From Methanoregulaceae archaeon UXB-2016 (GTDB lineage: Archaea > Halobacteriota > Methanomicrobia > Methanomicrobiales > Methanospirillaceae): a stretch of DNA of 64,000 bases. The stretch lies in the NCBI GenBank assembly GCA_004332335.1, contig SISS01000027.1, positions 1-64,000 of the forward strand, written 5' to 3'. The position numbers and the translations under genes are program-made. The notes beneath the pieces were generated by a model. It saw nothing but the letters and a program-made list of their open reading frames with translations. It did not search any database and was not told the DNA's origin. The first letter of the stretch is position 1. Every line of letters starts with the position of its first letter. This document shows positions 1 through 64,000 of this stretch, piece after piece.

Positions 1-67
1 GATAAACATCACCCATAAAATATTTCCCTCAATGGGAAAATATTACACTCTGTCGAGAGGTGGTAGG

Positions 68-334
68 GTGCAAAAGGAGGAGTTGCTCCATCTTCATATG
101 TTGATGGTCCATATCAAGAAATTTTACGAGACCACCACGGGAGAGTCGATCGACATATCCCGGTACGTTGGCCTCGAGGTCTCGCCTGTGCACATTCATA
201 AAAATAAGAAATCTCATAAAGAGGCCCTTCTGATCCTCGGGGAAGAGATCGTGGACCAGATGCGGGGCCAGAAACGTCCTGTCTTCGACCTGGTGGGGAA
301 ACCACGGCTCAAATCGGTCGCATTCGAACATTAA
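68..334 (+). CDS. UPF0058-family small archaeal protein
   Basis: QKEELLHLHMLMVHIKKFYE... resembles UPF0058 N-terminus; GTG start at 68 preceded by gagaggtgg; track ORF starts at 32. Confidence 0.6.
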   Translation: MQKEELLHLHMLMVHIKKFYETTTGESIDISRYVGLEVSPVHIHKNKKSHKEALLILGEEIVDQMRGQKRPVFDLVGKPRLKSVAFEH

Positions 335-341
335 GCACTTC

Positions 342-1913
342 ATGGACGACTCCACTCTTTTTCGGGAGATTGCCTCCCGGATTGCTCACGACACCCGTAC
401 GGATATTCAGACCATCAAGCGCCGGGCCGCGCACGAGTTCCACCTCTCGATGGTGCCGAAGAACTCAGCCATCCTAGCGGCCGCCCTCCCCGAGGACTAC
501 GACGCGGTCCGAAGTCGGCTTCTCGTAAAGCCGACCCGGACCCTCTCGGGCGTGGCGCCGGTGGCGGTGATGACCTCGCCGGCCCCCTGTCCCCACGGCA
601 AGTGCCTCCCCTGTCCGGGGGGCCCCGACCATGCGTTCGCCACGCCGCAGTCGTACACGGGCGAAGAGCCGGCCGCGCGACGGGCGCGCGAGCACGACTA
701 CGATCCGTACGGCCAGGTCCAGGCCCGGCTCGGCCACTACGTGATCCTCGGCCATCACGTGGACAAGGCTGAGCTGATCGTGATGGGCGGGACGATCACG
801 GCCCGAACGCCCGAATACCAGGCCTGGTTCGTCGGCCGCTGCCTCGCGGCGATGAACGATCACGGCACGGGCCTCGTCACCGAGGGCGCCGATCCCGTTG
901 CGGAAGCGGCCCGGAACGAGGCGGCGGCGGTCCGGTGCATCGGCCTGACCTTCGAGACGCGTCCCGACTGCGCTGCACGGGACGCGATCGACCGGATGCT
1001 CGAACTCGGCGTGACCAAGGTCGAGATCGGGGTGCAGCACCTCTCGAACCGGGTGCTCGAGTTCATCCGGCGCGGGCATTCGGTCGAGGAGACGGTGCGT
1101 GCGAACACCGAGCTCCGGGACGCCGGGTTCAAGGTCGGGTTCCACATGATGCCGAACCTGCCCGACTCCCCGATCGAGTGCGACCGCGCGGTCTACCGTG
1201 CGCTCTTCGAGGACGCCCGGTTCCGGCCCGACTTTCTCAAGCTCTACCCGACCCTCGTGACGCCCGGGGCGGAGCTCGAGGCGCTGTACGAGCGCGGGGA
1301 GTATGTCCCCTACGATGAGGAGACCATGATCGACCTGATCGCCGAGATCAAGGGCGGGCTTCCCGAGTACGTCCGTCTCCAGCGGGTCCAGCGGGACATC
1401 CCGGCCAAGCTGATCGTGGCCGGCTCCCGCCACGGCAACTTCCGGCAGCTCGCGTCGAAGCGACTCCATGCCGCCGGCGGCGCCTGTCGCTGCATCCGGT
1501 GTCGCGAGGTCGGGCGCCGGGCCACGGTCGCGGGGCCGCCGTCCGTCTCCACGCTCGTCTACGACTGTTGCGGCGGCGAGGAGCGGTTCATCCAGACGAC
1601 GGCGGAGGACGCCCTGATCGGCTTCGCCCGGCTGCGCTTTCCGGGCGCGACCTGGCGGCCCGAACTCGACGGAGCCGCGCTGATCCGCGAGCTCCACGTC
1701 TACGGCGCCCAGGTCCGTCTGGGCTCGGGGGCCGGGGCCGAGGAGTGGCAGCACCGGCATTTCGGGCAGGAGCTGCTCGCAGAGGCCGAACGGCAGGCGG
1801 ATGAGGCCGGGTACGGTTCGGTCGCGGTCATGAGCGGCGTCGGCGTCCGACCCTACTACCGGCGGCAGGGGTATATCAGGGATGGGCCGTATATGCTAAA
1901 GCAGATCAGGTGA
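342..1913 (+). CDS. elp3: tRNA uridine(34) 5-carboxymethylaminomethyl modification radical SAM/GNAT enzyme Elp3
   Basis: radical SAM CPHGKCLPCPGG motif, C-terminal GNAT (GVGVRPYYRRQGY). Confidence 0.93.
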   Translation: MDDSTLFREIASRIAHDTRTDIQTIKRRAAHEFHLSMVPKNSAILAAALPEDYDAVRSRLLVKPTRTLSGVAPVAVMTSPAPCPHGKCLPCPGGPDHAFATPQSYTGEEPAARRAREHDYDPYGQVQARLGHYVILGHHVDKAELIVMGGTITARTPEYQAWFVGRCLAAMNDHGTGLVTEGADPVAEAARNEAAAVRCIGLTFETRPDCAARDAIDRMLELGVTKVEIGVQHLSNRVLEFIRRGHSVEETVRANTELRDAGFKVGFHMMPNLPDSPIECDRAVYRALFEDARFRPDFLKLYPTLVTPGAELEALYERGEYVPYDEETMIDLIAEIKGGLPEYVRLQRVQRDIPAKLIVAGSRHGNFRQLASKRLHAAGGACRCIRCREVGRRATVAGPPSVSTLVYDCCGGEERFIQTTAEDALIGFARLRFPGATWRPELDGAALIRELHVYGAQVRLGSGAGAEEWQHRHFGQELLAEAERQADEAGYGSVAVMSGVGVRPYYRRQGYIRDGPYMLKQIR

Positions 1914-3046
1914 TGCGTCCGGCCACTGTTGAGTTCCTCCGCCAGCGGTTCCTCTCCTACTACGCGTCGGCCCAGGTGCCGGCCCCGGATGCTTTCCCGC
2001 AACGCGAGTGGGGCTTCCTCTTCTTCTCCAGCCGCAGCGACCCGCGCATGCGCCGGCACGTCGGCTTCGGGAACCGGGACGAGCTCGCCGAGTACCTCCG
2101 GACCATGGCCCCGGCCCACGTCTTCTTCTCCACGGCCTACTACGACGACCCGGCCGCACCGACCATGGCGGCCAAGGGCTGGGCCGGCGCGGACCTGATC
2201 TTCGACCTCGATGCCGACCACATGCTCGACCCACGAAAGACCACCTATCCGGAGATGCTGGCACGGGTCCGCGACGAGACCGTGCGCCTGATCGAGGTGC
2301 TGACGGCCGAACTCGGGTTCGCCGAACGCGAGCTCCAGGTGGTCTTTTCTGGTGGCAGGGGATATCATATCCATGTGAAGGCCCTGACCGTGCGGCAGTT
2401 CTCGAGCGCAGAGCGGCGGGAGCTGATCAACTACGTCTGCGGCATCGGGCTCGACCCGGCCCTTCTCCTCCGGCCGTCGGCGGATCCGGACCGTGGGTGG
2501 CAGGGACGGCAGCGCCGCGCCCTCCATGATTACCTTCGCTGGCTCGGCTCGATCGGCGAGCGCGAGGCGATCGCGCACCTCGCCTCGGTGCCCGGCATGG
2601 GGTCGGGCCTAGCGCGCCGGGTATGGGAGCGCCGGGACCGGCTGGGCACGGGGGAGGACGACACGGTGGACCGAAAACTCCTGCGGACCCTGCTATCGGC
2701 CGAGAACATGGCCTGGCGAACGAGGCTCAAGGAGGAGAGTATCCACGCGGACGAGCCCGTGACCACGGACATCAAGCGGCTGATCCGGGCGCCGGGCTCC
2801 CTTCACGGCGGGAGCGGCCTCTGCGTGACCCGCCTCGATCCCCGTGACCTCGCCACCTACGATCCCCTGATGGAGGCCGTCGTCTTCTCGGATCGCGAGG
2901 TCCCGGTAGAGGTGGCACGCAACTGCACGGTATCGCTCCTCGGGACGGACCTCCGGCTCACGGCCGGCGCCACCCGGGTGCCCGAGGCGGCCGCAGTCTA
3001 CCTCTGCGGCCGGGGCCTCGCCGAGATCGGTGGAGGTGGCGCATGA
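1910..3046 (+). CDS. priS: DNA primase catalytic small subunit PriS
   Basis: FDLDADH and SGGRGYHIHV motifs; overlaps the Elp3 stop; followed by GINS. Confidence 0.92.
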   Translation: MMRPATVEFLRQRFLSYYASAQVPAPDAFPQREWGFLFFSSRSDPRMRRHVGFGNRDELAEYLRTMAPAHVFFSTAYYDDPAAPTMAAKGWAGADLIFDLDADHMLDPRKTTYPEMLARVRDETVRLIEVLTAELGFAERELQVVFSGGRGYHIHVKALTVRQFSSAERRELINYVCGIGLDPALLLRPSADPDRGWQGRQRRALHDYLRWLGSIGEREAIAHLASVPGMGSGLARRVWERRDRLGTGEDDTVDRKLLRTLLSAENMAWRTRLKEESIHADEPVTTDIKRLIRAPGSLHGGSGLCVTRLDPRDLATYDPLMEAVVFSDREVPVEVARNCTVSLLGTDLRLTAGATRVPEAAAVYLCGRGLAEIGGGGA

Positions 3047-3696
3047 GCGGCGCGGCCGATCACTCCGCGGTGCTCGACGGGCTCCAGCTCGTGGTCTCGG
3101 GGGAGCGCGACGCCGTCGGCACCCTGACGGCGGTGCCTGCGGACATCTTCGTGCGGGCCGGGGACGAGATCACGACCCTTCGCAAGATCTTCGCGGTCTG
3201 CACGGACCCGATGACCGGGCCGTTCCGGACCGCCACCGAGCGGATCGAGGCCCTGCAGCAGCACGTCGAAGACCTGATCCGGATGCGTTCGCAGAAGATC
3301 CTCCTGCTCGCCCTCTCGAAGGCCGAGGGGCGGTCGGTCAACCGCGAGGATCTGAAGAGGATGCTCCCGGCCGAACAGGTCCTCTTCGAGGAGGCATACG
3401 CGTCGATCGAACATTACCGCCGCGTGACCCTCGGCGAGGGTCTGCCCTACGGTGTCGCCGGAGAGGAGCTGGCCGGATCCGAGTGCGCGGCGGCGACCGC
3501 GATGGCCGGCGTGCCGGTCGAGGCACCGCACGCGGCCTTCGACCTCGCGCGCGTTCTCTCGCCGGTGGAGCCCTTTCTCGGCTTCGACGGACGGACGTAT
3601 GCGCTCGAGACCGAGGATATTGTAACACTTCCTCCCGAAAACGCAGCGGTTTTGCGGGAACGCAACATAATATTAAGTATATTCCCGGACAAATGA
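3043..3696 (+). CDS. archaeal GINS (Gins51-like) replication factor
   Basis: position after priS; C-terminal VEPFLGFDGRTYALETEDIVTLPPENAAVLRERN GINS B-domain pattern. Confidence 0.75.
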   Translation: MSGAADHSAVLDGLQLVVSGERDAVGTLTAVPADIFVRAGDEITTLRKIFAVCTDPMTGPFRTATERIEALQQHVEDLIRMRSQKILLLALSKAEGRSVNREDLKRMLPAEQVLFEEAYASIEHYRRVTLGEGLPYGVAGEELAGSECAAATAMAGVPVEAPHAAFDLARVLSPVEPFLGFDGRTYALETEDIVTLPPENAAVLRERNIILSIFPDK

Positions 3697-3732
3697 TGAT
3701 GCTGTTTTTTCGAGCAGTCAAGAGGGCGTAAT

Positions 3733-4011
3733 ATGAAGATGCCAGGTAAGTTTCGGTCCTACTGTCCATTCTGTCTCTCCCATCAGGAGCACGAGGTCGA
3801 GCGCGTGAAGCGCGGCAAGACCACGGGGCTCCACTGGATTGACCGGCAGAAGGCGCGCAGAGGCGGTGTCGGTAACATGGGCAAGTTTTCGAAGGTGCCC
3901 GGTGGCGACAAACCAACCAAGCGGATCAATGTCCGGTACCGGTGTGTCACCTGTAAGAAGGCGCACCTGCGGCCCGGATTCCGAATTGCAAAGTTCGAAC
4001 TGACGGAGTGA
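3733..4011 (+). CDS. rpl44e: 50S ribosomal protein L44e
   Basis: [29 protein letters not shown]...[10 protein letters not shown]. Confidence 0.95.
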
Positions 4012-4012
4012 G

Positions 4013-4207
4013 TTGAAAATGGTACGTCTCTATCGCGAGAACCGGTCCAAGTTCCTCCGGGTCAAGTGCCCGGACTGTGAGAATGAACAGATCGTCTTTG
4101 AGAAGGCGAGCACCTCCGTCGACTGTGTGGTCTGCGGGCGCGTGCTTGCGGAACCCCGCGGCGGTCGCGCCGATATCAGGGCGGAGATCCTGACAGCCCT
4201 CGAGTGA
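4013..4207 (+). CDS. rps27e: 30S ribosomal protein S27e
   Basis: [38 protein letters not shown] zinc ribbon; start TTG 4013 or ATG 4019. Confidence 0.95.
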
Positions 4208-4211
4208 CGTC

Positions 4212-5000
4212 ATGAACGAGAGGTCATGGCCTGAGGAGGGCGAGCTGGTCGTCTGCACCGTGACGCAGGTGAAGGACTTTGTCGCGTTCGTGCAGCTCGA
4301 CGAGTATGAGGGGCGCGAGGGGCTGATCCCGATCTCCGAGATTGCGACCGGCTGGATCAAGTACATTCGCGACCATATCTCCGAGGGGCAGAAGATCGTC
4401 TGCAAGGTCCTGCATGTCGACCAGGCACGCGGTCACATCGACCTCTCGAAGAAGGATGTCAACGACCACCAGCGGTCCGAGAAGATCCGCGAGTGGAAGA
4501 GCGAACAGAAGGCCCGGATGTGGATCGGCTTTGCGTCGACCGCCTCCGAGGTGCCCGAGGCCGAGATCGTCACGGCCCTTCTCAATGAGTACGCGCTCCT
4601 GTACGAGGCCTTCGAGGACCTCGTCGTGGACGAGGAGGGCTTCCGTGCCCGCATCACGCTCCCCGAGAAGGCGCTCGAGGCCGTGATCGCGGTCGGCAAG
4701 GAGAACGTCAAGATCCCGCGCGTGACCGTGACGGGTGTGCTGACGCTCTCCTCGCCCAAGCCTGACGGAGTCAACGTGATCCGGCGGGCACTCCGCTCGG
4801 CCGAGCCGAAGATCGACGGGGTCGACGTCGACCTCTACTATATCGGCGCGCCGAAGTACGGGATCAAGATCACGGCTCCCGACTACAAGACCGCCCAGAA
4901 AGCGATCGAGAAGGCGGCCGCCTCCGCCGTCGGCGTGATGGAACGGGCCGGCGGCGAGGCGAAGTTCGCCAGAAAGCAGAAGTCCGGCAAGACCGCATGA
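4212..5000 (+). CDS. translation initiation factor aIF-2 alpha subunit
   Basis: S1 domain ([36 protein letters not shown]), operon context. Confidence 0.94.
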
Positions 5001-5146
5001 GGGGCCTGATGCGGCACTGCCGCCGTGACCGAGTCTATACGCTCAGCACGCAGTGCCCTGTCTGCGGAGAGCCGACCGGGTCGGCCCACCCGCCCCGCTT
5101 TTCACCCGAGGACCGGTACGGACGGTTCCGGAGGATGGTGAGGTGA
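4997..5146 (+). CDS. nop10: H/ACA RNP component Nop10 (49 aa, below the supplied ORF-track cutoff)
   Basis: hand translation [53 protein letters not shown] overlap with aIF2alpha; canonical context. Confidence 0.93.
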
Positions 5147-5896
5147 ATGGAGCCGATCGAGATCAAATACCTTTCTGAGGAGCCGGCCGACGGTCCCGCC
5201 GTCCTGATCGAGGGACTGCCCGGGATCGGGCAGGTGGGCAAGGTCGTGGTCGACCACATCCTCCACGAACTCTCTGCGGAGAAGATAGCGGAGATCCACT
5301 CGCAGTTCTTCCCGCCGCAGGTCGTGATCGGCCCCGACGGCACCTGTCGCCTGGTCAACAACGAGCTCTGGCGTTACCGTTCGCCGACCATGACCTATCT
5401 CTTTCTGGTCGGCGACTGTCAGAGCATCTCGTCCGAGGGGCACTATGCCCTCGCGGCTCAGTACCTCGACTGTGCCGAGCGCTTCGGCGTCTCGCGCGTC
5501 TATACCCTCGGCGGCTACGGAGTCGGCCGGCTGGTCGACGAGCCCCGTATCCTCTCCGCCGTGACGCACCCCCACCTCCGACCCGCGGTCGAGGCGGCCG
5601 GGGGCGTCTTTGAGCGGGACGAGCCGGGCGGCGGGATCGTCGGCGCGGCCGGACTCCTGCTCGGGCTCGGGGCGCAACGCGGGCTCGAAGGGATCTGCCT
5701 GATGGGCGAGACCTCGGGCTATCTCGTCGATCCCAAGTCGGCCCACGCACTGCTCTGCGTCCTCTGCCGGATCACGGACCTCGCGATCAATCCCGACCGG
5801 CTCCAGGACCGCGCCGAGGACATGGAGCAGGTCCTCGAGCAGGTCAAGCAGTGCGAACGCGTCCGTCAGAACGACGAGCTCTCGTATATTGGGTGA
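5147..5896 (+). CDS. PAC2-family (proteasome assembly chaperone-like) protein
   Basis: VLIEGLPGIGQVGKVVVDHI motif; conserved position after nop10. Confidence 0.88.
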   Translation: MEPIEIKYLSEEPADGPAVLIEGLPGIGQVGKVVVDHILHELSAEKIAEIHSQFFPPQVVIGPDGTCRLVNNELWRYRSPTMTYLFLVGDCQSISSEGHYALAAQYLDCAERFGVSRVYTLGGYGVGRLVDEPRILSAVTHPHLRPAVEAAGGVFERDEPGGGIVGAAGLLLGLGAQRGLEGICLMGETSGYLVDPKSAHALLCVLCRITDLAINPDRLQDRAEDMEQVLEQVKQCERVRQNDELSYIG

Positions 5897-5899
5897 GCC

Positions 5900-7024
5900 A
5901 TGGAGCTCAACAGCGACCTCCATCTCCACTCTCCTTTTGCCCGCGGGGTCAGCCCCCGCATGCAGCCCGGAGTCCTGCTCGAGGCCTCGGCCCGGAAGGG
6001 GATCGGTGCCATCGGGACCGGGGACGCGCTCCATCCCGCATGGCGCCGGGCCTGGGGCCCGGAGCTCGAGAACGAGCACGGGATCGTGGTCCTGCCGACG
6101 GTCGAGATCCAGGCCGAGCACCGGGTCCATCACCTGGCCCTCTTTCCGGACTTCGAGGCGGTCGAGGTCTTCGGGGATCTGCTGGCTCCGCACGGCAAGA
6201 GCCTCGAGACCGAGGGTCGGCCTCACCTCCGGTTGACCGGCGGCGAGGTCGTCGCAGCGGCCCACGAGGCCGGCGGACTCGCCGGCCCGTCGCACGCCTT
6301 CACGCCGTATACCGGCTGTTACGCGGCCTTCTCGAGCATCAGGGAGTGCTACGGCGATGAGCCGATCGACTTTCTCGAGCTCGGCCTCTCGGCCGACTCC
6401 TCGTACGGCGTGGGAATCTCGGAGCTGCACGCGACGCCGTTCATCTCGTCCTCGGACGCCCACTCGCCCGAGCTCCACCGCATCGGGCGCGAGTTCACGC
6501 GCCTCGACGTGGGGGAGGCGTCCGCCGTGGGCGTCCTCGAGGCGCTCGCCCGCGGAAGGGTGGTGATGAACGTCGGGCTCTTTCCTGAGGAGGGAAAGTA
6601 CAACGAAACAGCCTGCACGCGCTGCTCCCACCACTTCTCTCTCGCCGAGGCCGTGGCGCACGGCTGGCGCTGCCCCGAGGACGGGACGCCGCTCAAGAAA
6701 GGGGTGCGGGATCGGGCGCACGAGCTCTGGGACGACGAGCCGCGTCCGCGTCCGCCGTACCTGCACCTGATCCCGCTCGGCGAGGTGATCGCCGTGGTGC
6801 TCGGACTCGGTTCGCCGAACACGAAGGCAGTGCGGCGGATCCACGACGATCTCCTGGCCGCCTTCTCGACCGAGATCGCGGTCCTGGTCGACCTCCCCGT
6901 CGAGACGATAGCCCAGGTCAATCCGGCCGTGTCTCGGGCGATTGGAGCCCTGCGTGAAGGGCAGGTGGTTCTCCATCCGGGCGGTGGAGGCTGTTACGGC
7001 ACCTTCGAGCTCCCGTCGACGTAA
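5900..7024 (+). CDS. PHP-fold protein, endonuclease Q-like (EndoQ)
   Basis: NSDLHLHSPFARG PHP motif; four-Cys zinc site CTRC...CPEDG. Confidence 0.7.
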   Translation: MELNSDLHLHSPFARGVSPRMQPGVLLEASARKGIGAIGTGDALHPAWRRAWGPELENEHGIVVLPTVEIQAEHRVHHLALFPDFEAVEVFGDLLAPHGKSLETEGRPHLRLTGGEVVAAAHEAGGLAGPSHAFTPYTGCYAAFSSIRECYGDEPIDFLELGLSADSSYGVGISELHATPFISSSDAHSPELHRIGREFTRLDVGEASAVGVLEALARGRVVMNVGLFPEEGKYNETACTRCSHHFSLAEAVAHGWRCPEDGTPLKKGVRDRAHELWDDEPRPRPPYLHLIPLGEVIAVVLGLGSPNTKAVRRIHDDLLAAFSTEIAVLVDLPVETIAQVNPAVSRAIGALREGQVVLHPGGGGCYGTFELPST

Positions 7025-7084
7025 TCTCACTCCGGATCCCACCATACATAACCCTTTTCCTCAGGTGGGGCCAATTATGATGAC

Positions 7085-7261
7085 ATGCTCGTGATCAGGA
7101 GGGATATATGCGGATACTGTGGCTGCTGTGTCTCGGTATGTCCGCAGGGGGCGCTCGAGTTGATCGACGCCTATCTCTCGGTTGAGGGGGAGTGTTCCAG
7201 CTGCGGCATCTGTGCCAGAGCCTGCCCCCTCGGGGCGCTGGAGGTCGCTGATGAAGCCTGA
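7085..7261 (+). CDS. 2x[4Fe-4S] ferredoxin (58 aa, not in supplied track)
   Basis: hand translation [58 protein letters not shown]; two CxxCxxCxxxCP motifs; overlaps next start. Confidence 0.88.
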
Positions 7262-8444
7262 ATACGACCTGCTGGTCATCGGCGGGGGACCGGGCGGGGC
7301 TCTCGCGGCCCGGACGGCAGCCGAGAAGGGTCTGTCCGTCGGGCTCGTGGAGAAGCGTCCCGCCATCGGCGTCCCCGTCCGATGTGCCGAGGGTGTCGGC
7401 CGCGACCTGCTCGAGGAGTTCATGGACCCCGACCCGGCCTGGATCTCGGCCGAGATCGACCGGGCCGTGCTCGTGGCGCCCGACGGGTTCCGGATGGCCC
7501 TCGAGCCCTCGATGGCAGGGAGCGAGGTCGGGTACGTCCTCGACCGGAAGCGGTTCGATCGCGAGCTCGTGATGCAGGCGGCAGCGGCCGGCGCAGAGAT
7601 CCAGGTCAAGACCCGGGCGGTCGCACCGATCATGGAGAACGGCACGGTTGCCGGGGCCCGTATCGAGCAGAACGGCCAGATCCAAGATGTCCGGGCCAAG
7701 GTCGTGATCGCCGCCGACGGGGTCGAATCGAAGTTCGCCCGCTGGTGCGGCGTGGATACGGCTGTCCCGCTCGGCGATATCGAGACCTGCGTCCAGTACC
7801 TGATGACCGGGATCGAGATCGACGATGCCGCGACGGTCTTTCATCTCGGCAACGAGATCGCCCCCGAGGGCTACGTCTGGATCTTCCCGAAGGGCCCGAA
7901 GACGGCGAACGTCGGGATCGGGATCAGCGGACGCAAGAGCCGCGACGGGAGCCGTCCGATCGACTACCTGAACCGGTTCGTGAAGTCGCACTTTCCCGAG
8001 GGCCGCGTGGTCGAGTGGATCATGGGCGGCGTCTCGGTCTGTCCCCCGCTCGAAAAGACGGTCGCGGACGGCATGGTGATCGTGGGCGACGCGGCCCGGG
8101 TCTCGGATCCGCTCACGGGCGGCGGGATCTACAACGCGATGTACACGGGCCGGCTCGCGGCACAGGTGGCCGCGGACGCGATCGCGAAAGGCGACGTCTC
8201 GGCGAACGCCATGATGCCCTACGATACGACCTGGCGGGCGTCGAAACTCGGCAAGTCGCTCGACCGGAACTACCGGATCAAGGAGTATTTCATCCATCTG
8301 CCGGACGCGAAGTTGAACCGGCTGGTCCATTCGATCTCCCGGCTCGACCTCACGAAGTTCTCGACCCTCGAGATCATCAAGGAACTGATCCGGCACGACC
8401 CGACCCTCCTGCTGGAGCTCCGGGCGATCCGCGACCTGCTCTAG
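7251..8444 (+). CDS. geranylgeranyl reductase family flavoprotein (digeranylgeranylglycerophospholipid reductase)
   Basis: [35 protein letters not shown] Rossmann motif; track ORF extends 23 codons too far upstream. Confidence 0.9.
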
Positions 8445-8450
8445 GCCCCG

Positions 8451-9098
8451 ATGATCGCCGGCGTGGATGAGGCGGGCAAGGGGTCCGTGCTCGGCCCGCT
8501 CGTGGTCGCGGCGGTTGGCGCTCCGGACTGGGCCACCGTCCGGGAGCTCGGGCGGCGGGATTCGAAGGGGCTGACGCCGCGGCGGCGGGAGGCGCTCTAC
8601 GACGAGATCATCGCAGCGCTCCCGTTTGCCCTGGTCGAACGAACGGCCGCTGCAATCGATACGGCGCGCAGGCACGAGAGCATGAACACGATCGTGGCCG
8701 GTGCCCATGCGGCGGCCCTCGAGGGCCTCTTCGCCGGGGGCCACTCGATTCGCGTGGCCTATCTCGACGCGTGCGATGTGCGCGAGGGGCGGTATGCGAC
8801 GACCGTGGGGCGACAGCTCGGCGCGCCGTGCACGGTCATGGCATCGCACCGGGCCGACAGCACCCTGCCGGTCGTCGCATCCGCCTCGATCGTGGCGAAG
8901 GTGACCCGCGACCGCGCGATCGAGGCGCTGGCCGATGAGTTCGGCACGATCGGCAGCGGGTACCCTTCGGATCCGGTGACGCGCCGGTATATCGACGGGC
9001 TGCTCGAGGGGCGCGGCCCCCTGCCTTCCCTGGTCCGAGCGAGCTGGCGGACGGTCTCGGACCGTCGGCTGGCCCCGGGACAGACAACGCTCGTGTGA
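8451..9098 (+). CDS. rnhB: ribonuclease HII
   Basis: AGVDEAGKGSVLGPLVVA, ASIVAKVTRDRAIE, GSGYPSDPVTRRY. Confidence 0.95.
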   Translation: MIAGVDEAGKGSVLGPLVVAAVGAPDWATVRELGRRDSKGLTPRRREALYDEIIAALPFALVERTAAAIDTARRHESMNTIVAGAHAAALEGLFAGGHSIRVAYLDACDVREGRYATTVGRQLGAPCTVMASHRADSTLPVVASASIVAKVTRDRAIEALADEFGTIGSGYPSDPVTRRYIDGLLEGRGPLPSLVRASWRTVSDRRLAPGQTTLV

Positions 9099-9131
9099 GC
9101 CGAGACGACCTTTTATATTCGTCGTCCGACC

Positions 9132-10469
9132 ATGCATGTGGGAATGGACTGGGTCACGGGTGTCCTCGAGGCACTCACTTCGCCCCTGGGCCAGCTCGCG
9201 CTGCTCCTCGTTGCAATCTACGTAGCGGTGGTCGTCTACCTCAAGTGGTCGGGGCGTTTTGCCGACCACGTGATGTTCTACGGCCCGATCCTCGCCCTAC
9301 GGACCACGAAGGTGGGGTTCTTCGACATCTTCCGACGGATCGCATGGCCTCTCAGGCTGTATGCGGGCCTCGGAGTGGTCGCGGTCGCGATCGTCTCGTT
9401 TGTTTTTGCGGTCCTCCTGCTCTTCACGTTCCAGCTGCTCCTTCTGACGCGGCCCGAGCCGACTCAGATCATCGCCCCGCAGAACATCCTGCTGATCCCC
9501 GGCGTGAACGAGTTCGTGCCCGGGACGGTCGCGGTCTGGCTTGCCCTCGTGATCACGCTCGTGGTCCACGAGTTCGGACACGGTATCCTCTCCCGCGTGG
9601 AGGGGATCCGGGTGAAGGCGGCCGGCGTGCTCCTCGCGGTGATCCCCATAGGAGCGTTCGTCGAGCCGGACGAGGAGGAGCTCGAGAAGGCCTCGCGCGG
9701 GGCCAAGATGCGCATGTACGGCGCCGGGATCACGAACAACTTCGTGGTGGGCCTCCTCAGCATCTTTCTCATGATCGCGCTCGTGGGTATGGCCGTGCCC
9801 GTCACGACGCCGATGATCCACGGGATCTACCAGAACTCCCCCGCGTTCAATGCCTCGGTCCCGCAGGACTCGGTCGTGGTCGCGCTCAACGGGACCCCGG
9901 TCGGAGACCGCGAAGAGCTCGGCCGGCTCCTCGCCTCAAGCCGGCCCGGAGACCTGACGTCCCTGACCGTCGAGACGGTGGGCAATCGATCGATGCATAC
10001 CCTCACGCTCGCCCCCTGGCCGGAGAACGCTCATCCCTCCGGGTTCATGGGGATCGAGTACTACGACGGAGCGGCGCTTCAGGCCTACGTGAAGCAGTCG
10101 TTCAATCCGATGGGCCTCCTGCAGTACCTCTTCATGCCGTTCAACCCCTCGTCCGATGCCCGCGCACTCCGGATCCTCGGGTTCCCCGGGGCGTCGGCGT
10201 CGTCCTACCTCGAGGCGCCCTTCACGGGGTTCTGGTCCCTCGTCCATCTGCTCTTCTGGACGGGCTGGATCAACCTGAACGTGGGGATCTTCAACGCGCT
10301 GCCGATGCTGCCGTTCGACGGCGGCTATATCTTCAAGGAAGGGGTCAACGCGGTGCTCTCCCGCATTCGGCTCGAACGGTTGAGCCCCTATATCGTGGGC
10401 GGCCTCTCGTGGCTGATGGCCGTCGCGATGATCTCCCTGATCGTGCTGCCTTACCTGTTCCACCTCTGA
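9132..10469 (+). CDS. site-2 protease family (M50) metalloprotease with PDZ domain
   Basis: VVHEFGHGILSR (HExxH), PDZ-like segment, NVGIFNALPMLPFDGG. Confidence 0.85.
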   Translation: MHVGMDWVTGVLEALTSPLGQLALLLVAIYVAVVVYLKWSGRFADHVMFYGPILALRTTKVGFFDIFRRIAWPLRLYAGLGVVAVAIVSFVFAVLLLFTFQLLLLTRPEPTQIIAPQNILLIPGVNEFVPGTVAVWLALVITLVVHEFGHGILSRVEGIRVKAAGVLLAVIPIGAFVEPDEEELEKASRGAKMRMYGAGITNNFVVGLLSIFLMIALVGMAVPVTTPMIHGIYQNSPAFNASVPQDSVVVALNGTPVGDREELGRLLASSRPGDLTSLTVETVGNRSMHTLTLAPWPENAHPSGFMGIEYYDGAALQAYVKQSFNPMGLLQYLFMPFNPSSDARALRILGFPGASASSYLEAPFTGFWSLVHLLFWTGWINLNVGIFNALPMLPFDGGYIFKEGVNAVLSRIRLERLSPYIVGGLSWLMAVAMISLIVLPYLFHL

Positions 10470-10734
10470 TCGCCTTCCGGCGATCCTCTCCATCGCTGTT
10501 TTCCCTCACTTCCTGCCTCACCGTACCGACCCGGCGAGACCCGGTCCGGCGGCAGAGGCGGCGTCACCGGAGGGACAGTGCGCCCAGAAATGCCCGGCAC
10601 CTGGAGCAGTGGCACGGGACGGCGCCGGAATAAAAAGGACGAATCCCCTGACTGTCCCGAGAAGGATCCTCCATGAGAAGAGAATTGCCGGCGACTGTGT
10701 CGGGTCGAGGGCCCCACCCTCTCGAGGGCGGCAC

Positions 10735-10864
10735 GGCCGTTTCTGCCATTTACAACAGGACACAGCTTGGCGGAAACGGTCGTGTAAACGGAGAAAGAGT
10801 ATAATCCTGGCCGAATGGCGGATCGCGCCGAGTTCCATGGAGACCGGGTCGGCCGTTTCCGCCA
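10735..10864 (+). repeat. inverted unit A: motif copies at 10735-10748 (+), 10768-10781 (-), 10851-10864 (+)
   Basis: GGCCGTTTCTGCCA / TGGCGGAAACGGTC / GGCCGTTTCCGCCA; 130 bp; mirror of unit B. Confidence 0.92.
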
Positions 10865-11016
10865 GACGCGGTTACACAGACCCCCCCTCTCTGCCGAGCC
10901 GGCAATGGGGGAACGCGACAGGAGCCGGCCGTCCTCTCGATGCGATACCGGGGCCGGCACGGGCGGCGATTGGTAACGATCAGAACCGGAGATGTTGCTG
11001 ACCGACGACCCGTGCC

Positions 11017-11303
11017 GGCACGGCAGACGGGGTTTTTCGTTGCGCCCCTGTCGAGCACGGCTCGGCACGCGGCCGACGTGAACGCCTCGAGCGCCGCATC
11101 CGGACGCGAATGCCGGCCTCGAGCATGTCGTAGAGCACCATCATCCGGCCGACCTCCTCGACAATCTCAGATTGGATGAACTTCATCGTTATCGCCGCCT
11201 CAAATGAATCGCCGCGGCCAGCCAACGTTGCGAGGATCTTTGCAGACGCGGCGACGATGGCATTCATAGTCATTTTTCGATCCTGAATCCTGCTCACGCC
11301 CAT
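11017..11303 (-). pseudogene. small uncharacterised gene, apparently frameshifted (approximate extent)
   Basis: MGVSRIQDRKMTMNAIVAASAKILATLAGRGDSFEAAITMKFIQSEIVEEVGRMMVLYDMLEAGI, then after a -1 shift near 11105 RPDAALEAFTSAACRAVLDRGATKNP; the unshifted frame turns into an Arg-rich tail. Confidence 0.45.
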
Positions 11304-11320
11304 CTCTTCATAATCCCATC

Positions 11321-11450
11321 TGGCGGAAACGGCCGATGCGATCTCTGCAGAATGGCCGGCATTTTCCGATCCGGCCCGGCAGATCTCCTTTGCCCGTTTA
11401 CACGGCCGTTTCCGCCACGCTGTCGCCATCTGCAAATGGCGGAAACGGCT
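11321..11450 (-). repeat. inverted unit B: motif copies at 11321-11334 (-), 11404-11417 (+), 11437-11450 (-)
   Basis: TGGCGGAAACGGCC / GGCCGTTTCCGCCA / TGGCGGAAACGGCT; 130 bp with the same 19- and 69-nt spacers as unit A. Confidence 0.92.
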
Positions 11451-11547
11451 GCGTTCGTGCCGGCTCCGACCGTACAACGCCGGGACGCGGTCTTATACAA
11501 AGATCAAAAAAGGAGCTGGTGCCGGCCCGCCTGCTGCCGGGGCCGGC

Positions 11548-12642
11548 TTACTCGAGGGTCTTGGGGCCGGCGGGCTCGTCCGTCTCGACGAGCTCCCCTT
11601 TCTCCTTGCCCTTGATCTCCGGCATATCCGGGACCGACCGCTGAACATCCGCGAGGATCTCGCGTACGTCCTCCAGGCGGGGGATCGCGCCGAGGATCTC
11701 GTCGTCGAGGCGAGATGAATCTCCCTCTTCCATCGGCGGCAGCTGGTCCTCGGCCAGGCCGAGGAACTTCGCCGACTGCCGGATCAGGCTCGAGAACTCG
11801 AACGGGAAGATGATCTTCGTCGCCTGGCCGTTTGCCATGGTCTTCAGGGCGTCGAGCGAGAGGACCGTGATCGCTCGCCGATCGAGCGGTCGGGAGCCGA
11901 GCGCGACGATCCGCAGGCCCTGGGCCTGGCCCTGGGCCTCGAGGATCCGCGACTGCCGCTCGCCCTCGGCCTTCAGGATCTTGGACTGCCGCTCGCCCTC
12001 GGCCTCGAGGATCATCGACTGCCGCAGGCCCTCGGCCCGGAGGATCGCCGACCGCTTCTCACCGTCGGCCCGGAGGATCGCGGCCCGCCGCTCCCGCTCC
12101 GCGGCCGTCTGCTCGGTCATGGCCTGCTTGACCGCGCCGATCGGGTCGACCTCCTTGATCTCGACCCGCTCGACCTTGACCCCCCACTGGTCGGTCTCGC
12201 GGTCGAGCATGTCCCGCAGGCGGGCGTTGATCACGTCCCGGTTGTAGAGGACCTCGTCGAGCTCCATGTCGCCGATCACGCCACGGAGCGTGGTCTGGGC
12301 AAGGGCCACCGTGGCCGTCCTGTAGTTACCGACCTCGAAGAAGGCCTTCTCCGGGTCCATCACGCGGATGAAGACTATCGCGTCGACGTTCGTCGGTGAG
12401 TTGTCCTTGGTGATGACCTCCTGGCTCGGGACGTCGACCACCTGCGTCCGGAGGTCGAGCTTCTCGACCCGGGTGATCAGGGGGACCACCCACCTAAAAC
12501 CGGGGTTGAGCCGGCCGATGTACTTGCCCAGCCGGATCTGGAGGCCCTGCTGGTACGGCTGGACGATCACCACGCCGCGCGCGAAGATGAAGATGATCAC
12601 GAGGATCAGGATGATTGAGATCAGTGTCTCGATTAGTGCCAT
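11548..12642 (-). CDS. SPFH/band-7 (stomatin/paraslipin-like) membrane protein
   Basis: VVIVQPYQQGLQIRLGKYIGRLNPGFRWVVPLI; RAEGLRQSMILEAEGERQSKILKAEGERQ repeats; NfeD partner. Confidence 0.92.
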   Translation of the reverse strand: MALIETLISIILILVIIFIFARGVVIVQPYQQGLQIRLGKYIGRLNPGFRWVVPLITRVEKLDLRTQVVDVPSQEVITKDNSPTNVDAIVFIRVMDPEKAFFEVGNYRTATVALAQTTLRGVIGDMELDEVLYNRDVINARLRDMLDRETDQWGVKVERVEIKEVDPIGAVKQAMTEQTAAERERRAAILRADGEKRSAILRAEGLRQSMILEAEGERQSKILKAEGERQSRILEAQGQAQGLRIVALGSRPLDRRAITVLSLDALKTMANGQATKIIFPFEFSSLIRQSAKFLGLAEDQLPPMEEGDSSRLDDEILGAIPRLEDVREILADVQRSVPDMPEIKGKEKGELVETDEPAGPKTLE

Positions 12643-12646
12643 GGTA

Positions 12647-13111
12647 TCAGATCTCCTCTACGATGATGTGGACGCCCTCGGACTCGACCACCCGGACCGT
12701 CGCTCCCTCCTCGATCTGCGCCCCGGTCGAGTGGGCCGACCAGTCGTGGCCGGCCACGCGCACCTGGCCGTTGAGGGAGTAGTGGTCGACCGCCCGGGTC
12801 ACTCGCCCGGTCCGGCCGATCACCGAGTCCCGCGACATGGTCGTCGGCGAGGCGTCGGGGGTGATCCGGGAGTAGAACCAGACCGTCAGGATCGCGGTCG
12901 CGAGTGCGACCACGACCCCGAGCACAATCCCCCAGACCGAGGAGAAGATGTCGATGCCGAGCACGAGCAGTATGCCGAGGAGCACCATCACGGTCCCGGG
13001 TACGGTCATGAAGAACCCGGGTGAGTAGGCCTCGAACAGGAGCGCGAGCGCGCCGACCACGATCAGCAGCCATCCGAGCTCGGCCCCGCCGAATAGCACC
13101 ATGCTCCTCAA
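12647..13111 (-). CDS. NfeD-family membrane protein
   Basis: TM segments plus C-terminal OB-like VIGRTGRVTRAVDHYSLNGQVRVAGHDWSAHS; adjacent SPFH gene. Confidence 0.88.
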   Translation of the reverse strand: MRSMVLFGGAELGWLLIVVGALALLFEAYSPGFFMTVPGTVMVLLGILLVLGIDIFSSVWGIVLGVVVALATAILTVWFYSRITPDASPTTMSRDSVIGRTGRVTRAVDHYSLNGQVRVAGHDWSAHSTGAQIEEGATVRVVESEGVHIIVEEI

Positions 13112-13156
13112 TCGATTGGCAAGGTCTTAAGGCTATGGAACGAGGCCCGTTTCGTC

Positions 13157-13489
13157 TCAGAGTTTGACGTAGGCAGCCCCCTCGCGCTGCCTTCGGACGA
13201 GCTCTCCGAGCCCCGACGGGACCACGAGCACGCCCTCGGTGAGCGCAGCCGGATCGACCCCGGCGCGGACAAGGCTGTGTCGACAGCCGACGACCGCCAC
13301 CCCCTGCTCGAGCAGCCCCCGGATGGCCGGGGCGTGCGCCGCCGTCCGCCGGAGGACCGAGACCGCCCCGCCGTTCACGACCAGAGCGACCGTGACCTTG
13401 CCCGGCATGTCGTCGAGCAGGTGCTGCAGGCTCCGGAGGCCACGGTCGACCCGCTCTCCGTCGTCGAGGTGCAGGATTACCCGGTACAT
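13157..13489 (-). CDS. DsrE-family protein
   Basis: MYRVILHLDDGERVDRGLRSLQHLLDDMPGKVTVALVVNGGAV. Confidence 0.75.
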   Translation of the reverse strand: MYRVILHLDDGERVDRGLRSLQHLLDDMPGKVTVALVVNGGAVSVLRRTAAHAPAIRGLLEQGVAVVGCRHSLVRAGVDPAALTEGVLVVPSGLGELVRRQREGAAYVKL

Positions 13490-14932
13490 TCAGATCACCC
13501 GGAACGGCTCGGGCCCTGCGCCCATGTACGGCACGCCGTCGGCGAGCCGGCGCTCCATCGCCTCGTGGGCCGAGATGCCTGTCCCGGCCCGATCCGTCCC
13601 GTATCGTCCGGGCACGCCCTGCACGGTCACGAACGCGGCCCGGTATCGTTCCTCGGGGTCGAGCCTTCGGCGACCGACCCAGCAGGCCTGGATCCTGTGG
13701 CCGGCTGGGTTCTCGAGCTTGACGTAGCAGGTCAGCCCGAGGCAGCGCTTCAGGTACCCCCCCATCTGGGCGTAGGGGTCGCAGGCAAAGGTCCGCTCGA
13801 GGTTCTCTTCGAGCATCGCCCGCACCTCGGCGCCCGTGAGGGTGACCGTCATCACCTCGGCGTTCATGGGAACGATCGCGTAGAGGTCGTTCATCGTGAC
13901 GCGCCCGGGCAGGATGGGAACGCCGTACCGCCAGCCGTTCGAGAATGCGAGCTCGGCCCCGGTCACGTGCAGGATGGAGTCGAGCAGAAACGTGTCCATG
14001 CTGGCCGAGAGCATCTCGCCCCGATAGAGCGGGATGCCCGTCTTCCCAACGACCCGGCCGAGCTCCTCGCGATAGGGCCCGACCGCCTCCTCGACGAGGC
14101 CGGCGACAGTCGGGTCGGTCGGACAGGTCTCGTCGATCTCGTAGAGCCGGTGCGAGTGCGCCACGACCCGCCCGTCCCGGACCGTGAGATCGAGCCGGCC
14201 GAGGAACGAGCCGTGGACCCCCGACTGGATCACGAGCGCACCGTTCTGCTCGATCGGGGCCTCGAGCCGGTGGTGCGTGTGCCCCGAGAGGAGCACGTCG
14301 ATCCCGTCGACCTCGGAGGCGAGGCGAAGGTCCTGAGGCAGGCCCAGGTGCGAGATCACGACCACGAGCCCGGCACCCTCGTCCCGGAGCCGGGCGATCT
14401 CGCCCGGGAGCTCGTCGTTGCCGAGCGTGAACCGGAGCCCCTCCGAGAAGGGCGGGGGCATGGTCTTGTCCAGGATCGTCGCGGCAATCCCGATCACCCC
14501 GACCGTGACGTCGCCGACCTCGACCAGGACCGATCCCGGAAACGGTCGTCGGTCCGATCCTTTCTCGTAGCAGTTGAGCGCGAGCACGGGATAGCTGAGC
14601 CGGCCCGCCAGGTCCATGAGGCGTGCGGGCCTGTAGGCGAAGTCCCAGTGCGCTGTCATGGCTCCGATCCCGAGGGCGTTCAGCACGGGTACGAGGGCCT
14701 CTCCCCGCGTCTTCACGGCCGGCGCGGTCCCGTGGAGGGTGTCGCCGCAGTCGAGGAGCAGGGCCCTGTTCCCCGTCTCCTCGCGGATCCGGTTCACCAG
14801 CCCGGCGATCCGGGCGTAGCCCCCCGCGATCCGGAAGACGGGGCCGTCAGGACCCCAGATGACCTCGGGGTGCGGCTCGAGGTAGGCGTGGGTATCGTTC
14901 AGCTGCAGAAGTGTCAGGTGACGGTCGGCCAT
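13490..14932 (-). CDS. 5'-nucleotidase/2',3'-cyclic phosphodiesterase-type metallophosphatase
   Basis: LLQLNDTHAYLEPH, LLLDCGDTLHG, SGHTHH, C-terminal 5'-nucleotidase domain. Confidence 0.88.
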   Translation of the reverse strand: MADRHLTLLQLNDTHAYLEPHPEVIWGPDGPVFRIAGGYARIAGLVNRIREETGNRALLLDCGDTLHGTAPAVKTRGEALVPVLNALGIGAMTAHWDFAYRPARLMDLAGRLSYPVLALNCYEKGSDRRPFPGSVLVEVGDVTVGVIGIAATILDKTMPPPFSEGLRFTLGNDELPGEIARLRDEGAGLVVVISHLGLPQDLRLASEVDGIDVLLSGHTHHRLEAPIEQNGALVIQSGVHGSFLGRLDLTVRDGRVVAHSHRLYEIDETCPTDPTVAGLVEEAVGPYREELGRVVGKTGIPLYRGEMLSASMDTFLLDSILHVTGAELAFSNGWRYGVPILPGRVTMNDLYAIVPMNAEVMTVTLTGAEVRAMLEENLERTFACDPYAQMGGYLKRCLGLTCYVKLENPAGHRIQACWVGRRRLDPEERYRAAFVTVQGVPGRYGTDRAGTGISAHEAMERRLADGVPYMGAGPEPFRVI

Positions 14933-14975
14933 TCACCCGGAATAGACCGGCGTCCAGAAAAATGTTGTGCGAAGT

Positions 14976-15161
14976 TCAGACCCGTTCGATCGTGATCCGG
15001 ACCTGGTCCCCGTTTGTGAACCCGTGGCCCTTCGGCACATCGATGTTGAACCAGAGCGAGCCCGGGTTCTTCTGGATCTCGTCCTGAGCCATCAGGCAGT
15101 CCTTCTGGTCGTCGACCTGGGCCACGAACTCGATCACGGAGGTGAACTCGATCTTCGACAT
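14976..15161 (-). CDS. uncharacterised 61-aa protein
   Basis: ORF with good spacing between the nucleotidase and the next small gene. Confidence 0.5.
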   Translation of the reverse strand: MSKIEFTSVIEFVAQVDDQKDCLMAQDEIQKNPGSLWFNIDVPKGHGFTNGDQVRITIERV

Positions 15162-15167
15162 TGGGTC

Positions 15168-15446
15168 TCAGGTCCCCTTCGGCTGGACCATCCAGGTGGT
15201 GCTGTTTGAGTACGACCAGCGAACGATCGTCAGGTCGTCACAGATCTCGGCGAGGATCGCCATGTTGGTTCCGACCTCCTTGGACGAGAGTCCGAGGTCA
15301 CGGGCAATGTACTTCGACTTGAAGTAGAACTTGCCCTTGCAGAGAGCGGTCCGCAAGTACAGGACGATCCGCTCCTGACTCTCATTGTAACTCTCGCGGA
15401 TACGGCTGGCGGTCGACATTTCCCTGTCCATTGGTATATCACTCAC
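15168..15446 (-). CDS. small archaeal winged-helix-like protein (DUF7123-like)
   Basis: RIVLYLRTALCKGKFYFKSKYIARDLGLSSKEVGTNMAIL; overlaps the PRK stop. Confidence 0.65.
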   Translation of the reverse strand: MSDIPMDREMSTASRIRESYNESQERIVLYLRTALCKGKFYFKSKYIARDLGLSSKEVGTNMAILAEICDDLTIVRWSYSNSTTWMVQPKGT

Positions 15447-16489
15447 CTATTTAAACATTGTACATCCGGCGCGTCCCGATCGGATTCACCGCACCGTTCG
15501 AGGAAGATCCGGCGGTGGATGATCCGCCAGGCGATGATCAGCTGGGCCACGTCGACGGCGGTCACGTACTCCCGCTCGCGGGCGAGCGCGATCGGCCGGA
15601 CATGGGTCTGCTCCTCGATCGATTGCTCGAGCCGGTGGACCACGTGAGCCCCGAGCTCGCCGTCGAAGACGATCTCGCCGCGGCGGCGGCGCGGGTCCTC
15701 GTGATGGATGAACTCGAGCAGAAAGTTCCGCTCCGAGAGCGAGAGGATCGCGAAGAGGTCGACTCCGAGGTCGACGTCGCTGATCGCCCGATCCATCGGG
15801 TCCTGGATCAGGGAGACCTGGTAGACGTTCCGGGTCCTTGCCAGGGCCGAGCCGTACTTCGAATGCCCGATCCGGATCACGACGTCGGCGTAGCTCCGCT
15901 GGGGTGCGATGTATCGCAGGTAGTCGGGTTCGCGTTCGAGGATCTCCTTGAGGACCTGCTGGCGGTCGTACCCCCGCTTGGCCATGTCGCGACGGATCTT
16001 CCAGTCCTCCTTGACCTCCCGGTCGGGCTCGACAAAGAGCGTGAAGTCCAGGTTGGCCCGGAGCCGCTCGGAGAAGAGCGTGTGGAGCCCCTCGAGGATC
16101 ACGATCTTGCCCGGGGCGAAGGGGACCGGCTCGCCGAAGGTCCCTACCGCGTGGTCGTAGACCGGCTTCATGATCGTCCGGCCCGCCTTCATCGCGATCA
16201 GGTCCTCCTCGATCTGCTCGATCCGGTTTGCGACCGGATCGAGTGGAGTCACGCCGAGTTCGCGTCGCTGTTTGCGGTCGTACAGGTGGTAGTCGTCGAG
16301 TGTGATCGTCGTGACGAGGTCTTCACCGAAGATCTCCCGGATGGACTGGGTGAACGTGGTCTTTCCCGAGCCGCTGTCGCCCGCCACGCCGATAACGAAG
16401 ACACAGGGCGAGTTCCGAATGATCTCCTTGAAGTTCGGCCCGCCGTTGCCGCTGGGACACTCCATGTCTCCCGCCCCGTCCATTACCAT
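15443..16489 (-). CDS. phosphoribulokinase/uridine kinase family protein (archaeal PRK)
   Basis: VIGVAGDSGSGKTTFTQSI P-loop, LDDYHLYDR, VILEGLHTLFSERLR; exact start uncertain (16489 or downstream). Confidence 0.85.
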   Translation of the reverse strand: MVMDGAGDMECPSGNGGPNFKEIIRNSPCVFVIGVAGDSGSGKTTFTQSIREIFGEDLVTTITLDDYHLYDRKQRRELGVTPLDPVANRIEQIEEDLIAMKAGRTIMKPVYDHAVGTFGEPVPFAPGKIVILEGLHTLFSERLRANLDFTLFVEPDREVKEDWKIRRDMAKRGYDRQQVLKEILEREPDYLRYIAPQRSYADVVIRIGHSKYGSALARTRNVYQVSLIQDPMDRAISDVDLGVDLFAILSLSERNFLLEFIHHEDPRRRRGEIVFDGELGAHVVHRLEQSIEEQTHVRPIALAREREYVTAVDVAQLIIAWRIIHRRIFLERCGESDRDAPDVQCLNR

Positions 16490-16587
16490 GCTCTCTGTCT
16501 TACGGGCCAGCGCAGAATAAAGTGTTTTGGGTGGCTGCACGAACCGGGTCTCACTGTCGGAAAATAGAGAAGACTCCCCTTATGGGC

Positions 16588-17721
16588 TTACGAGCCGATT
16601 CCCCGATAGACTCCGGCGACCTGCTGTGCAATCCCGTCCCAGCGGAAACGCTCCTTGATCTTCCGCAGCCCCTCGGCCCCCAGGGCTGCGAGCCGGATCG
16701 GATCGCCGATCACGGTGTTGATCCCGGAGGCGATCGATCCGCCGTCGACCTCGACCTTGACCCCGTCGACCTGGTGGTCGATGTTCTCCGAGAGCCCGCC
16801 CACGTTGGTCGCGACCACGGCACGCGAGGCGGACCAGGCCTCGAGCAGGACGAGGCCGAAGGGCTCGTTCCGGCTTGGGATCACGACGAGATCGGCCGCG
16901 TTCAGCAGGTACACGTACTCCTCGTCCGAGATCGGGCCGAGGAACCTGACCGGCATCCCCCGGGCCTGGGCCTGGAGTCCGGCCATCATCAATCCCTCGC
17001 CCGCGATCACGATATGGGCGTTGGGGTACTCGTTCAGCACCCCGGGCACACCGTCGAGGAGGAGGTCCGGCCCCTTCTGATGCATCAGTCGGCCGATGAA
17101 GAAGATCAGAGGGGCGTGTTCGGGCACGTCGTAGCGCCGCTTGACGCGGGCAGGGTCCACGTTTCGCTGGTACTCGCGCGGGATCACGCCGTTCGGCACG
17201 ACCTCGCACTTCTCCTCGGGGATGCCGTAGAGGCTGACCACCTCGTCCCGGAGCACGCCCGAGACGGCGATCACCTGCCGGGCGAGGTGGGCCCCGCTCC
17301 GCTCGATTCCCGAGATCTCCCGGAAGATCTGCTCGGTCCCGAACGTGTTCCCGTGCCGGCCGAACTCGGTCGAATGGAACGAGAAGATCGTGTTCTGGTC
17401 CTGGAGGGCCGAGAGGGCCTCGACTGTATGCCAGTCGTGGAAGTGGAGGTAGTCGAAGTTCCCGCCGACCTTCTTGAACTGCCCCACCATCTCCCGGCTC
17501 ATGGACCGGCAGTAGTCGACGATGTTGTCGCCTCCAGGCTGACAGTAGTGATAGGTGACCCCTGCGATCTCCCGGTCCGGGAGATCGCCACGGGTGAAGA
17601 AGTGGACCTCGTGGTTGGCAGCGAGCGCCTCGGCCAGGTGGGTCGCCGCGTTGGCGAGACCGCCGAGCCGGACCGCGTGGAGCGACTCCCAGCAGAAGAA
17701 GCCTAACTTAAGCGATTCCAT
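16588..17721 (-). CDS. GT4-type glycosyltransferase (glycogen synthase-like)
   Basis: starts MESLKLGFFCWESLHAVRLGGLANAATHLAEAL; IFFIGRLMHQKGPDLL; the 552-aa track ORF is over-extended. Confidence 0.88.
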   Translation of the reverse strand: MESLKLGFFCWESLHAVRLGGLANAATHLAEALAANHEVHFFTRGDLPDREIAGVTYHYCQPGGDNIVDYCRSMSREMVGQFKKVGGNFDYLHFHDWHTVEALSALQDQNTIFSFHSTEFGRHGNTFGTEQIFREISGIERSGAHLARQVIAVSGVLRDEVVSLYGIPEEKCEVVPNGVIPREYQRNVDPARVKRRYDVPEHAPLIFFIGRLMHQKGPDLLLDGVPGVLNEYPNAHIVIAGEGLMMAGLQAQARGMPVRFLGPISDEEYVYLLNAADLVVIPSRNEPFGLVLLEAWSASRAVVATNVGGLSENIDHQVDGVKVEVDGGSIASGINTVIGDPIRLAALGAEGLRKIKERFRWDGIAQQVAGVYRGIGS

Positions 17722-19163
17722 AGGTCCTCCCGGCTCTCGGCCAGGTGGAGCGCGATCTCCTCCGAGTCCCGGATCCCCTCGATCCGCTCGGCGGCCTCGT
17801 GGGCCCCGAGTACGTCGCGCAGCCAGCGCGAGATGTCTCCCCGGGACTGGTGATACTCGATCGACTCTGCCGGGACCGCCCGGACCATCTCTGCGAACTG
17901 GTCGAGGTCGTAGGCTGTGTGCCCGTTGCGCCCGTCGGGCGTCGTGAAGTGGAACGCGAATCGGGGCGGAAGCACGCGGAGCGCACGCGCCGCATCGGGG
18001 TCTCGGGTGGCCGTCGCCCCCTCCTCCATGAAGGCTGCGATCGCCTCCATGTAGGTCCCGAAGGCCTCGACCGGGGACTGATGGGCAAAGAGGCTGTGCG
18101 CCTCGCCGCTCATGCCCGTCTTCATGGCCATGTAGTAGAAGTGGTCGCTGATCTGGAGGTTGCGCCAGACCTCGAGGTCGTGGGCGAACGCTTCGGCCTT
18201 CTGGACCGCGGCGATCGCGACTCGCTGCATCTCGTTCCCGGCCCATGCCGAGAGGTCCTTCTCGTGGTCCGCCCAGGAGATCGGCTCGGCGATATCGAGG
18301 AAGCCCTCGGGCTGATGGTCCTGGACCGCCTGCCGGGGGAGCGTGGTCCGGACGCCTCGCTCCTCGAGTTCGCCGGGGAGCGCCTGCAGGAACTCGAAGA
18401 TCCCGGTCTCGGCGCTGAAGTGCTCGCCGTAGGTCTCGTAGTCGATGAAGACCGAGACCAGCGGGTCCTGGATGGCGGCCACCTCGTCGGCATAGGCCTG
18501 GACGGCGAGGTTTGTCACCGGGTCGTGCCGCTCCGAGAGCGCACCGCCGAAGCGGTACGCGATCTCGTCCGAGAGATGCGTGTTCCGCAGCAGGGTGGGC
18601 ATGCCCGCGCAGAGGTAGGGGTGGTTCGGCGACCGTGTGCCGAGAACCTGGGGCGCTCCCTCCGTGTACGCGGCGAGGAACCCGAGGTCCTTCGAAAGGG
18701 CCGCGATCTCGTTCGAGTAGATGAACTCCGTGTTCTCGATCGTGGTCGGCCGGACATGAAAGAGGTCCCAGAGCACGTCCATGTGCTGGTAGACCTGGCG
18801 CGTGAACTCGGTCTTGTCATTGAAGAGGGAGGCGACCGAGTGATAGTAGGTCTGGGCAAGCACCTCGCAGTTCCGGTGCCGGGCCACCTGCGCGAAGAGA
18901 TCAAGGGCGTCAGGGCGCCAGCGGTCGAGCTGCTCGATCAGGGTGCCTGAGAACGAGAACGCATAGCGATGCCCGGCATCGAGGCTCTCGAGGACGAGCC
19001 GGGTCGCGGGGTCGTAACACCTGTCCGTGACCTTCTCCAGGATCTCGCGGTTGATCGGATCGAAGTAGTGGTCAGGATCCGTGACGGCGGTGTTCTGGGA
19101 GCGGAACTCTCGTCTCAGCCGGAGGGGCTGATGTACTTCAAATCCAATAACTGTCTCCGGAAT
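17703..19163 (-). CDS. glycoside hydrolase family 57 (alpha-amylase-like)
   Basis: VIGFEVHQPLRL, IDYETYGEHF, ENTEFIYSNEIA; start placed at ATT 19163 after SD AGGAGGT (see findings). Confidence 0.88.
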   Translation of the reverse strand: MPETVIGFEVHQPLRLRREFRSQNTAVTDPDHYFDPINREILEKVTDRCYDPATRLVLESLDAGHRYAFSFSGTLIEQLDRWRPDALDLFAQVARHRNCEVLAQTYYHSVASLFNDKTEFTRQVYQHMDVLWDLFHVRPTTIENTEFIYSNEIAALSKDLGFLAAYTEGAPQVLGTRSPNHPYLCAGMPTLLRNTHLSDEIAYRFGGALSERHDPVTNLAVQAYADEVAAIQDPLVSVFIDYETYGEHFSAETGIFEFLQALPGELEERGVRTTLPRQAVQDHQPEGFLDIAEPISWADHEKDLSAWAGNEMQRVAIAAVQKAEAFAHDLEVWRNLQISDHFYYMAMKTGMSGEAHSLFAHQSPVEAFGTYMEAIAAFMEEGATATRDPDAARALRVLPPRFAFHFTTPDGRNGHTAYDLDQFAEMVRAVPAESIEYHQSRGDISRWLRDVLGAHEAAERIEGIRDSEEIALHLAESREDLWNRLS

Positions 19164-19463
19164 GATGCATACCTCCTGAATGGCGGGGCGTTCCCGGAAA
19201 AACTCTGGGGTGGCGAACGCCACGGGCCCGTGTCGCCGGTCGCTTCGCACCTATGCTTCTGGCCTTCGTATAAAAGATTTACCGCATTTGCGGTGATATC
19301 AGCACCCATTGAGTTAAACCTGACTTGAATTTTTCCACAAAGGTTTTGTAGATTGATATCCTTCTACAGGTCCCTCCCCTCGATTCGTCGGCAAGAGAAC
19401 GACCTGCCGCACCCGGGTGAGACGACGGTGAAGATTGAATAGTCGCACCTCCCATCTGTATAC

Positions 19464-20447
19464 ATGCCCCGCCGCCGGATCACGTTCTCGCGGAACGTCT
19501 TCCTGCCGCTGACCACGGTCTGCCGGAATCGCTGCAGCTACTGTGGCTTCCGTCGGCCGGTCGGAGCGGGATGCATACTGCCGCCCAACGAGGTCGAGGC
19601 AATGCTCGCCCTGGGGAACCGGGCCGGCTGCACCGAGGCGCTCTTCACCTTTGGCGAACGCCCGGGCGAGGTGCCCGGCTTCTCCGAACAGCTCGCTGCC
19701 GTCGGCGAGGTCTCGATCCTCGACTACTGCCGCCGCCTCTGCCTCGTCGCGATCGAGAACGGGCTGCTGCCCCACACGAACGCGGGCGTCCTCGAGGAGG
19801 ACGAGCTGCGGGTGCTGGGCGAGGTGAACGCGAGCATGGGGCTGATGCTCGAGACGACGGCACGGGTTCCGGCCCACGAGGGCTCGCCGGGCAAGGAGCC
19901 CGAGGCACGGATCGCGACGATCGAGGCCGCCGGCCGGCTCCGGATCCCGTTCACGACCGGGCTTCTGCTCGGGATCGGCGAGACGGAGGAGGACCGGCGC
20001 GAGTCCTTCGAGACGATCGCGGGCCTCCACCGTCGGTACGGCCATATCCAGGAGGTGATCCTCCAGAACTTCGCGCCCCAGGACGGCACGGGTATGGCGG
20101 GGGCGCCGACCATCCCTTTGGCGGAGTACTGTGCGACGATCCGGCTCGCCCGCGAGATTCTGCCGGATGACATCGCGATTCAGATCCCGCCGAACCTCGC
20201 GGACAGTGGACGCCTGGTCCCGTGCGGAGTCGACGACCTCGGCGGCGTCTCGCCCTGTTCGATCGATTATATCAATCCTGATCACCCCTGGCCCGCCATC
20301 GAGGCCCTGGGCCGGACGATCGGGGATGCCGAGCTCGTCGAACGGCTCTGCATCTACCCACAGTACATCGAGCGGGGATGGTATCCCCCCATCCTGGCGC
20401 CGCTGGTGCGGTGTCTCTCCGACCGACTCAAGGAGCAACAGCTGTGA
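19464..20447 (+). CDS. cofG: 7,8-didemethyl-8-hydroxy-5-deazariboflavin synthase subunit CofG
   Basis: VFLPLTTVCRNRCSYCGFRR radical SAM motif; EVILQNFAPQDGTGM. Confidence 0.93.
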   Translation: MPRRRITFSRNVFLPLTTVCRNRCSYCGFRRPVGAGCILPPNEVEAMLALGNRAGCTEALFTFGERPGEVPGFSEQLAAVGEVSILDYCRRLCLVAIENGLLPHTNAGVLEEDELRVLGEVNASMGLMLETTARVPAHEGSPGKEPEARIATIEAAGRLRIPFTTGLLLGIGETEEDRRESFETIAGLHRRYGHIQEVILQNFAPQDGTGMAGAPTIPLAEYCATIRLAREILPDDIAIQIPPNLADSGRLVPCGVDDLGGVSPCSIDYINPDHPWPAIEALGRTIGDAELVERLCIYPQYIERGWYPPILAPLVRCLSDRLKEQQL

Positions 20448-21154
20448 CCGAGGAGTTACTCTATGCAGGCAAGGCCAAGTCGATCTACCGGTCCGACAGT
20501 CCAGACGAGCTGATCGTGGTCTTCCGTGACGATATCACCGCCTTTGACGGCGGCAAGAAGGACGTGCTGGCCGGGAAGGGCGAGTACAACGCCCGGGTCT
20601 CGGCCCGACTCTTCGAACTGCTCGAGGCGGCCGGCGTCCCGACGCACCTCCTGGCCGTGGAGGGTCCCGGCCGGATGCGCGTGCGCTGGCTGACCATGAT
20701 CCCGCTCGAGGTGATCGTCCGCAACATCGCGGCCGGGTCGCTCGTCAGAAACTATCCCTTCGAGGAGGGGAGCCGGCTCGACCCCCCGCTGATCGTGATC
20801 GACTACAAGGACGACACCCGCCACGACCCGATGCTCAACGACGAGATCGTCCTCGCCCTGCGCCTCGCGACGCAGGCGGAGCTTGACGAGCTGAAGGCGC
20901 TCGCCCTCCGTGTGAACGAGGTGCTGAACGGGGTCTTCGCCGACCTGGGGATCCTGCTCGTCGACTTCAAGATCGAGTTCGGGCGGGACGCCGGAGGGCG
21001 GATCCGGCTCGGGGACGAGATCAGTATGGACTCGATGCGGCTCTGGGACGGCGAGACCCGGGAGTCGCTCGACAAGGACGTGTACCGGTTCGCGAAGGGC
21101 GATGTGCTGAGCACCTATGCCCGTGTCGCCGACCGGATCCTGGGGGATGAGTGA
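20444..21154 (+). CDS. purC: phosphoribosylaminoimidazole-succinocarboxamide synthase
   Basis: YAGKAKSIYRSD...VVFRDDITAFDG; GTG start overlapping the cofG stop. Confidence 0.96.
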   Translation: MTEELLYAGKAKSIYRSDSPDELIVVFRDDITAFDGGKKDVLAGKGEYNARVSARLFELLEAAGVPTHLLAVEGPGRMRVRWLTMIPLEVIVRNIAAGSLVRNYPFEEGSRLDPPLIVIDYKDDTRHDPMLNDEIVLALRLATQAELDELKALALRVNEVLNGVFADLGILLVDFKIEFGRDAGGRIRLGDEISMDSMRLWDGETRESLDKDVYRFAKGDVLSTYARVADRILGDE

Positions 21155-21398
21155 CATGCGATTTGACGTGACCATAACGATTGCACTGAAGGAGGGAATG
21201 CTCGACCCCGAGGCGCGGGCGATCCAGAACGCCCTCGCGCACCTCGGGGTGCCCACGCTCTCGCTCTCGACCGCACGGCGGTTCTCGATCGGCCTCGAGG
21301 CCGCGGACCGCGACCGGGCTGAAGCGACGGCCCGGGAGATCTGCGAGCGCCTGCTCGCGAACCCGGTGATCCACCGGTACGAGATAGAGGTCGCCTGA
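21147..21398 (+). CDS. purS: phosphoribosylformylglycinamidine synthase subunit PurS
   Basis: MRFDVTITIALKEGMLDPEARAIQNALAHLG; between purC and purQ. Confidence 0.94.
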   Translation: MSDMRFDVTITIALKEGMLDPEARAIQNALAHLGVPTLSLSTARRFSIGLEAADRDRAEATAREICERLLANPVIHRYEIEVA

Positions 21399-22108
21399 TG
21401 CGGTTCGCCGTGATCCGGTTCGGCGGATCGAACTGCGACCTCGACACGGTCCATGTGCTCGACGAGGTGCTCGGCGTCCCGACGGACCTGGTCTGGTACC
21501 GCGACGGGCTCCAGCGCGAGTACGACGCGGTCATCCTGCCGGGGGGCTTCTCGTACGGGGACTACCTCCGTGCGGGCGCCATCGCGGCCCGGACCCCGAT
21601 CATGAACGATGTGATCCGGCATGCCCGGGCCGGGCGGCTCGTGCTCGGGATCTGCAACGGGGCCCAGATCGCGGCCGAGAGCGGCCTCGTCCCCGGTGTC
21701 TTCACCCGGAACGAGGTGCCGCGTTTCGTCTGCCGGCCGACCTGGCTCCGGGTCGAGACCCCCGAGAGCCCGTTCACCAACCTCTTCCGGCGGGGCGATG
21801 TCATCCGGGTTCCCGTCGCGCACGGCGAGGGTCGGTACGTGGCTCCGCCGGAGATTGTCAGCCGGCTCAACCGCGAGCGGCGCATCGCGTTCCGCTACTG
21901 CGACGAGGAGGGACGGATCACACCTGAAGCGAACCCGAACGGCTCGGTCGAGGGGATCGCGGGCGTCCTCTCCGAGGCCCGGAACGTCCTCGTGATGATG
22001 CCGCATCCAGAACGGTCGAGCGAGCTCGTGATCGGCTCCGAGGATGGGCGGCGGATCTTCGAGTCCATGATCGCCCACTGCCGGGCAATGCAACAGCGAC
22101 AGGTCTAA
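21398..22108 (+). CDS. purQ: phosphoribosylformylglycinamidine synthase I
   Basis: VIRFGGSNCDLD, VILPGGFSYGDYLRAGAIAA, GICNGAQ. Confidence 0.96.
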   Translation: MRFAVIRFGGSNCDLDTVHVLDEVLGVPTDLVWYRDGLQREYDAVILPGGFSYGDYLRAGAIAARTPIMNDVIRHARAGRLVLGICNGAQIAAESGLVPGVFTRNEVPRFVCRPTWLRVETPESPFTNLFRRGDVIRVPVAHGEGRYVAPPEIVSRLNRERRIAFRYCDEEGRITPEANPNGSVEGIAGVLSEARNVLVMMPHPERSSELVIGSEDGRRIFESMIAHCRAMQQRQV

Positions 22109-22135
22109 TAGCCGGCCCGCGAGATGAGGTGCAGC

Positions 22136-22423
22136 ATGAGTGATAGGGATCCTGTGACAGAGGAGGAGATGCGTGCCTGGGCCGAGGAGGAGGCCCGTGA
22201 GCACGGATACCGTCTGAACGAGGACGAGCGGCAGCTCGGCGCCGTGCTCAAGGGCCTCGCCCGGAGCCGGGAGCGATTCGGCGAGCGGTACTGTCCCTGC
22301 CGGATCCGGAGCGGCGACACCGAGAAGGACCGGGCGATCATCTGTCCGTGCGTCCATCGCGAGGCCGAGGTGGCCGAGCAGGGGCGGTGCCACTGCAACC
22401 TCTTCCTCGCCCCCGAGACGTAG
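22136..22423 (+). CDS. ferredoxin-thioredoxin reductase catalytic chain-like protein
   Basis: YCPCRIRSGDTEKDRAIICPCVHREAEVAEQGRCHCNLF. Confidence 0.9.
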   Translation: MSDRDPVTEEEMRAWAEEEAREHGYRLNEDERQLGAVLKGLARSRERFGERYCPCRIRSGDTEKDRAIICPCVHREAEVAEQGRCHCNLFLAPET

Positions 22424-22484
22424 CTACGACGCAAACCGAAGTCATCGCCATCTTTTTTTCCCGACGCGTCCTTTCCTGTATTAT

Positions 22485-23237
22485 ATGCGATACACAACAG
22501 TGGTGCTTGCCGCGCTCTTCTGCCTCTGCGCAGCCGTCGTCGTGGTCACGGCCCTGACCCCGACGGCCACGCCGACCTCGGGAGAGACGCCGTCTGAGCA
22601 CGTGATCAGGACTTCGGCCACGGGCGAGGCCGTGGCCTCCCCGGACCGGGCCGAGATCCAGGTCGGCGTGGAGACCGAGAACGCCGACGTGAAGGCGGCG
22701 CAGACCCAGAACGCTGAGCGGATGACCAACGTCACCCACGCGATGAAGGCGCTCGGGATCCCGGACGACCACCTGACGACGACCGGGTATACGGTCACGC
22801 CCGTCTACGACGACCAGCCCACGCCGCTTGTGCTCTCCCAGCGGAAGCCCCGGGTCTACCGTGTCTCGAACACGCTCCTCGTCCGGATCGACGACGTGGC
22901 GCGGGTCGGCGAGGTGATCGATACGGCCGTCTCGTCCGACGCGAACCAGGTGAACTCGATCGCGTTCATGTTCTCAGAGCAGCGCGGAGCCGAGCTCCGG
23001 GCGCAGGCCCTAGCACAGGCCGTGAACCGGACCCGGACCGATGCGGCCTCGGTCGCGTCCGCACTCGGCGTCCGGGTCACGGACGCCCGCGAGGTTCAGG
23101 TCGACTCGGGCACGCCTCCAATCTACTATGACCGTTCGGCCGGCACCGGGGCCGAGAAGGCGAGCCCCACGACCCCGATAGAGGCCGGCACCCTCAAGGT
23201 CACGGCGAACGTCCAGGTCGTCTGGGGCTACGCCTGA
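22485..23237 (+). CDS. SIMPL-domain (DUF541) exported protein
   Basis: N-terminal signal/TM; IRTSATGEAVASPDRAEIQVGVET; TTGYTVTPVYD. Confidence 0.88.
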   Translation: MRYTTVVLAALFCLCAAVVVVTALTPTATPTSGETPSEHVIRTSATGEAVASPDRAEIQVGVETENADVKAAQTQNAERMTNVTHAMKALGIPDDHLTTTGYTVTPVYDDQPTPLVLSQRKPRVYRVSNTLLVRIDDVARVGEVIDTAVSSDANQVNSIAFMFSEQRGAELRAQALAQAVNRTRTDAASVASALGVRVTDAREVQVDSGTPPIYYDRSAGTGAEKASPTTPIEAGTLKVTANVQVVWGYA

Positions 23238-23534
23238 GCCCCAGGCGATCCCGCCCCCTCTCTTTTCATCGGTTCCGAACCCCCCGCGGATCGAGCGGAC
23301 TCGCCAAAATCATCTGCTCCTCATGCCGACATGGCCGGGAACCGGTCGTATCGTGCCCTCTCCATCTCGCCTTGCGGGCACTCCGTCTGAGCGAACCGGC
23401 CCCGTTCCGTGCACGTATGGGCTCCTCCGGCGGATGCCCTGCGTTCCGACATCCGTTTCTGCACGGCTAGGCGCCAGGAAAGAGACCGACGAAAGCCCCT
23501 CGGGGGAGCGCAGGGGAGAAAAGAGGAGAGGTCT

Positions 23535-24491
23535 TCAGGGGATGAAGACGAAGTAGAGCGTGATGGAGCGGACCTCGGGCTCGACATGCACGTGCTCGAG
23601 GGTACAGGTCAGCCCCAGCCCCTCCGTGAGCATGCAGGCGATCAGACTGCAGATCGGGCACGGGTGCACGCGGCAGCAGACGGGGAAGTCCTGCTTGAGC
23701 TCGGTACAGATCGAGAGCAGGCGGTAATTCTGCAGCTCGACCAGGATATATCCCTCACGCCGGGCTGGGATCACGCGGTCTGCGACCTCGAGCACGTCCT
23801 CACAGACCTCCTGGATCGCGGTCAGCACCGCCTCTTCGCGCACCGGAAGGCGGAGTGAGTACGAGCGCTTGAGCATCTCGAAGAGCTGCATCCCCGAGGG
23901 GACCTGGTACTGCCCCCGGACGGAGCGGCCCCCGATGTAGGCGATGTCGGCGTTCGCCTTCGTCGGGGCCGCCGTCGACTCCGGCACGAACTGGAGTACG
24001 CCGTCGCCCTCACGCTGGGGCGGCAGGTAGTAGGTCAGGCTGTCCCGGGGAAGGGCGCGGCAGTCGACACTCTCGCCGGCGTTCAGGGCCTCCTGCAGGG
24101 TCCGGCTCGAGATGCCCCGGGAGCTGTTCAGCACGATCGCGCCGGCGAAGACACAGACGACGCCCATGAGCGAGGTGGCGACGATGATCACCTGTTCGAA
24201 CGGGATGAACGCCCCGACCAGGGGGATGCTGATTGCCGGAAGCCCGACGAGGAACTGCTCAAAGAAGAGCGCGACAAAGAGCGCGGCGCCGAGCATCCGG
24301 ATCACGAGCAGCCGGCGTGTGTATCGGGGCCGCGAATAGATCGGAGTGATCAGGATCGCGATCACCATCAGGCCGATCAGACCGAGGACGAAGTAGACCT
24401 CGGTGTTCACGTAACCCGAGATGATCATCAGCACGATCACCAGCAGGAGCCAGCCCAGCAGGGCACTGACCGCGAGGTAGCGTTTCTTCAT
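23535..24491 (-). CDS. uncharacterised membrane protein with cytosolic domain
   Basis: multiple N-terminal TM helices; long ORF on a consistent strand. Confidence 0.7.
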   Translation of the reverse strand: MKKRYLAVSALLGWLLLVIVLMIISGYVNTEVYFVLGLIGLMVIAILITPIYSRPRYTRRLLVIRMLGAALFVALFFEQFLVGLPAISIPLVGAFIPFEQVIIVATSLMGVVCVFAGAIVLNSSRGISSRTLQEALNAGESVDCRALPRDSLTYYLPPQREGDGVLQFVPESTAAPTKANADIAYIGGRSVRGQYQVPSGMQLFEMLKRSYSLRLPVREEAVLTAIQEVCEDVLEVADRVIPARREGYILVELQNYRLLSICTELKQDFPVCCRVHPCPICSLIACMLTEGLGLTCTLEHVHVEPEVRSITLYFVFIP

Positions 24492-24574
24492 CCGTGCACC
24501 TACTAGTCGGCGGGCGCGAGCAATAATCGTATCGCATCAGGAAAAATGTCGATAATCCAAGCCGGATCGACGCG

Positions 24575-25921
24575 CTAATCGCGCCGATCGGACCGGAGGA
24601 GCATGACGCAGTCGAGCCCCGTGACCTGGCCCGAGCCAGCCCGCGACGGGGAGAGGGTGGCGATCATGAACCTCGCCTGTCCGTCTGGCCGCTGGACCTT
24701 CAACTCCTGTCCCTCGATGCTCGTCCCCGCTACGACCTGGGCCAGGATCTCATCGTTGAACCCGGACTCGGGGCCCGAGAAGACCTCGGCAAGGGGTCGG
24801 CCCGTAAGCTCTGCGGCCCGCTGACCGGCAAGCCGTTCGAAGAGCGGCGAGACGTAGATCAGGCGGCCGTCGAGCGATGCCGAGAAGAGCAGGTTCCGTC
24901 CCGCCTCTGAGATCTCGGTGAACCGGCGAAGCGAACGATAGAGGGTGTCGTCGATCCGGCGCCGTTCGGCGAGCGCATCCTCGAGCCGGCGGAGTTCGGA
25001 GATGTCCTCGTACACCAGGTAGTGGTTCCCGTCCGAGAGCCGCCGCAGATGAAAGACGACCTCCCTCACCTCGCCGCTCCGAGTCCGTACATGCAGGAGC
25101 CGTGGCTCGGGGGTCGAGCCGTCTGCAAGCCCCTCCTGCCACACATCGGTCATGTACTGCCGGTAGTCGACGTCGGGGTGGGCGAGGCCGAACCAGGTCT
25201 CCACCGTCCCGCACTCTTCGGCCGTGTACCCGAAGGTCTCGACAAACCGGGTGTTCACGTACAGGAATCGGCCCGCAGGGTCCACGATCGCGCCGGGAAA
25301 CGGCGAGAGCTCCACGATCTCGCGGAAACGTCGCTCCCGTTCCTGGAGGCTCCGCTCGGCACGCTTTCGGTCGGTGATCTCCTCGATGATACAGGTGATG
25401 CCGGTCGAGCCGTCATCGAAGACCGTCGAGATCAGCCGGACGCGATAGAACCGGCCCAGGTCCCCCTCCCCGATCTCGAGCTCGAGCGAGACCTCGCCTT
25501 CGGAGCGGGCTTCGAGCATGCGGCTTCTGACCTGGGGAGCGGAGAGGATCGGCAGGTGGACGCTGTCGATCGGCTGTCCGAGCAGGCTCTCTCGTGTCAG
25601 ATGCAGGAACTCGAGAAACCGATCGTTCACCTGGAGGATCCGGTACTGCGGGTCGAGGATCAGGATGTACTCGGTCGTATAGTTCAGGATCGCCCCGAGG
25701 GGCACGCGCTGCGAGAGGAAGTAGACCTTTGCCGGTCCAAACGTGCGCATCTCGATCTGGCCGCCCGCGCAGAGAATGTCAAGATATTTGGCCGCCGAGT
25801 TGCGGTTCATACCAAGTCCGGCTGCGATCTCGGTGACCGACATGCCCCTCGGATTGTCCTTGAGAAGCGTGCGCACCTCGGCGAGAAGGTTGTGGGAGAC
25901 GATCCCGGTATCGTGGGCCAT
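24575..25921 (-). CDS. HTH-PAS-PAS-PAS one-component regulator
   Basis: N-terminal winged HTH (GMSVTEIAAGLGMNRNSAAKYLDIL) plus three PAS segments, no kinase domain. Confidence 0.82.
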   Translation of the reverse strand: MAHDTGIVSHNLLAEVRTLLKDNPRGMSVTEIAAGLGMNRNSAAKYLDILCAGGQIEMRTFGPAKVYFLSQRVPLGAILNYTTEYILILDPQYRILQVNDRFLEFLHLTRESLLGQPIDSVHLPILSAPQVRSRMLEARSEGEVSLELEIGEGDLGRFYRVRLISTVFDDGSTGITCIIEEITDRKRAERSLQERERRFREIVELSPFPGAIVDPAGRFLYVNTRFVETFGYTAEECGTVETWFGLAHPDVDYRQYMTDVWQEGLADGSTPEPRLLHVRTRSGEVREVVFHLRRLSDGNHYLVYEDISELRRLEDALAERRRIDDTLYRSLRRFTEISEAGRNLLFSASLDGRLIYVSPLFERLAGQRAAELTGRPLAEVFSGPESGFNDEILAQVVAGTSIEGQELKVQRPDGQARFMIATLSPSRAGSGQVTGLDCVMLLRSDRRD

Positions 25922-26034
25922 GGCCGTTTACTCTGTCAGCTCTTGCTCTTAGAGATATAAAGTCGTGTTCCCGAAGGTGCCGGTGCCGGCCCGCGCCAAA
26001 ATTTAATAGGGCCGCCGTTGATTGTCTGAGACAC

Positions 26035-26107
26035 GGGCTCGTGGTCTAGTGGTTATGACGTCGCCCTTACACGGCGAAGGCCACCGGTTCGATCCCGGTC
26101 GGGCCCA
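26035..26107 (+). tRNA. tRNA-Val (anticodon UAC)
   Basis: GGGCTCG/CGGGCCC 7-bp acceptor, T-arm GGTTCGATCC, anticodon loop CTTACAC; no encoded CCA. Confidence 0.93.
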
Positions 26108-26168
26108 TCTCTTTCTCCTTTCTCATGTTGCTCCTTCCGACCCGAGGTGTCGGGCGTTCCGTCCGCGA

Positions 26169-26435
26169 TCAGGAGATAATGCTCATGATCGAGCGGAAGC
26201 CCTCGCCGGTCCGATCGGCGCACCGCACGGCGTGGACCTGGGCCAGGTCGACGCTCCCGGTCGTCCTGCAGGCCATGCAGTAGGCGAGGGCCGGCGACTG
26301 CTTCCACGTCCCGCGCTCGCAGAATGCCCGCGACGAGGCGCAGAACCGGCATCGATCGAGGCCCACGCGCACGCCGGGCCGGCATTCAACGGTTCCGTTC
26401 TTCACGCTCAGCTCTCTCTGCTCCGTCTCAGTCAT
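26169..26435 (-). CDS. small Cys-rich protein
   Basis: ORF overlapping the upstream YkgJ-like gene; GLDRCRFCASSRAFCERGTW...CMAC. Confidence 0.6.
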   Translation of the reverse strand: MTETEQRELSVKNGTVECRPGVRVGLDRCRFCASSRAFCERGTWKQSPALAYCMACRTTGSVDLAQVHAVRCADRTGEGFRSIMSIIS

Positions 26436-26892
26436 ACCATTCTCCGTGATACCCGCCGGCCATAAGGGCCCGGTCGATCCGCTCCCGATCGGCTGCATCG
26501 TCGGTCCCGACCGGGCCGAGCTCCTCCCAGAGGTTCTTGAGCGACGGATCGTCCGTCAGCAGCGACCCGCGCCCGACCAGGCGGCCGCACTCGTCGCCCG
26601 CGCCGTCGCAGACGCGCAGGCGCGCACACCGGAACTCCCGGCAGACACGGGGCCGGCTTGCGTGGCAGGTGCAGGTGCTCGTCCCCGGCGCGCGCCAGAT
26701 CAGGAACGGGCATCCGTCCCGGGCCGGCACCGCACCGCGGTGGACCTCGTCCACCTCGGCCCGGAACCGCTCGCCGTGCACGGCCTCCCTGCAGTCGAAG
26801 TGCCGGCCCGTCAGCCGGCGTTCGATCGTGATCGAGCGACCGAGGCTCACGCAGCACCGGCCGCAGTCCGTGCACCGGAACGGGACCGCCAT
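26428..26892 (-). CDS. YkgJ-family cysteine cluster protein
   Basis: FRCTDCGRCC...CPFLI...CTCHASRPRVCREFRC. Confidence 0.88.
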   Translation of the reverse strand: MAVPFRCTDCGRCCVSLGRSITIERRLTGRHFDCREAVHGERFRAEVDEVHRGAVPARDGCPFLIWRAPGTSTCTCHASRPRVCREFRCARLRVCDGAGDECGRLVGRGSLLTDDPSLKNLWEELGPVGTDDAADRERIDRALMAGGYHGEWYD

Positions 26893-26980
26893 CGTTCATC
26901 CTGGGCCGGGGGAGGTTTTCAAGGTTCGCTCGTTTCCCACGGCGCAAACGGTTTATGGGTCCACGCCGTATGGTTCGGAG

Positions 26981-27892
26981 ATGACGCAGCCCGCGATCCT
27001 GGCGGAGGGCCTAGAGAAGCGCTTCGGCGCGCTCGTTGCGGTCGACCGCTGCTCGTTCGTTGTCAACGAGGGCGAGGTCTTCGGCTTTCTCGGTCCGAAC
27101 GGTGCGGGCAAGACCTCGACCATGCGGATGATCGCCTGCGTCTCGCCCAAGACCGGGGGCCGGCTCGAGGTCTTCGGCCTCGATGTGAACGAGCGCCCGC
27201 GCGAGATCAAGGCTATGATCGGGGTCGTCTCGCAGGAGAACAACCTCGACCCCGACCTCTCCGTGTATGACAACCTGGTCGTCTTCGCCCGCTTCTTCGA
27301 GCTCGATCGGGCCGAAGCGGCCCGGCGGGCGGACGAGCTGATCGAGTTCTTCGGCCTGGGCGAGAAGCGCGATACGGTGATCGAGGTCCTCTCGGGGGGG
27401 ATGAAGCGCCGGCTCACGATCGCCCGCGCCCTGATCAACCGCCCCCGCCTCGTCATCCTGGACGAACCCACGACCGGGCTCGATCCCCAGGCCCGGGCCC
27501 TGATCTGGGAGCGGCTCCGGACGCTTCGCGACCGCGGCTCCACCATCCTGCTCTCGACCCACTATCTCGAGGAGGCCGAACGGTTCTGCGACCGGCTTGT
27601 GATCATGGACAACGGCAAGATCCTGATCGAGGGGCGGCCCGACGAGATCGTCTCGTCGCGCATGGGTCGGGCCGTGATCGAGACCGTGGACGACCCGGCC
27701 GTGCTCGCCTGCCTCGCCCGCGAGGGGATCGCGTACGAGCGGTTCGGCGACCTGGTCCACATCACGACCAACAGCCCGGAGCCCCTCATCCAGCGCCTCG
27801 TCTCGAGCTGCAACCCGTCCCGCCTCTCGGTCCGGAACGCGACCCTCGAGGACGTCTTTCTCCGTCTCACGGGCAGGGGGCTGAAGGACTGA
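26981..27892 (+). CDS. ABC-2 type transporter ATP-binding protein
   Basis: GPNGAGKTSTMRM, LSGGMKRRLTIARAL, LVILDEPTTGLDP. Confidence 0.95.
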   Translation: MTQPAILAEGLEKRFGALVAVDRCSFVVNEGEVFGFLGPNGAGKTSTMRMIACVSPKTGGRLEVFGLDVNERPREIKAMIGVVSQENNLDPDLSVYDNLVVFARFFELDRAEAARRADELIEFFGLGEKRDTVIEVLSGGMKRRLTIARALINRPRLVILDEPTTGLDPQARALIWERLRTLRDRGSTILLSTHYLEEAERFCDRLVIMDNGKILIEGRPDEIVSSRMGRAVIETVDDPAVLACLAREGIAYERFGDLVHITTNSPEPLIQRLVSSCNPSRLSVRNATLEDVFLRLTGRGLKD

Positions 27893-28662
27893 TGGACGGG
27901 CAGATCTCGTGGCGGGTCCGGCATGTCTGGGGGCGGAACCTCCAGGTCTTTCTCCGGACCTGGAAGGTCAGCTTTCTCCCCCCGCTCTTCGACTCGCTCT
28001 TCTTCCTGATCGCCCTCGGGTACGGGCTCGGCCAGTTCGTCCAGGAGATCGACGGTGTCGGGTACGCCCGGTTCGTAGCCCCTGCGATCGTCGCGATCGG
28101 GATCATGAACGCGTCGTACTTCGAAACCACCTACGGTTCGTTCGTCCGGATGTACTACCAGAAGACGTTCGACGCGCTGATCGCGACCCCGATCACGATC
28201 GAGGAGGTGATCGTCGGCGAGATCCTCTGGGGTGCCACGAAGGCCGTCATCTACACGGCCCTGATCCTGCCCCTGCTCGCGGTCTTCGGCGTGATCAGTC
28301 TCCCTGACTCGCTCCTGCTGATCCCGCTCGCCCTGCTCGGCGGCCTCCTCTTCGGCGCGATCGGGCTCTGCTTCACGGCATGGACCCCGTCGATCGATAC
28401 GCTCAGCTATCCGCAGTTCCTCTTCATCACGCCGATGATGGTCCTCTCGGGGACCTTCTTTCCGATCGAGAGCCTTCCGCTGCCGGTCCAGTACGTGGCC
28501 TATGCGGTCATGCCCCTCGCCCACATCGTCTCGCTCGCCCGCGCCCTGACCCTGCCCGCCGCGGCTCCATTCGCACTCGTCAGCCTTGCCTGGCTCGTCG
28601 TCGCGACCGGCCTGGTCATGTTCATCGCCGTCCGGCAGATGCGCCGGCGCCTTGTCGTCTAG
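27892..28662 (+). CDS. ABC-2 type transporter permease
   Basis: overlaps the ATPase; six hydrophobic segments; MVLSGTFFPIESLP. Confidence 0.92.
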   Translation: MDGQISWRVRHVWGRNLQVFLRTWKVSFLPPLFDSLFFLIALGYGLGQFVQEIDGVGYARFVAPAIVAIGIMNASYFETTYGSFVRMYYQKTFDALIATPITIEEVIVGEILWGATKAVIYTALILPLLAVFGVISLPDSLLLIPLALLGGLLFGAIGLCFTAWTPSIDTLSYPQFLFITPMMVLSGTFFPIESLPLPVQYVAYAVMPLAHIVSLARALTLPAAAPFALVSLAWLVVATGLVMFIAVRQMRRRLVV

Positions 28663-29624
28663 CGCCGGCGGCCGATGAGGAGGGCCCCGAGTGAGCAGAG
28701 GGCCGCGAAGGTCCCGAAGCCGGGTGCGGCCGTCGAGGTCGGGCGCGCGGACCCGGTGCCTTTGAGGGGCCGCTCGTCCACGTTCCCCTCGTGGATCACG
28801 AACGGGCTGTCGCAGAAACCGTCGCCGTCGGCGTCGGGGGTCACGTCCGAGAACCCGCCGCCGTCGGGCTCGCCCCAGTAGTTGCCTCCGCGCCTCGGCC
28901 CGCCGGCGACGTTCGGGCCGTCGGACGCTGGCAGGGACCAGGAGTTCCGGTCGAGCTCCTCGACGTGCGTGTTGTTCGCGTTGAAGAAGAGGTTGTCCGC
29001 GATGACGTTCTCCTTGGTGAGGTAACAGTCGATACCGTAGGTGCCGCTCTCCCGGACCGTGTTGCCGGTCAGCCGGTTCCGGTCAGAGGCGATCAGCATC
29101 AGCCCGTTCTGGAGGTTGCCGGTCACGGTGTTGGCCTCGACCCGGTTGTCCAGGCTGACGTCCGAGAGGACGATCCCTGAGCCGCCGTTCGCCTCGACCC
29201 GGCAGCCCCGGACCGTCGAGTTCGTGGCCGAGAAGAGGTAGAGCCCGTGGTCGCGGTTCTTCCGGGCCGTCACGTTCTCGATGGTCAGGTGCGAGACGCC
29301 GATCGCGTGGACTCCGACCTCCCATTCCTGGAGGGCCAGGTTCCGGATCACGACGTTGGCAGGTGCCGTGCCCCGGTCATTCCGAACAAGCACGCCGGGG
29401 ATTTCGCGGGCGCGGGTGCCGGCGAGGGCGTGTCCGTCCCCTTCGAGCACGACATCGGAGGCCGTGATCTCGATCGCTGCGTTCTGCCCCGCCCCGACGA
29501 TATCGGCGGTGATCTGGTAGGTGCCGGGCGCCGTGATGACGATGGGGCCGTCGACCGGGATCGCCTGGGAGACCGCGACCAGCGCGAGGAGTGCCAGTGC
29601 GAACGAGAGAGCCGTGCGGATCAT
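28659..29624 (-). CDS. secreted right-handed beta-helix (NosD-like) protein with PGF-CTERM-like tail
   Basis: signal peptide; repeating N-rich helical rungs; C-term AAPGFGTFAALCSLGALLIGRRR. Confidence 0.82.
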   Translation of the reverse strand: MIRTALSFALALLALVAVSQAIPVDGPIVITAPGTYQITADIVGAGQNAAIEITASDVVLEGDGHALAGTRAREIPGVLVRNDRGTAPANVVIRNLALQEWEVGVHAIGVSHLTIENVTARKNRDHGLYLFSATNSTVRGCRVEANGGSGIVLSDVSLDNRVEANTVTGNLQNGLMLIASDRNRLTGNTVRESGTYGIDCYLTKENVIADNLFFNANNTHVEELDRNSWSLPASDGPNVAGGPRRGGNYWGEPDGGGFSDVTPDADGDGFCDSPFVIHEGNVDERPLKGTGSARPTSTAAPGFGTFAALCSLGALLIGRRR

Positions 29625-29728
29625 GCTCCTCTGGCTCTGTCATTACTCCTACATACGGTTTTCCGCCTCGCGCGGCTTGAGGGGGCAGCTCGAGCGACTC
29701 CCCGGAGGGTGCGCGCTCCCGTGCCGCG

Positions 29729-30865
29729 CTACCCGTTCCTTTCTCCCATGATGGGCGCCGCCGGGTCCCCACCCACGCGCTTTCGCTGGGCCGTGCCGTA
29801 CCCGGTCACGACCTGGAGATGGGGGCCGAACGCGGCGTCGAGGGCCGGGTCGCCCGTATCGATATGGAGGGCGGGAGTGCGGACGAGCTTGCCCGGCGTC
29901 CCGAGGAGGAGCAGGTGTCGGGGTCCAATCCGGCGGAGAACCGAAGGCGTGCAGACCTGGGTCCCGCGCCCGAGCACGAAGCCCTGTGCGCCGATCACGG
30001 AGAGGACCAGCCGCGCCTCCCCGACCATCTCGAGCTGGGCGAGGAGCGCGTTCTCGTCCAGGTCGGCCTTGATGAGGCGGCCGTCGAGGACTGCGTCGAA
30101 GCCGAGCAGGGTCGTCTCGAGGCCGAGGTGTCGACCCACCGCTCCCGTGGTCGTGCCGGGCCCCAGGATGTAGAGGACGCCGGGGAGCATCGCGTCCGCG
30201 ATGAAGGCGCCGATCGCGGCCCGTGCCCGGTCCTCGTCGGCCTCCTCGAAGACCTGCTTCGTGGCCTGGACCAGCCCCGGGGCTACGGGAGTTCGAACCA
30301 CGGCATGCAGCACGGTCCGGAGGTCGTTTGCCCGGTAGGCCGCCTCGTCCACGTCGATCACCTCGGCATCGGTGCACCGGAGCGGGCCGTCGGTGGGTAC
30401 GACGGCTCCGACCGCTGCCGGGTCGACGGCGAAGACCGAGGAGTACATCTTGACCCCGGCGGGGATGCCGAGGATCGGAACCGCCCGGCCGACCGCGTCC
30501 GCGACGTCCCGCGCGGTCCCGTCGCCGCCGCAGAAGAGGAGCAGGTCCACGCCCTGCTCGAGAATGGCACGGCAGGCGGCCCGGGTGTCCAGGGCCGTCG
30601 TCGGCACGGCGGGGCGATACACGCAGTCAAATCCGGCGATCCCGGCCGCGCTCAGGGCTGCCTCGCCCATCCCGCCCCCGGCCGTAACAAACCGGAGGGG
30701 TCGGCCCGCAAGGGGCAGGAGGGCCGCTGTTGCGCGTGCCCCCGCGGTCGGCTCGGCCCCGAGGGCCCGCGCCCGGTCCGCGAGTCCGTCCGTGCCCTTC
30801 AGCCCCACCCGGCCGCCCATGCCCGCGACTGGGTTGACCACGAACCCGACTCTCAGCTCCTGCAC
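29729..30865 (-). CDS. ATP-NAD kinase family protein (COG3199-like)
   Basis: VGFVVNPVAGMGGRVGLKGTDG, LLLFCGGDGTARDVADAVG; GTG start at 30865. Confidence 0.88.
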   Translation of the reverse strand: MQELRVGFVVNPVAGMGGRVGLKGTDGLADRARALGAEPTAGARATAALLPLAGRPLRFVTAGGGMGEAALSAAGIAGFDCVYRPAVPTTALDTRAACRAILEQGVDLLLFCGGDGTARDVADAVGRAVPILGIPAGVKMYSSVFAVDPAAVGAVVPTDGPLRCTDAEVIDVDEAAYRANDLRTVLHAVVRTPVAPGLVQATKQVFEEADEDRARAAIGAFIADAMLPGVLYILGPGTTTGAVGRHLGLETTLLGFDAVLDGRLIKADLDENALLAQLEMVGEARLVLSVIGAQGFVLGRGTQVCTPSVLRRIGPRHLLLLGTPGKLVRTPALHIDTGDPALDAAFGPHLQVVTGYGTAQRKRVGGDPAAPIMGERNG

Positions 30866-30867
30866 GC

Positions 30868-32226
30868 TCAACCGACCTTGGGCAGGCGGGAGAGTGCATC
30901 CCGGATCAGCTCCTCGGGATAGTCGTAATCGGGCAGGATGCCCGCGTAGTAGGCCTCGTACGAGGCGAGGTCGAAGTGACCGTGGCCCGTGTTGTTGAAG
31001 AGGATCGTCCTGGCCTCGCCGGTCCGCCGGCACTCGAGCGCGACATCGATCGCGGTCCGGATCGCGTGGGCCGCCTCGGGGGCGGGGATGATCCCCTCGG
31101 TCCGGGCGAAGGTCTGTGCGGCGTCGAAGACCTCGTTCTGATAGACCGATACGGCCCGGGCGACCCCGTCCCGCACGAGGCGCGAGACGATCGGCGAGAC
31201 CCCGTGGTACCGGAGCCCGCCCGCGTGGATGTCGGGGGGCACGAAGTCGTGCCCGAGCGTGAACATCTTCATGATTGGGGTCAGACCGGCCACGTCGCCG
31301 TAGTCGTAGGCATAGAGGCCCTTTGTCAGGGTGGGGCAGGCTGCCGGCTCGACGCCGATGAGCTCGACCTCGGGTTTCTTCCCTGTCAGCTTGTCTCCGG
31401 CGAACGGGAACGCGATCCCGGCGAAGTTCGACCCCCCGCCGACAGCGCCGATCACGACGTCGGGATACTCGTCGACCGAGGCGAGCTGCTCCCGTGCCTC
31501 GAGCCCGATTACGGTCTGGTGGAGGCAGACGTGGTTCAGGACCGAGCCGAGGGCGTAGTTCGTGTTCGCGTGGTTCGCCGCGTCCTCGACCGCCTCCGAG
31601 ATCGCGATCCCCAGGCTGCCCGGGGTATTGGGGTCCTTCTCGAGCACGGCCCGGCCGGATGCGGTCAGGATGCTCGGGCTCGGATGGCACTCGGCCCCCC
31701 AGACCTGCATCATCATCTTCCGGTAGGGCTTCTGCGCGTACGAGGAGCGGACCATGTAGACCGTGCAGTCCATCTCGAAGTGGCAGGTCGCGAACGCGAG
31801 GGCCGAGCCCCACTGGCCCGCGCCCGTCTCGGTGGCGAGCCGCTCTATCCCTTCCTGCCGGTTGTAGTAGGCCTGGGGCACCGCGGTGTTCGGCTTGTGG
31901 CTGCCGGCGGGGCTGACCCCCTCGTACTTGTAGTAGATCCTGGCTGGGGTCTTGAGGTACTCCTCGAGGCGGCGGGCACGAAAGAGCGGGCTCGGGCGCC
32001 AGAGCCGGAGGATGTCGATGACCTCGTCGGGAATGTCGACGAACCGCGCCGCCGTCATCTCCTGCCGGATCAGCTCTGCGGGGAAGATGGCCGAGAGGTC
32101 GCCGGGCGTGACCGGCACTCCCGTCTTCGGGTTGAGCGGCGGGTCGAGCGGGGCGGGCAGGTCCGCCTGGATATTGTACCACCTGCGGGGCATCTCGTCC
32201 TCGTCAAGGTGGATCTTGGTCTGCAT
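30868..32226 (-). CDS. TrpB-like pyridoxal-phosphate enzyme (TrpB2 type)
   Basis: [34 protein letters not shown]; start [13 protein letters not shown]. Confidence 0.9.
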
Positions 32227-32291
32227 ATACAGTGGTCGCACTGTACATATATATACATTATTGTCGCGAAATGACATTTGCCGAAGAAGCC

Positions 32292-34457
32292 CTATCGGGC
32301 TCCTCGACCCTCGCCGTCGAGCCGGCCCACGAGCTCGTCCGCCCGCTTGACCACGAGGTGCGTCCCTCCCTGGTGCGGGACCGGGGAGTAGAAGAGGACC
32401 GATCCGTGCCGATCGAGCGAGAGCGGTACGAACCCGACCCGTTCGGCCCACCGCCGGATCGCGTCCGGGATCGGGATGGTCGGGATCCGGGCCGGGGGGA
32501 TGACCGTGAGGAGGTCGACCTCGCGCCGGCCGAGGCGGGCCTGCTCGGCCTGTTCGAGCGCCCGGAGAGCGGCCTCGAGAGATCGGACGTCGCCGTGCAC
32601 GGGGTCGTACCCGCGGATCCGGTCGAGGGCGATCTGGATCGCCGGCGGCGCCGACGGATCGATCGGGAGTGCTCTCGACCCCGCTCTCTTCTCCGCCGGT
32701 CGCGGACTCCGTGCGTCCACCCGGCCGGGTGCCCGGAGCGCCCACCAGATCCCGCCACCGGCGATCAGGAAGACGGCCGCCAGGGCCACGAGGAAGTACG
32801 GGAACCACCACGAGGTCTCTTCGGCGGGCAATGTCGGCACGGCGGTCGTAACCGGAGGGGGTGCGGTCGTGGTCGTGACCGCGACCGTGGTGGCCGCGGG
32901 GGCCGTGCTCGTCACGCCCGGCGGGGTCGTCGGCCGTACGGTCGTCGCTGCCGTCGCGACCGTAGTCGCGGGAAGAGACGTGGCCGTCGCCACGGTCGGA
33001 GGCACGCTCACCTGGAGCCGGACGGAGACCGAGACCTGGCGGCCGACGGCGCCGGTCGGATCGGGGTTCGCCGTCCTGTGTTCATGATCGAGGAGCGCCT
33101 CGGCCCAGAGCTCGTACTCGCCGCCGGTGTAGGCGGTGTCGGCCGTGTTCCAGGCCGCGCCGTCCGTACCCCGGATCAGGAAGGGGGTCTGCGCGACCAG
33201 CACCCGGTCGAGGCTCCGGCGGGCCCCGCCGTCGCCCACCAGGGTGGCGCTGACCTGTCCGGCCGGGTTGCGGACCCGGATCGCGACCGGCGCCCCGGAT
33301 CCGCGCGCGGCGAAGGCCGAGAGGACGCCCGAGATCTCGAGGTTGAACCGACGGCCCTGGGGGACCTCTCCTCCCGTGACGTACCGGCCGGTCGCGGTAT
33401 CGACAAGCCTGAGGGAGATCGCGGGCTCCTCCACGACGAGGGCGAGGCTCCTGTTGCGGTCCAGGTTGTACCAGCGGCCGGGCCGGGCGCCGTGGGGGAT
33501 TGCGGCACGATGCGGGTCCTCGATGCGGAGGGTCGCCGCCGGGTCCCCCTCGGGCGCCTGGGTGTCGAACCAGCCCAGGGTCTCGCCGGCTCCGACGCCT
33601 GCGGCCGCGATATCCAGGCCGCGCTCACCCGTATAGACGGTCGCACCCGGGCTCCGGACCACGTTCGGCGCGGTCGCCGCCGGCGTGACCGGTGTATAGG
33701 TGACCGTCGAGACGGGGGTCGGGGTCGGGGTCGCAGTCACCACCGGCGTCGGAGCCCCGGGAAGGAACGGCTGGAGTGCCGCGTACCAGCGGGCCGCGAT
33801 CTTCTTCTCACCGCTCTCGGCCGGATGGATACCTGTCGGGGGCTGGTTCTCGGTGGCCCCGTCGTACCCGGAGTACATGTCCACGATCACGATCGGCGAA
33901 TCGGACGTCGAGAGGTGGGAAGCCACACCGGGGATCGCGGCGTTCAGGGCGTTCAGGTTCGGGCGGGAGATCGAGGTCGGCGGGATCTGAGCGAGCAGGA
34001 TCACGGCGCGTGGGTTTCGCGTCCGGAGCTCGCCGACGATCCCCTCGAGGTTCCGGACGCTCTCATCGGTCGGGATGTTGTTCAGCACGTCGTTCGTGCC
34101 GAGCATCACGAGGGCCACGTCGAACTCGTACCCCCCGAGCCACTGCGAGAGCCGCCCCTGTCCGGGATCGGCCTTGACCCCGTAGAGGATCCCGGCGGTC
34201 ATGTAGCCTCCGTGCCCCTCGTTCCCCTGGTCGAAGTCGTACGGGAAGTTCGGCGCGGTCCACGAGCCGACGAAGTCAACGTCCTGGCCGCGGAGCTGCT
34301 GCCAGAGCCAGTACCGGTAGGTCGGATGGCTCGCTTCCTGCGGGGTCTGGGTCGACCCCTTGGTCAGGGAGTCTCCGAGGGGCAGCACACGCACGGTCGC
34401 GTCGGCCGTACCGGCGACCAGCAGCAGGAGGAGCACGAGCAGAACGGTGCGTCGCAT
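32292..34457 (-). CDS. SGNH/GDSL hydrolase fused to DUF3821-like surface domain, TM helix and cytosolic domain
   Basis: signal peptide [65 protein letters not shown]...[30 protein letters not shown]. Confidence 0.78.
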
Positions 34458-34547
34458 GAATCGATCCGGTACGGTGCGCCTGCGGGGGAGATGAAGATAT
34501 GGTTCCCGTTGCATAGCTACATCCGTCTCGAACGACGAGTCTCTGGA

Positions 34548-35207
34548 ATGCAGTCCGAGCGAGATGTACGGGCGGTCCTCTTCGACCTCGATAACACCCT
34601 CGTCCGCTTCATCGACGCCCAGCGGGCGGCCTGCGCAGCCGTCGTCGATCTCGCCGGAGCCGGGTCGGTCGACGACCTCTTCGCGTTCTTTCTCCGGCCC
34701 GTGCACAACTTCGAGAGCTCGGTCCACATCCTGGACTACCTCTCGATGATCGCCTCTCCGTGCGACCCGGCGGAGGTCTGCGCCTGCTACGACCGGGCCA
34801 AGCTCGCTGCGCTCGAGCCGTACGACGGGGCGCGGGCCACGCTCGAGCGGCTATGTGAAGCCGGTATCCCGATGGCCGTCGTGACCGATGCGGACGCCGC
34901 GCACGCCGCGGCGCGGCTCGCCCGCTCGGGGCTCGCTTCCTACTTCGAGGTCGTGGTGACGCCTGACGTGACGGGCGAGCGCAAGCCGGGCGATCGAAAC
35001 TTCCTCCATGCCCTCGACTTCATCGGGGTCGAGCCGGGGGCGGCCGCGATGGTGGGCGACTCGCTCCGGCGCGATATAGAGCCCGCCAACCGACTGGGCC
35101 TCCTCTCGGTCCATGCCGCCTACGGCGACTGGAACCCCGGGTACGACTGCCTCCCCGATCACCGGCTCGACTGGATCGCAGGACTCCCGTCTCTCGTGCT
35201 CGGGTGA
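34548..35207 (+). CDS. HAD-superfamily hydrolase
   Basis: VLFDLDNTLV, VVTDADAAHA, KPGDRNFLHAL, MVGDSLRRDIEPANRLGL. Confidence 0.93.
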   Translation: MQSERDVRAVLFDLDNTLVRFIDAQRAACAAVVDLAGAGSVDDLFAFFLRPVHNFESSVHILDYLSMIASPCDPAEVCACYDRAKLAALEPYDGARATLERLCEAGIPMAVVTDADAAHAAARLARSGLASYFEVVVTPDVTGERKPGDRNFLHALDFIGVEPGAAAMVGDSLRRDIEPANRLGLLSVHAAYGDWNPGYDCLPDHRLDWIAGLPSLVLG

Positions 35208-35279
35208 ACGACCTCCCCTTCGGGGTCCCCTGACGGTCCGGCCGAAACCTTTTACGCGCGCCCGTTCATCCCCTGCCTG

Positions 35280-36956
35280 ATGCCATCACCTGCCGGCGTG
35301 ATGCGAGAGCAGCGGATCGCCTACTTCACGATGGAGTGCGGGGTGCTCTCCCAGATCCCGACCTATGCCGGCGGTCTCGGCGTGCTCGCCGGAGACATCA
35401 TCCGCTCGAGCGCCGACCTCCGCATCCCGCTCATCGGGGTGACGCTCGTCAGCCGCCACGGCTACTTCCACCAGGAGATCGACGAGGTGGGGCAGCAGCA
35501 TGAGCGGCCGTTCATGTGGGACCCGGCCCGGTTTCTGGAGGATATGGGCGTCCGCGTTGCGGTCCGGATCGGGGGGCGCGATATCCAGGTCCGCGCCTGG
35601 CAGTTCGTCCAGCAGAGCCTGACGGGCGGGCGCGTGCCGCTCCTCTTTCTCGACACGGATCTCCCGGAGAACGATCCAGCCGACCGTGCGATCACGAACC
35701 GGCTCTACGGCCATGACCGCCGGATTCGCTTCGCACAGGAGTGTGTTCTGGGGTTCGGCGGCGTTCGGATCCTACAGGCCCTCGGGAACTCGATCCGGAA
35801 GTACCACATGAACGAGGGCCACTCGGCCCTCCTCGCGCTCGAGCTCCTGCAGCGCCACGGCATGGACGAGACCGAGGTCCGGGAGCGGTGCGTCTTCACG
35901 ACGCACACTCCGATCGAGGCCGGCCACGACCGATTCGATTACGCCCTCGTGGACGCCCTGATCGAGGACAACCCGACCTGGCAACTCCTCCGGCAGTACT
36001 GCCGGCGAGGAGGAGCTGAACATGACCCTGTTCGCGCTCAGGCTCTCGGCATATGTGAACGGGGTCGCAAAACGGCACGGCGAGATCTCGACCAGGATGT
36101 TCCGGGGCTATACGATCCATGCGATCACGAACGGCGTCCACTCCTTCACCTGGACCTCCCGCCCTTCCGTCGCCTCTTCGACCGCTATCTCCTGGGATGG
36201 GCGAACGAGCCCGAGCTGCTGGTCCGGCAGCAGATCATCCCGAACGCGTTCGTCTGGCAGGCACACGAGGCGGCCAAGCAATCGCTCGTCGAGTACGCGA
36301 ACAGGCTGACCGGCAGCTCGCTCTGCCCTGAGACCCTGACCCTCGGATTCGCACGACGGTTCACCGCGTACAAGCGGCCGGTCCTCCTCTTCTCGGACCT
36401 GGAGCGGCTCCGCAAGGTTGCCGGCTGCAGGCGGATCCAGGTCATGCTGGCCGGCAAGGCCTACCCGACGGACGAGGAAGGAAAACGGCTGATCAGAGAG
36501 GTGCACCGCATTCGCGACGAGCTCGCGGGCGAGATCGAGGTGGCCTTCCTCCCGGACTACGACATGGACATCGCCGCGCGGATGGTGGCCGGGGTCGACA
36601 TCTGGCTGAACACCCCCGAGCGGCCGATGGAGGCCTCGGGCACGAGCGGGATGAAGGCCGCCCACAACGGTGTGCCCAACTTCTCGGTCCTGGACGGCTG
36701 GTGGATCGAGGGCTGTATTGAGGACGTGACTGGCTGGGCGATCGGGCCGCCCCCTGAGGCCGAGGTGTCGCGCGACGAGGGGCTGGTGTGGGAGCTCGAC
36801 GACCTCTACAACAAGCTCGGTTACGTCATCCGGCCGCTCTACTACCGGTGTCGGGACGAGTGGATCGAGATGATGAACAACGCGATTGGCACGGTCGCCT
36901 ACTACTTCAACACCCACAGGATGATGCGACGATACGTGACCGAGGCCTATCCCTGA
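35280..36956 (+). CDS. glgP: alpha-glucan phosphorylase family protein; internal region ~36000-36165 out of frame
   Basis: [66 protein letters not shown]; missing middle found in +1 frame 36022-36160. Confidence 0.88.
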
Positions 36957-36996
36957 CTCCGGCAGGTATAACGGAGCCGCCGGCGGATCGGATCTG

Positions 36997-39165
36997 ATGG
37001 ACCGATCTGCTGCCACCGATGGCCTCGCGCCCCTCCTTGCTCGGGCCGGGCTCGAGCCCGGGACGCTCTCCTCCGCGGTGGAGGGGATGCGGTGCGAGCT
37101 CTGGCTGAGGGAAGGCGAGCCCGTGGTCCTGGTCCTGGTCGAGGGGGATGCCGGGGACCGTATGCTGCTCCACCGGCTCGCGTGGTCGGCCGGATGCCCG
37201 ATCGCGCTCGTCCTCCTGGAAGGAGGGATCGGGTGGGTCGAGACCGCGTCCTCCCCTGCTGACGGGCTCAGGCCTCCGATCCGTGGCGTGAATCCGGAGA
37301 CGCTTCCGGCCTGCCTGGCGAGGCTCGTTCCGTCGCCCGTGCCGGGCGTGGTCGAAACCCTGGTCGAGCTGATGGAGGCCTGGAGGGCGCGGACGCTCCG
37401 CCGCGCCCTGGCCGAACGGGCCGACTGGAGCGAGGAGGAGCTCTCGCTCGCCGTTGAGGCGCCGCTCGTCGATCTCCTGCTCGATGGGGGAGGGACGGGC
37501 CCGGCATACGCACGCATGCAGGCTGAGCTCGACCGCGCGGGTGTCATCCTGCCGCTCGTACCGCCGGGGCTGCTCGCCCTGGCCTGGGACCGGCATCTCT
37601 GTCGGAGTATCCGCCTCCGTGGGGCCGACGCAGGAGTCGTCGGGGGCGCCGAGAGCGGTCCCGGGCCCGATCGCACCGTCCTGAGGCGGTTCGCACAGTG
37701 GGCCGGAGAAGGCCCGGAGGGCCTCCGCCGCGTGCTGTTCCCGGCCTGCGGCGCGGGCCGACTGCTCCTCCTCATGGCGGAGTGGGCGGCGGCACACAAT
37801 ATACAGATACACGCGCTCGACCCGGATCCGCGGGCGGTCCTCTTCGCCTCCCGTCTGCTCGATCGGGATCTGGGCGCACGCGTCTCCTGGATCGTCCGGG
37901 CGGCCAACCCGCTCGTCGGCATCGACCTCTTTGACGACCCCCTCGCCCGGCTTATCCCGCCCGACTCCCGTGCCCGCCTCAGGGCCATGGACTGGGAGAC
38001 CGTCTTCAGCGGGGTCAGACAGTTCGACCGCGTCGTGATCGGCGATCCTGTCCTCTCCATGACCCGCCGGCAGGAGGTCCGCCGCTACCTCGAGGAGCAC
38101 TACGCCACGGCCGGGGCAGGTACGGACCCCGCCCTGCTCCTTGTCGAGGCGGGAGCGCGGCACCTCACCGTGACAGGAAGGGTCTTTGCGCTCTACGCGG
38201 CCACCGCGCTGCGAGCTGGGCGTGCGGCACCCCTGCGTCGCTGGCTCGCTCCGCGGACCGAGGCCTCGGTCGCATCCTCGGATCCGGGGTATATCGCGGT
38301 CAGGGCGGCATCTGTTCCGGTCGAGGGGCCTATCGGGTCCGGCAGCCTCACCCGAGACCCGCCTGTCCTGAGAGCCCATCCCCGTTCGGCCCTGAATATC
38401 GACGGGTGGACGATCCACGATCCGGCCACGGCCGCCCTCCGGCGCCGGCTCGAGGCCGAGAGCGCCCCCCTCGGGGAGATCCTCCTCGGTGGGATCGGCC
38501 TGCCCCCCCCGGTCGCACTCGACACGGCGTACCTGATCGGGGCCGACGACCGGCGCCGTCTTCTGCGAGCGGACCGGCGTGCGGCCCGCGTCCTGCGGCC
38601 CGTGATCGGCCCCGAGGACCTGGTCCCGTACGGCACGGTATCGGGCGCATCCCGATTTCTGATCACGGGCCCATTGCCGAAGGGGGCCCGGCGGGTGGCC
38701 CGGGAGCTCGGAGTGGCGCCGAGCGCTCCTTCCCGCCTCGTCCTGCCGCCGATCGGTCCGCGTCTCCTCTTTGTCGAAGGCACGCGGACGCCCGCCTTCC
38801 TCTGTGACCGTGATGGCCGGGCGGTACTCACCCCGGGCATCGGCGAGCTCAGGCCGGCAAGCCTCTTCCTTCTCGGCCTCCTGCATTCGGGACCGATCGC
38901 GGCGCTCCTGGCCGATCGATGCCCCGGCGGCCTCACAGCCCGATGCCTCCTCCGGCTGCCGGTCCGGCTCCCCGATCCCTACGATCCCCGGGAACAGGCC
39001 CTCCGAGACCGGATCACCGGTCTGGTCCGGGAACGCCTGGCCGGGAACGGCTCCACGGGTCCGAACATGGTCCGTCGGCAGGAACTCGAATCCGCGATCG
39101 ATGACGCCGTGCGTGAACTCTACTTTCCGTCACCCGATCGAGAACCGGCCTTCTCGGCATCTTGA
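36997..39165 (+). CDS. TaqI/Eco57I-like N6-adenine methyltransferase-fold protein with degraded catalytic motif
   Basis: VLFPACGAGRLLLLMAEW, IHALDPDPRAVLFASRLL, ANPLVGIDLFDD, FDRVVIGDPVLS, SGASRFLI, RCLLRLPVRLP. Confidence 0.65.
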   Translation: MDRSAATDGLAPLLARAGLEPGTLSSAVEGMRCELWLREGEPVVLVLVEGDAGDRMLLHRLAWSAGCPIALVLLEGGIGWVETASSPADGLRPPIRGVNPETLPACLARLVPSPVPGVVETLVELMEAWRARTLRRALAERADWSEEELSLAVEAPLVDLLLDGGGTGPAYARMQAELDRAGVILPLVPPGLLALAWDRHLCRSIRLRGADAGVVGGAESGPGPDRTVLRRFAQWAGEGPEGLRRVLFPACGAGRLLLLMAEWAAAHNIQIHALDPDPRAVLFASRLLDRDLGARVSWIVRAANPLVGIDLFDDPLARLIPPDSRARLRAMDWETVFSGVRQFDRVVIGDPVLSMTRRQEVRRYLEEHYATAGAGTDPALLLVEAGARHLTVTGRVFALYAATALRAGRAAPLRRWLAPRTEASVASSDPGYIAVRAASVPVEGPIGSGSLTRDPPVLRAHPRSALNIDGWTIHDPATAALRRRLEAESAPLGEILLGGIGLPPPVALDTAYLIGADDRRRLLRADRRAARVLRPVIGPEDLVPYGTVSGASRFLITGPLPKGARRVARELGVAPSAPSRLVLPPIGPRLLFVEGTRTPAFLCDRDGRAVLTPGIGELRPASLFLLGLLHSGPIAALLADRCPGGLTARCLLRLPVRLPDPYDPREQALRDRITGLVRERLAGNGSTGPNMVRRQELESAIDDAVRELYFPSPDREPAFSAS

Positions 39166-39467
39166 TATACGAGACCCATCAGAATGAGTGCAGTCGCCAC
39201 GGCCAGGATTCCTTTTTAGGGAAGGGAGTACCAATCGTCTCCGAAGATGCCACGGGCATCAACGGGCTGGAGGCAGATCCCAGAGGCCTCCTCTCCGTGG
39301 ACACCCTCGCTCGTCGGGGTGACCCCAACGACAGTGAACAGCGACAGGTGTGCGAACCAGGGGACTGTGCACTTGCTTGAGACCATGAAGCGTAGCACGA
39401 AACCATCCCGGGTGCGGGGCGGCCACCAGCAGGCCGTGTCAGATCAGGCCGCAGGGAAGACCGGAGC

Positions 39468-40931
39468 ATGAGCGAAAGGCGGGATCCGTACCGGATCTGT
39501 GTCGAATCCACGAGCGTGGGTGCGGTCATCACGGCCCTCGACGGAACGATCCTCTCTGCCGACGCTTGTTTTGCCGGGCTCGCAGGCACGGCCTGCACGG
39601 ACCTGATCGGCGCCCCGTTCGAACGGTATGTCTGCCCGGAGGACCGCGACCTCTTCACGGCCCTCCTCTGCAATGGAAAGACGGATCGGATCCGCAGCGA
39701 GATCCGGTTCTGCCCGAACGGAGGCGGGCCGGTCCCGGTCTACCTCTCGATCAGCCCCTGTTGCCCGGGGGATGCGGCTGGCCTCTCCATCGTGGTGTCG
39801 GACCTCTCGGGGCAGAAGCGGCTCGGCGGCCTGCTCGGGAGCGAGGGCCTGGCACAGTTGATCCTCGAACAGGCCGCCGACCCGATCGTGGTCCTGGGGC
39901 CGGATGGGCGTATCCTGCTGGCCAATCGGGCCGCACACGGGCTTGCCGGTCGAAACCCACTGCTCCTGCACTTTGACGAGGTCTTTTCACCCCGCCCCGA
40001 GCACGGCGCGGTGGCCGCCCGGTTCCAGGGCGGGCTCTTCGAGACGCTCGTCGCGTCCGCCCCGGAGACGCACGAGCTCCGTTGCCGTGCAGGGTCGGGT
40101 GCCTCCACACTTCTGGTGAATGCGGTCCCGGTGCAGGGGAGTGACGACGGACCGACAGGATACGTGATCTGCCTGATCGACACCTCGGCCCGGGAGGAGC
40201 ACGAACGCCGGCTCCGGAAGGCGCTCGAGGACGCCGCGAGCTCGAATCGCGAGCTCCAGCAGTTTGCCTATGCGGCGAGCCACGACCTTCAGGAGCCGCT
40301 TCGCATGATCACGAGTTATCTCCAGCTTCTCGAACGACGATATCGCGACCGGCTCGACGACGAGGCGCACGAGTTCATCGGATTCGCCGTCGACGGAGCC
40401 AGCCGTATGCAGGAGCAGATCAACGACCTGCTCGCCTACTCGCGGGTCACAAGCCGGGGAAAGCCCCCGAGCCCGGTCGATGCGCGCGATGCGCTCGCCG
40501 AAGCGCTCTCGGGTCTTGAGAAGAAACGGGGCGATACCGGGGCCGAGATCAGTGCGGGTCCCCTGCCAGTCGTGATGGCCGATCCGACACAGCTCGTCCA
40601 GGTCTTCCAGAACCTGATCGACAATGCGCTGACCTTCCGGTCGGAGGCACCGCCACGGATCCGGGTCGAGGCCGTCCGCGATGAGGGCGGGGTCCGGTTC
40701 TCGGTCCGGGATAATGGGATCGGGATCGCCCCCGAGTTTCACGAGCGGATCTTTCAGATGTTCCAGCGGCTCCACACACGCGACCGCTACCCCGGCACGG
40801 GGATCGGGCTCGCGATCGTCCAGCGAATCGTCGACCGCCATGGGGGCCGGTGCTGGGTCGAGTCGGCCGAAGGGGAGGGGTCGACGTTCTTCTTCACCAT
40901 TCCCGACGTACCCGGGAGGCCGGAGGCATGA
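39468..40931 (+). CDS. PAS-containing histidine kinase (phytochrome-type HisKA/HATPase)
   Basis: [62 protein letters not shown]. Confidence 0.93.
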
Positions 40932-41458
40932 GCCCCTCTATTCGTTCGCCGTCGAGTCATGCCGCAGTTAAGGACCGGACAGAATCGAAGGTCGACCTGC
41001 CTGACTCGGAGTGGGACATGCCGCGCGAGATCCTGCTGGTCGAGGACAGCCAGGGCGACATCCGCCTGATTCGGGAGGCCCTGCGGGAGATCGGCGGGGG
41101 GCATGTCCTCCACGTGGTCAACGACGGGGTTGAGGCACTCGCCTTCCTTCGGCGAAAGGGCGCGTATGCCGCGGCACCTCGCCCGGATCTGATCCTGCTC
41201 GACCTGAACCTCCCGCGCAAGAACGGACGCGAGGTCCTCGCCGAGATCAAGGCGGACGAACGCCTGCGAGATATCCCCGTGGTGGTCCTGACCATCTCGA
41301 CTGCCGAAGAGGACATCATGACCGCGTATCGCCTGCAGGCGAACTGCTACGTGATCAAGCCGGTCAACCTCGACCAGTTCTTCCGCGTGGTCCAGTCGAT
41401 CGAACGCTACTGGCTGTCCCGGGAATGCGGCCAGGAGGGTGCGGACGATGCAGCGTGA
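40928..41458 (+). CDS. stand-alone response regulator (Rcp1-like)
   Basis: [19 protein letters not shown]...[17 protein letters not shown]...[14 protein letters not shown] 41020 is an alternative start. Confidence 0.92.
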
Positions 41459-41837
41459 TCCCCTGCCGCTGCTCCTGATCGAGGACAACCCCGCCGATCT
41501 TCGGCTACTGACCGAGCTGCTCGACGAGGCGGCTCCGGGACGGTTCCGGGTCCACTCGGCACGCCGGCTGGCCGAAGGACTTGACGAACTCCGGGCGCGG
41601 TCCTACCCCGTCGTGCTTCTCGATCTCTCGCTCCCCGATGCCAGTGGTCTGGACACCATCGACGCTGTCCGGCGAGTCGCGCCGAAGACCCCTCTCATCG
41701 TCCTCTCCGGCCTGATGGACGACGAGCTCGCAGAACGCGTGTGCGAGAGGGGCGCGGCGGCCTCCTTCGTCAAGGGAGAAGAGATGATTACCGGTCTGAT
41801 CGAGGCCATCTCTCGTTTTACCTTCAAATCGGGCTGA
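41448..41837 (+). CDS. stand-alone response regulator receiver
   Basis: [14 protein letters not shown]...[17 protein letters not shown]...FVKGEE. Confidence 0.9.
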
Positions 41838-41892
41838 TCTCTCAGGGCATCGAAGAGAATGTATATATGTTAATAGGGGCCCTCATGACCTT

Positions 41893-42378
41893 ATGACCAG
41901 CTTGCCCGGTAGCGATCATGTTCATCTGCTCCTGGTGGAGGACAATGCCGGCGATGTGAGACTGGTCCGCGAAGCCCTCCGACTCGGGGGCGGGCAACAG
42001 GCCGAGATCTCGGTCGCCCGGGACGGTGTCGAGGCCCTCACGTTTCTCCGCCGGCAGGACCCTCATACGACGGCGGTACGCCCGGACCTTGTCCTCCTCG
42101 ATCTGAACCTCCCCCGCAAGAGCGGACGCGAGGTCCTCTCCGAGATCAAGGCCGACGCCGATCTCTGCGAGATCCCGGTCGTGGTCCTGACCACGTCCTC
42201 GTCGACCGAGGACATCATCTTCTCCTATCGCTGCCATGCAAACACATACATCATCAAGCCGGTCAACCTCGACCAGTATGTCGAGATGCTCCGCAGTCTC
42301 CAGGAGTACTGGACGCGGGTCGCCAGGCTCCCGCCGGGCAACGGGTCTGCACGGGTCTGCGAGGCCTGGTTGCACTGA
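41893..42378 (+). CDS. stand-alone response regulator (Rcp1-like paralogue)
   Basis: LLLVEDNAGDVRLVREAL...[17 protein letters not shown]...[11 protein letters not shown]. Confidence 0.92.
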   Translation: MTSLPGSDHVHLLLVEDNAGDVRLVREALRLGGGQQAEISVARDGVEALTFLRRQDPHTTAVRPDLVLLDLNLPRKSGREVLSEIKADADLCEIPVVVLTTSSSTEDIIFSYRCHANTYIIKPVNLDQYVEMLRSLQEYWTRVARLPPGNGSARVCEAWLH

Positions 42379-42683
42379 CACGCAGCGTCACCCGGCGCCC
42401 GCTGGAGACAGGGGCGTCTGAAGGCCGGCTCTCTCGAGAGAAGGTGCCGTGCACCACGGAAGGGGTGGCAGTGGTCGTGTATACCGGGCCGCGACCGGTC
42501 GTGCTGGGTGCGGTATCGCGTAAAGTAGTTAAACGATTCCGCGCAAGTATACTCCACGTCCCGTCCTGATCTGAAAAGGCGGCGAATCGGGACGGAAATG
42601 GAGATTTGAGTCCAATTTATAATCCAATTGGGGGAGATAATAGGGATGATGATTGTGAGTGACGTGCCCTGGGGGGGGCCGGT

Positions 42684-45032
42684 ATGCGGCCCTCAAGGGA
42701 TTCATCCAAGGAGGCGGTGATCACGGACCTGGAGGCGCTTCGCGTGCTGCTGGTCGAGGACAATCCCGGCGACGCCCGGCTTGTGCGGGAGATGCTCGCC
42801 GAGATGAACACCGAACGTTACGATACGATCCCGGTCGGCCGGCTTGCGGACGCCCTCCGCTATCTTTCAGAACAGTCGTTCGATGCGATCCTGCTCGACC
42901 TGAACCTCCCTGACAGTTACGGGCTTGCCACCCTGATCAAGATCCGGTCGGTGGCTCCGCATGTGCCCGTGATCGTGGTCTCGGGCCTTGCCGACGAGGA
43001 GATGGCCATCCACGCCCTCCGGGAGGGCGCCTATACCTACCTCGTCAAGGGGCAGATGAATGGCTATCTCCTCAACCGTTCCATCCGTTACAGCATCGAA
43101 CGGGAGCGGACCGAGCAGATCCAGCAGCTCAAGCGGGCACGGGAGTACGCCGAGAATATCGTCGATACGATCCGCGAGGTTCTGATCGTGCTCGACAACC
43201 GCCTGCGTATCGTCTCGGCGAATCGCTCGTTCTACGAGACCTTCCGGACCCTGCCGGAGAAGATCGAGGGGAGGTTCGTCCACGAGCTCGCCGACCAGGT
43301 CTGGAACATCCCCGAGTTCCTCGCTCTCCTCGAGCGGATCCTGATGCACTCGTTTCAGCACGAGGGGCTCGAACTCGATCACGAGTTCCCGGCCCTCGGC
43401 CGGAGGGTGATGCTGCTGAACGCCCGATGGGTCTACGAGGAGCGGGGCGAGACAGACCGCATTCTCCTCGCGATGTCCGATATCACCGAGCGAAAACGGG
43501 CCGAGGAGGCGATCGCGGCCGAGAAGGAGCGGCTGGCCGTCACGCTCTGGAACATCGGCGAGGGAGTGATCGTCGCCGACGTGCGCGGTGCGATCATCCT
43601 GATGAACCGGACGGCCGAGCAGCTGACCGGGTGGAGCGCAGAGGGGGCCATCGGCCGGGAGATCACCGAGGTCTACCGGACCGAGGACGAGCGGTCCCGC
43701 GAGCCCTGCGGCAACCCGGTGGCACAGATCCTGCAGCGAGGATCGCTGCGCGACCGAGGTCGGCACCGCCTTCTCATCGCCCGTGACCAGACCGAGCGGC
43801 CGCTCGGTGAGACCCTGGCGCCGGTCCGCGACAGCCGGGGAGATATCATCGGTGTCGTGATCGTCTTCCGGGACCTGACGGCCGAGCGGCGGATCGAGGA
43901 GGACCGTGCCAAGAACGAGCGCCTGGAGTCGATTGGTGTGCTCGCAGGCGGCATCGCCCACGACTTCAACAACACCCTGACCGCGATCGAGGGAAACATC
44001 CTCGTCGCGAAGGCCCACCTGAAGGAGGACCACAAGGCCTACGAACGGCTTGCCGAGGCCGAGAAGGCCGCGCATCGTGCGCGGAACCTGACCCGGCAGC
44101 TGCTGACCTTCGCCCGCGGAGGAGAACCGATCAAGCAGGTCGTGGACGTCGCCGATCTCCTGACCGAGTCGACCCTCTTTGCGCTCTCGGGATCGACCAT
44201 TCGTCCCGAGTTCATCATCCCGGCGGACCTCTGGTCGGTCGAGGCGGACGAGGAGCAGCTCAAGCAGGTGGTCCACAACCTCGTGATCAACGCGGATCAG
44301 GCCATGCCTGACGGGGGTCGCCTTGTCGTCTCGGCCGAGAACGTCGTGCTCGGCGACGAGGAGGTGCTGACGCTTGGGGCAGGAGAGTATCTCCGGATCA
44401 TGGTCTCGGATACCGGCTCGGGCATCCCGAAGGAGCAGATCTCGAAGATCTACGAGCCGTATTTCACCACCAAGCAGACCGGCAGCGGCCTGGGGCTGAC
44501 CGTCGCCTACTCGATCGTCCGGAGTCACAGGGGCACGATCGAGGTGGAGTCCCGCCCGGAGGCTGGCACGACCTTTATCGTCTATCTACCCGCTACACAT
44601 GCGCCGGCCTCGCCGCAGCTCGTGGCGACCGACCGTCCTCTTGGCGGTGACGAACGGGTTCTCTGGATGGACGACGAAGAGATGATCCGAGAGGTGGGGA
44701 GCGAGATGCTTCAGATCCTCGGATATCGCGGCGCCTTCGCCCGGGAAGGGGCCGAGGCGATCGCGGCCTTCGAGCAGGCCGCTGCCGCGGGCGACCCGTT
44801 CCGGGCGGTGATCCTGGACCTGACAACAGTGAACGGGCTCGGCGGCATCGAGACGATCCGCCGTCTGCGGGAGATCGACCCGGGTGTCCGGGCGATCGTC
44901 TGCAGCGGCTACTCGAACGACCCCGTGATGGCGAACTTCCGGGAATACGGGTTCTCGGGTGTGCTCCCCAAACCATTCTCACTCCAGGACCTGGATGCGC
45001 AGCTGCGCCGCGTGATCAGCGGCACCGGCTGA
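42684..45032 (+). CDS. hybrid sensor kinase REC-PAS-PAS-HisKA-HATPase-REC
   Basis: VLLVEDNPGDARLV; two PAS; GGIAHDFNNTLTAIEGNI; VSDTGSGIPKEQ; C-terminal receiver VLWMDDEE. Confidence 0.93.
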   Translation: MRPSRDSSKEAVITDLEALRVLLVEDNPGDARLVREMLAEMNTERYDTIPVGRLADALRYLSEQSFDAILLDLNLPDSYGLATLIKIRSVAPHVPVIVVSGLADEEMAIHALREGAYTYLVKGQMNGYLLNRSIRYSIERERTEQIQQLKRAREYAENIVDTIREVLIVLDNRLRIVSANRSFYETFRTLPEKIEGRFVHELADQVWNIPEFLALLERILMHSFQHEGLELDHEFPALGRRVMLLNARWVYEERGETDRILLAMSDITERKRAEEAIAAEKERLAVTLWNIGEGVIVADVRGAIILMNRTAEQLTGWSAEGAIGREITEVYRTEDERSREPCGNPVAQILQRGSLRDRGRHRLLIARDQTERPLGETLAPVRDSRGDIIGVVIVFRDLTAERRIEEDRAKNERLESIGVLAGGIAHDFNNTLTAIEGNILVAKAHLKEDHKAYERLAEAEKAAHRARNLTRQLLTFARGGEPIKQVVDVADLLTESTLFALSGSTIRPEFIIPADLWSVEADEEQLKQVVHNLVINADQAMPDGGRLVVSAENVVLGDEEVLTLGAGEYLRIMVSDTGSGIPKEQISKIYEPYFTTKQTGSGLGLTVAYSIVRSHRGTIEVESRPEAGTTFIVYLPATHAPASPQLVATDRPLGGDERVLWMDDEEMIREVGSEMLQILGYRGAFAREGAEAIAAFEQAAAAGDPFRAVILDLTTVNGLGGIETIRRLREIDPGVRAIVCSGYSNDPVMANFREYGFSGVLPKPFSLQDLDAQLRRVISGTG

Positions 45033-45094
45033 CCTCCGCTTTTCTTCTCTCCGGGCGCGGAGCTCCGCTGCTCCTCTCCTTGAGCCGGGTCTCG

Positions 45095-45655
45095 TCAGCC
45101 GGCCAGGTGCGAGACGAGGATGCGCAGTCCGATCGCGATCAGGACGATGCCGCCGAGCGCCTCCATCCGCCGCCCGAATCGCTCCCCGAGGCGGACTCCG
45201 AGAAGCCCGCCGGCCAGGGAGAGCAGGAAGGTGACGCCGCCGATCAGGGCCGCGGGCGTGAGGATCGGGGTGGCGAGGACGGCGAGACCGATCCCCACGG
45301 CGAGAGCGTCGATGCTCGTTGCGACCGCGAGCACCAGCAGAAGCCGGAGCGAGAGCGACGGATCCGCCTCGCGCTCCTCGCCGGATGCGGCCTCGTAGAT
45401 CATCTTGCCTCCGATGCCTGTGAGAAGGAGGAAGGCGATCCAGTGGTCCACACCCGCGATCAGGCCGGCGAAGGCCGACCCGAGAAGCCACCCGGCCACG
45501 GGCATCAGGGCCTGGAAGAGGCCGAAGAAGAGGGCCATCAGCAGCACGCCCCGCCATCGCTTCGACGGTGGGAGGGCCGTGCCCCGGCCGATCGCGACCG
45601 CGCAGGCGTCCATCGAGAGCCCGACCGCGATCAGGAGCACCGTGAGGAGGTCCAT
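45095..45655 (-). CDS. mntP: MntP-family putative manganese efflux pump
   Basis: LLIAVGLSMDACAVAIGRG; ATSIDALAVGIGLA. Confidence 0.92.
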   Translation of the reverse strand: MDLLTVLLIAVGLSMDACAVAIGRGTALPPSKRWRGVLLMALFFGLFQALMPVAGWLLGSAFAGLIAGVDHWIAFLLLTGIGGKMIYEAASGEEREADPSLSLRLLLVLAVATSIDALAVGIGLAVLATPILTPAALIGGVTFLLSLAGGLLGVRLGERFGRRMEALGGIVLIAIGLRILVSHLAG

Positions 45656-45665
45656 GGGCGGCGTC

Positions 45666-46334
45666 TTACTGGCGGCGAAGCCGCTTTGCCAGCTGGTCGC
45701 GGTGCTGACGGAGGATCTCGACCCCGACCACGACAAACGACGCGGCCATGATCAGAATGATGATCAGGGTCAGGTTGTCGCGGACGAGCGGGATGTTGCC
45801 GAAGAAGTACCCTCCGCCGACGAAGAGTCCGACCCAGGTCACGCTCCCGGCGAACTCCCACTTCGCGAACTCGAGGTAGTTCATTCGGCCGACGCCCGAG
45901 AGGAACGGCGTGAAGGTCCGAACGATCGGGACGAAGCGGGCGAGAAAGATGGACTTCTTCCCGTGCCGCTCGAAGAACTCCTGCGTCGACCGGATGTACT
46001 GCGGACGGATGATACGGTTGTCCCAGGCGAGGACCCGGTCGCCGAGCCGCCGGCCGATCCAGTAGTTCATATGGTCCCCGGCCACAGCGGCCAGGAGCAG
46101 GAGCGGAATCAGGACCCGGATGTCGAGTGCGCCCACGCCGCCGAAGGCCCCCGCGACGAAGAGGAGCGAGTCGCCCGGGAGGAACGGCGTCACCACGAGC
46201 CCGGTCTCGATGAAGACGATCAGGAAGAGGAGGCCGTAGGTCCAGGTGCCGTACTGCTGGATCACGGGGAGGAGATAGTCATCCAGGTGGAGGAGGACGT
46301 CCAGGAGCCCGAGCAGGGTCGACATCGCAAACAC
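45666..46334 (-). CDS. DedA-family membrane protein
   Basis: FIETGLVVTPFLPGDSLLFVAG; FLARFVPIVRTFTPFLSGVGRM; start may be 46325. Confidence 0.92.
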   Translation of the reverse strand: MFAMSTLLGLLDVLLHLDDYLLPVIQQYGTWTYGLLFLIVFIETGLVVTPFLPGDSLLFVAGAFGGVGALDIRVLIPLLLLAAVAGDHMNYWIGRRLGDRVLAWDNRIIRPQYIRSTQEFFERHGKKSIFLARFVPIVRTFTPFLSGVGRMNYLEFAKWEFAGSVTWVGLFVGGGYFFGNIPLVRDNLTLIIILIMAASFVVVGVEILRQHRDQLAKRLRRQ

Positions 46335-46686
46335 GTTGGCTCCTATACCATATATACCAGTTTATACCAGTTTTACCGCGCGGGGCCGAGCACGCAAATG
46401 TCGGCCGGAGAAGGGACCGCCATGTACCTGCGCTTCTGTCCCGGCGCGATCTTCGGAGCGGGCCGGTCGCCGTTCGCGCTCATCGGCGACGAAGCGGTCT
46501 TGCCGGCCCGGGGGCGCTGACCCGGGCATGAATCCCGCCGGTCCGGTCTGGCCGGGCTCGCGCATGCCGGTGGTGCGACCTTCTCACGCAGTCCGACTGC
46601 AGGCCCGTTCCCACCGTCGATATGCATGAGACGAATAGTTGGGCAACGCTTTTATAGAACCATAATGCACCTGTACAGACATAGGT

Positions 46687-48306
46687 GTGATCAATATGTC
46701 GCAGGTGCTCGGAGGACAGCCCATCATCATCATGAAGGAGGGGACGACCCAGACCCGGGGGCACGAGGCCCTCGGCAACAACATAGCCGCCGCAAAAGCG
46801 GTCGCGAACGCGGTTCGTTCCACCCTCGGTCCGCTCGGGATGGACAAGATGCTCGTCTCGGGGGTCGGGGACATCGTGATCACGAACGACGGGGCCACGA
46901 TCGTCGACGAGATGGACATCGAGCATCCCGCCGCGAAGATGATGGTCGAGATCGCAAAGACCCAGGACCAGGAGGCCGGCGACGGCACGACCACCGCGGT
47001 GGTCCTGGCCGGCGAGCTCCTCTCGCGGGCCGAGAAGCTCGTGGCCGACAGCGTGCACCCGACGGTGATCGCGTCCGGGTACCAGCTCGCGGCCGAACGG
47101 GCGGCAACCTTCCTGGCCTCTATCGCGAAACCGGTCACGGCGGCCGACACGGTCCTGCTCCGCAAGATCGCGATGACCGCGATGACCGGCAAGGGCGCTG
47201 AGGTCGCAATGGACCGGTTCGCCGATATGGTCGTCAAGGCGATCAGCATGGTGGTGGACGAGGACGGGACCGTCGACCCCGATTACGTCAAGGTCGAGAA
47301 GAAGGTCGGCGGTTCGTTCGACGACTCGGTCCTCGTCGAGGGCGTGGTCCTGATGAAGGAGCGGGTCCACCCGGGCATGCCGAAGAAGGTGGAGAACGCA
47401 AAGGTCCTCCTCCTGAACGTGCCGATCGAGTACAAGAAGACCGAGTCGAGCGCGAAGATCCGGCTGACGGCGCCGGGACAGGAACAGGCCTTCCTCGATA
47501 ACGACGAGCGGATGAGCCGCGAGATGGCCGAGCGGGTGATCGGGACCGGTGCCGATGTCGTCTTCTCGCAGAAGGGGATCGACGACCTGGCCCAGCACCA
47601 CCTGGCGAAGGCCGGGATCCTTGCGGTCCGGCGGCTCAAGACCTCGGACCTGAAGCGCCTCGCCCGGGCCACCGGTGCGGCCATCCTGACCACGCTCGAT
47701 GACATCCAGCCCGAACACCTCGGTGCGGCCGGACTCGTGGAGGAGCGGATCATGGCCGCGGACGAGGTCGTGGTGGTCGAGCAGTGTCAGAACCCGCGCG
47801 CGGTGACGATACTCCTGCACGGAGGTACCGAGCACGTGGTCGACGAGCTCGAACGAGCGATCCACGACGCGGTGCGCGTGGTCGGGATCGTGGTCGAAGA
47901 CGGTCGGTACGTGGTCGGCGGCGGTGCCCCCGAGATCGCGCTCGCACGGATGCTCCGTGAGTATGCGACCACGATCGGCGGCCGCGAACAGCTCGCGGTC
48001 GAGGCGTACGCACAGGCGCTCGAGGTGATTCCCCGGACGATCGCCGAGAACGCGGGACTGGACATGGTCGACGCTCTCGTTGCGCTCCGGGCCGCTCACG
48101 ATGCGGGCCAGCAGAATGCCGGGTGCGACGTCCGGACCGGTGAGGCCGTCAACATGGAGGAGGCCGGCGTGGTCGAGCCCCTGCGGGTCAAGACACAGGC
48201 GATCTCCTCGGCCACCGAGGCGGCCGTGATGATCCTCAGGATCGACGACATCATCGCCTCCTCAAAGGATCACACGGCCGAGGGCGGCGCCCCCGGCGGC
48301 TACTAA
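46687..48306 (+). CDS. thermosome subunit (group II chaperonin)
   Basis: VRSTLGPLGMDKMLV, VITNDGATIV, QEAGDGTTTAVVLAGELL; upstream TATA-like cttttata ~46649. Confidence 0.97.
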   Translation: MINMSQVLGGQPIIIMKEGTTQTRGHEALGNNIAAAKAVANAVRSTLGPLGMDKMLVSGVGDIVITNDGATIVDEMDIEHPAAKMMVEIAKTQDQEAGDGTTTAVVLAGELLSRAEKLVADSVHPTVIASGYQLAAERAATFLASIAKPVTAADTVLLRKIAMTAMTGKGAEVAMDRFADMVVKAISMVVDEDGTVDPDYVKVEKKVGGSFDDSVLVEGVVLMKERVHPGMPKKVENAKVLLLNVPIEYKKTESSAKIRLTAPGQEQAFLDNDERMSREMAERVIGTGADVVFSQKGIDDLAQHHLAKAGILAVRRLKTSDLKRLARATGAAILTTLDDIQPEHLGAAGLVEERIMAADEVVVVEQCQNPRAVTILLHGGTEHVVDELERAIHDAVRVVGIVVEDGRYVVGGGAPEIALARMLREYATTIGGREQLAVEAYAQALEVIPRTIAENAGLDMVDALVALRAAHDAGQQNAGCDVRTGEAVNMEEAGVVEPLRVKTQAISSATEAAVMILRIDDIIASSKDHTAEGGAPGGY

Positions 48307-48315
48307 AAACTCTTT

Positions 48316-49077
48316 TTATCGGATCTCAGGCACGTTGTGGACCGCGCAGAGCGCGGCCCTGATCAGATCCTCGCCCTCGTGCCAGTAGAGGTCGTCGTGC
48401 CCGCTCCAGGTCGGCAGGCCCCGGATCACCACGGCCGGCACGCCGTTGTCGCTCTCACCCATCATGAGGTTCGCGAAGCCCGCGCACTCGTCCACGACCG
48501 CCTCCTCGGTGATCTGGAGGGTGTGGCCGAAGAGGTCGGACTCCCCCCGGAAGTCCCGGATCGCCGTGAGCCCGGCCCAGCCGATCGCATGCCCGGTCTG
48601 ACCGCGCCGAAACGCCCGCCCGCAGGTGTCCGTCACGATCACGCCGACCCGGGCGCCGCTCGCGTCCAGGAGCCCGGCCGCGAGCTCGCTGGCCGCGCCC
48701 ATCGGATCGGGCGGCAGCAGGATCACCTGGCCGGTCTCGGTGTTGCTCTGGTCCACTCCGGCCCGGACCCCGATGTGGCCGTGTGAGAGGACTGAGAGGA
48801 CGAACGGGGCCTCGAGCAGGAGCGAACTGGACTCGTCGAGGACCGCCTGGATGAACCGGGGGTCCTCGCCGGTCTTTGCCGCGATCGCCGCGGCCCGTTC
48901 GGTCGGCACGATCGCCTCGAGTCGGCGCAGGTGGCCCTTCGCCTTTGACCAGACCGAGGAGGCAAGACAGAGGATGTCGCCGTCGACAAGATCGATACGC
49001 TCCGCGATCAACCGGGCGAGGTCGTCACCCGGCTGGATCAGGGGCAGGCCCTCGACGGGCATCACCGTGATAGGCAT
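48316..49077 (-). CDS. cofE: coenzyme F420-0:L-glutamate ligase
   Basis: VEGLPLIQPGDDLARLIAE; SDTCGRAFRRGQ-type motif TDTCGRAFRRGQTGHAIGWAG. Confidence 0.93.
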   Translation of the reverse strand: MPITVMPVEGLPLIQPGDDLARLIAERIDLVDGDILCLASSVWSKAKGHLRRLEAIVPTERAAAIAAKTGEDPRFIQAVLDESSSLLLEAPFVLSVLSHGHIGVRAGVDQSNTETGQVILLPPDPMGAASELAAGLLDASGARVGVIVTDTCGRAFRRGQTGHAIGWAGLTAIRDFRGESDLFGHTLQITEEAVVDECAGFANLMMGESDNGVPAVVIRGLPTWSGHDDLYWHEGEDLIRAALCAVHNVPEIR

Positions 49078-49125
49078 CAGATCAGTGTCGGGGGCCCGAG
49101 ACGAAAAAGGAGACGGCGGGAGCTG

Positions 49126-50439
49126 TCAGCCCCGCATGGCATCGAGGACGATCCGCTCGTACTCGTCCAGCAGGGTGCGGACGTCGCCGCGCTTGGCCTC
49201 GGCGTAGAGCCGGATCATGGGCTCGGTGTTCGAGGGGCGGACCAGGACCGCGTAGTCCTCGGTCGTGACCTTCAGACCGTCGGTCGTATCGGGCTCGAGG
49301 CGTGCCAGCCGCGTGGCGAGCCGGGCCATCACCTCGTCCGTCGGAGCGGTCAGCCTGATCGAGTGCTCGATGTAGGGGAAGTCCGGGATGGCGTCGGCGA
49401 GCTCGGAGAGGCGCTCGCCTCCGGCAACGACCTCGGCCAGGGCCAGGCTCATCGCGAACGGGTCGTCCGAGTACTGGAACTCGGGCAGGAAGAAGTGGCC
49501 CGAGCGCTCGACCCCGAGGACGGCCTCCTCGTTCTTGACACGGTTCGCGATGAAGACGTCCCCGACCCGCTCGCGCTCCACGCGGAAGCCGAGCGGGAGA
49601 AGCCGCTCCTCGAGGACCATCGAGCAGTCGAACCCCGAGATCACCAGGTCCCCCGGCCGGTACCGTCGAGTGGCGAGGATGATCGCCACCTTCTCGGGCG
49701 CCAGGACGCGCCCGAGGTCGTCGATCGCGATCCCGCGGTCCGCATCGGGGTCGAAGCCAACCCCGAAGTCGGCCTTCTCCTCCACCACGGCCCGGGCCGA
49801 GGCCGCGAGCGACTCCTCGGTCGGGCGCGGTCCGCGCCCCGGAAACGTCCCGTCCATCTCGCCGTATCGGACAACTGTCTCACACCCGGCCCGCTCGAAG
49901 ACCGGTCCCATCCCGCCGGCAGAGCCGTTGCCCATGTCGAGCACGACCCGGAGCTGCCGGTCGAGCAGGACCCGGTCGGCCACGAACGCGCCGTAGCGAT
50001 CGATCGCCTCGTCGGCCTGGCGGCGCGTCGTCTCGCCCGCACCGGACGCGAACGCGCCGCTCCGGTAGTGCTCCATGATCGAGCTCTCCTGGTAGAGGAG
50101 GCCGTATCCGTCCGCGGTCCTGAACCGGATCCCGTTGTACTCGGGCGGGTTGTGCGAGGCCGAGATATAGGCCGAGCCGGCCCGCCGGTCCTGCCAGGTC
50201 ACAAAGCTGATGACCGGGATTGGAAGGACCCCGTACTCCTCGACCGAGCAGCCCGTCGAGAGCACGCCCCCGAGGAACGCCTCCTCGAGGGCCGGGCCGC
50301 TCGTCCGAGTGTCGCGGCCGACGGTCGTGATCCCGTCGGCGTTCGCGGTCCCGTAGGCCCGGCCGATCGTCGCGGCCTCTGCCTCGGTCAGCTCGGTTCC
50401 GTAGACACCGCGGACGTCATACGCCTTGAAGATGCTCAC
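49126..50439 (-). CDS. phosphomannomutase/phosphoglucomutase
   Basis: AYDVRGVYGTELTE; ISASHNPPEYNGIRF; GFDPDADRGIAIDD. Confidence 0.95.
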   Translation of the reverse strand: MSIFKAYDVRGVYGTELTEAEAATIGRAYGTANADGITTVGRDTRTSGPALEEAFLGGVLSTGCSVEEYGVLPIPVISFVTWQDRRAGSAYISASHNPPEYNGIRFRTADGYGLLYQESSIMEHYRSGAFASGAGETTRRQADEAIDRYGAFVADRVLLDRQLRVVLDMGNGSAGGMGPVFERAGCETVVRYGEMDGTFPGRGPRPTEESLAASARAVVEEKADFGVGFDPDADRGIAIDDLGRVLAPEKVAIILATRRYRPGDLVISGFDCSMVLEERLLPLGFRVERERVGDVFIANRVKNEEAVLGVERSGHFFLPEFQYSDDPFAMSLALAEVVAGGERLSELADAIPDFPYIEHSIRLTAPTDEVMARLATRLARLEPDTTDGLKVTTEDYAVLVRPSNTEPMIRLYAEAKRGDVRTLLDEYERIVLDAMRG

Positions 50440-50697
50440 AGAACCGGGTGCATCGGGATGGTATTTGAGTGTTCGCCCGCGGGAACGCCTTATCTCCTAG
50501 TCCATGCTCACAGGCCCGGCGCTCCGTCTGAATCTGCGCAGGCGTGCCCGCCGGCTCACGAAGCACCGCGATCAGCAACCGACCTCGACCGATCCCGGAT
50601 GGTTTGGATCCGTCGGGAGGGGCATTCAGAGAAACCTTTAACCTGTTCGGCACGGTATTGGGGGTGAGCGGGAAACCCCGCGACGGAAGTGAATGTG

Positions 50698-51150
50698 ATG
50701 GCCGATACAACGACCGACCAGCCGACGCCCGAGGGAGAGGTTCTCCTGATCTCCGCCGTACTCGAACCGACGACACAGTTCGACCCGAAGCAGATGCAGC
50801 TCCGCTTCGAGGTGGGCGGCCCCTACGAGGCGCCGGGCAAGGAGTACATGGACATGGTCAACGAACTCGCGGCGACCTGCCAGGGCGTGGTTGAGCGCAT
50901 GCTGGCCCCCGAAGCCATGGCCGCTCTCATCAACGAGACCGGGATGATGCTCGGAGGACAGGCGACGCTCTTCTCTCTCTCCTTCATGGCGATCGGCGGA
51001 ACCGGGCGGGACTGTACCTTCTCGATCGAGACCGCAGTCCACCCGGACTTTGCCGTCGCACAGGACCGACTGATCGTCCGCGTGGTCGAGGAGTGCAAGG
51101 AGGCGGCGCTCCCGGTCTTCACGCGGCGGTACCCCGACTGCACCCCCTGA
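50698..51150 (+). CDS. uncharacterised conserved-looking soluble protein
   Basis: ORF MADTTTDQPTPEGEVLLISAVLEPTTQFDPKQM...; strand and spacing consistent. Confidence 0.65.
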   Translation: MADTTTDQPTPEGEVLLISAVLEPTTQFDPKQMQLRFEVGGPYEAPGKEYMDMVNELAATCQGVVERMLAPEAMAALINETGMMLGGQATLFSLSFMAIGGTGRDCTFSIETAVHPDFAVAQDRLIVRVVEECKEAALPVFTRRYPDCTP

Positions 51151-51699
51151 TCAGCCCAGGATGGCGAGGACGAGGCAGACTCCGGGTGGGATCATCAGGT
51201 TGTCGTCGACCGGTGAGACCAGCTCGAGGAGGCCGCCCACTCCGGCCACGAGGAGCGCTGTTCCGGGCGGAAGCAGAAAAAGGAGCGCGCCGGCCGTCAC
51301 CAGGGTTCCGGCAAGGAACCCCTCCAGGCTCTTGTTGTTGTAGATCCGGTGCCGTCCGAAACGCCGGCCGGCAAGCGTGGCAAGGCTGTCGAGCAGGGCG
51401 AGGACAAGGAGGCCGATCGCCGTTCGAAACGGGTCGAAGAGCACGAGGCAGGCAAGGGTAGCGACGATGAAGAGGTAGGCGCCGCGTCCGGGCGCGGAGC
51501 CGTCGCGCTCGAGCAGGTCGAGAAGCGGGGTGATCCCGGGGAACCGCCTCCCCCGCTCGACCGCGTCCGTCATGACGGAGCCGACGAGCAGGACCGCCGC
51601 ATAGAAGGGCAGGGTCCATTCACGGGGATAGACTGCGACCGAGAGCGCGATCGCGCACCCGACGAGAAGGTGAACCGCCTGGCGCCATGTCTCCCGCAT
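51151..51699 (-). CDS. diacylglycerol/polyprenol kinase family membrane protein
   Basis: RQAVHLLVGCAIAL; ALLDSLATLAGRRFGRHRIYNNKSLEGFLAGTLV; SPVDDNLMIP. Confidence 0.85.
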   Translation of the reverse strand: MRETWRQAVHLLVGCAIALSVAVYPREWTLPFYAAVLLVGSVMTDAVERGRRFPGITPLLDLLERDGSAPGRGAYLFIVATLACLVLFDPFRTAIGLLVLALLDSLATLAGRRFGRHRIYNNKSLEGFLAGTLVTAGALLFLLPPGTALLVAGVGGLLELVSPVDDNLMIPPGVCLVLAILG

Positions 51700-51921
51700 G
51701 AGGATCTATCCGAGCGGCGGTTTAAAAAAACCGCGTGATGGCAAAAGGGCTGTCCGGGCCTCCTGACCGGGAAGGCCGACCTCATGAGGGAGGTCGACAC
51801 CGGCCGTGGCATGGCTCTCCGGCCCGGAGGAGTTCCCGCGTCTGGCCGGAAGCCGGTCAGGCCCGCGAGAGGGCTGTCGTCGATCAGAGGTTTTATTCAT
51901 CTCGTGCCCCTCTCACAGGGC

Positions 51922-52401
51922 ATGGCTGACGAAACCGAGGTCGCGACCTTTGCAGCCGGCTGCTTCTGGGGGGTCGAGGAGGCGTTCCGAACGTTTCCGG
52001 GAGTCCTTGAGACCACGGTCGGGTACACCGGCGGATCGGTCGCCGAACCGAGCTACGAGCAGGTCTGCAGCGGCCGGACGGGCCACGCCGAGGCGGTCAG
52101 GGTCGTCTACGACCTGTCGCAGATCACGTACCGGGCTCTCCTCGAGCGGTTCTTCTCGATCCACGATCCGACCACGCCGAACCGCCAGGGACCCGATATC
52201 GGAGATCAGTACCGATCGGCCGTCTTCTATCACACCCCTGACCAGGAGCGCGCGGCGAAGGAATTTGTCGAGGAATTGACCCGGACTGGCCGGTATCGCC
52301 GACCGATCGTGACCGAAATCCTCCCTGCGGCACCGTTCTACCGTGCCGAAGAGTATCACCAGCAGTACGCTCGACGGCATGGTGGAGGCTGTCATATCTA
52401 A
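51922..52401 (+). CDS. msrA: peptide-methionine (S)-S-oxide reductase
   Basis: [31 protein letters not shown]. Confidence 0.96.
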
Positions 52402-52454
52402 AAGAATCCCGATCGCAAGGATATTGAGGTCGTGCGGATCAGATCATGTGATCC

Positions 52455-52640
52455 ATGGATCAGTACTATACGATCGCGGAGCTGGCGCGGGTCATGCACA
52501 CGGACGAGCCCTCGGTCCGCCTCCTTCTCTCGAGCGGCATCCTGAAGGCCGAGCGCTGCGGCTCCGGCTACCTGATCAATACGGACGAGTTCTCGCGTTT
52601 CGGCATACTCTCGTCGCGGAAGGACTCCCGCCGCCGCTGA
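52455..52640 (+). CDS. small MerR/excisionase-like DNA-binding protein
   Basis: YYTIAELARVMHTDEPSVRLLLSSGILKAERCGSGYLI. Confidence 0.65.
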   Translation: MDQYYTIAELARVMHTDEPSVRLLLSSGILKAERCGSGYLINTDEFSRFGILSSRKDSRRR

Positions 52641-52686
52641 CGCCAGGGGCTACCATTATATCGTTCGGGATACAGTGAGGATTTGT

Positions 52687-52866
52687 ATGTCGCCATCTGA
52701 CCCTATGAGCAATCAGCCTGACCCGGACCCGGTGCCACCGGTGCCGCCGGTGCCGCCGTCTCCCCCCACACCCGCCCCTCCGAGCCCGAATCCGCCGCCG
52801 CTCCCGCCCCCCGAGCCGATCGTACCCGAACCCCCGAGACCCCAGCCGGAGACCCGGTCGCGGTGA
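52687..52866 (+). CDS. proline-rich 59-aa ORF
   Basis: MSPSDPMSNQPDPDPVPPVPPVPPSPPTPAPPSPNPPPLPPPEPIVPEPPRPQPETRSR; stop overlaps the next start (GTGA). Confidence 0.4.
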   Translation: MSPSDPMSNQPDPDPVPPVPPVPPSPPTPAPPSPNPPPLPPPEPIVPEPPRPQPETRSR

Positions 52867-53432
52867 AGGGGCTGCCCGAGCCCGGCGGACCGGGAGACTC
52901 TCCCGACCTGCTGCTGCCCGGGCTCGGGCTCGAGGCGGGCCCAGACCCGGTTGTCCTGGTCCTCGGCACCTTTCCCAGCGTGATCGCACGGCGCGAACAT
53001 GCCTATTATGCGAACCCCCAGAACCAGTTCTGGCCCATCGTCGAGGCTCTCTTCGGCATTCCGCGGACCCTGCCGTACCATGACCGTGTCCGGACGCTGA
53101 ACGAGCGGGGGGTGGCGCTCTGGGACATGGTCGACACCTGCCGCCAGGAGGGCTCGATGGACCACACCATCTGGCAACCGGTCCTGAACGATATCGCCGG
53201 CTATCTTAAAGCGCACCCGGCGGTCCGGCTGGTGGCCGTCAACGGCCGGACCGCCGAACGGTTCCTGAAGCGAGCGACGCGGGGCAAGACGCTTCCGGAC
53301 GGCGTCCGGATCGAGGTGCTCCCCTCGACTAGCCCGGCGAACGCCGGGACACGTCCCGACGAGAAACTCCGGCGCTGGTCCGTGATCGGCGCCTATGCCC
53401 GTCCACCGGTCACTCGATCGTCACAATCCTGA
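52863..53432 (+). CDS. DNA-deoxyinosine (hypoxanthine) glycosylase, UDG superfamily
   Basis: LVLGTFPSVIARREHAYYANPQNQFWPIV; LNERGVALWDMVDTC; LPSTSPANA. Confidence 0.88.
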   Translation: MKGLPEPGGPGDSPDLLLPGLGLEAGPDPVVLVLGTFPSVIARREHAYYANPQNQFWPIVEALFGIPRTLPYHDRVRTLNERGVALWDMVDTCRQEGSMDHTIWQPVLNDIAGYLKAHPAVRLVAVNGRTAERFLKRATRGKTLPDGVRIEVLPSTSPANAGTRPDEKLRRWSVIGAYARPPVTRSSQS

Positions 53433-54870
53433 GCGAGTTCGTGGTTCCGACCGGTCCGGGCGCGATCCCCTCGGTCAGGATTACCAGGTCGCCCGGTGCG
53501 ACAAGCCCCTTCTCCCGGACCCCCTCGAAGATCAGATCGTGCCACTCCTCCTGCTCCGTCTCGACCAGGAAGGGGAGGCAGCCGTAGGAGAAGGCGAGAT
53601 AGCGTTCCACGGCCGGATCGCGACAGAATGCCAGGACCCAGCGTTCGGGCTTGAACCGGGCGATCCGCCGGGGCGTCCGCCCCGTGTGGGTCGGCGTCAG
53701 GATGAAACGCGGCTGAAGGGCCCGCACCGCATCGATCACGTTGAGCGAGACCACATCCTCGACGGCGACCTCCTGCCGACCGTACCCGGCGCGGATATGG
53801 GCCTCGAGCAGGTGCGTGGATCCGAGGGAGCCCCGTTCTGCCTCGGTCGCACGCGCGATCTTGGCCATCATCGCCACGCTCTCCACCGGATACGCACCGC
53901 TCGCCGTCTCGGCCGAGAGCATCACCGCGTCGGTCCCATCCAGGATCGCGTTCGCCACGTCCGTCACCTCGGCCCGGGTGGGAAGCAGGCTCTCGGTCAT
54001 GGACTCGAGCATCTGGGTGGCCGTGATCACGGGGATGCCGACCTCGTTTGCACGGCGGATGATCCGCTTCTGGATCACGGGCACCTGTTCGATCGGCATC
54101 TCGACCCCGAGGTCGCCGCGGGCGATCATGATCCCGTCCGCCTCGGCCATCAGCTCGTCGATATGCTCGACCGCGGCCTTTCGTTCGATCTTCGCGATCA
54201 CGTTGATCCGGTGCCCGAGGGATGCCGCATGTTTACGGGCTTTCCGGATCTCTTCGGCTCGTTGAATGAACGAGATCGTGAAGGTATTGATGCCGATGGA
54301 GAGCCCGGCCTCGATGAACGCGAGATCTCGGACTGTCACCGCGTCCACGGGCAGCACCCCGTCGACGACGTTGAGCCCCTTCCTCGAGACGATGACGCCG
54401 CCGACGATCACCTCGGCCCGCACCTCGTTGAGGGTCGCCTCGATCACCCTCAGGCGGACCAGGCCGTCATTGATGTGGATGGTGCTGCCCGGGCCCACGA
54501 GGGACGGGAGGAGTTCGTACTCGACCGGGATCTTCGTCGGGTCGGTCGGCTCGGGATCGGTCGTGAGCACAACCTCGGCACCCCGCTCGAGTTCCACCGG
54601 TTCTGAGCGGAGCTGGCCAAGCCTGATCTTCGGGCCGGGCAGGTCGATCAGGAGTGCGACCACGCGCCCTTCGGCCACGGCGATCTCGCGGACGCGTTCG
54701 ATCCGCTCGATATGCTCGTCGAGCGTCCCATGCGAGAAGTTCAACCTCGCCACGCTCATTCCCGCCCGGATCATCCCGCGGATCGTCGTCTCGTCCGATG
54801 AGGCCGGTCCGAGTGTGCAGACGATCTTGGTCTTCTGCTCTGGCAGTAACACTGATCCCCCTCGCTCCAT
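53410..54870 (-). CDS. pyk: pyruvate kinase
   Basis: KIVCTLGPAS; MIARGDLGVEMP; TATQMLESM. Confidence 0.96.
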   Translation of the reverse strand: MERGGSVLLPEQKTKIVCTLGPASSDETTIRGMIRAGMSVARLNFSHGTLDEHIERIERVREIAVAEGRVVALLIDLPGPKIRLGQLRSEPVELERGAEVVLTTDPEPTDPTKIPVEYELLPSLVGPGSTIHINDGLVRLRVIEATLNEVRAEVIVGGVIVSRKGLNVVDGVLPVDAVTVRDLAFIEAGLSIGINTFTISFIQRAEEIRKARKHAASLGHRINVIAKIERKAAVEHIDELMAEADGIMIARGDLGVEMPIEQVPVIQKRIIRRANEVGIPVITATQMLESMTESLLPTRAEVTDVANAILDGTDAVMLSAETASGAYPVESVAMMAKIARATEAERGSLGSTHLLEAHIRAGYGRQEVAVEDVVSLNVIDAVRALQPRFILTPTHTGRTPRRIARFKPERWVLAFCRDPAVERYLAFSYGCLPFLVETEQEEWHDLIFEGVREKGLVAPGDLVILTEGIAPGPVGTTNSLRIVTIE

Positions 54871-54943
54871 AGGAGGAGCCAGGCGGGGGATAAACCTTCC
54901 CGCCACGGGCCACAATGTTTATGGACCTGCTGGGACACTGCAG

Positions 54944-56135
54944 ATGGTGCGCGACGCGGCCGTTGCCCCTGAGGGGAGGGCGTATCAGGCCCTATTTATC
55001 GCGGTCTTCTCGGCCATGCTCGGACTGGGGATCGTGATCCCCCTCCTCCCTCACTATGCCGAGACGCTCGGGGCGACCGGCCTGGAGATCGGCGCCATCT
55101 TCTCGGGCTTCTCCATCTCGCGATCCCTCCTGATGCCAGTCTTTGGCCGGCTTTCGGACCGGCGCGGGCGAAAGTGGTTTTATCGTCGCCGGCCTGGCCC
55201 TCTACACCGTCCTCTCCCTCGCCTACCTTGCGGCCGATTCGGTTGCGGGCTTGACCCTTGTCCGTATCATCCATGGGTTCGCGTCAGCCATGGTGGTCCC
55301 GATTGCAATGGCCTACGTGGCCGATCTCTCCAGAGTCGGGTCCGAAGGGTCGCATATGGGCACGTTCTCGATCGCACTCTATCTGGGGATGGGCATCGGC
55401 CCCCTGGCCGGAGGCGTGATAAGCGCCGTGGCCGGCATGGATGCGGTCTTCCTCGCCATGACGGGCTTCTCCTTGTTCTCGCTCCTGATCAGCATCGCCT
55501 TCGTGCCCGAGTCGACGCCCCGCCCCCGTCCCACGATCGAGAAGCGCGGGGTCCTTGCCCATCCGGCCATGCGGGCTGCGGTCGCTTTCCAGCTGATCAA
55601 CGCCTTTGCGAACGGCACCTTCATGGTCTTCATCCCCCTGATCGCCTCGCTCTCGATCGGGCTCTCGACGGCCGAGACGGGTATCGTGATCTCGGTCTCG
55701 TCCCTCTCGACCTCGATGCTCCAGCGCTGGTCCGGCCGGCTCGCCGACCGGTACGACCGAACCGGCCTGATCGTGGCGGGGACTGCACTGATCGCCGCAA
55801 CGCTTCTCTTCATCCCCTCGCTCTCCGGCTTTCCGGCGCTCCTGCTCGCATCCCTCGCGATCGGCATCGGCGGCGGGATCTCGCTCCCGGCGGTCACTGC
55901 GATCGTCACCGTCGCCGGGCGCGATATAGGCCAGGGGGCGGCCATGGGGGCTTCAAACACGGCCATGGGAGTGGGGATGATCGTCTCACCCATGCTCTCG
56001 GGACTGGTCATGGATCTCTACGGCCTCCCCTCGGTCTTCTACCTCTCCGGGTGTGTCTGCTTCGCGGCCCTCCCCGTCTTCCGACTCCTGGCACGGCGCG
56101 CGCTCTCTCCGGCCCCTACCGGAGTCCGGGTTTAG
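54944..56135 (+). CDS. MFS transporter interrupted by a +1 frameshift at a T4 run (55178-55181)
   Basis: MVRDAAVAPEGRAYQALFIAVFSAMLGLGIVIPLLPHYAETLG...FGRLSDRRGRKWF then frame change to IVAGLALYTVLSLAYLAADSVAG... Confidence 0.87.
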
Positions 56136-56248
56136 GTGCGGGGAGGTAGCTCCCGACGTGCGACCTGCGAAAGAAATTACCTTTTCACGGAGATTAACCA
56201 GAATATTTATTAATCCGGACTGAATACTCGACGTATCGATAGAGGTTA

Positions 56249-56434
56249 ATGATGTACGGCCCAGACGAACGGTCCCTGACCCCGCTTGAGACGGCCACGG
56301 GGGGCCGCAGGATCTTCTTTGTCAACGAGAAACGGTTCGAGACCATCGCAGACGCCAGGGAGCATATCCAGACGATCGCCGACCGGTTCCCGTCCGCACG
56401 CATTGTCACGCTGCTCTCTCCCGAACGGTCCTGA
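56249..56434 (+). CDS. uncharacterised 61-aa protein
   Basis: AT-rich TATA-like upstream region (aatatttatta ~56202-56212), SD-like gaggt before ATG. Confidence 0.55.
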   Translation: MMYGPDERSLTPLETATGGRRIFFVNEKRFETIADAREHIQTIADRFPSARIVTLLSPERS

Positions 56435-56612
56435 CCTCCGATTGTCGGGACGGACCCTTTTTTTTATCCCGGTCCATTCGGCAGATTCCGTTAAAATCGC
56501 TGAAAAACCTCCTCAAGGTGTCCCTGAAGGGTGTTTTTTACGGAATAGTTCTGGATGCCGTTTTTTCCCAGGAGAAAGATTATTGAACTGGAACTAAAAT
56601 ATTCTATCGCAC

Positions 56613-57518
56613 ATGGTCGTGAACCAGTCGCAGGTCGACCAGATCCTCTCTGCTGCCTCCGAGGACGATCCGGAGGTGAAGCTCCAGAACCTCAAGCGCG
56701 AGGTGGATCTGATCAAGACCTCGATCAAGCGCCTGCTGATCGACATCCGCGAGCGACTGAACGACATCGACAACCCCTTCACCACAGAGGGGACGGGCGG
56801 CATGAGCCCGGCCCGCGACACTCGACGCGACGATCTGGCCGACGCACATGAGAGCGCGCTCGAGGCCCGCGAAGCGGCGCTCAGTGCCCGGGAGGAGAGT
56901 CTGCGCTCGACCGGGAAGGAGAAGAGAACAAAACACCAGGAGGAAGACGAGGAGGATGAAGAGGAGTCCATTTCGCCCGTCGACCGACAGATCCTGGACG
57001 CTCTGAAGACCCAGCTGGCCGGACAGATGGCGGGGGGGCTCCCGAATGCGAGTCTGCCGGCCCCATCCTCCCTTCCCGCCCCGGTGATCCCATTTCCGGC
57101 TCCCGATCCCGAATTTGCCGAAGTCCGATCGCCCGATCGTATGAGACTTCAGAAGGCGTACCGTCTCTTCAAATGGACCAACCGTGCGGTCAAGAAGTAC
57201 GGGCACGACCGGCTCGAGACCATGGTCCAGTCGTACCGATCCATGGGCTACATCACCCAGGAAGCGTGCGACGAGGTCTCGGAGATCGCCCGCCTGATGC
57301 CGAGTGTACTCGGCGAGGTCCATGAGATCGACCCCGGGGAGTTCGTCTCGGAACTCTACGTCCTGAACAGGATCATCTCGCCGAACGACCTGACCCTCGA
57401 CCGCGACATGATCGAGGTGTTGATGGAGCAGCGGCAACAGACAGGCCGCAACGAGGACCCAACACGAGAACCCATTCAGCGGAGCGACGAGTGGATCAAC
57501 CTGCTCGATCGAATCTGA
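56613..57518 (+). CDS. archaellum FlaC/D/E-type protein
   Basis: C-terminal FlaE-like RLQKAYRLFKWTNRAVKKYGHDRLETMVQSYRSMGYI; first gene of arl cluster. Confidence 0.86.
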   Translation: MVVNQSQVDQILSAASEDDPEVKLQNLKREVDLIKTSIKRLLIDIRERLNDIDNPFTTEGTGGMSPARDTRRDDLADAHESALEAREAALSAREESLRSTGKEKRTKHQEEDEEDEEESISPVDRQILDALKTQLAGQMAGGLPNASLPAPSSLPAPVIPFPAPDPEFAEVRSPDRMRLQKAYRLFKWTNRAVKKYGHDRLETMVQSYRSMGYITQEACDEVSEIARLMPSVLGEVHEIDPGEFVSELYVLNRIISPNDLTLDRDMIEVLMEQRQQTGRNEDPTREPIQRSDEWINLLDRI

Positions 57519-57525
57519 AAACAAT

Positions 57526-58023
57526 ATGTCGAGCGAAACCTTCACGACCGCGATGTTCCTGATCACCTCGATCATCGCAGCCGGTGTCCTGATCAACGCG
57601 GTCTTCCCGGTGGTCTACCAGATGGCCGGCACCTTCATCTCCTCGTCGCATCAGTCGGATGAGCGGATGCGGACGGACATCAAGATCGTGAACACCTTCA
57701 TGACCTCCAGCGGAGACGCCCGGATCTGGATCAAGAACGTCGGCGTCGCCCGGATTCCATACGTCGAGATCCCGAAATCAGATCTCTTTCTTGGGCGTGT
57801 CGGGAACTTCGACCGGCTCGAGTGCAACGCCGCGATCGGCATGAACCAGTGGTACTACGAGACGGCCGGTGGCGACACCAGCGGCTACTGGGACCCCGGT
57901 GAGACCCTTGAGATCACGGCGAGGACCGATAATGGGGCTCCGTTCTCGAGAAGCGACCCGGTATACTTTCAATTCGTCCTGCCCTCGGGGATCTTGAGGA
58001 CGCTGGAGTTCACGGTGAGCTAA
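57526..58023 (+). CDS. arlF: archaellum protein ArlF (FlaF)
   Basis: single N-terminal TM; VKNVGVARIPY-like IWIKNVGVARIPYVE; cluster position. Confidence 0.85.
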   Translation: MSSETFTTAMFLITSIIAAGVLINAVFPVVYQMAGTFISSSHQSDERMRTDIKIVNTFMTSSGDARIWIKNVGVARIPYVEIPKSDLFLGRVGNFDRLECNAAIGMNQWYYETAGGDTSGYWDPGETLEITARTDNGAPFSRSDPVYFQFVLPSGILRTLEFTVS

Positions 58024-58028
58024 AGACC

Positions 58029-58511
58029 ATGGCCGTCGGAGAGCTGATCGGTGCGGCGATCGGGGCGATGCTCCTGATCTATATCGCGTATATGCTCGTC
58101 GGAGGGATACTGACGACTGTCGAGACGGCGACCCTGACTCAGACTGAAGTGACCCATCTACAGGACGATCGTCTCCGTACATCGCTCGAGATCACGGCCC
58201 ATGCCCAGGCCGACGGAACGGTCGCCGTGACCCTGAACAACACCGGCTCGGTCGTGATCGGGAACTTCACGCACATGGATCTCTATCTCGGCGACGGCGT
58301 CGCGGCTCCCCTCCTCTACCACCATGCCTCCGCCGGGGCCGAGCCCGTCTGGTCCGAGCTCGGGATCTCCGCGGGGGACGCACCTGAGCGCGTGCATATC
58401 GGTGAACTGGATCCGGGCGAGGCGCTCGGGATGGCGGCGCCGTACACAGGTGAACTCCACTGGATCAAAGTGGTTGCCGGAAACGGTGCGACCGTCGAGA
58501 CGGCGGTCTGA
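58029..58511 (+). CDS. arlG: archaellum protein ArlG (FlaG)
   Basis: single N-terminal TM; LNNTGSVVIGNFTHMDLYL; cluster position. Confidence 0.83.
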   Translation: MAVGELIGAAIGAMLLIYIAYMLVGGILTTVETATLTQTEVTHLQDDRLRTSLEITAHAQADGTVAVTLNNTGSVVIGNFTHMDLYLGDGVAAPLLYHHASAGAEPVWSELGISAGDAPERVHIGELDPGEALGMAAPYTGELHWIKVVAGNGATVETAV

Positions 58512-58522
58512 GGAGACTACTA

Positions 58523-59251
58523 ATGGGAATTGGTGATATTCTGGGCGGCGAGGACCGGGATGTCCTCACGACGGGCAACAATGAGCTCGACAAGAAGATC
58601 GCTGACGGGATCCCCCTCGGATCCCTGTCCCTGATCGAGGGCGAGAACGACACGGGCAAGTCCGTGTTGACCCAGCAGATCATCTGGGGCGCGCTCAAGT
58701 CCTCGAGGAACGTCGATCTCTTCACCACGGAGAATACGACCAAGTCCTTCCTCAAGCAGATGGAGTCCATGTCGCTCGACATCTCCGACTACTACTCCTG
58801 GGGGTATCTTCGCGTCTTCCCCCTCAACATCGTAGGCTTCGAATGGAGCGAGATGCAGATGGAGGGGATCCTCGCCCGGCTCATCAACTTCATTCGCAAC
58901 AGCCGGGCCGAGGTGATCGTGATCGACTCGCTCACCCTCTTCTCGGAGTACGCCGAGACCAACATGATCCTCTCCTTCTTCACGAGCTGCAAGAACCTGG
59001 TCGACCACGGCAAGACGATCCTGATCACGCTCCATACCTACGCCTACAAGGAGGAGTCGCTGGTCCGGCTCCGGTCGATCTCGGACGCTCACCTCTTCAT
59101 GAAGAAGTCCCTTCTCGGGACCAAGTACGTGATGGTGCTCGAGGTCCAGAAGGTCCGTGGCGCTCGCCGAACGACCGGGAACCTGGTGTCGTTCGAGGTC
59201 CATCCCGGTTACGGTATGAAGGTCATCCCGATGTCGTTCGCGAAGGTGTGA
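58523..59251 (+). CDS. arlH: archaellum ATPase regulator ArlH (FlaH)
   Basis: ELDKKIADGIPLGSLSLIEGENDTGKSVLTQQ RecA-like. Confidence 0.93.
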   Translation: MGIGDILGGEDRDVLTTGNNELDKKIADGIPLGSLSLIEGENDTGKSVLTQQIIWGALKSSRNVDLFTTENTTKSFLKQMESMSLDISDYYSWGYLRVFPLNIVGFEWSEMQMEGILARLINFIRNSRAEVIVIDSLTLFSEYAETNMILSFFTSCKNLVDHGKTILITLHTYAYKEESLVRLRSISDAHLFMKKSLLGTKYVMVLEVQKVRGARRTTGNLVSFEVHPGYGMKVIPMSFAKV

Positions 59252-59254
59252 GAG

Positions 59255-61126
59255 ATGGCCTCGCTCACGATGGCAACCAACCTGCCGTTCAAACCCGAGC
59301 CGGTCGACACGAGGACGGACTGGTACAACAACGTCGAGGCCTCGGCTCTCTACCGGATGCTCCCGGCAAACGCGAAGGAGTATGTCAAGCAGGCCCCGCA
59401 CCTGCTCGAGTATCTCCATATCCTCCCGGTCAACACCTACGGGATCCCGCTCTTCCTCTCCGAACTGAAAAAAGACCTCAAGGGGATGAAGAATCCGAAC
59501 CTGATCTATCCGGTCACAGAGAACATCTTCGTCCACATCCTCCAGGACCCGAACGACGTCCGGAACTACTACATCCCGATCGAGCCATCGTTCCTCTCCA
59601 CCGTCGGCCAGTACATCCCGGCCCTCGAATACAAGATGATCGACCTGATCGACGCGCTCGATACCGATCCGGCCACCGAGAAGGAACGGACGGTGGTCCT
59701 CAAGGCGATGCTCGCCAAGATCACGGCCATCAACCGGAACGGCGTGATCGAGGGGGCCGATATCGGGCCGGCCGCACCGCAGGACAGCGGGGCGATGGGG
59801 CGGCTCAAGACGTTCCTGACCACCGATTTCACGGCGAAGAAGAAGGAGGAGAAACGAAAGGACGTGATGCGCGTCCCCCAGACGCCCGACGGTCGTGTGA
59901 TCCTGACTCCGTCGGAGTACCGGGCGATCGAGTACCTGCTCGTCCGCGACAAGATCGAGATGGGGGTGCTCAAACCGTTCCTGAGCGACTCCAATATCGA
60001 GGATATCACCTGCGACGGCGTCGGTCCGATCTTCATCGAGCACAAGGTCTTCAAAGGGCTCAAGTCCGTGATCGAGTTCACCCGATCGGACGAGCTCGAC
60101 TGGTTCGTGATCAAGATGGCCGAACGGATCAAGCGGCCGATCACCTATCGGAACCCGATCATCGACGCGACCCTCCCCGACGGCTCGCGTATCAACATCG
60201 TCTACGGCACCGACGTCTCGAAGCACGGCTCGAACTTCACGATCCGGAAAGTCAATGAGGTCCCGCTCTCGATCCTCCAGGTGATCGACTCGAACGCCTG
60301 CGATTACAACGTGGCTGCCTACCTCTGGCTCTGCATCGAGTACGGAATGTCGCTCTTCGTCTCGGGCGAGACGGCGTCGGGCAAGACCACGACGCTCAAC
60401 GCGATCACGACCTTCATCCCGCCCGAGAACAAGATCGTGACGATCGAGGACACCCCCGAGCTGACCGTGCCGCATCGGAACTGGACTCGCGAGGTCGCTC
60501 TTGCCAAGGGGACCGGCGAGGGGACGGGGGAGGGGGGTGCGGTCACGATGTTCGACCTGCTGAAGGCCGCCCTCCGGCAGCGCCCGAACCAGATCCTCGT
60601 CGGCGAGATCCGGGGTACCGAGGGCTCGGTCGCCTTCGGCGCGATGCAGACCGGTCACCCGGTGATGTCGACCTTCCACGCGTCCTCGGTCGAGAAGTTG
60701 ATCCAGCGGCTCTGCGGCGACCCGATCAACATCCCGAAGACCTACGTCGACAACCTGAACCTCGTGATCATCCAGTCGGCGGTCCGGCGGCCGGACGGCG
60801 GCGTGGTCCGCCGCATGCTCTCGATCAACGAACTGGTCGGCTACAACCCTGAGACGGGCGGCTTCTCGTTCGTCGCGATGTTCGTCTGGGAGCCGGTCAC
60901 GGACACCTTCACCTGGTCGGGGAAGGGGTCGAGCTACCTTCTCGAGGACAAGATCGCGACCATGCTCGGTCTGCCCGAGCATCGGCGCGCAGAGATCTAC
61001 GAGGAGGTCGAGAAACGGGCCAGAATCCTGGAACGGCTTCATAAAGCAGGATACACGCAGTTCTGGGACCTCTTTCACATGATCACCAAGATCAAGAAGC
61101 AGGGCCTGCTCCAGATCGGAGGATGA
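59255..61126 (+). CDS. arlI: archaellum secretion ATPase ArlI (FlaI)
   Basis: SGETASGKTTTLNAI; EDTPELTVPH; HPVMSTFHASSVEKLIQRL. Confidence 0.95.
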   Translation: MASLTMATNLPFKPEPVDTRTDWYNNVEASALYRMLPANAKEYVKQAPHLLEYLHILPVNTYGIPLFLSELKKDLKGMKNPNLIYPVTENIFVHILQDPNDVRNYYIPIEPSFLSTVGQYIPALEYKMIDLIDALDTDPATEKERTVVLKAMLAKITAINRNGVIEGADIGPAAPQDSGAMGRLKTFLTTDFTAKKKEEKRKDVMRVPQTPDGRVILTPSEYRAIEYLLVRDKIEMGVLKPFLSDSNIEDITCDGVGPIFIEHKVFKGLKSVIEFTRSDELDWFVIKMAERIKRPITYRNPIIDATLPDGSRINIVYGTDVSKHGSNFTIRKVNEVPLSILQVIDSNACDYNVAAYLWLCIEYGMSLFVSGETASGKTTTLNAITTFIPPENKIVTIEDTPELTVPHRNWTREVALAKGTGEGTGEGGAVTMFDLLKAALRQRPNQILVGEIRGTEGSVAFGAMQTGHPVMSTFHASSVEKLIQRLCGDPINIPKTYVDNLNLVIIQSAVRRPDGGVVRRMLSINELVGYNPETGGFSFVAMFVWEPVTDTFTWSGKGSSYLLEDKIATMLGLPEHRRAEIYEEVEKRARILERLHKAGYTQFWDLFHMITKIKKQGLLQIGG

Positions 61127-62763
61127 GATCCGTGTTCGAGGCGGTCACGGATCGGCTTTCGACGCAGATCCAGGGCGAGGGGATCGTCGGCCAGGTCTAC
61201 CGCACGGTCGACGAACGATACAGCCAGATCGCCGAGAACAAGAAACTCTCGGCCGATCTCCTCTTCATGATCACCTACATGACCTCGCTCGCCCTGGCCC
61301 GGGCGACCCGGCCAGAGATCTTCTCGAGCGCGGCACAGCGGCCCGAGTACATCTCCGCGCGGTATATCAAGAGAGTGAACACCCTCGTCGTACGCTGGAA
61401 CTTCTCGTACAAGGAGGCGCTCGAGGTCATTGCGGACCGTGTCAAGAACCGGATGATCCAGAATCTGCTGAATCGGTTCTCCAACTCGATCGACGCGGGC
61501 GTCCCCGACAACGAGTTCCTCTCGAACGAGCTCGAAACGACACGGAACGTCTACCGCTCCAACATCGAGCAGGGCTTCGAGCTCCTCCGCAAATGGGGCG
61601 ACGCGTACATCGCGATGCTGCTCTCGGGGACCGTGATCGCGGTCACGATCATGATCTCGATCGCGATCTACGCGCCCGAGGGGATTGACAACACGCTCAA
61701 CATGTCATACGGCCTGATTCTCGCGATCAGCGTCTTCGGGATCGGCCTGATGTACCAGTCGGTCCCCGACGACCCGAAGACGCACGGGCTCGACACCTGG
61801 CTCTCGCGGGAGCAGATCATGATCGCCCGGATGGAGCGGCTCCTCGTGCCCGCAGTCGTGATCATCGCCCTGGTCCTCTGGGTGATGGGCATCAATGCGG
61901 GGGTGATCTCTCTGTTTATCGGCCTGATGGTCGCACCGCTCGGCGTCCTCGGGTTCATCGACGACTCCAACATCACGCTCCGAGACGCGGACTTCTCGGT
62001 CTTCATCCGCTCCCTCGGCGCCGTGATCCAGGGGCAGGGGGCTACGACGGTCCACGCCCTCGGGCAGGTGGACAAGAAGTCGCTCGTCGCCCTCGACCCC
62101 CTGGTCCGATCGGTCTACTCGAAGATGAACCTCGGCCTGGACGAGAACACGGTCTGGGAACGGTTCATCGGAGAATCGGGCTCCAATCTGATCTACAAGT
62201 TCCTGAACATCTTCCGAGACACGGTCTCCCTCGGGGGGCCGGCGGGCGAGATCGGCAAGGTCGTGGGTCACTCGATGCTCGAGATGGTCCTGCTCCGCGA
62301 GAAGAAGGACATGTTCGCCCGCTCCTTCATCGTGCTCCTCGTCCCGATGCATGCGGCCATGATCGCGATCTTCGTCTCGCTCTTCCATATCATGGTCACG
62401 CTGACGACCTCGGTCACGGAGATGATGAAGCAGTTCCAGGAGGCGGCGGCAGGCGCCGGGGGAAGCGAGGCCGGTTCGATGGCCGGAAATGCTTTTCTCT
62501 CGGGCTCGCTCAATATGTTCGTCAACTTCCCGAAAGAGCAGATGACAACCTACGTGGTGGTGATCATGCTGATGCTGACGGTGGCGAACGTGATTGCGGC
62601 CAGGATTGTCGGCGGCGGAGACCGGTATATGTACTATCTCTATTCGGCGCTCTTCTTCACGCTCTCGGGCCTGATCTATCTCGTGGTGCCGATCTTTGTC
62701 GGGATGTTCTTCTCGGTGGATGTGCTGACCCAGATCTCCCAGGCAGGTGCAACCAACATATGA
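61123..62763 (+). CDS. arlJ: archaellum membrane platform ArlJ (FlaJ)
   Basis: multi-TM; follows arlI with ATGA-type overlap. Confidence 0.94.
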   Translation: MRSVFEAVTDRLSTQIQGEGIVGQVYRTVDERYSQIAENKKLSADLLFMITYMTSLALARATRPEIFSSAAQRPEYISARYIKRVNTLVVRWNFSYKEALEVIADRVKNRMIQNLLNRFSNSIDAGVPDNEFLSNELETTRNVYRSNIEQGFELLRKWGDAYIAMLLSGTVIAVTIMISIAIYAPEGIDNTLNMSYGLILAISVFGIGLMYQSVPDDPKTHGLDTWLSREQIMIARMERLLVPAVVIIALVLWVMGINAGVISLFIGLMVAPLGVLGFIDDSNITLRDADFSVFIRSLGAVIQGQGATTVHALGQVDKKSLVALDPLVRSVYSKMNLGLDENTVWERFIGESGSNLIYKFLNIFRDTVSLGGPAGEIGKVVGHSMLEMVLLREKKDMFARSFIVLLVPMHAAMIAIFVSLFHIMVTLTTSVTEMMKQFQEAAAGAGGSEAGSMAGNAFLSGSLNMFVNFPKEQMTTYVVVIMLMLTVANVIAARIVGGGDRYMYYLYSALFFTLSGLIYLVVPIFVGMFFSVDVLTQISQAGATNI

Positions 62764-63962
62764 ATGAAGGGCAGCGGCAAACTTTTCTCTTCGTGGCCAC
62801 CCTTGCCGTGGGCATGGTGCTGGTCTTCTTCGACATCCCGGTGCTGCTGATGCTCGGCGTCCTCGTGGTCGTGGGGCTTCTCTTTCTCTTCATGACCGGG
62901 GCCGTGACACCGGCCGACCTCAGTTCCCTCACCTCCCGTCTGCGCCGACCAAAACCGGCTGGAGATGCGGGCGCGGCGAAGGCGGAGAAGAAGCCCCGCA
63001 GCTCGCTCTTCCGCAGGAAGGAGAAGGAGGCACCGATGGCTGCCGCCTCCCCCTCCGTTGAAAAGAAGGAGCGGCAACCGCTCTTCGCCGGACTTGCCGG
63101 GAGCCTCAGGGGGCTTCGGGCCGGGCGCGAACGCCGAACGGCCGCTGTCAAGAATGCCCTCGCGGCCGCAGAGCCCGCCGCAGCGCCCGCAGCCGGGCGG
63201 ACCTCCCCCGAGACCCCGACGGCCGGGCCGTCCTCCGGCACAGGGCGAGCATCCCCTGAGGCACACCCCGAGGACCCGTTCCTGACCCTCTCGGACGACG
63301 AGCTCCAGGGGGACCTTCTCGACGACCTCGGCGGGCTCGACGACCTCGAGATGCCGTCGTTCGACGAGGCACGCGCGGGGCCCGCCGTCGAGCTCGAGCT
63401 CGATTCGATGCCGGAGGGCGGTGATGCCTTTGACGATGCCGCCGCTGCGATCCTGGCCGACCATGCAAACGACCTGGAGGAGTTCACGGATCTCGAAGGG
63501 GTCGACGAGATCGAGAACGAGCTCTCCAGCCTGGACGAGGCCGACTTTGCCGATTCAGAGATCGACGGCCTTGAGGTCGATGCCGGAGAGATGACCACTC
63601 TCTCCGGCGCATCGGGCATGGAGGCCCTTCTCGGCAGCACGGATGGGTCCGATACGCCCCTGGACACGCCCGATCTGGCCGCTGAGATATCCCTCGCCGC
63701 GGCGCCCCAGGAGGCCCCCAACGAGATGGCCGCCTTTGCGGCCGGACCGAGCGGAAGCGAGCGCGACATGCTCTCCCTCCTTGCGAGCGACTCGAAGAAG
63801 GTTCGTGTCAAACAGGACCTCTCTCTCCTGCGGGACCTCAAAGACGTTCGCGTGGGTTCGGAGGAGATCGTGGTCGAGCTCGAGGGCGTACTCCGCCTCC
63901 TTGGAGGAGCGCTCGCAGTCGACGGGAGCGAGTCGCCGCCCTCCCGTCGCTCCGCCCGGTAG
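62760..63962 (+). CDS. arlJ-linked membrane protein with long acidic region
   Basis: two N-terminal TM helices, acidic low-complexity middle, conserved-looking C-terminal segment DMLSLLASDSKKVRVKQDLSLLRDLKDVRVGSEEIVVELEGVL; overlaps arlJ stop. Confidence 0.75.
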   Translation: MNEGQRQTFLFVATLAVGMVLVFFDIPVLLMLGVLVVVGLLFLFMTGAVTPADLSSLTSRLRRPKPAGDAGAAKAEKKPRSSLFRRKEKEAPMAAASPSVEKKERQPLFAGLAGSLRGLRAGRERRTAAVKNALAAAEPAAAPAAGRTSPETPTAGPSSGTGRASPEAHPEDPFLTLSDDELQGDLLDDLGGLDDLEMPSFDEARAGPAVELELDSMPEGGDAFDDAAAAILADHANDLEEFTDLEGVDEIENELSSLDEADFADSEIDGLEVDAGEMTTLSGASGMEALLGSTDGSDTPLDTPDLAAEISLAAAPQEAPNEMAAFAAGPSGSERDMLSLLASDSKKVRVKQDLSLLRDLKDVRVGSEEIVVELEGVLRLLGGALAVDGSESPPSRRSAR

Positions 63963-64000
63963 CCACAATTCAAAGACCCTATATCACACGGCGTCCAATA

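Follow-up and report, generated by a model that had tools for sequence, protein, structure and literature searches.

A module of two mirrored 130-bp units, each carrying three copies of a 14-mer at fixed spacing, was found in the window, which is the whole 64-kb stretch of DNA that was analysed. The module is real, and it is not explained by any named family. The reading that we put first, while holding it to be slightly less than an even bet, is that the two units form the terminal arrays of a mobile element that is small, non-autonomous, and decayed and is recognised through the 14-mer.

Results

Six copies of GGCCGTTTCCGCCA at no more than one mismatch were found in the window, and there was no seventh. 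The chance expectation at this threshold is 0.03 copies per window, and six were never reached in dinucleotide shuffles. The copies fall into two units, A and B, which are inverted relative to each other, with spacers of 19 nt and 69 nt in A as in B.

10735..10864, + strand: unit A, 130 bp, probably non-coding; 14-mers oriented +,-,+; 91/130 identical to reversed B
10735..10748, + strand: A m1, GGCCGTTTCTGCCA, 1 mismatch
10768..10781, - strand: A m2, GACCGTTTCCGCCA, 1 mismatch
10851..10864, + strand: A m3, GGCCGTTTCCGCCA, 0 mismatches
11321..11450, - strand: unit B, mirror copy of A
11321..11334, - strand: B m3, GGCCGTTTCCGCCA, 0 mismatches
11404..11417, + strand: B m2, 0 mismatches, inner arm of the 19-nt pair
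11437..11450, - strand: B m1, AGCCGTTTCCGCCA, outermost, 1 mismatch

The sequence-only reading had placed and oriented all six 14-mers correctly to the base. It had also called the 19-nt and 69-nt spacers equal in both units, as they are, and its hand count of about 40/69 identities between the longer spacers agrees with our alignment, which gave exactly 40/69.

When A was compared with reversed B, 91 of the 130 positions (about 70%) were identical with no gaps. The motifs agreed at 39/42 positions, the 19-nt spacers at 12/19, and the spacers of both lengths together at 52/88. The higher identity of the motifs gave a Fisher P of about 7e-5, which is somewhat generous since the motif was chosen for being repeated. 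The identity of the 69-nt spacers was itself far above that of shuffled spacers (mean 18.3; 0 of 20,000 reached the observed value), which indicates that A and B descend from one ancestral unit and have since diverged. Therefore, the equal spacing is partly due to common descent. About 36 spacer substitutions have accumulated between A and B, yet there are zero indels within the 130 bp, and a 6-nt gap of A against B lies immediately outside A m1. This absence of indels within the unit may reflect selection on the spacing. The similarity outlasts the 130 bp, reaching left to about 10726, right to about 11465, and inward for about 10 bp. Coding by the units is unlikely, since substitutions between A and B fall on all three codon positions (15/13/11) and the gaps of a third unit, described next, break the frame.

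The genome comprises 2.37 Mb in 45 contigs, and statements about it as a whole are based on pattern, BLAST, and model searches. It carries mcrA, which identifies the host as a methanogen, along with archaeal eIF2-alpha and primase genes and two Cdc6-type genes. The core 12-mer CCGTTTCCGCCA occurs exactly seven times in it, five times in the module and twice on contig C7, where the two copies are inverted to each other and 19 nt apart (C7:25129-25171). Other genomic matches at one mismatch were at the same level as a control pattern, and a covariance model of the paired part matched three units in the genome and no more. The C7 unit aligned with A and B, with the outer flank, the stem, and parts of the loop in common and weaker similarity further in; the three units are homologous. 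At the place of the third motif, C7 has only a decayed relative (core CGAAACGG, at about C7 25049-25062), which sits nearer by about 5 nt than its counterparts in A and B. The alignment of this unit has one 1-nt and one 7-nt gap. It is a single intergenic unit, between a leftward gene and a tRNA-Gln gene, and the only two-ended copy in the genome is the one in the window. Five integrase matches are scattered over the genome, none of them on the window contig; the C7 unit has its closest integrase gene 4.5 kb away, and no link between the two was established. The earlier proposal that motif and spacing are kept while the spacer sequence drifts is borne out by A and B, and by C7 only in part, where the 19-nt spacing is kept and the third motif is decayed and displaced by 5 nt.

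The module lies in a gap of about 1,078 bp (10470-11547) between two convergent genes, both of which point at it, and a gene remnant lies between A and B.

9132..10469, + strand: left neighbour, M50 site-2 protease-like gene (PF02163, E=7e-28)
10980..11190, - strand: 3' remnant of a type I restriction hsdS gene, frame-shifted, ends judged by eye
11548..12642, - strand: right neighbour, SPFH/Band 7 gene (PF01145, E=1e-39)

Since the module stands between convergent gene ends, it does not serve either neighbour as an upstream promoter. The convergent pair is conserved in all four congeners examined (4/4). By alignment ends, the orthologous gap is at most about 345 bp in G002 and 606 bp in G003; in G004 and G006 it is about 3 kb and holds an HtpX-type protease gene and genes of PspA type, identified by reading the sequence. 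No sequence in common was found between the window gap and the gaps of these four genomes. The M50/SPFH gap differs in every species, which makes it a site of variation within the genus. As a separate observation, 33-bp repeats at 11893-12090 inside the SPFH gene encode ILEAEGERQS-type 11-residue repeats.

The hsdS remnant, so named from a reading of the sequence, was compared to a full-length hsdS-like open reading frame on contig C45. At 11052-11143 the two share 82% DNA identity over 93 nt; they also match at the protein level and have similar C-terminal endings (VGQQHLRF in the remnant, TGQQRLPV in the C45 frame). The sister G003 has a comparable hsdS 3' remnant elsewhere in its genome (L006:1432-1563). 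Also within the interior, at 10952-11036, the + strand has a terminator-like arrangement in which the two 11-bp arms of an inverted repeat (GCCGGCACGGG / CCCGTGCCGGC) precede GGGGTTTTT.

Searches outside the host gave no relatives of the units. Within the order (232 genomes), the host alone had the paired motif at up to three mismatches, as it did among about 390 genomes of the phylum at up to two, and the covariance model likewise found no other genome with it. Plasmid, phage, and viral collections held nothing meaningful, and a literature search with the motif string gave unrelated papers only. Several candidates were examined and set aside. RNA-model matches in other genomes (E 0.015-0.05) were at chance level over 232 genomes. 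Exact-pattern matches in Parabacteroides, Streptosporangiaceae, and Sulfobacillus had only the 10-bp arms in common with the units and were judged unrelated; the two in Parabacteroides fell within arrays of the word TTCCGCCA, one of them in a long open frame, and the one in Streptosporangiaceae had one additional TTTCCGCCA close by. A match in a P2-like prophage was a lone hairpin, and a hairpin with a 19-nt loop near an hsdS remnant of G003 was dismissed as lying inside an open frame. The Parabacteroides distasonis arrays are tandem and inverted TTCCGCCA words at L041:4012-4140 and L042:2660-2800; the L042 array is the one within a long open frame, and L041 has a similar stretch. At the C7 locus, a tRNA was not found beside the esterase orthologues of the sisters, and the contig of one sister stops there. 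Among the species sampled, the units are private to this one. The sequence-only reading had named two outcomes that would speak against it: scatter of the motif over the genome was not seen, and the arrangement was absent from all sister species.

Discussion

Of the three readings first offered for the module, the one that takes the arrays for the ends of a small mobile element fits best, with the lack of an enzyme and of a target duplication weighing against it. The element would be about 720-740 bp long and probably decayed, with A and B as its imperfect terminal inverted arrays, and the convergent M50/SPFH gap would be its insertion site. A putative recombinase or transposase would bind the 14-mer. 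At each end, two inverted sites 19 nt apart would form the outer part and a third would follow 69 nt inward, the mirror symmetry would let the protein load on both ends, and the C7 unit would be an isolated end belonging to a second copy. Protein binding by the 14-mers, the identity of that protein as a recombinase or transposase, and movement of the element are three steps that we infer.

Several findings favor this element. Mirror-image units, in effect terminal inverted repeats, stand at its two outer edges; the motifs are kept where the spacers are not; A and B align without indels while C7, with its decayed third motif, has gaps; the host genome has three units and the sisters and the rest of the order have none; the sister gaps are either short or of the HtpX-PspA type, with unrelated sequence; and a broken piece of hsdS lies inside. 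Against it, A and B are only 70% identical, there is one two-ended copy only, and no target-site duplication was seen by eye at 10725-10735 / 11450-11466. The interval between the units has no transposase or integrase gene, and no parent element sharing the termini was found in the order, the phylum sample, or the viral, plasmid, and phage collections. A bolder version, in which the arrays are the ends of a new type of archaeal mobile element family mobilised in trans by one of this methanogen's recombinases, strikes us as improbable.

The strongest competing reading is a repeat, private to the species, that binds a protein or forms a hairpin. A species-private intergenic family, either an operator array or a REP-like hairpin, could bind a host regulator or a chromosome-architecture protein, with A and B arising by inverted duplication and C7 as a dispersed copy. 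We regard this as possible and on the unlikely side. It would account for a close pair kept at three places while the spacers drift, for a single C7 unit in the intergenic space next to tRNA-Gln, and for steps of 33 and 83 bp that are near whole helical turns. However, the window site lies between two gene ends and not before a promoter, there are only three units in 2.37 Mb, and all congeners lack them though both neighbors are conserved.

Another possible explanation is a structured non-coding RNA, in which the units are transcribed and an 18-bp stem with a 19-nt loop has a third, strand-exchange partner. A m1 and m2 with 4 bp of flank are predicted to form such a stem and loop, strong hairpins are predicted in 3/3 units, 94% of stem cells pair, and a few loop positions (T.CA, CA.C) are kept in all units. 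Nevertheless, compensatory changes were seen at 0/18 pairs among the three sequences, the breaks being three single-sequence cells, the stem is predicted to be stable on both strands, with about equal folding of the two in 2/3 units, and no Rfam family was above or near its gathering threshold. The lack of compensatory change leans, weakly with three sequences, toward recognition of the DNA sequence over that of an RNA fold, and it was counted in favor of the mobile element. We consider the RNA doubtful.

A phase-variable type I restriction cassette, with the mirrored units as recombination sites that invert the hsdS piece, would explain why an hsdS 3' remnant is flanked by inverted repeats. 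It is very unlikely, because the remnant is short, frame-shifted, and without target-recognition domains, there is no adjoining hsdM, hsdR, or recombinase gene, and the units are probably non-coding and only 70% identical. A replication origin or partition site, with an Orc1/Cdc6-like or Par protein bound to it, is the least probable of all. Short inverted sites arrayed on both sides of a center speak for it, but it is contradicted by canonical ORB-type boxes (CCCCTTTGTTTCCAGTGGA) of a different motif at the cdc6-type gene on contig C5. The window contig gave no Cdc6 matches, the center is not AT-rich, and there is no conservation in sisters. Cdc6-type genes were found on C5 and C12, and the array of CCCCTTTGTTTCCAGTGGA and variants upstream of the former (L048 2790-3270) is likely a replication origin of the host.

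As an element end, the module would offer through its spacing rule a handle for finding the enzyme in methanogens; as a regulator array, it would be a rare one confined to this species. For now, it is a clear case of a motif array whose spacing is kept but which belongs to no known family, of modest scope in one species and of local rather than broad importance.

Compared with known systems, the module resembles archaeal ORBs as an array of short inverted sites, and the letters GTTTCC are common to both, but its motif is different and no cdc6 gene is nearby. RIT (recombinase-in-trio) and related tyrosine-recombinase elements likewise have inverted terminal repeats with palindromic parts (PMC3414803, PMC10214605); the lengths reported for those repeats, 28-34 bp, do not match the module, and no recombinase trio lies beside any unit. 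As in MITE-type elements, the module is short, probably non-coding, and intergenic with inverted termini, whereas its copy number is very low, its termini are only 70% alike, and no parent element was found. The paired-plus-distant layout of 19 and 69 nt matches no family known to us. Mu attL/attR and Tn7 ends carry several transposase-binding sites per end. Unlike them, the module has no transposase, element gene, or target duplication, its sites are of mixed orientation within one end, and there is only one two-ended copy. Like them, it has several copies of a site at each end, with the spacing kept, the ends mirrored, and the sequence between the sites not conserved. With no sequence relative among them, this likeness is best taken as an analogy of layout and not as membership.
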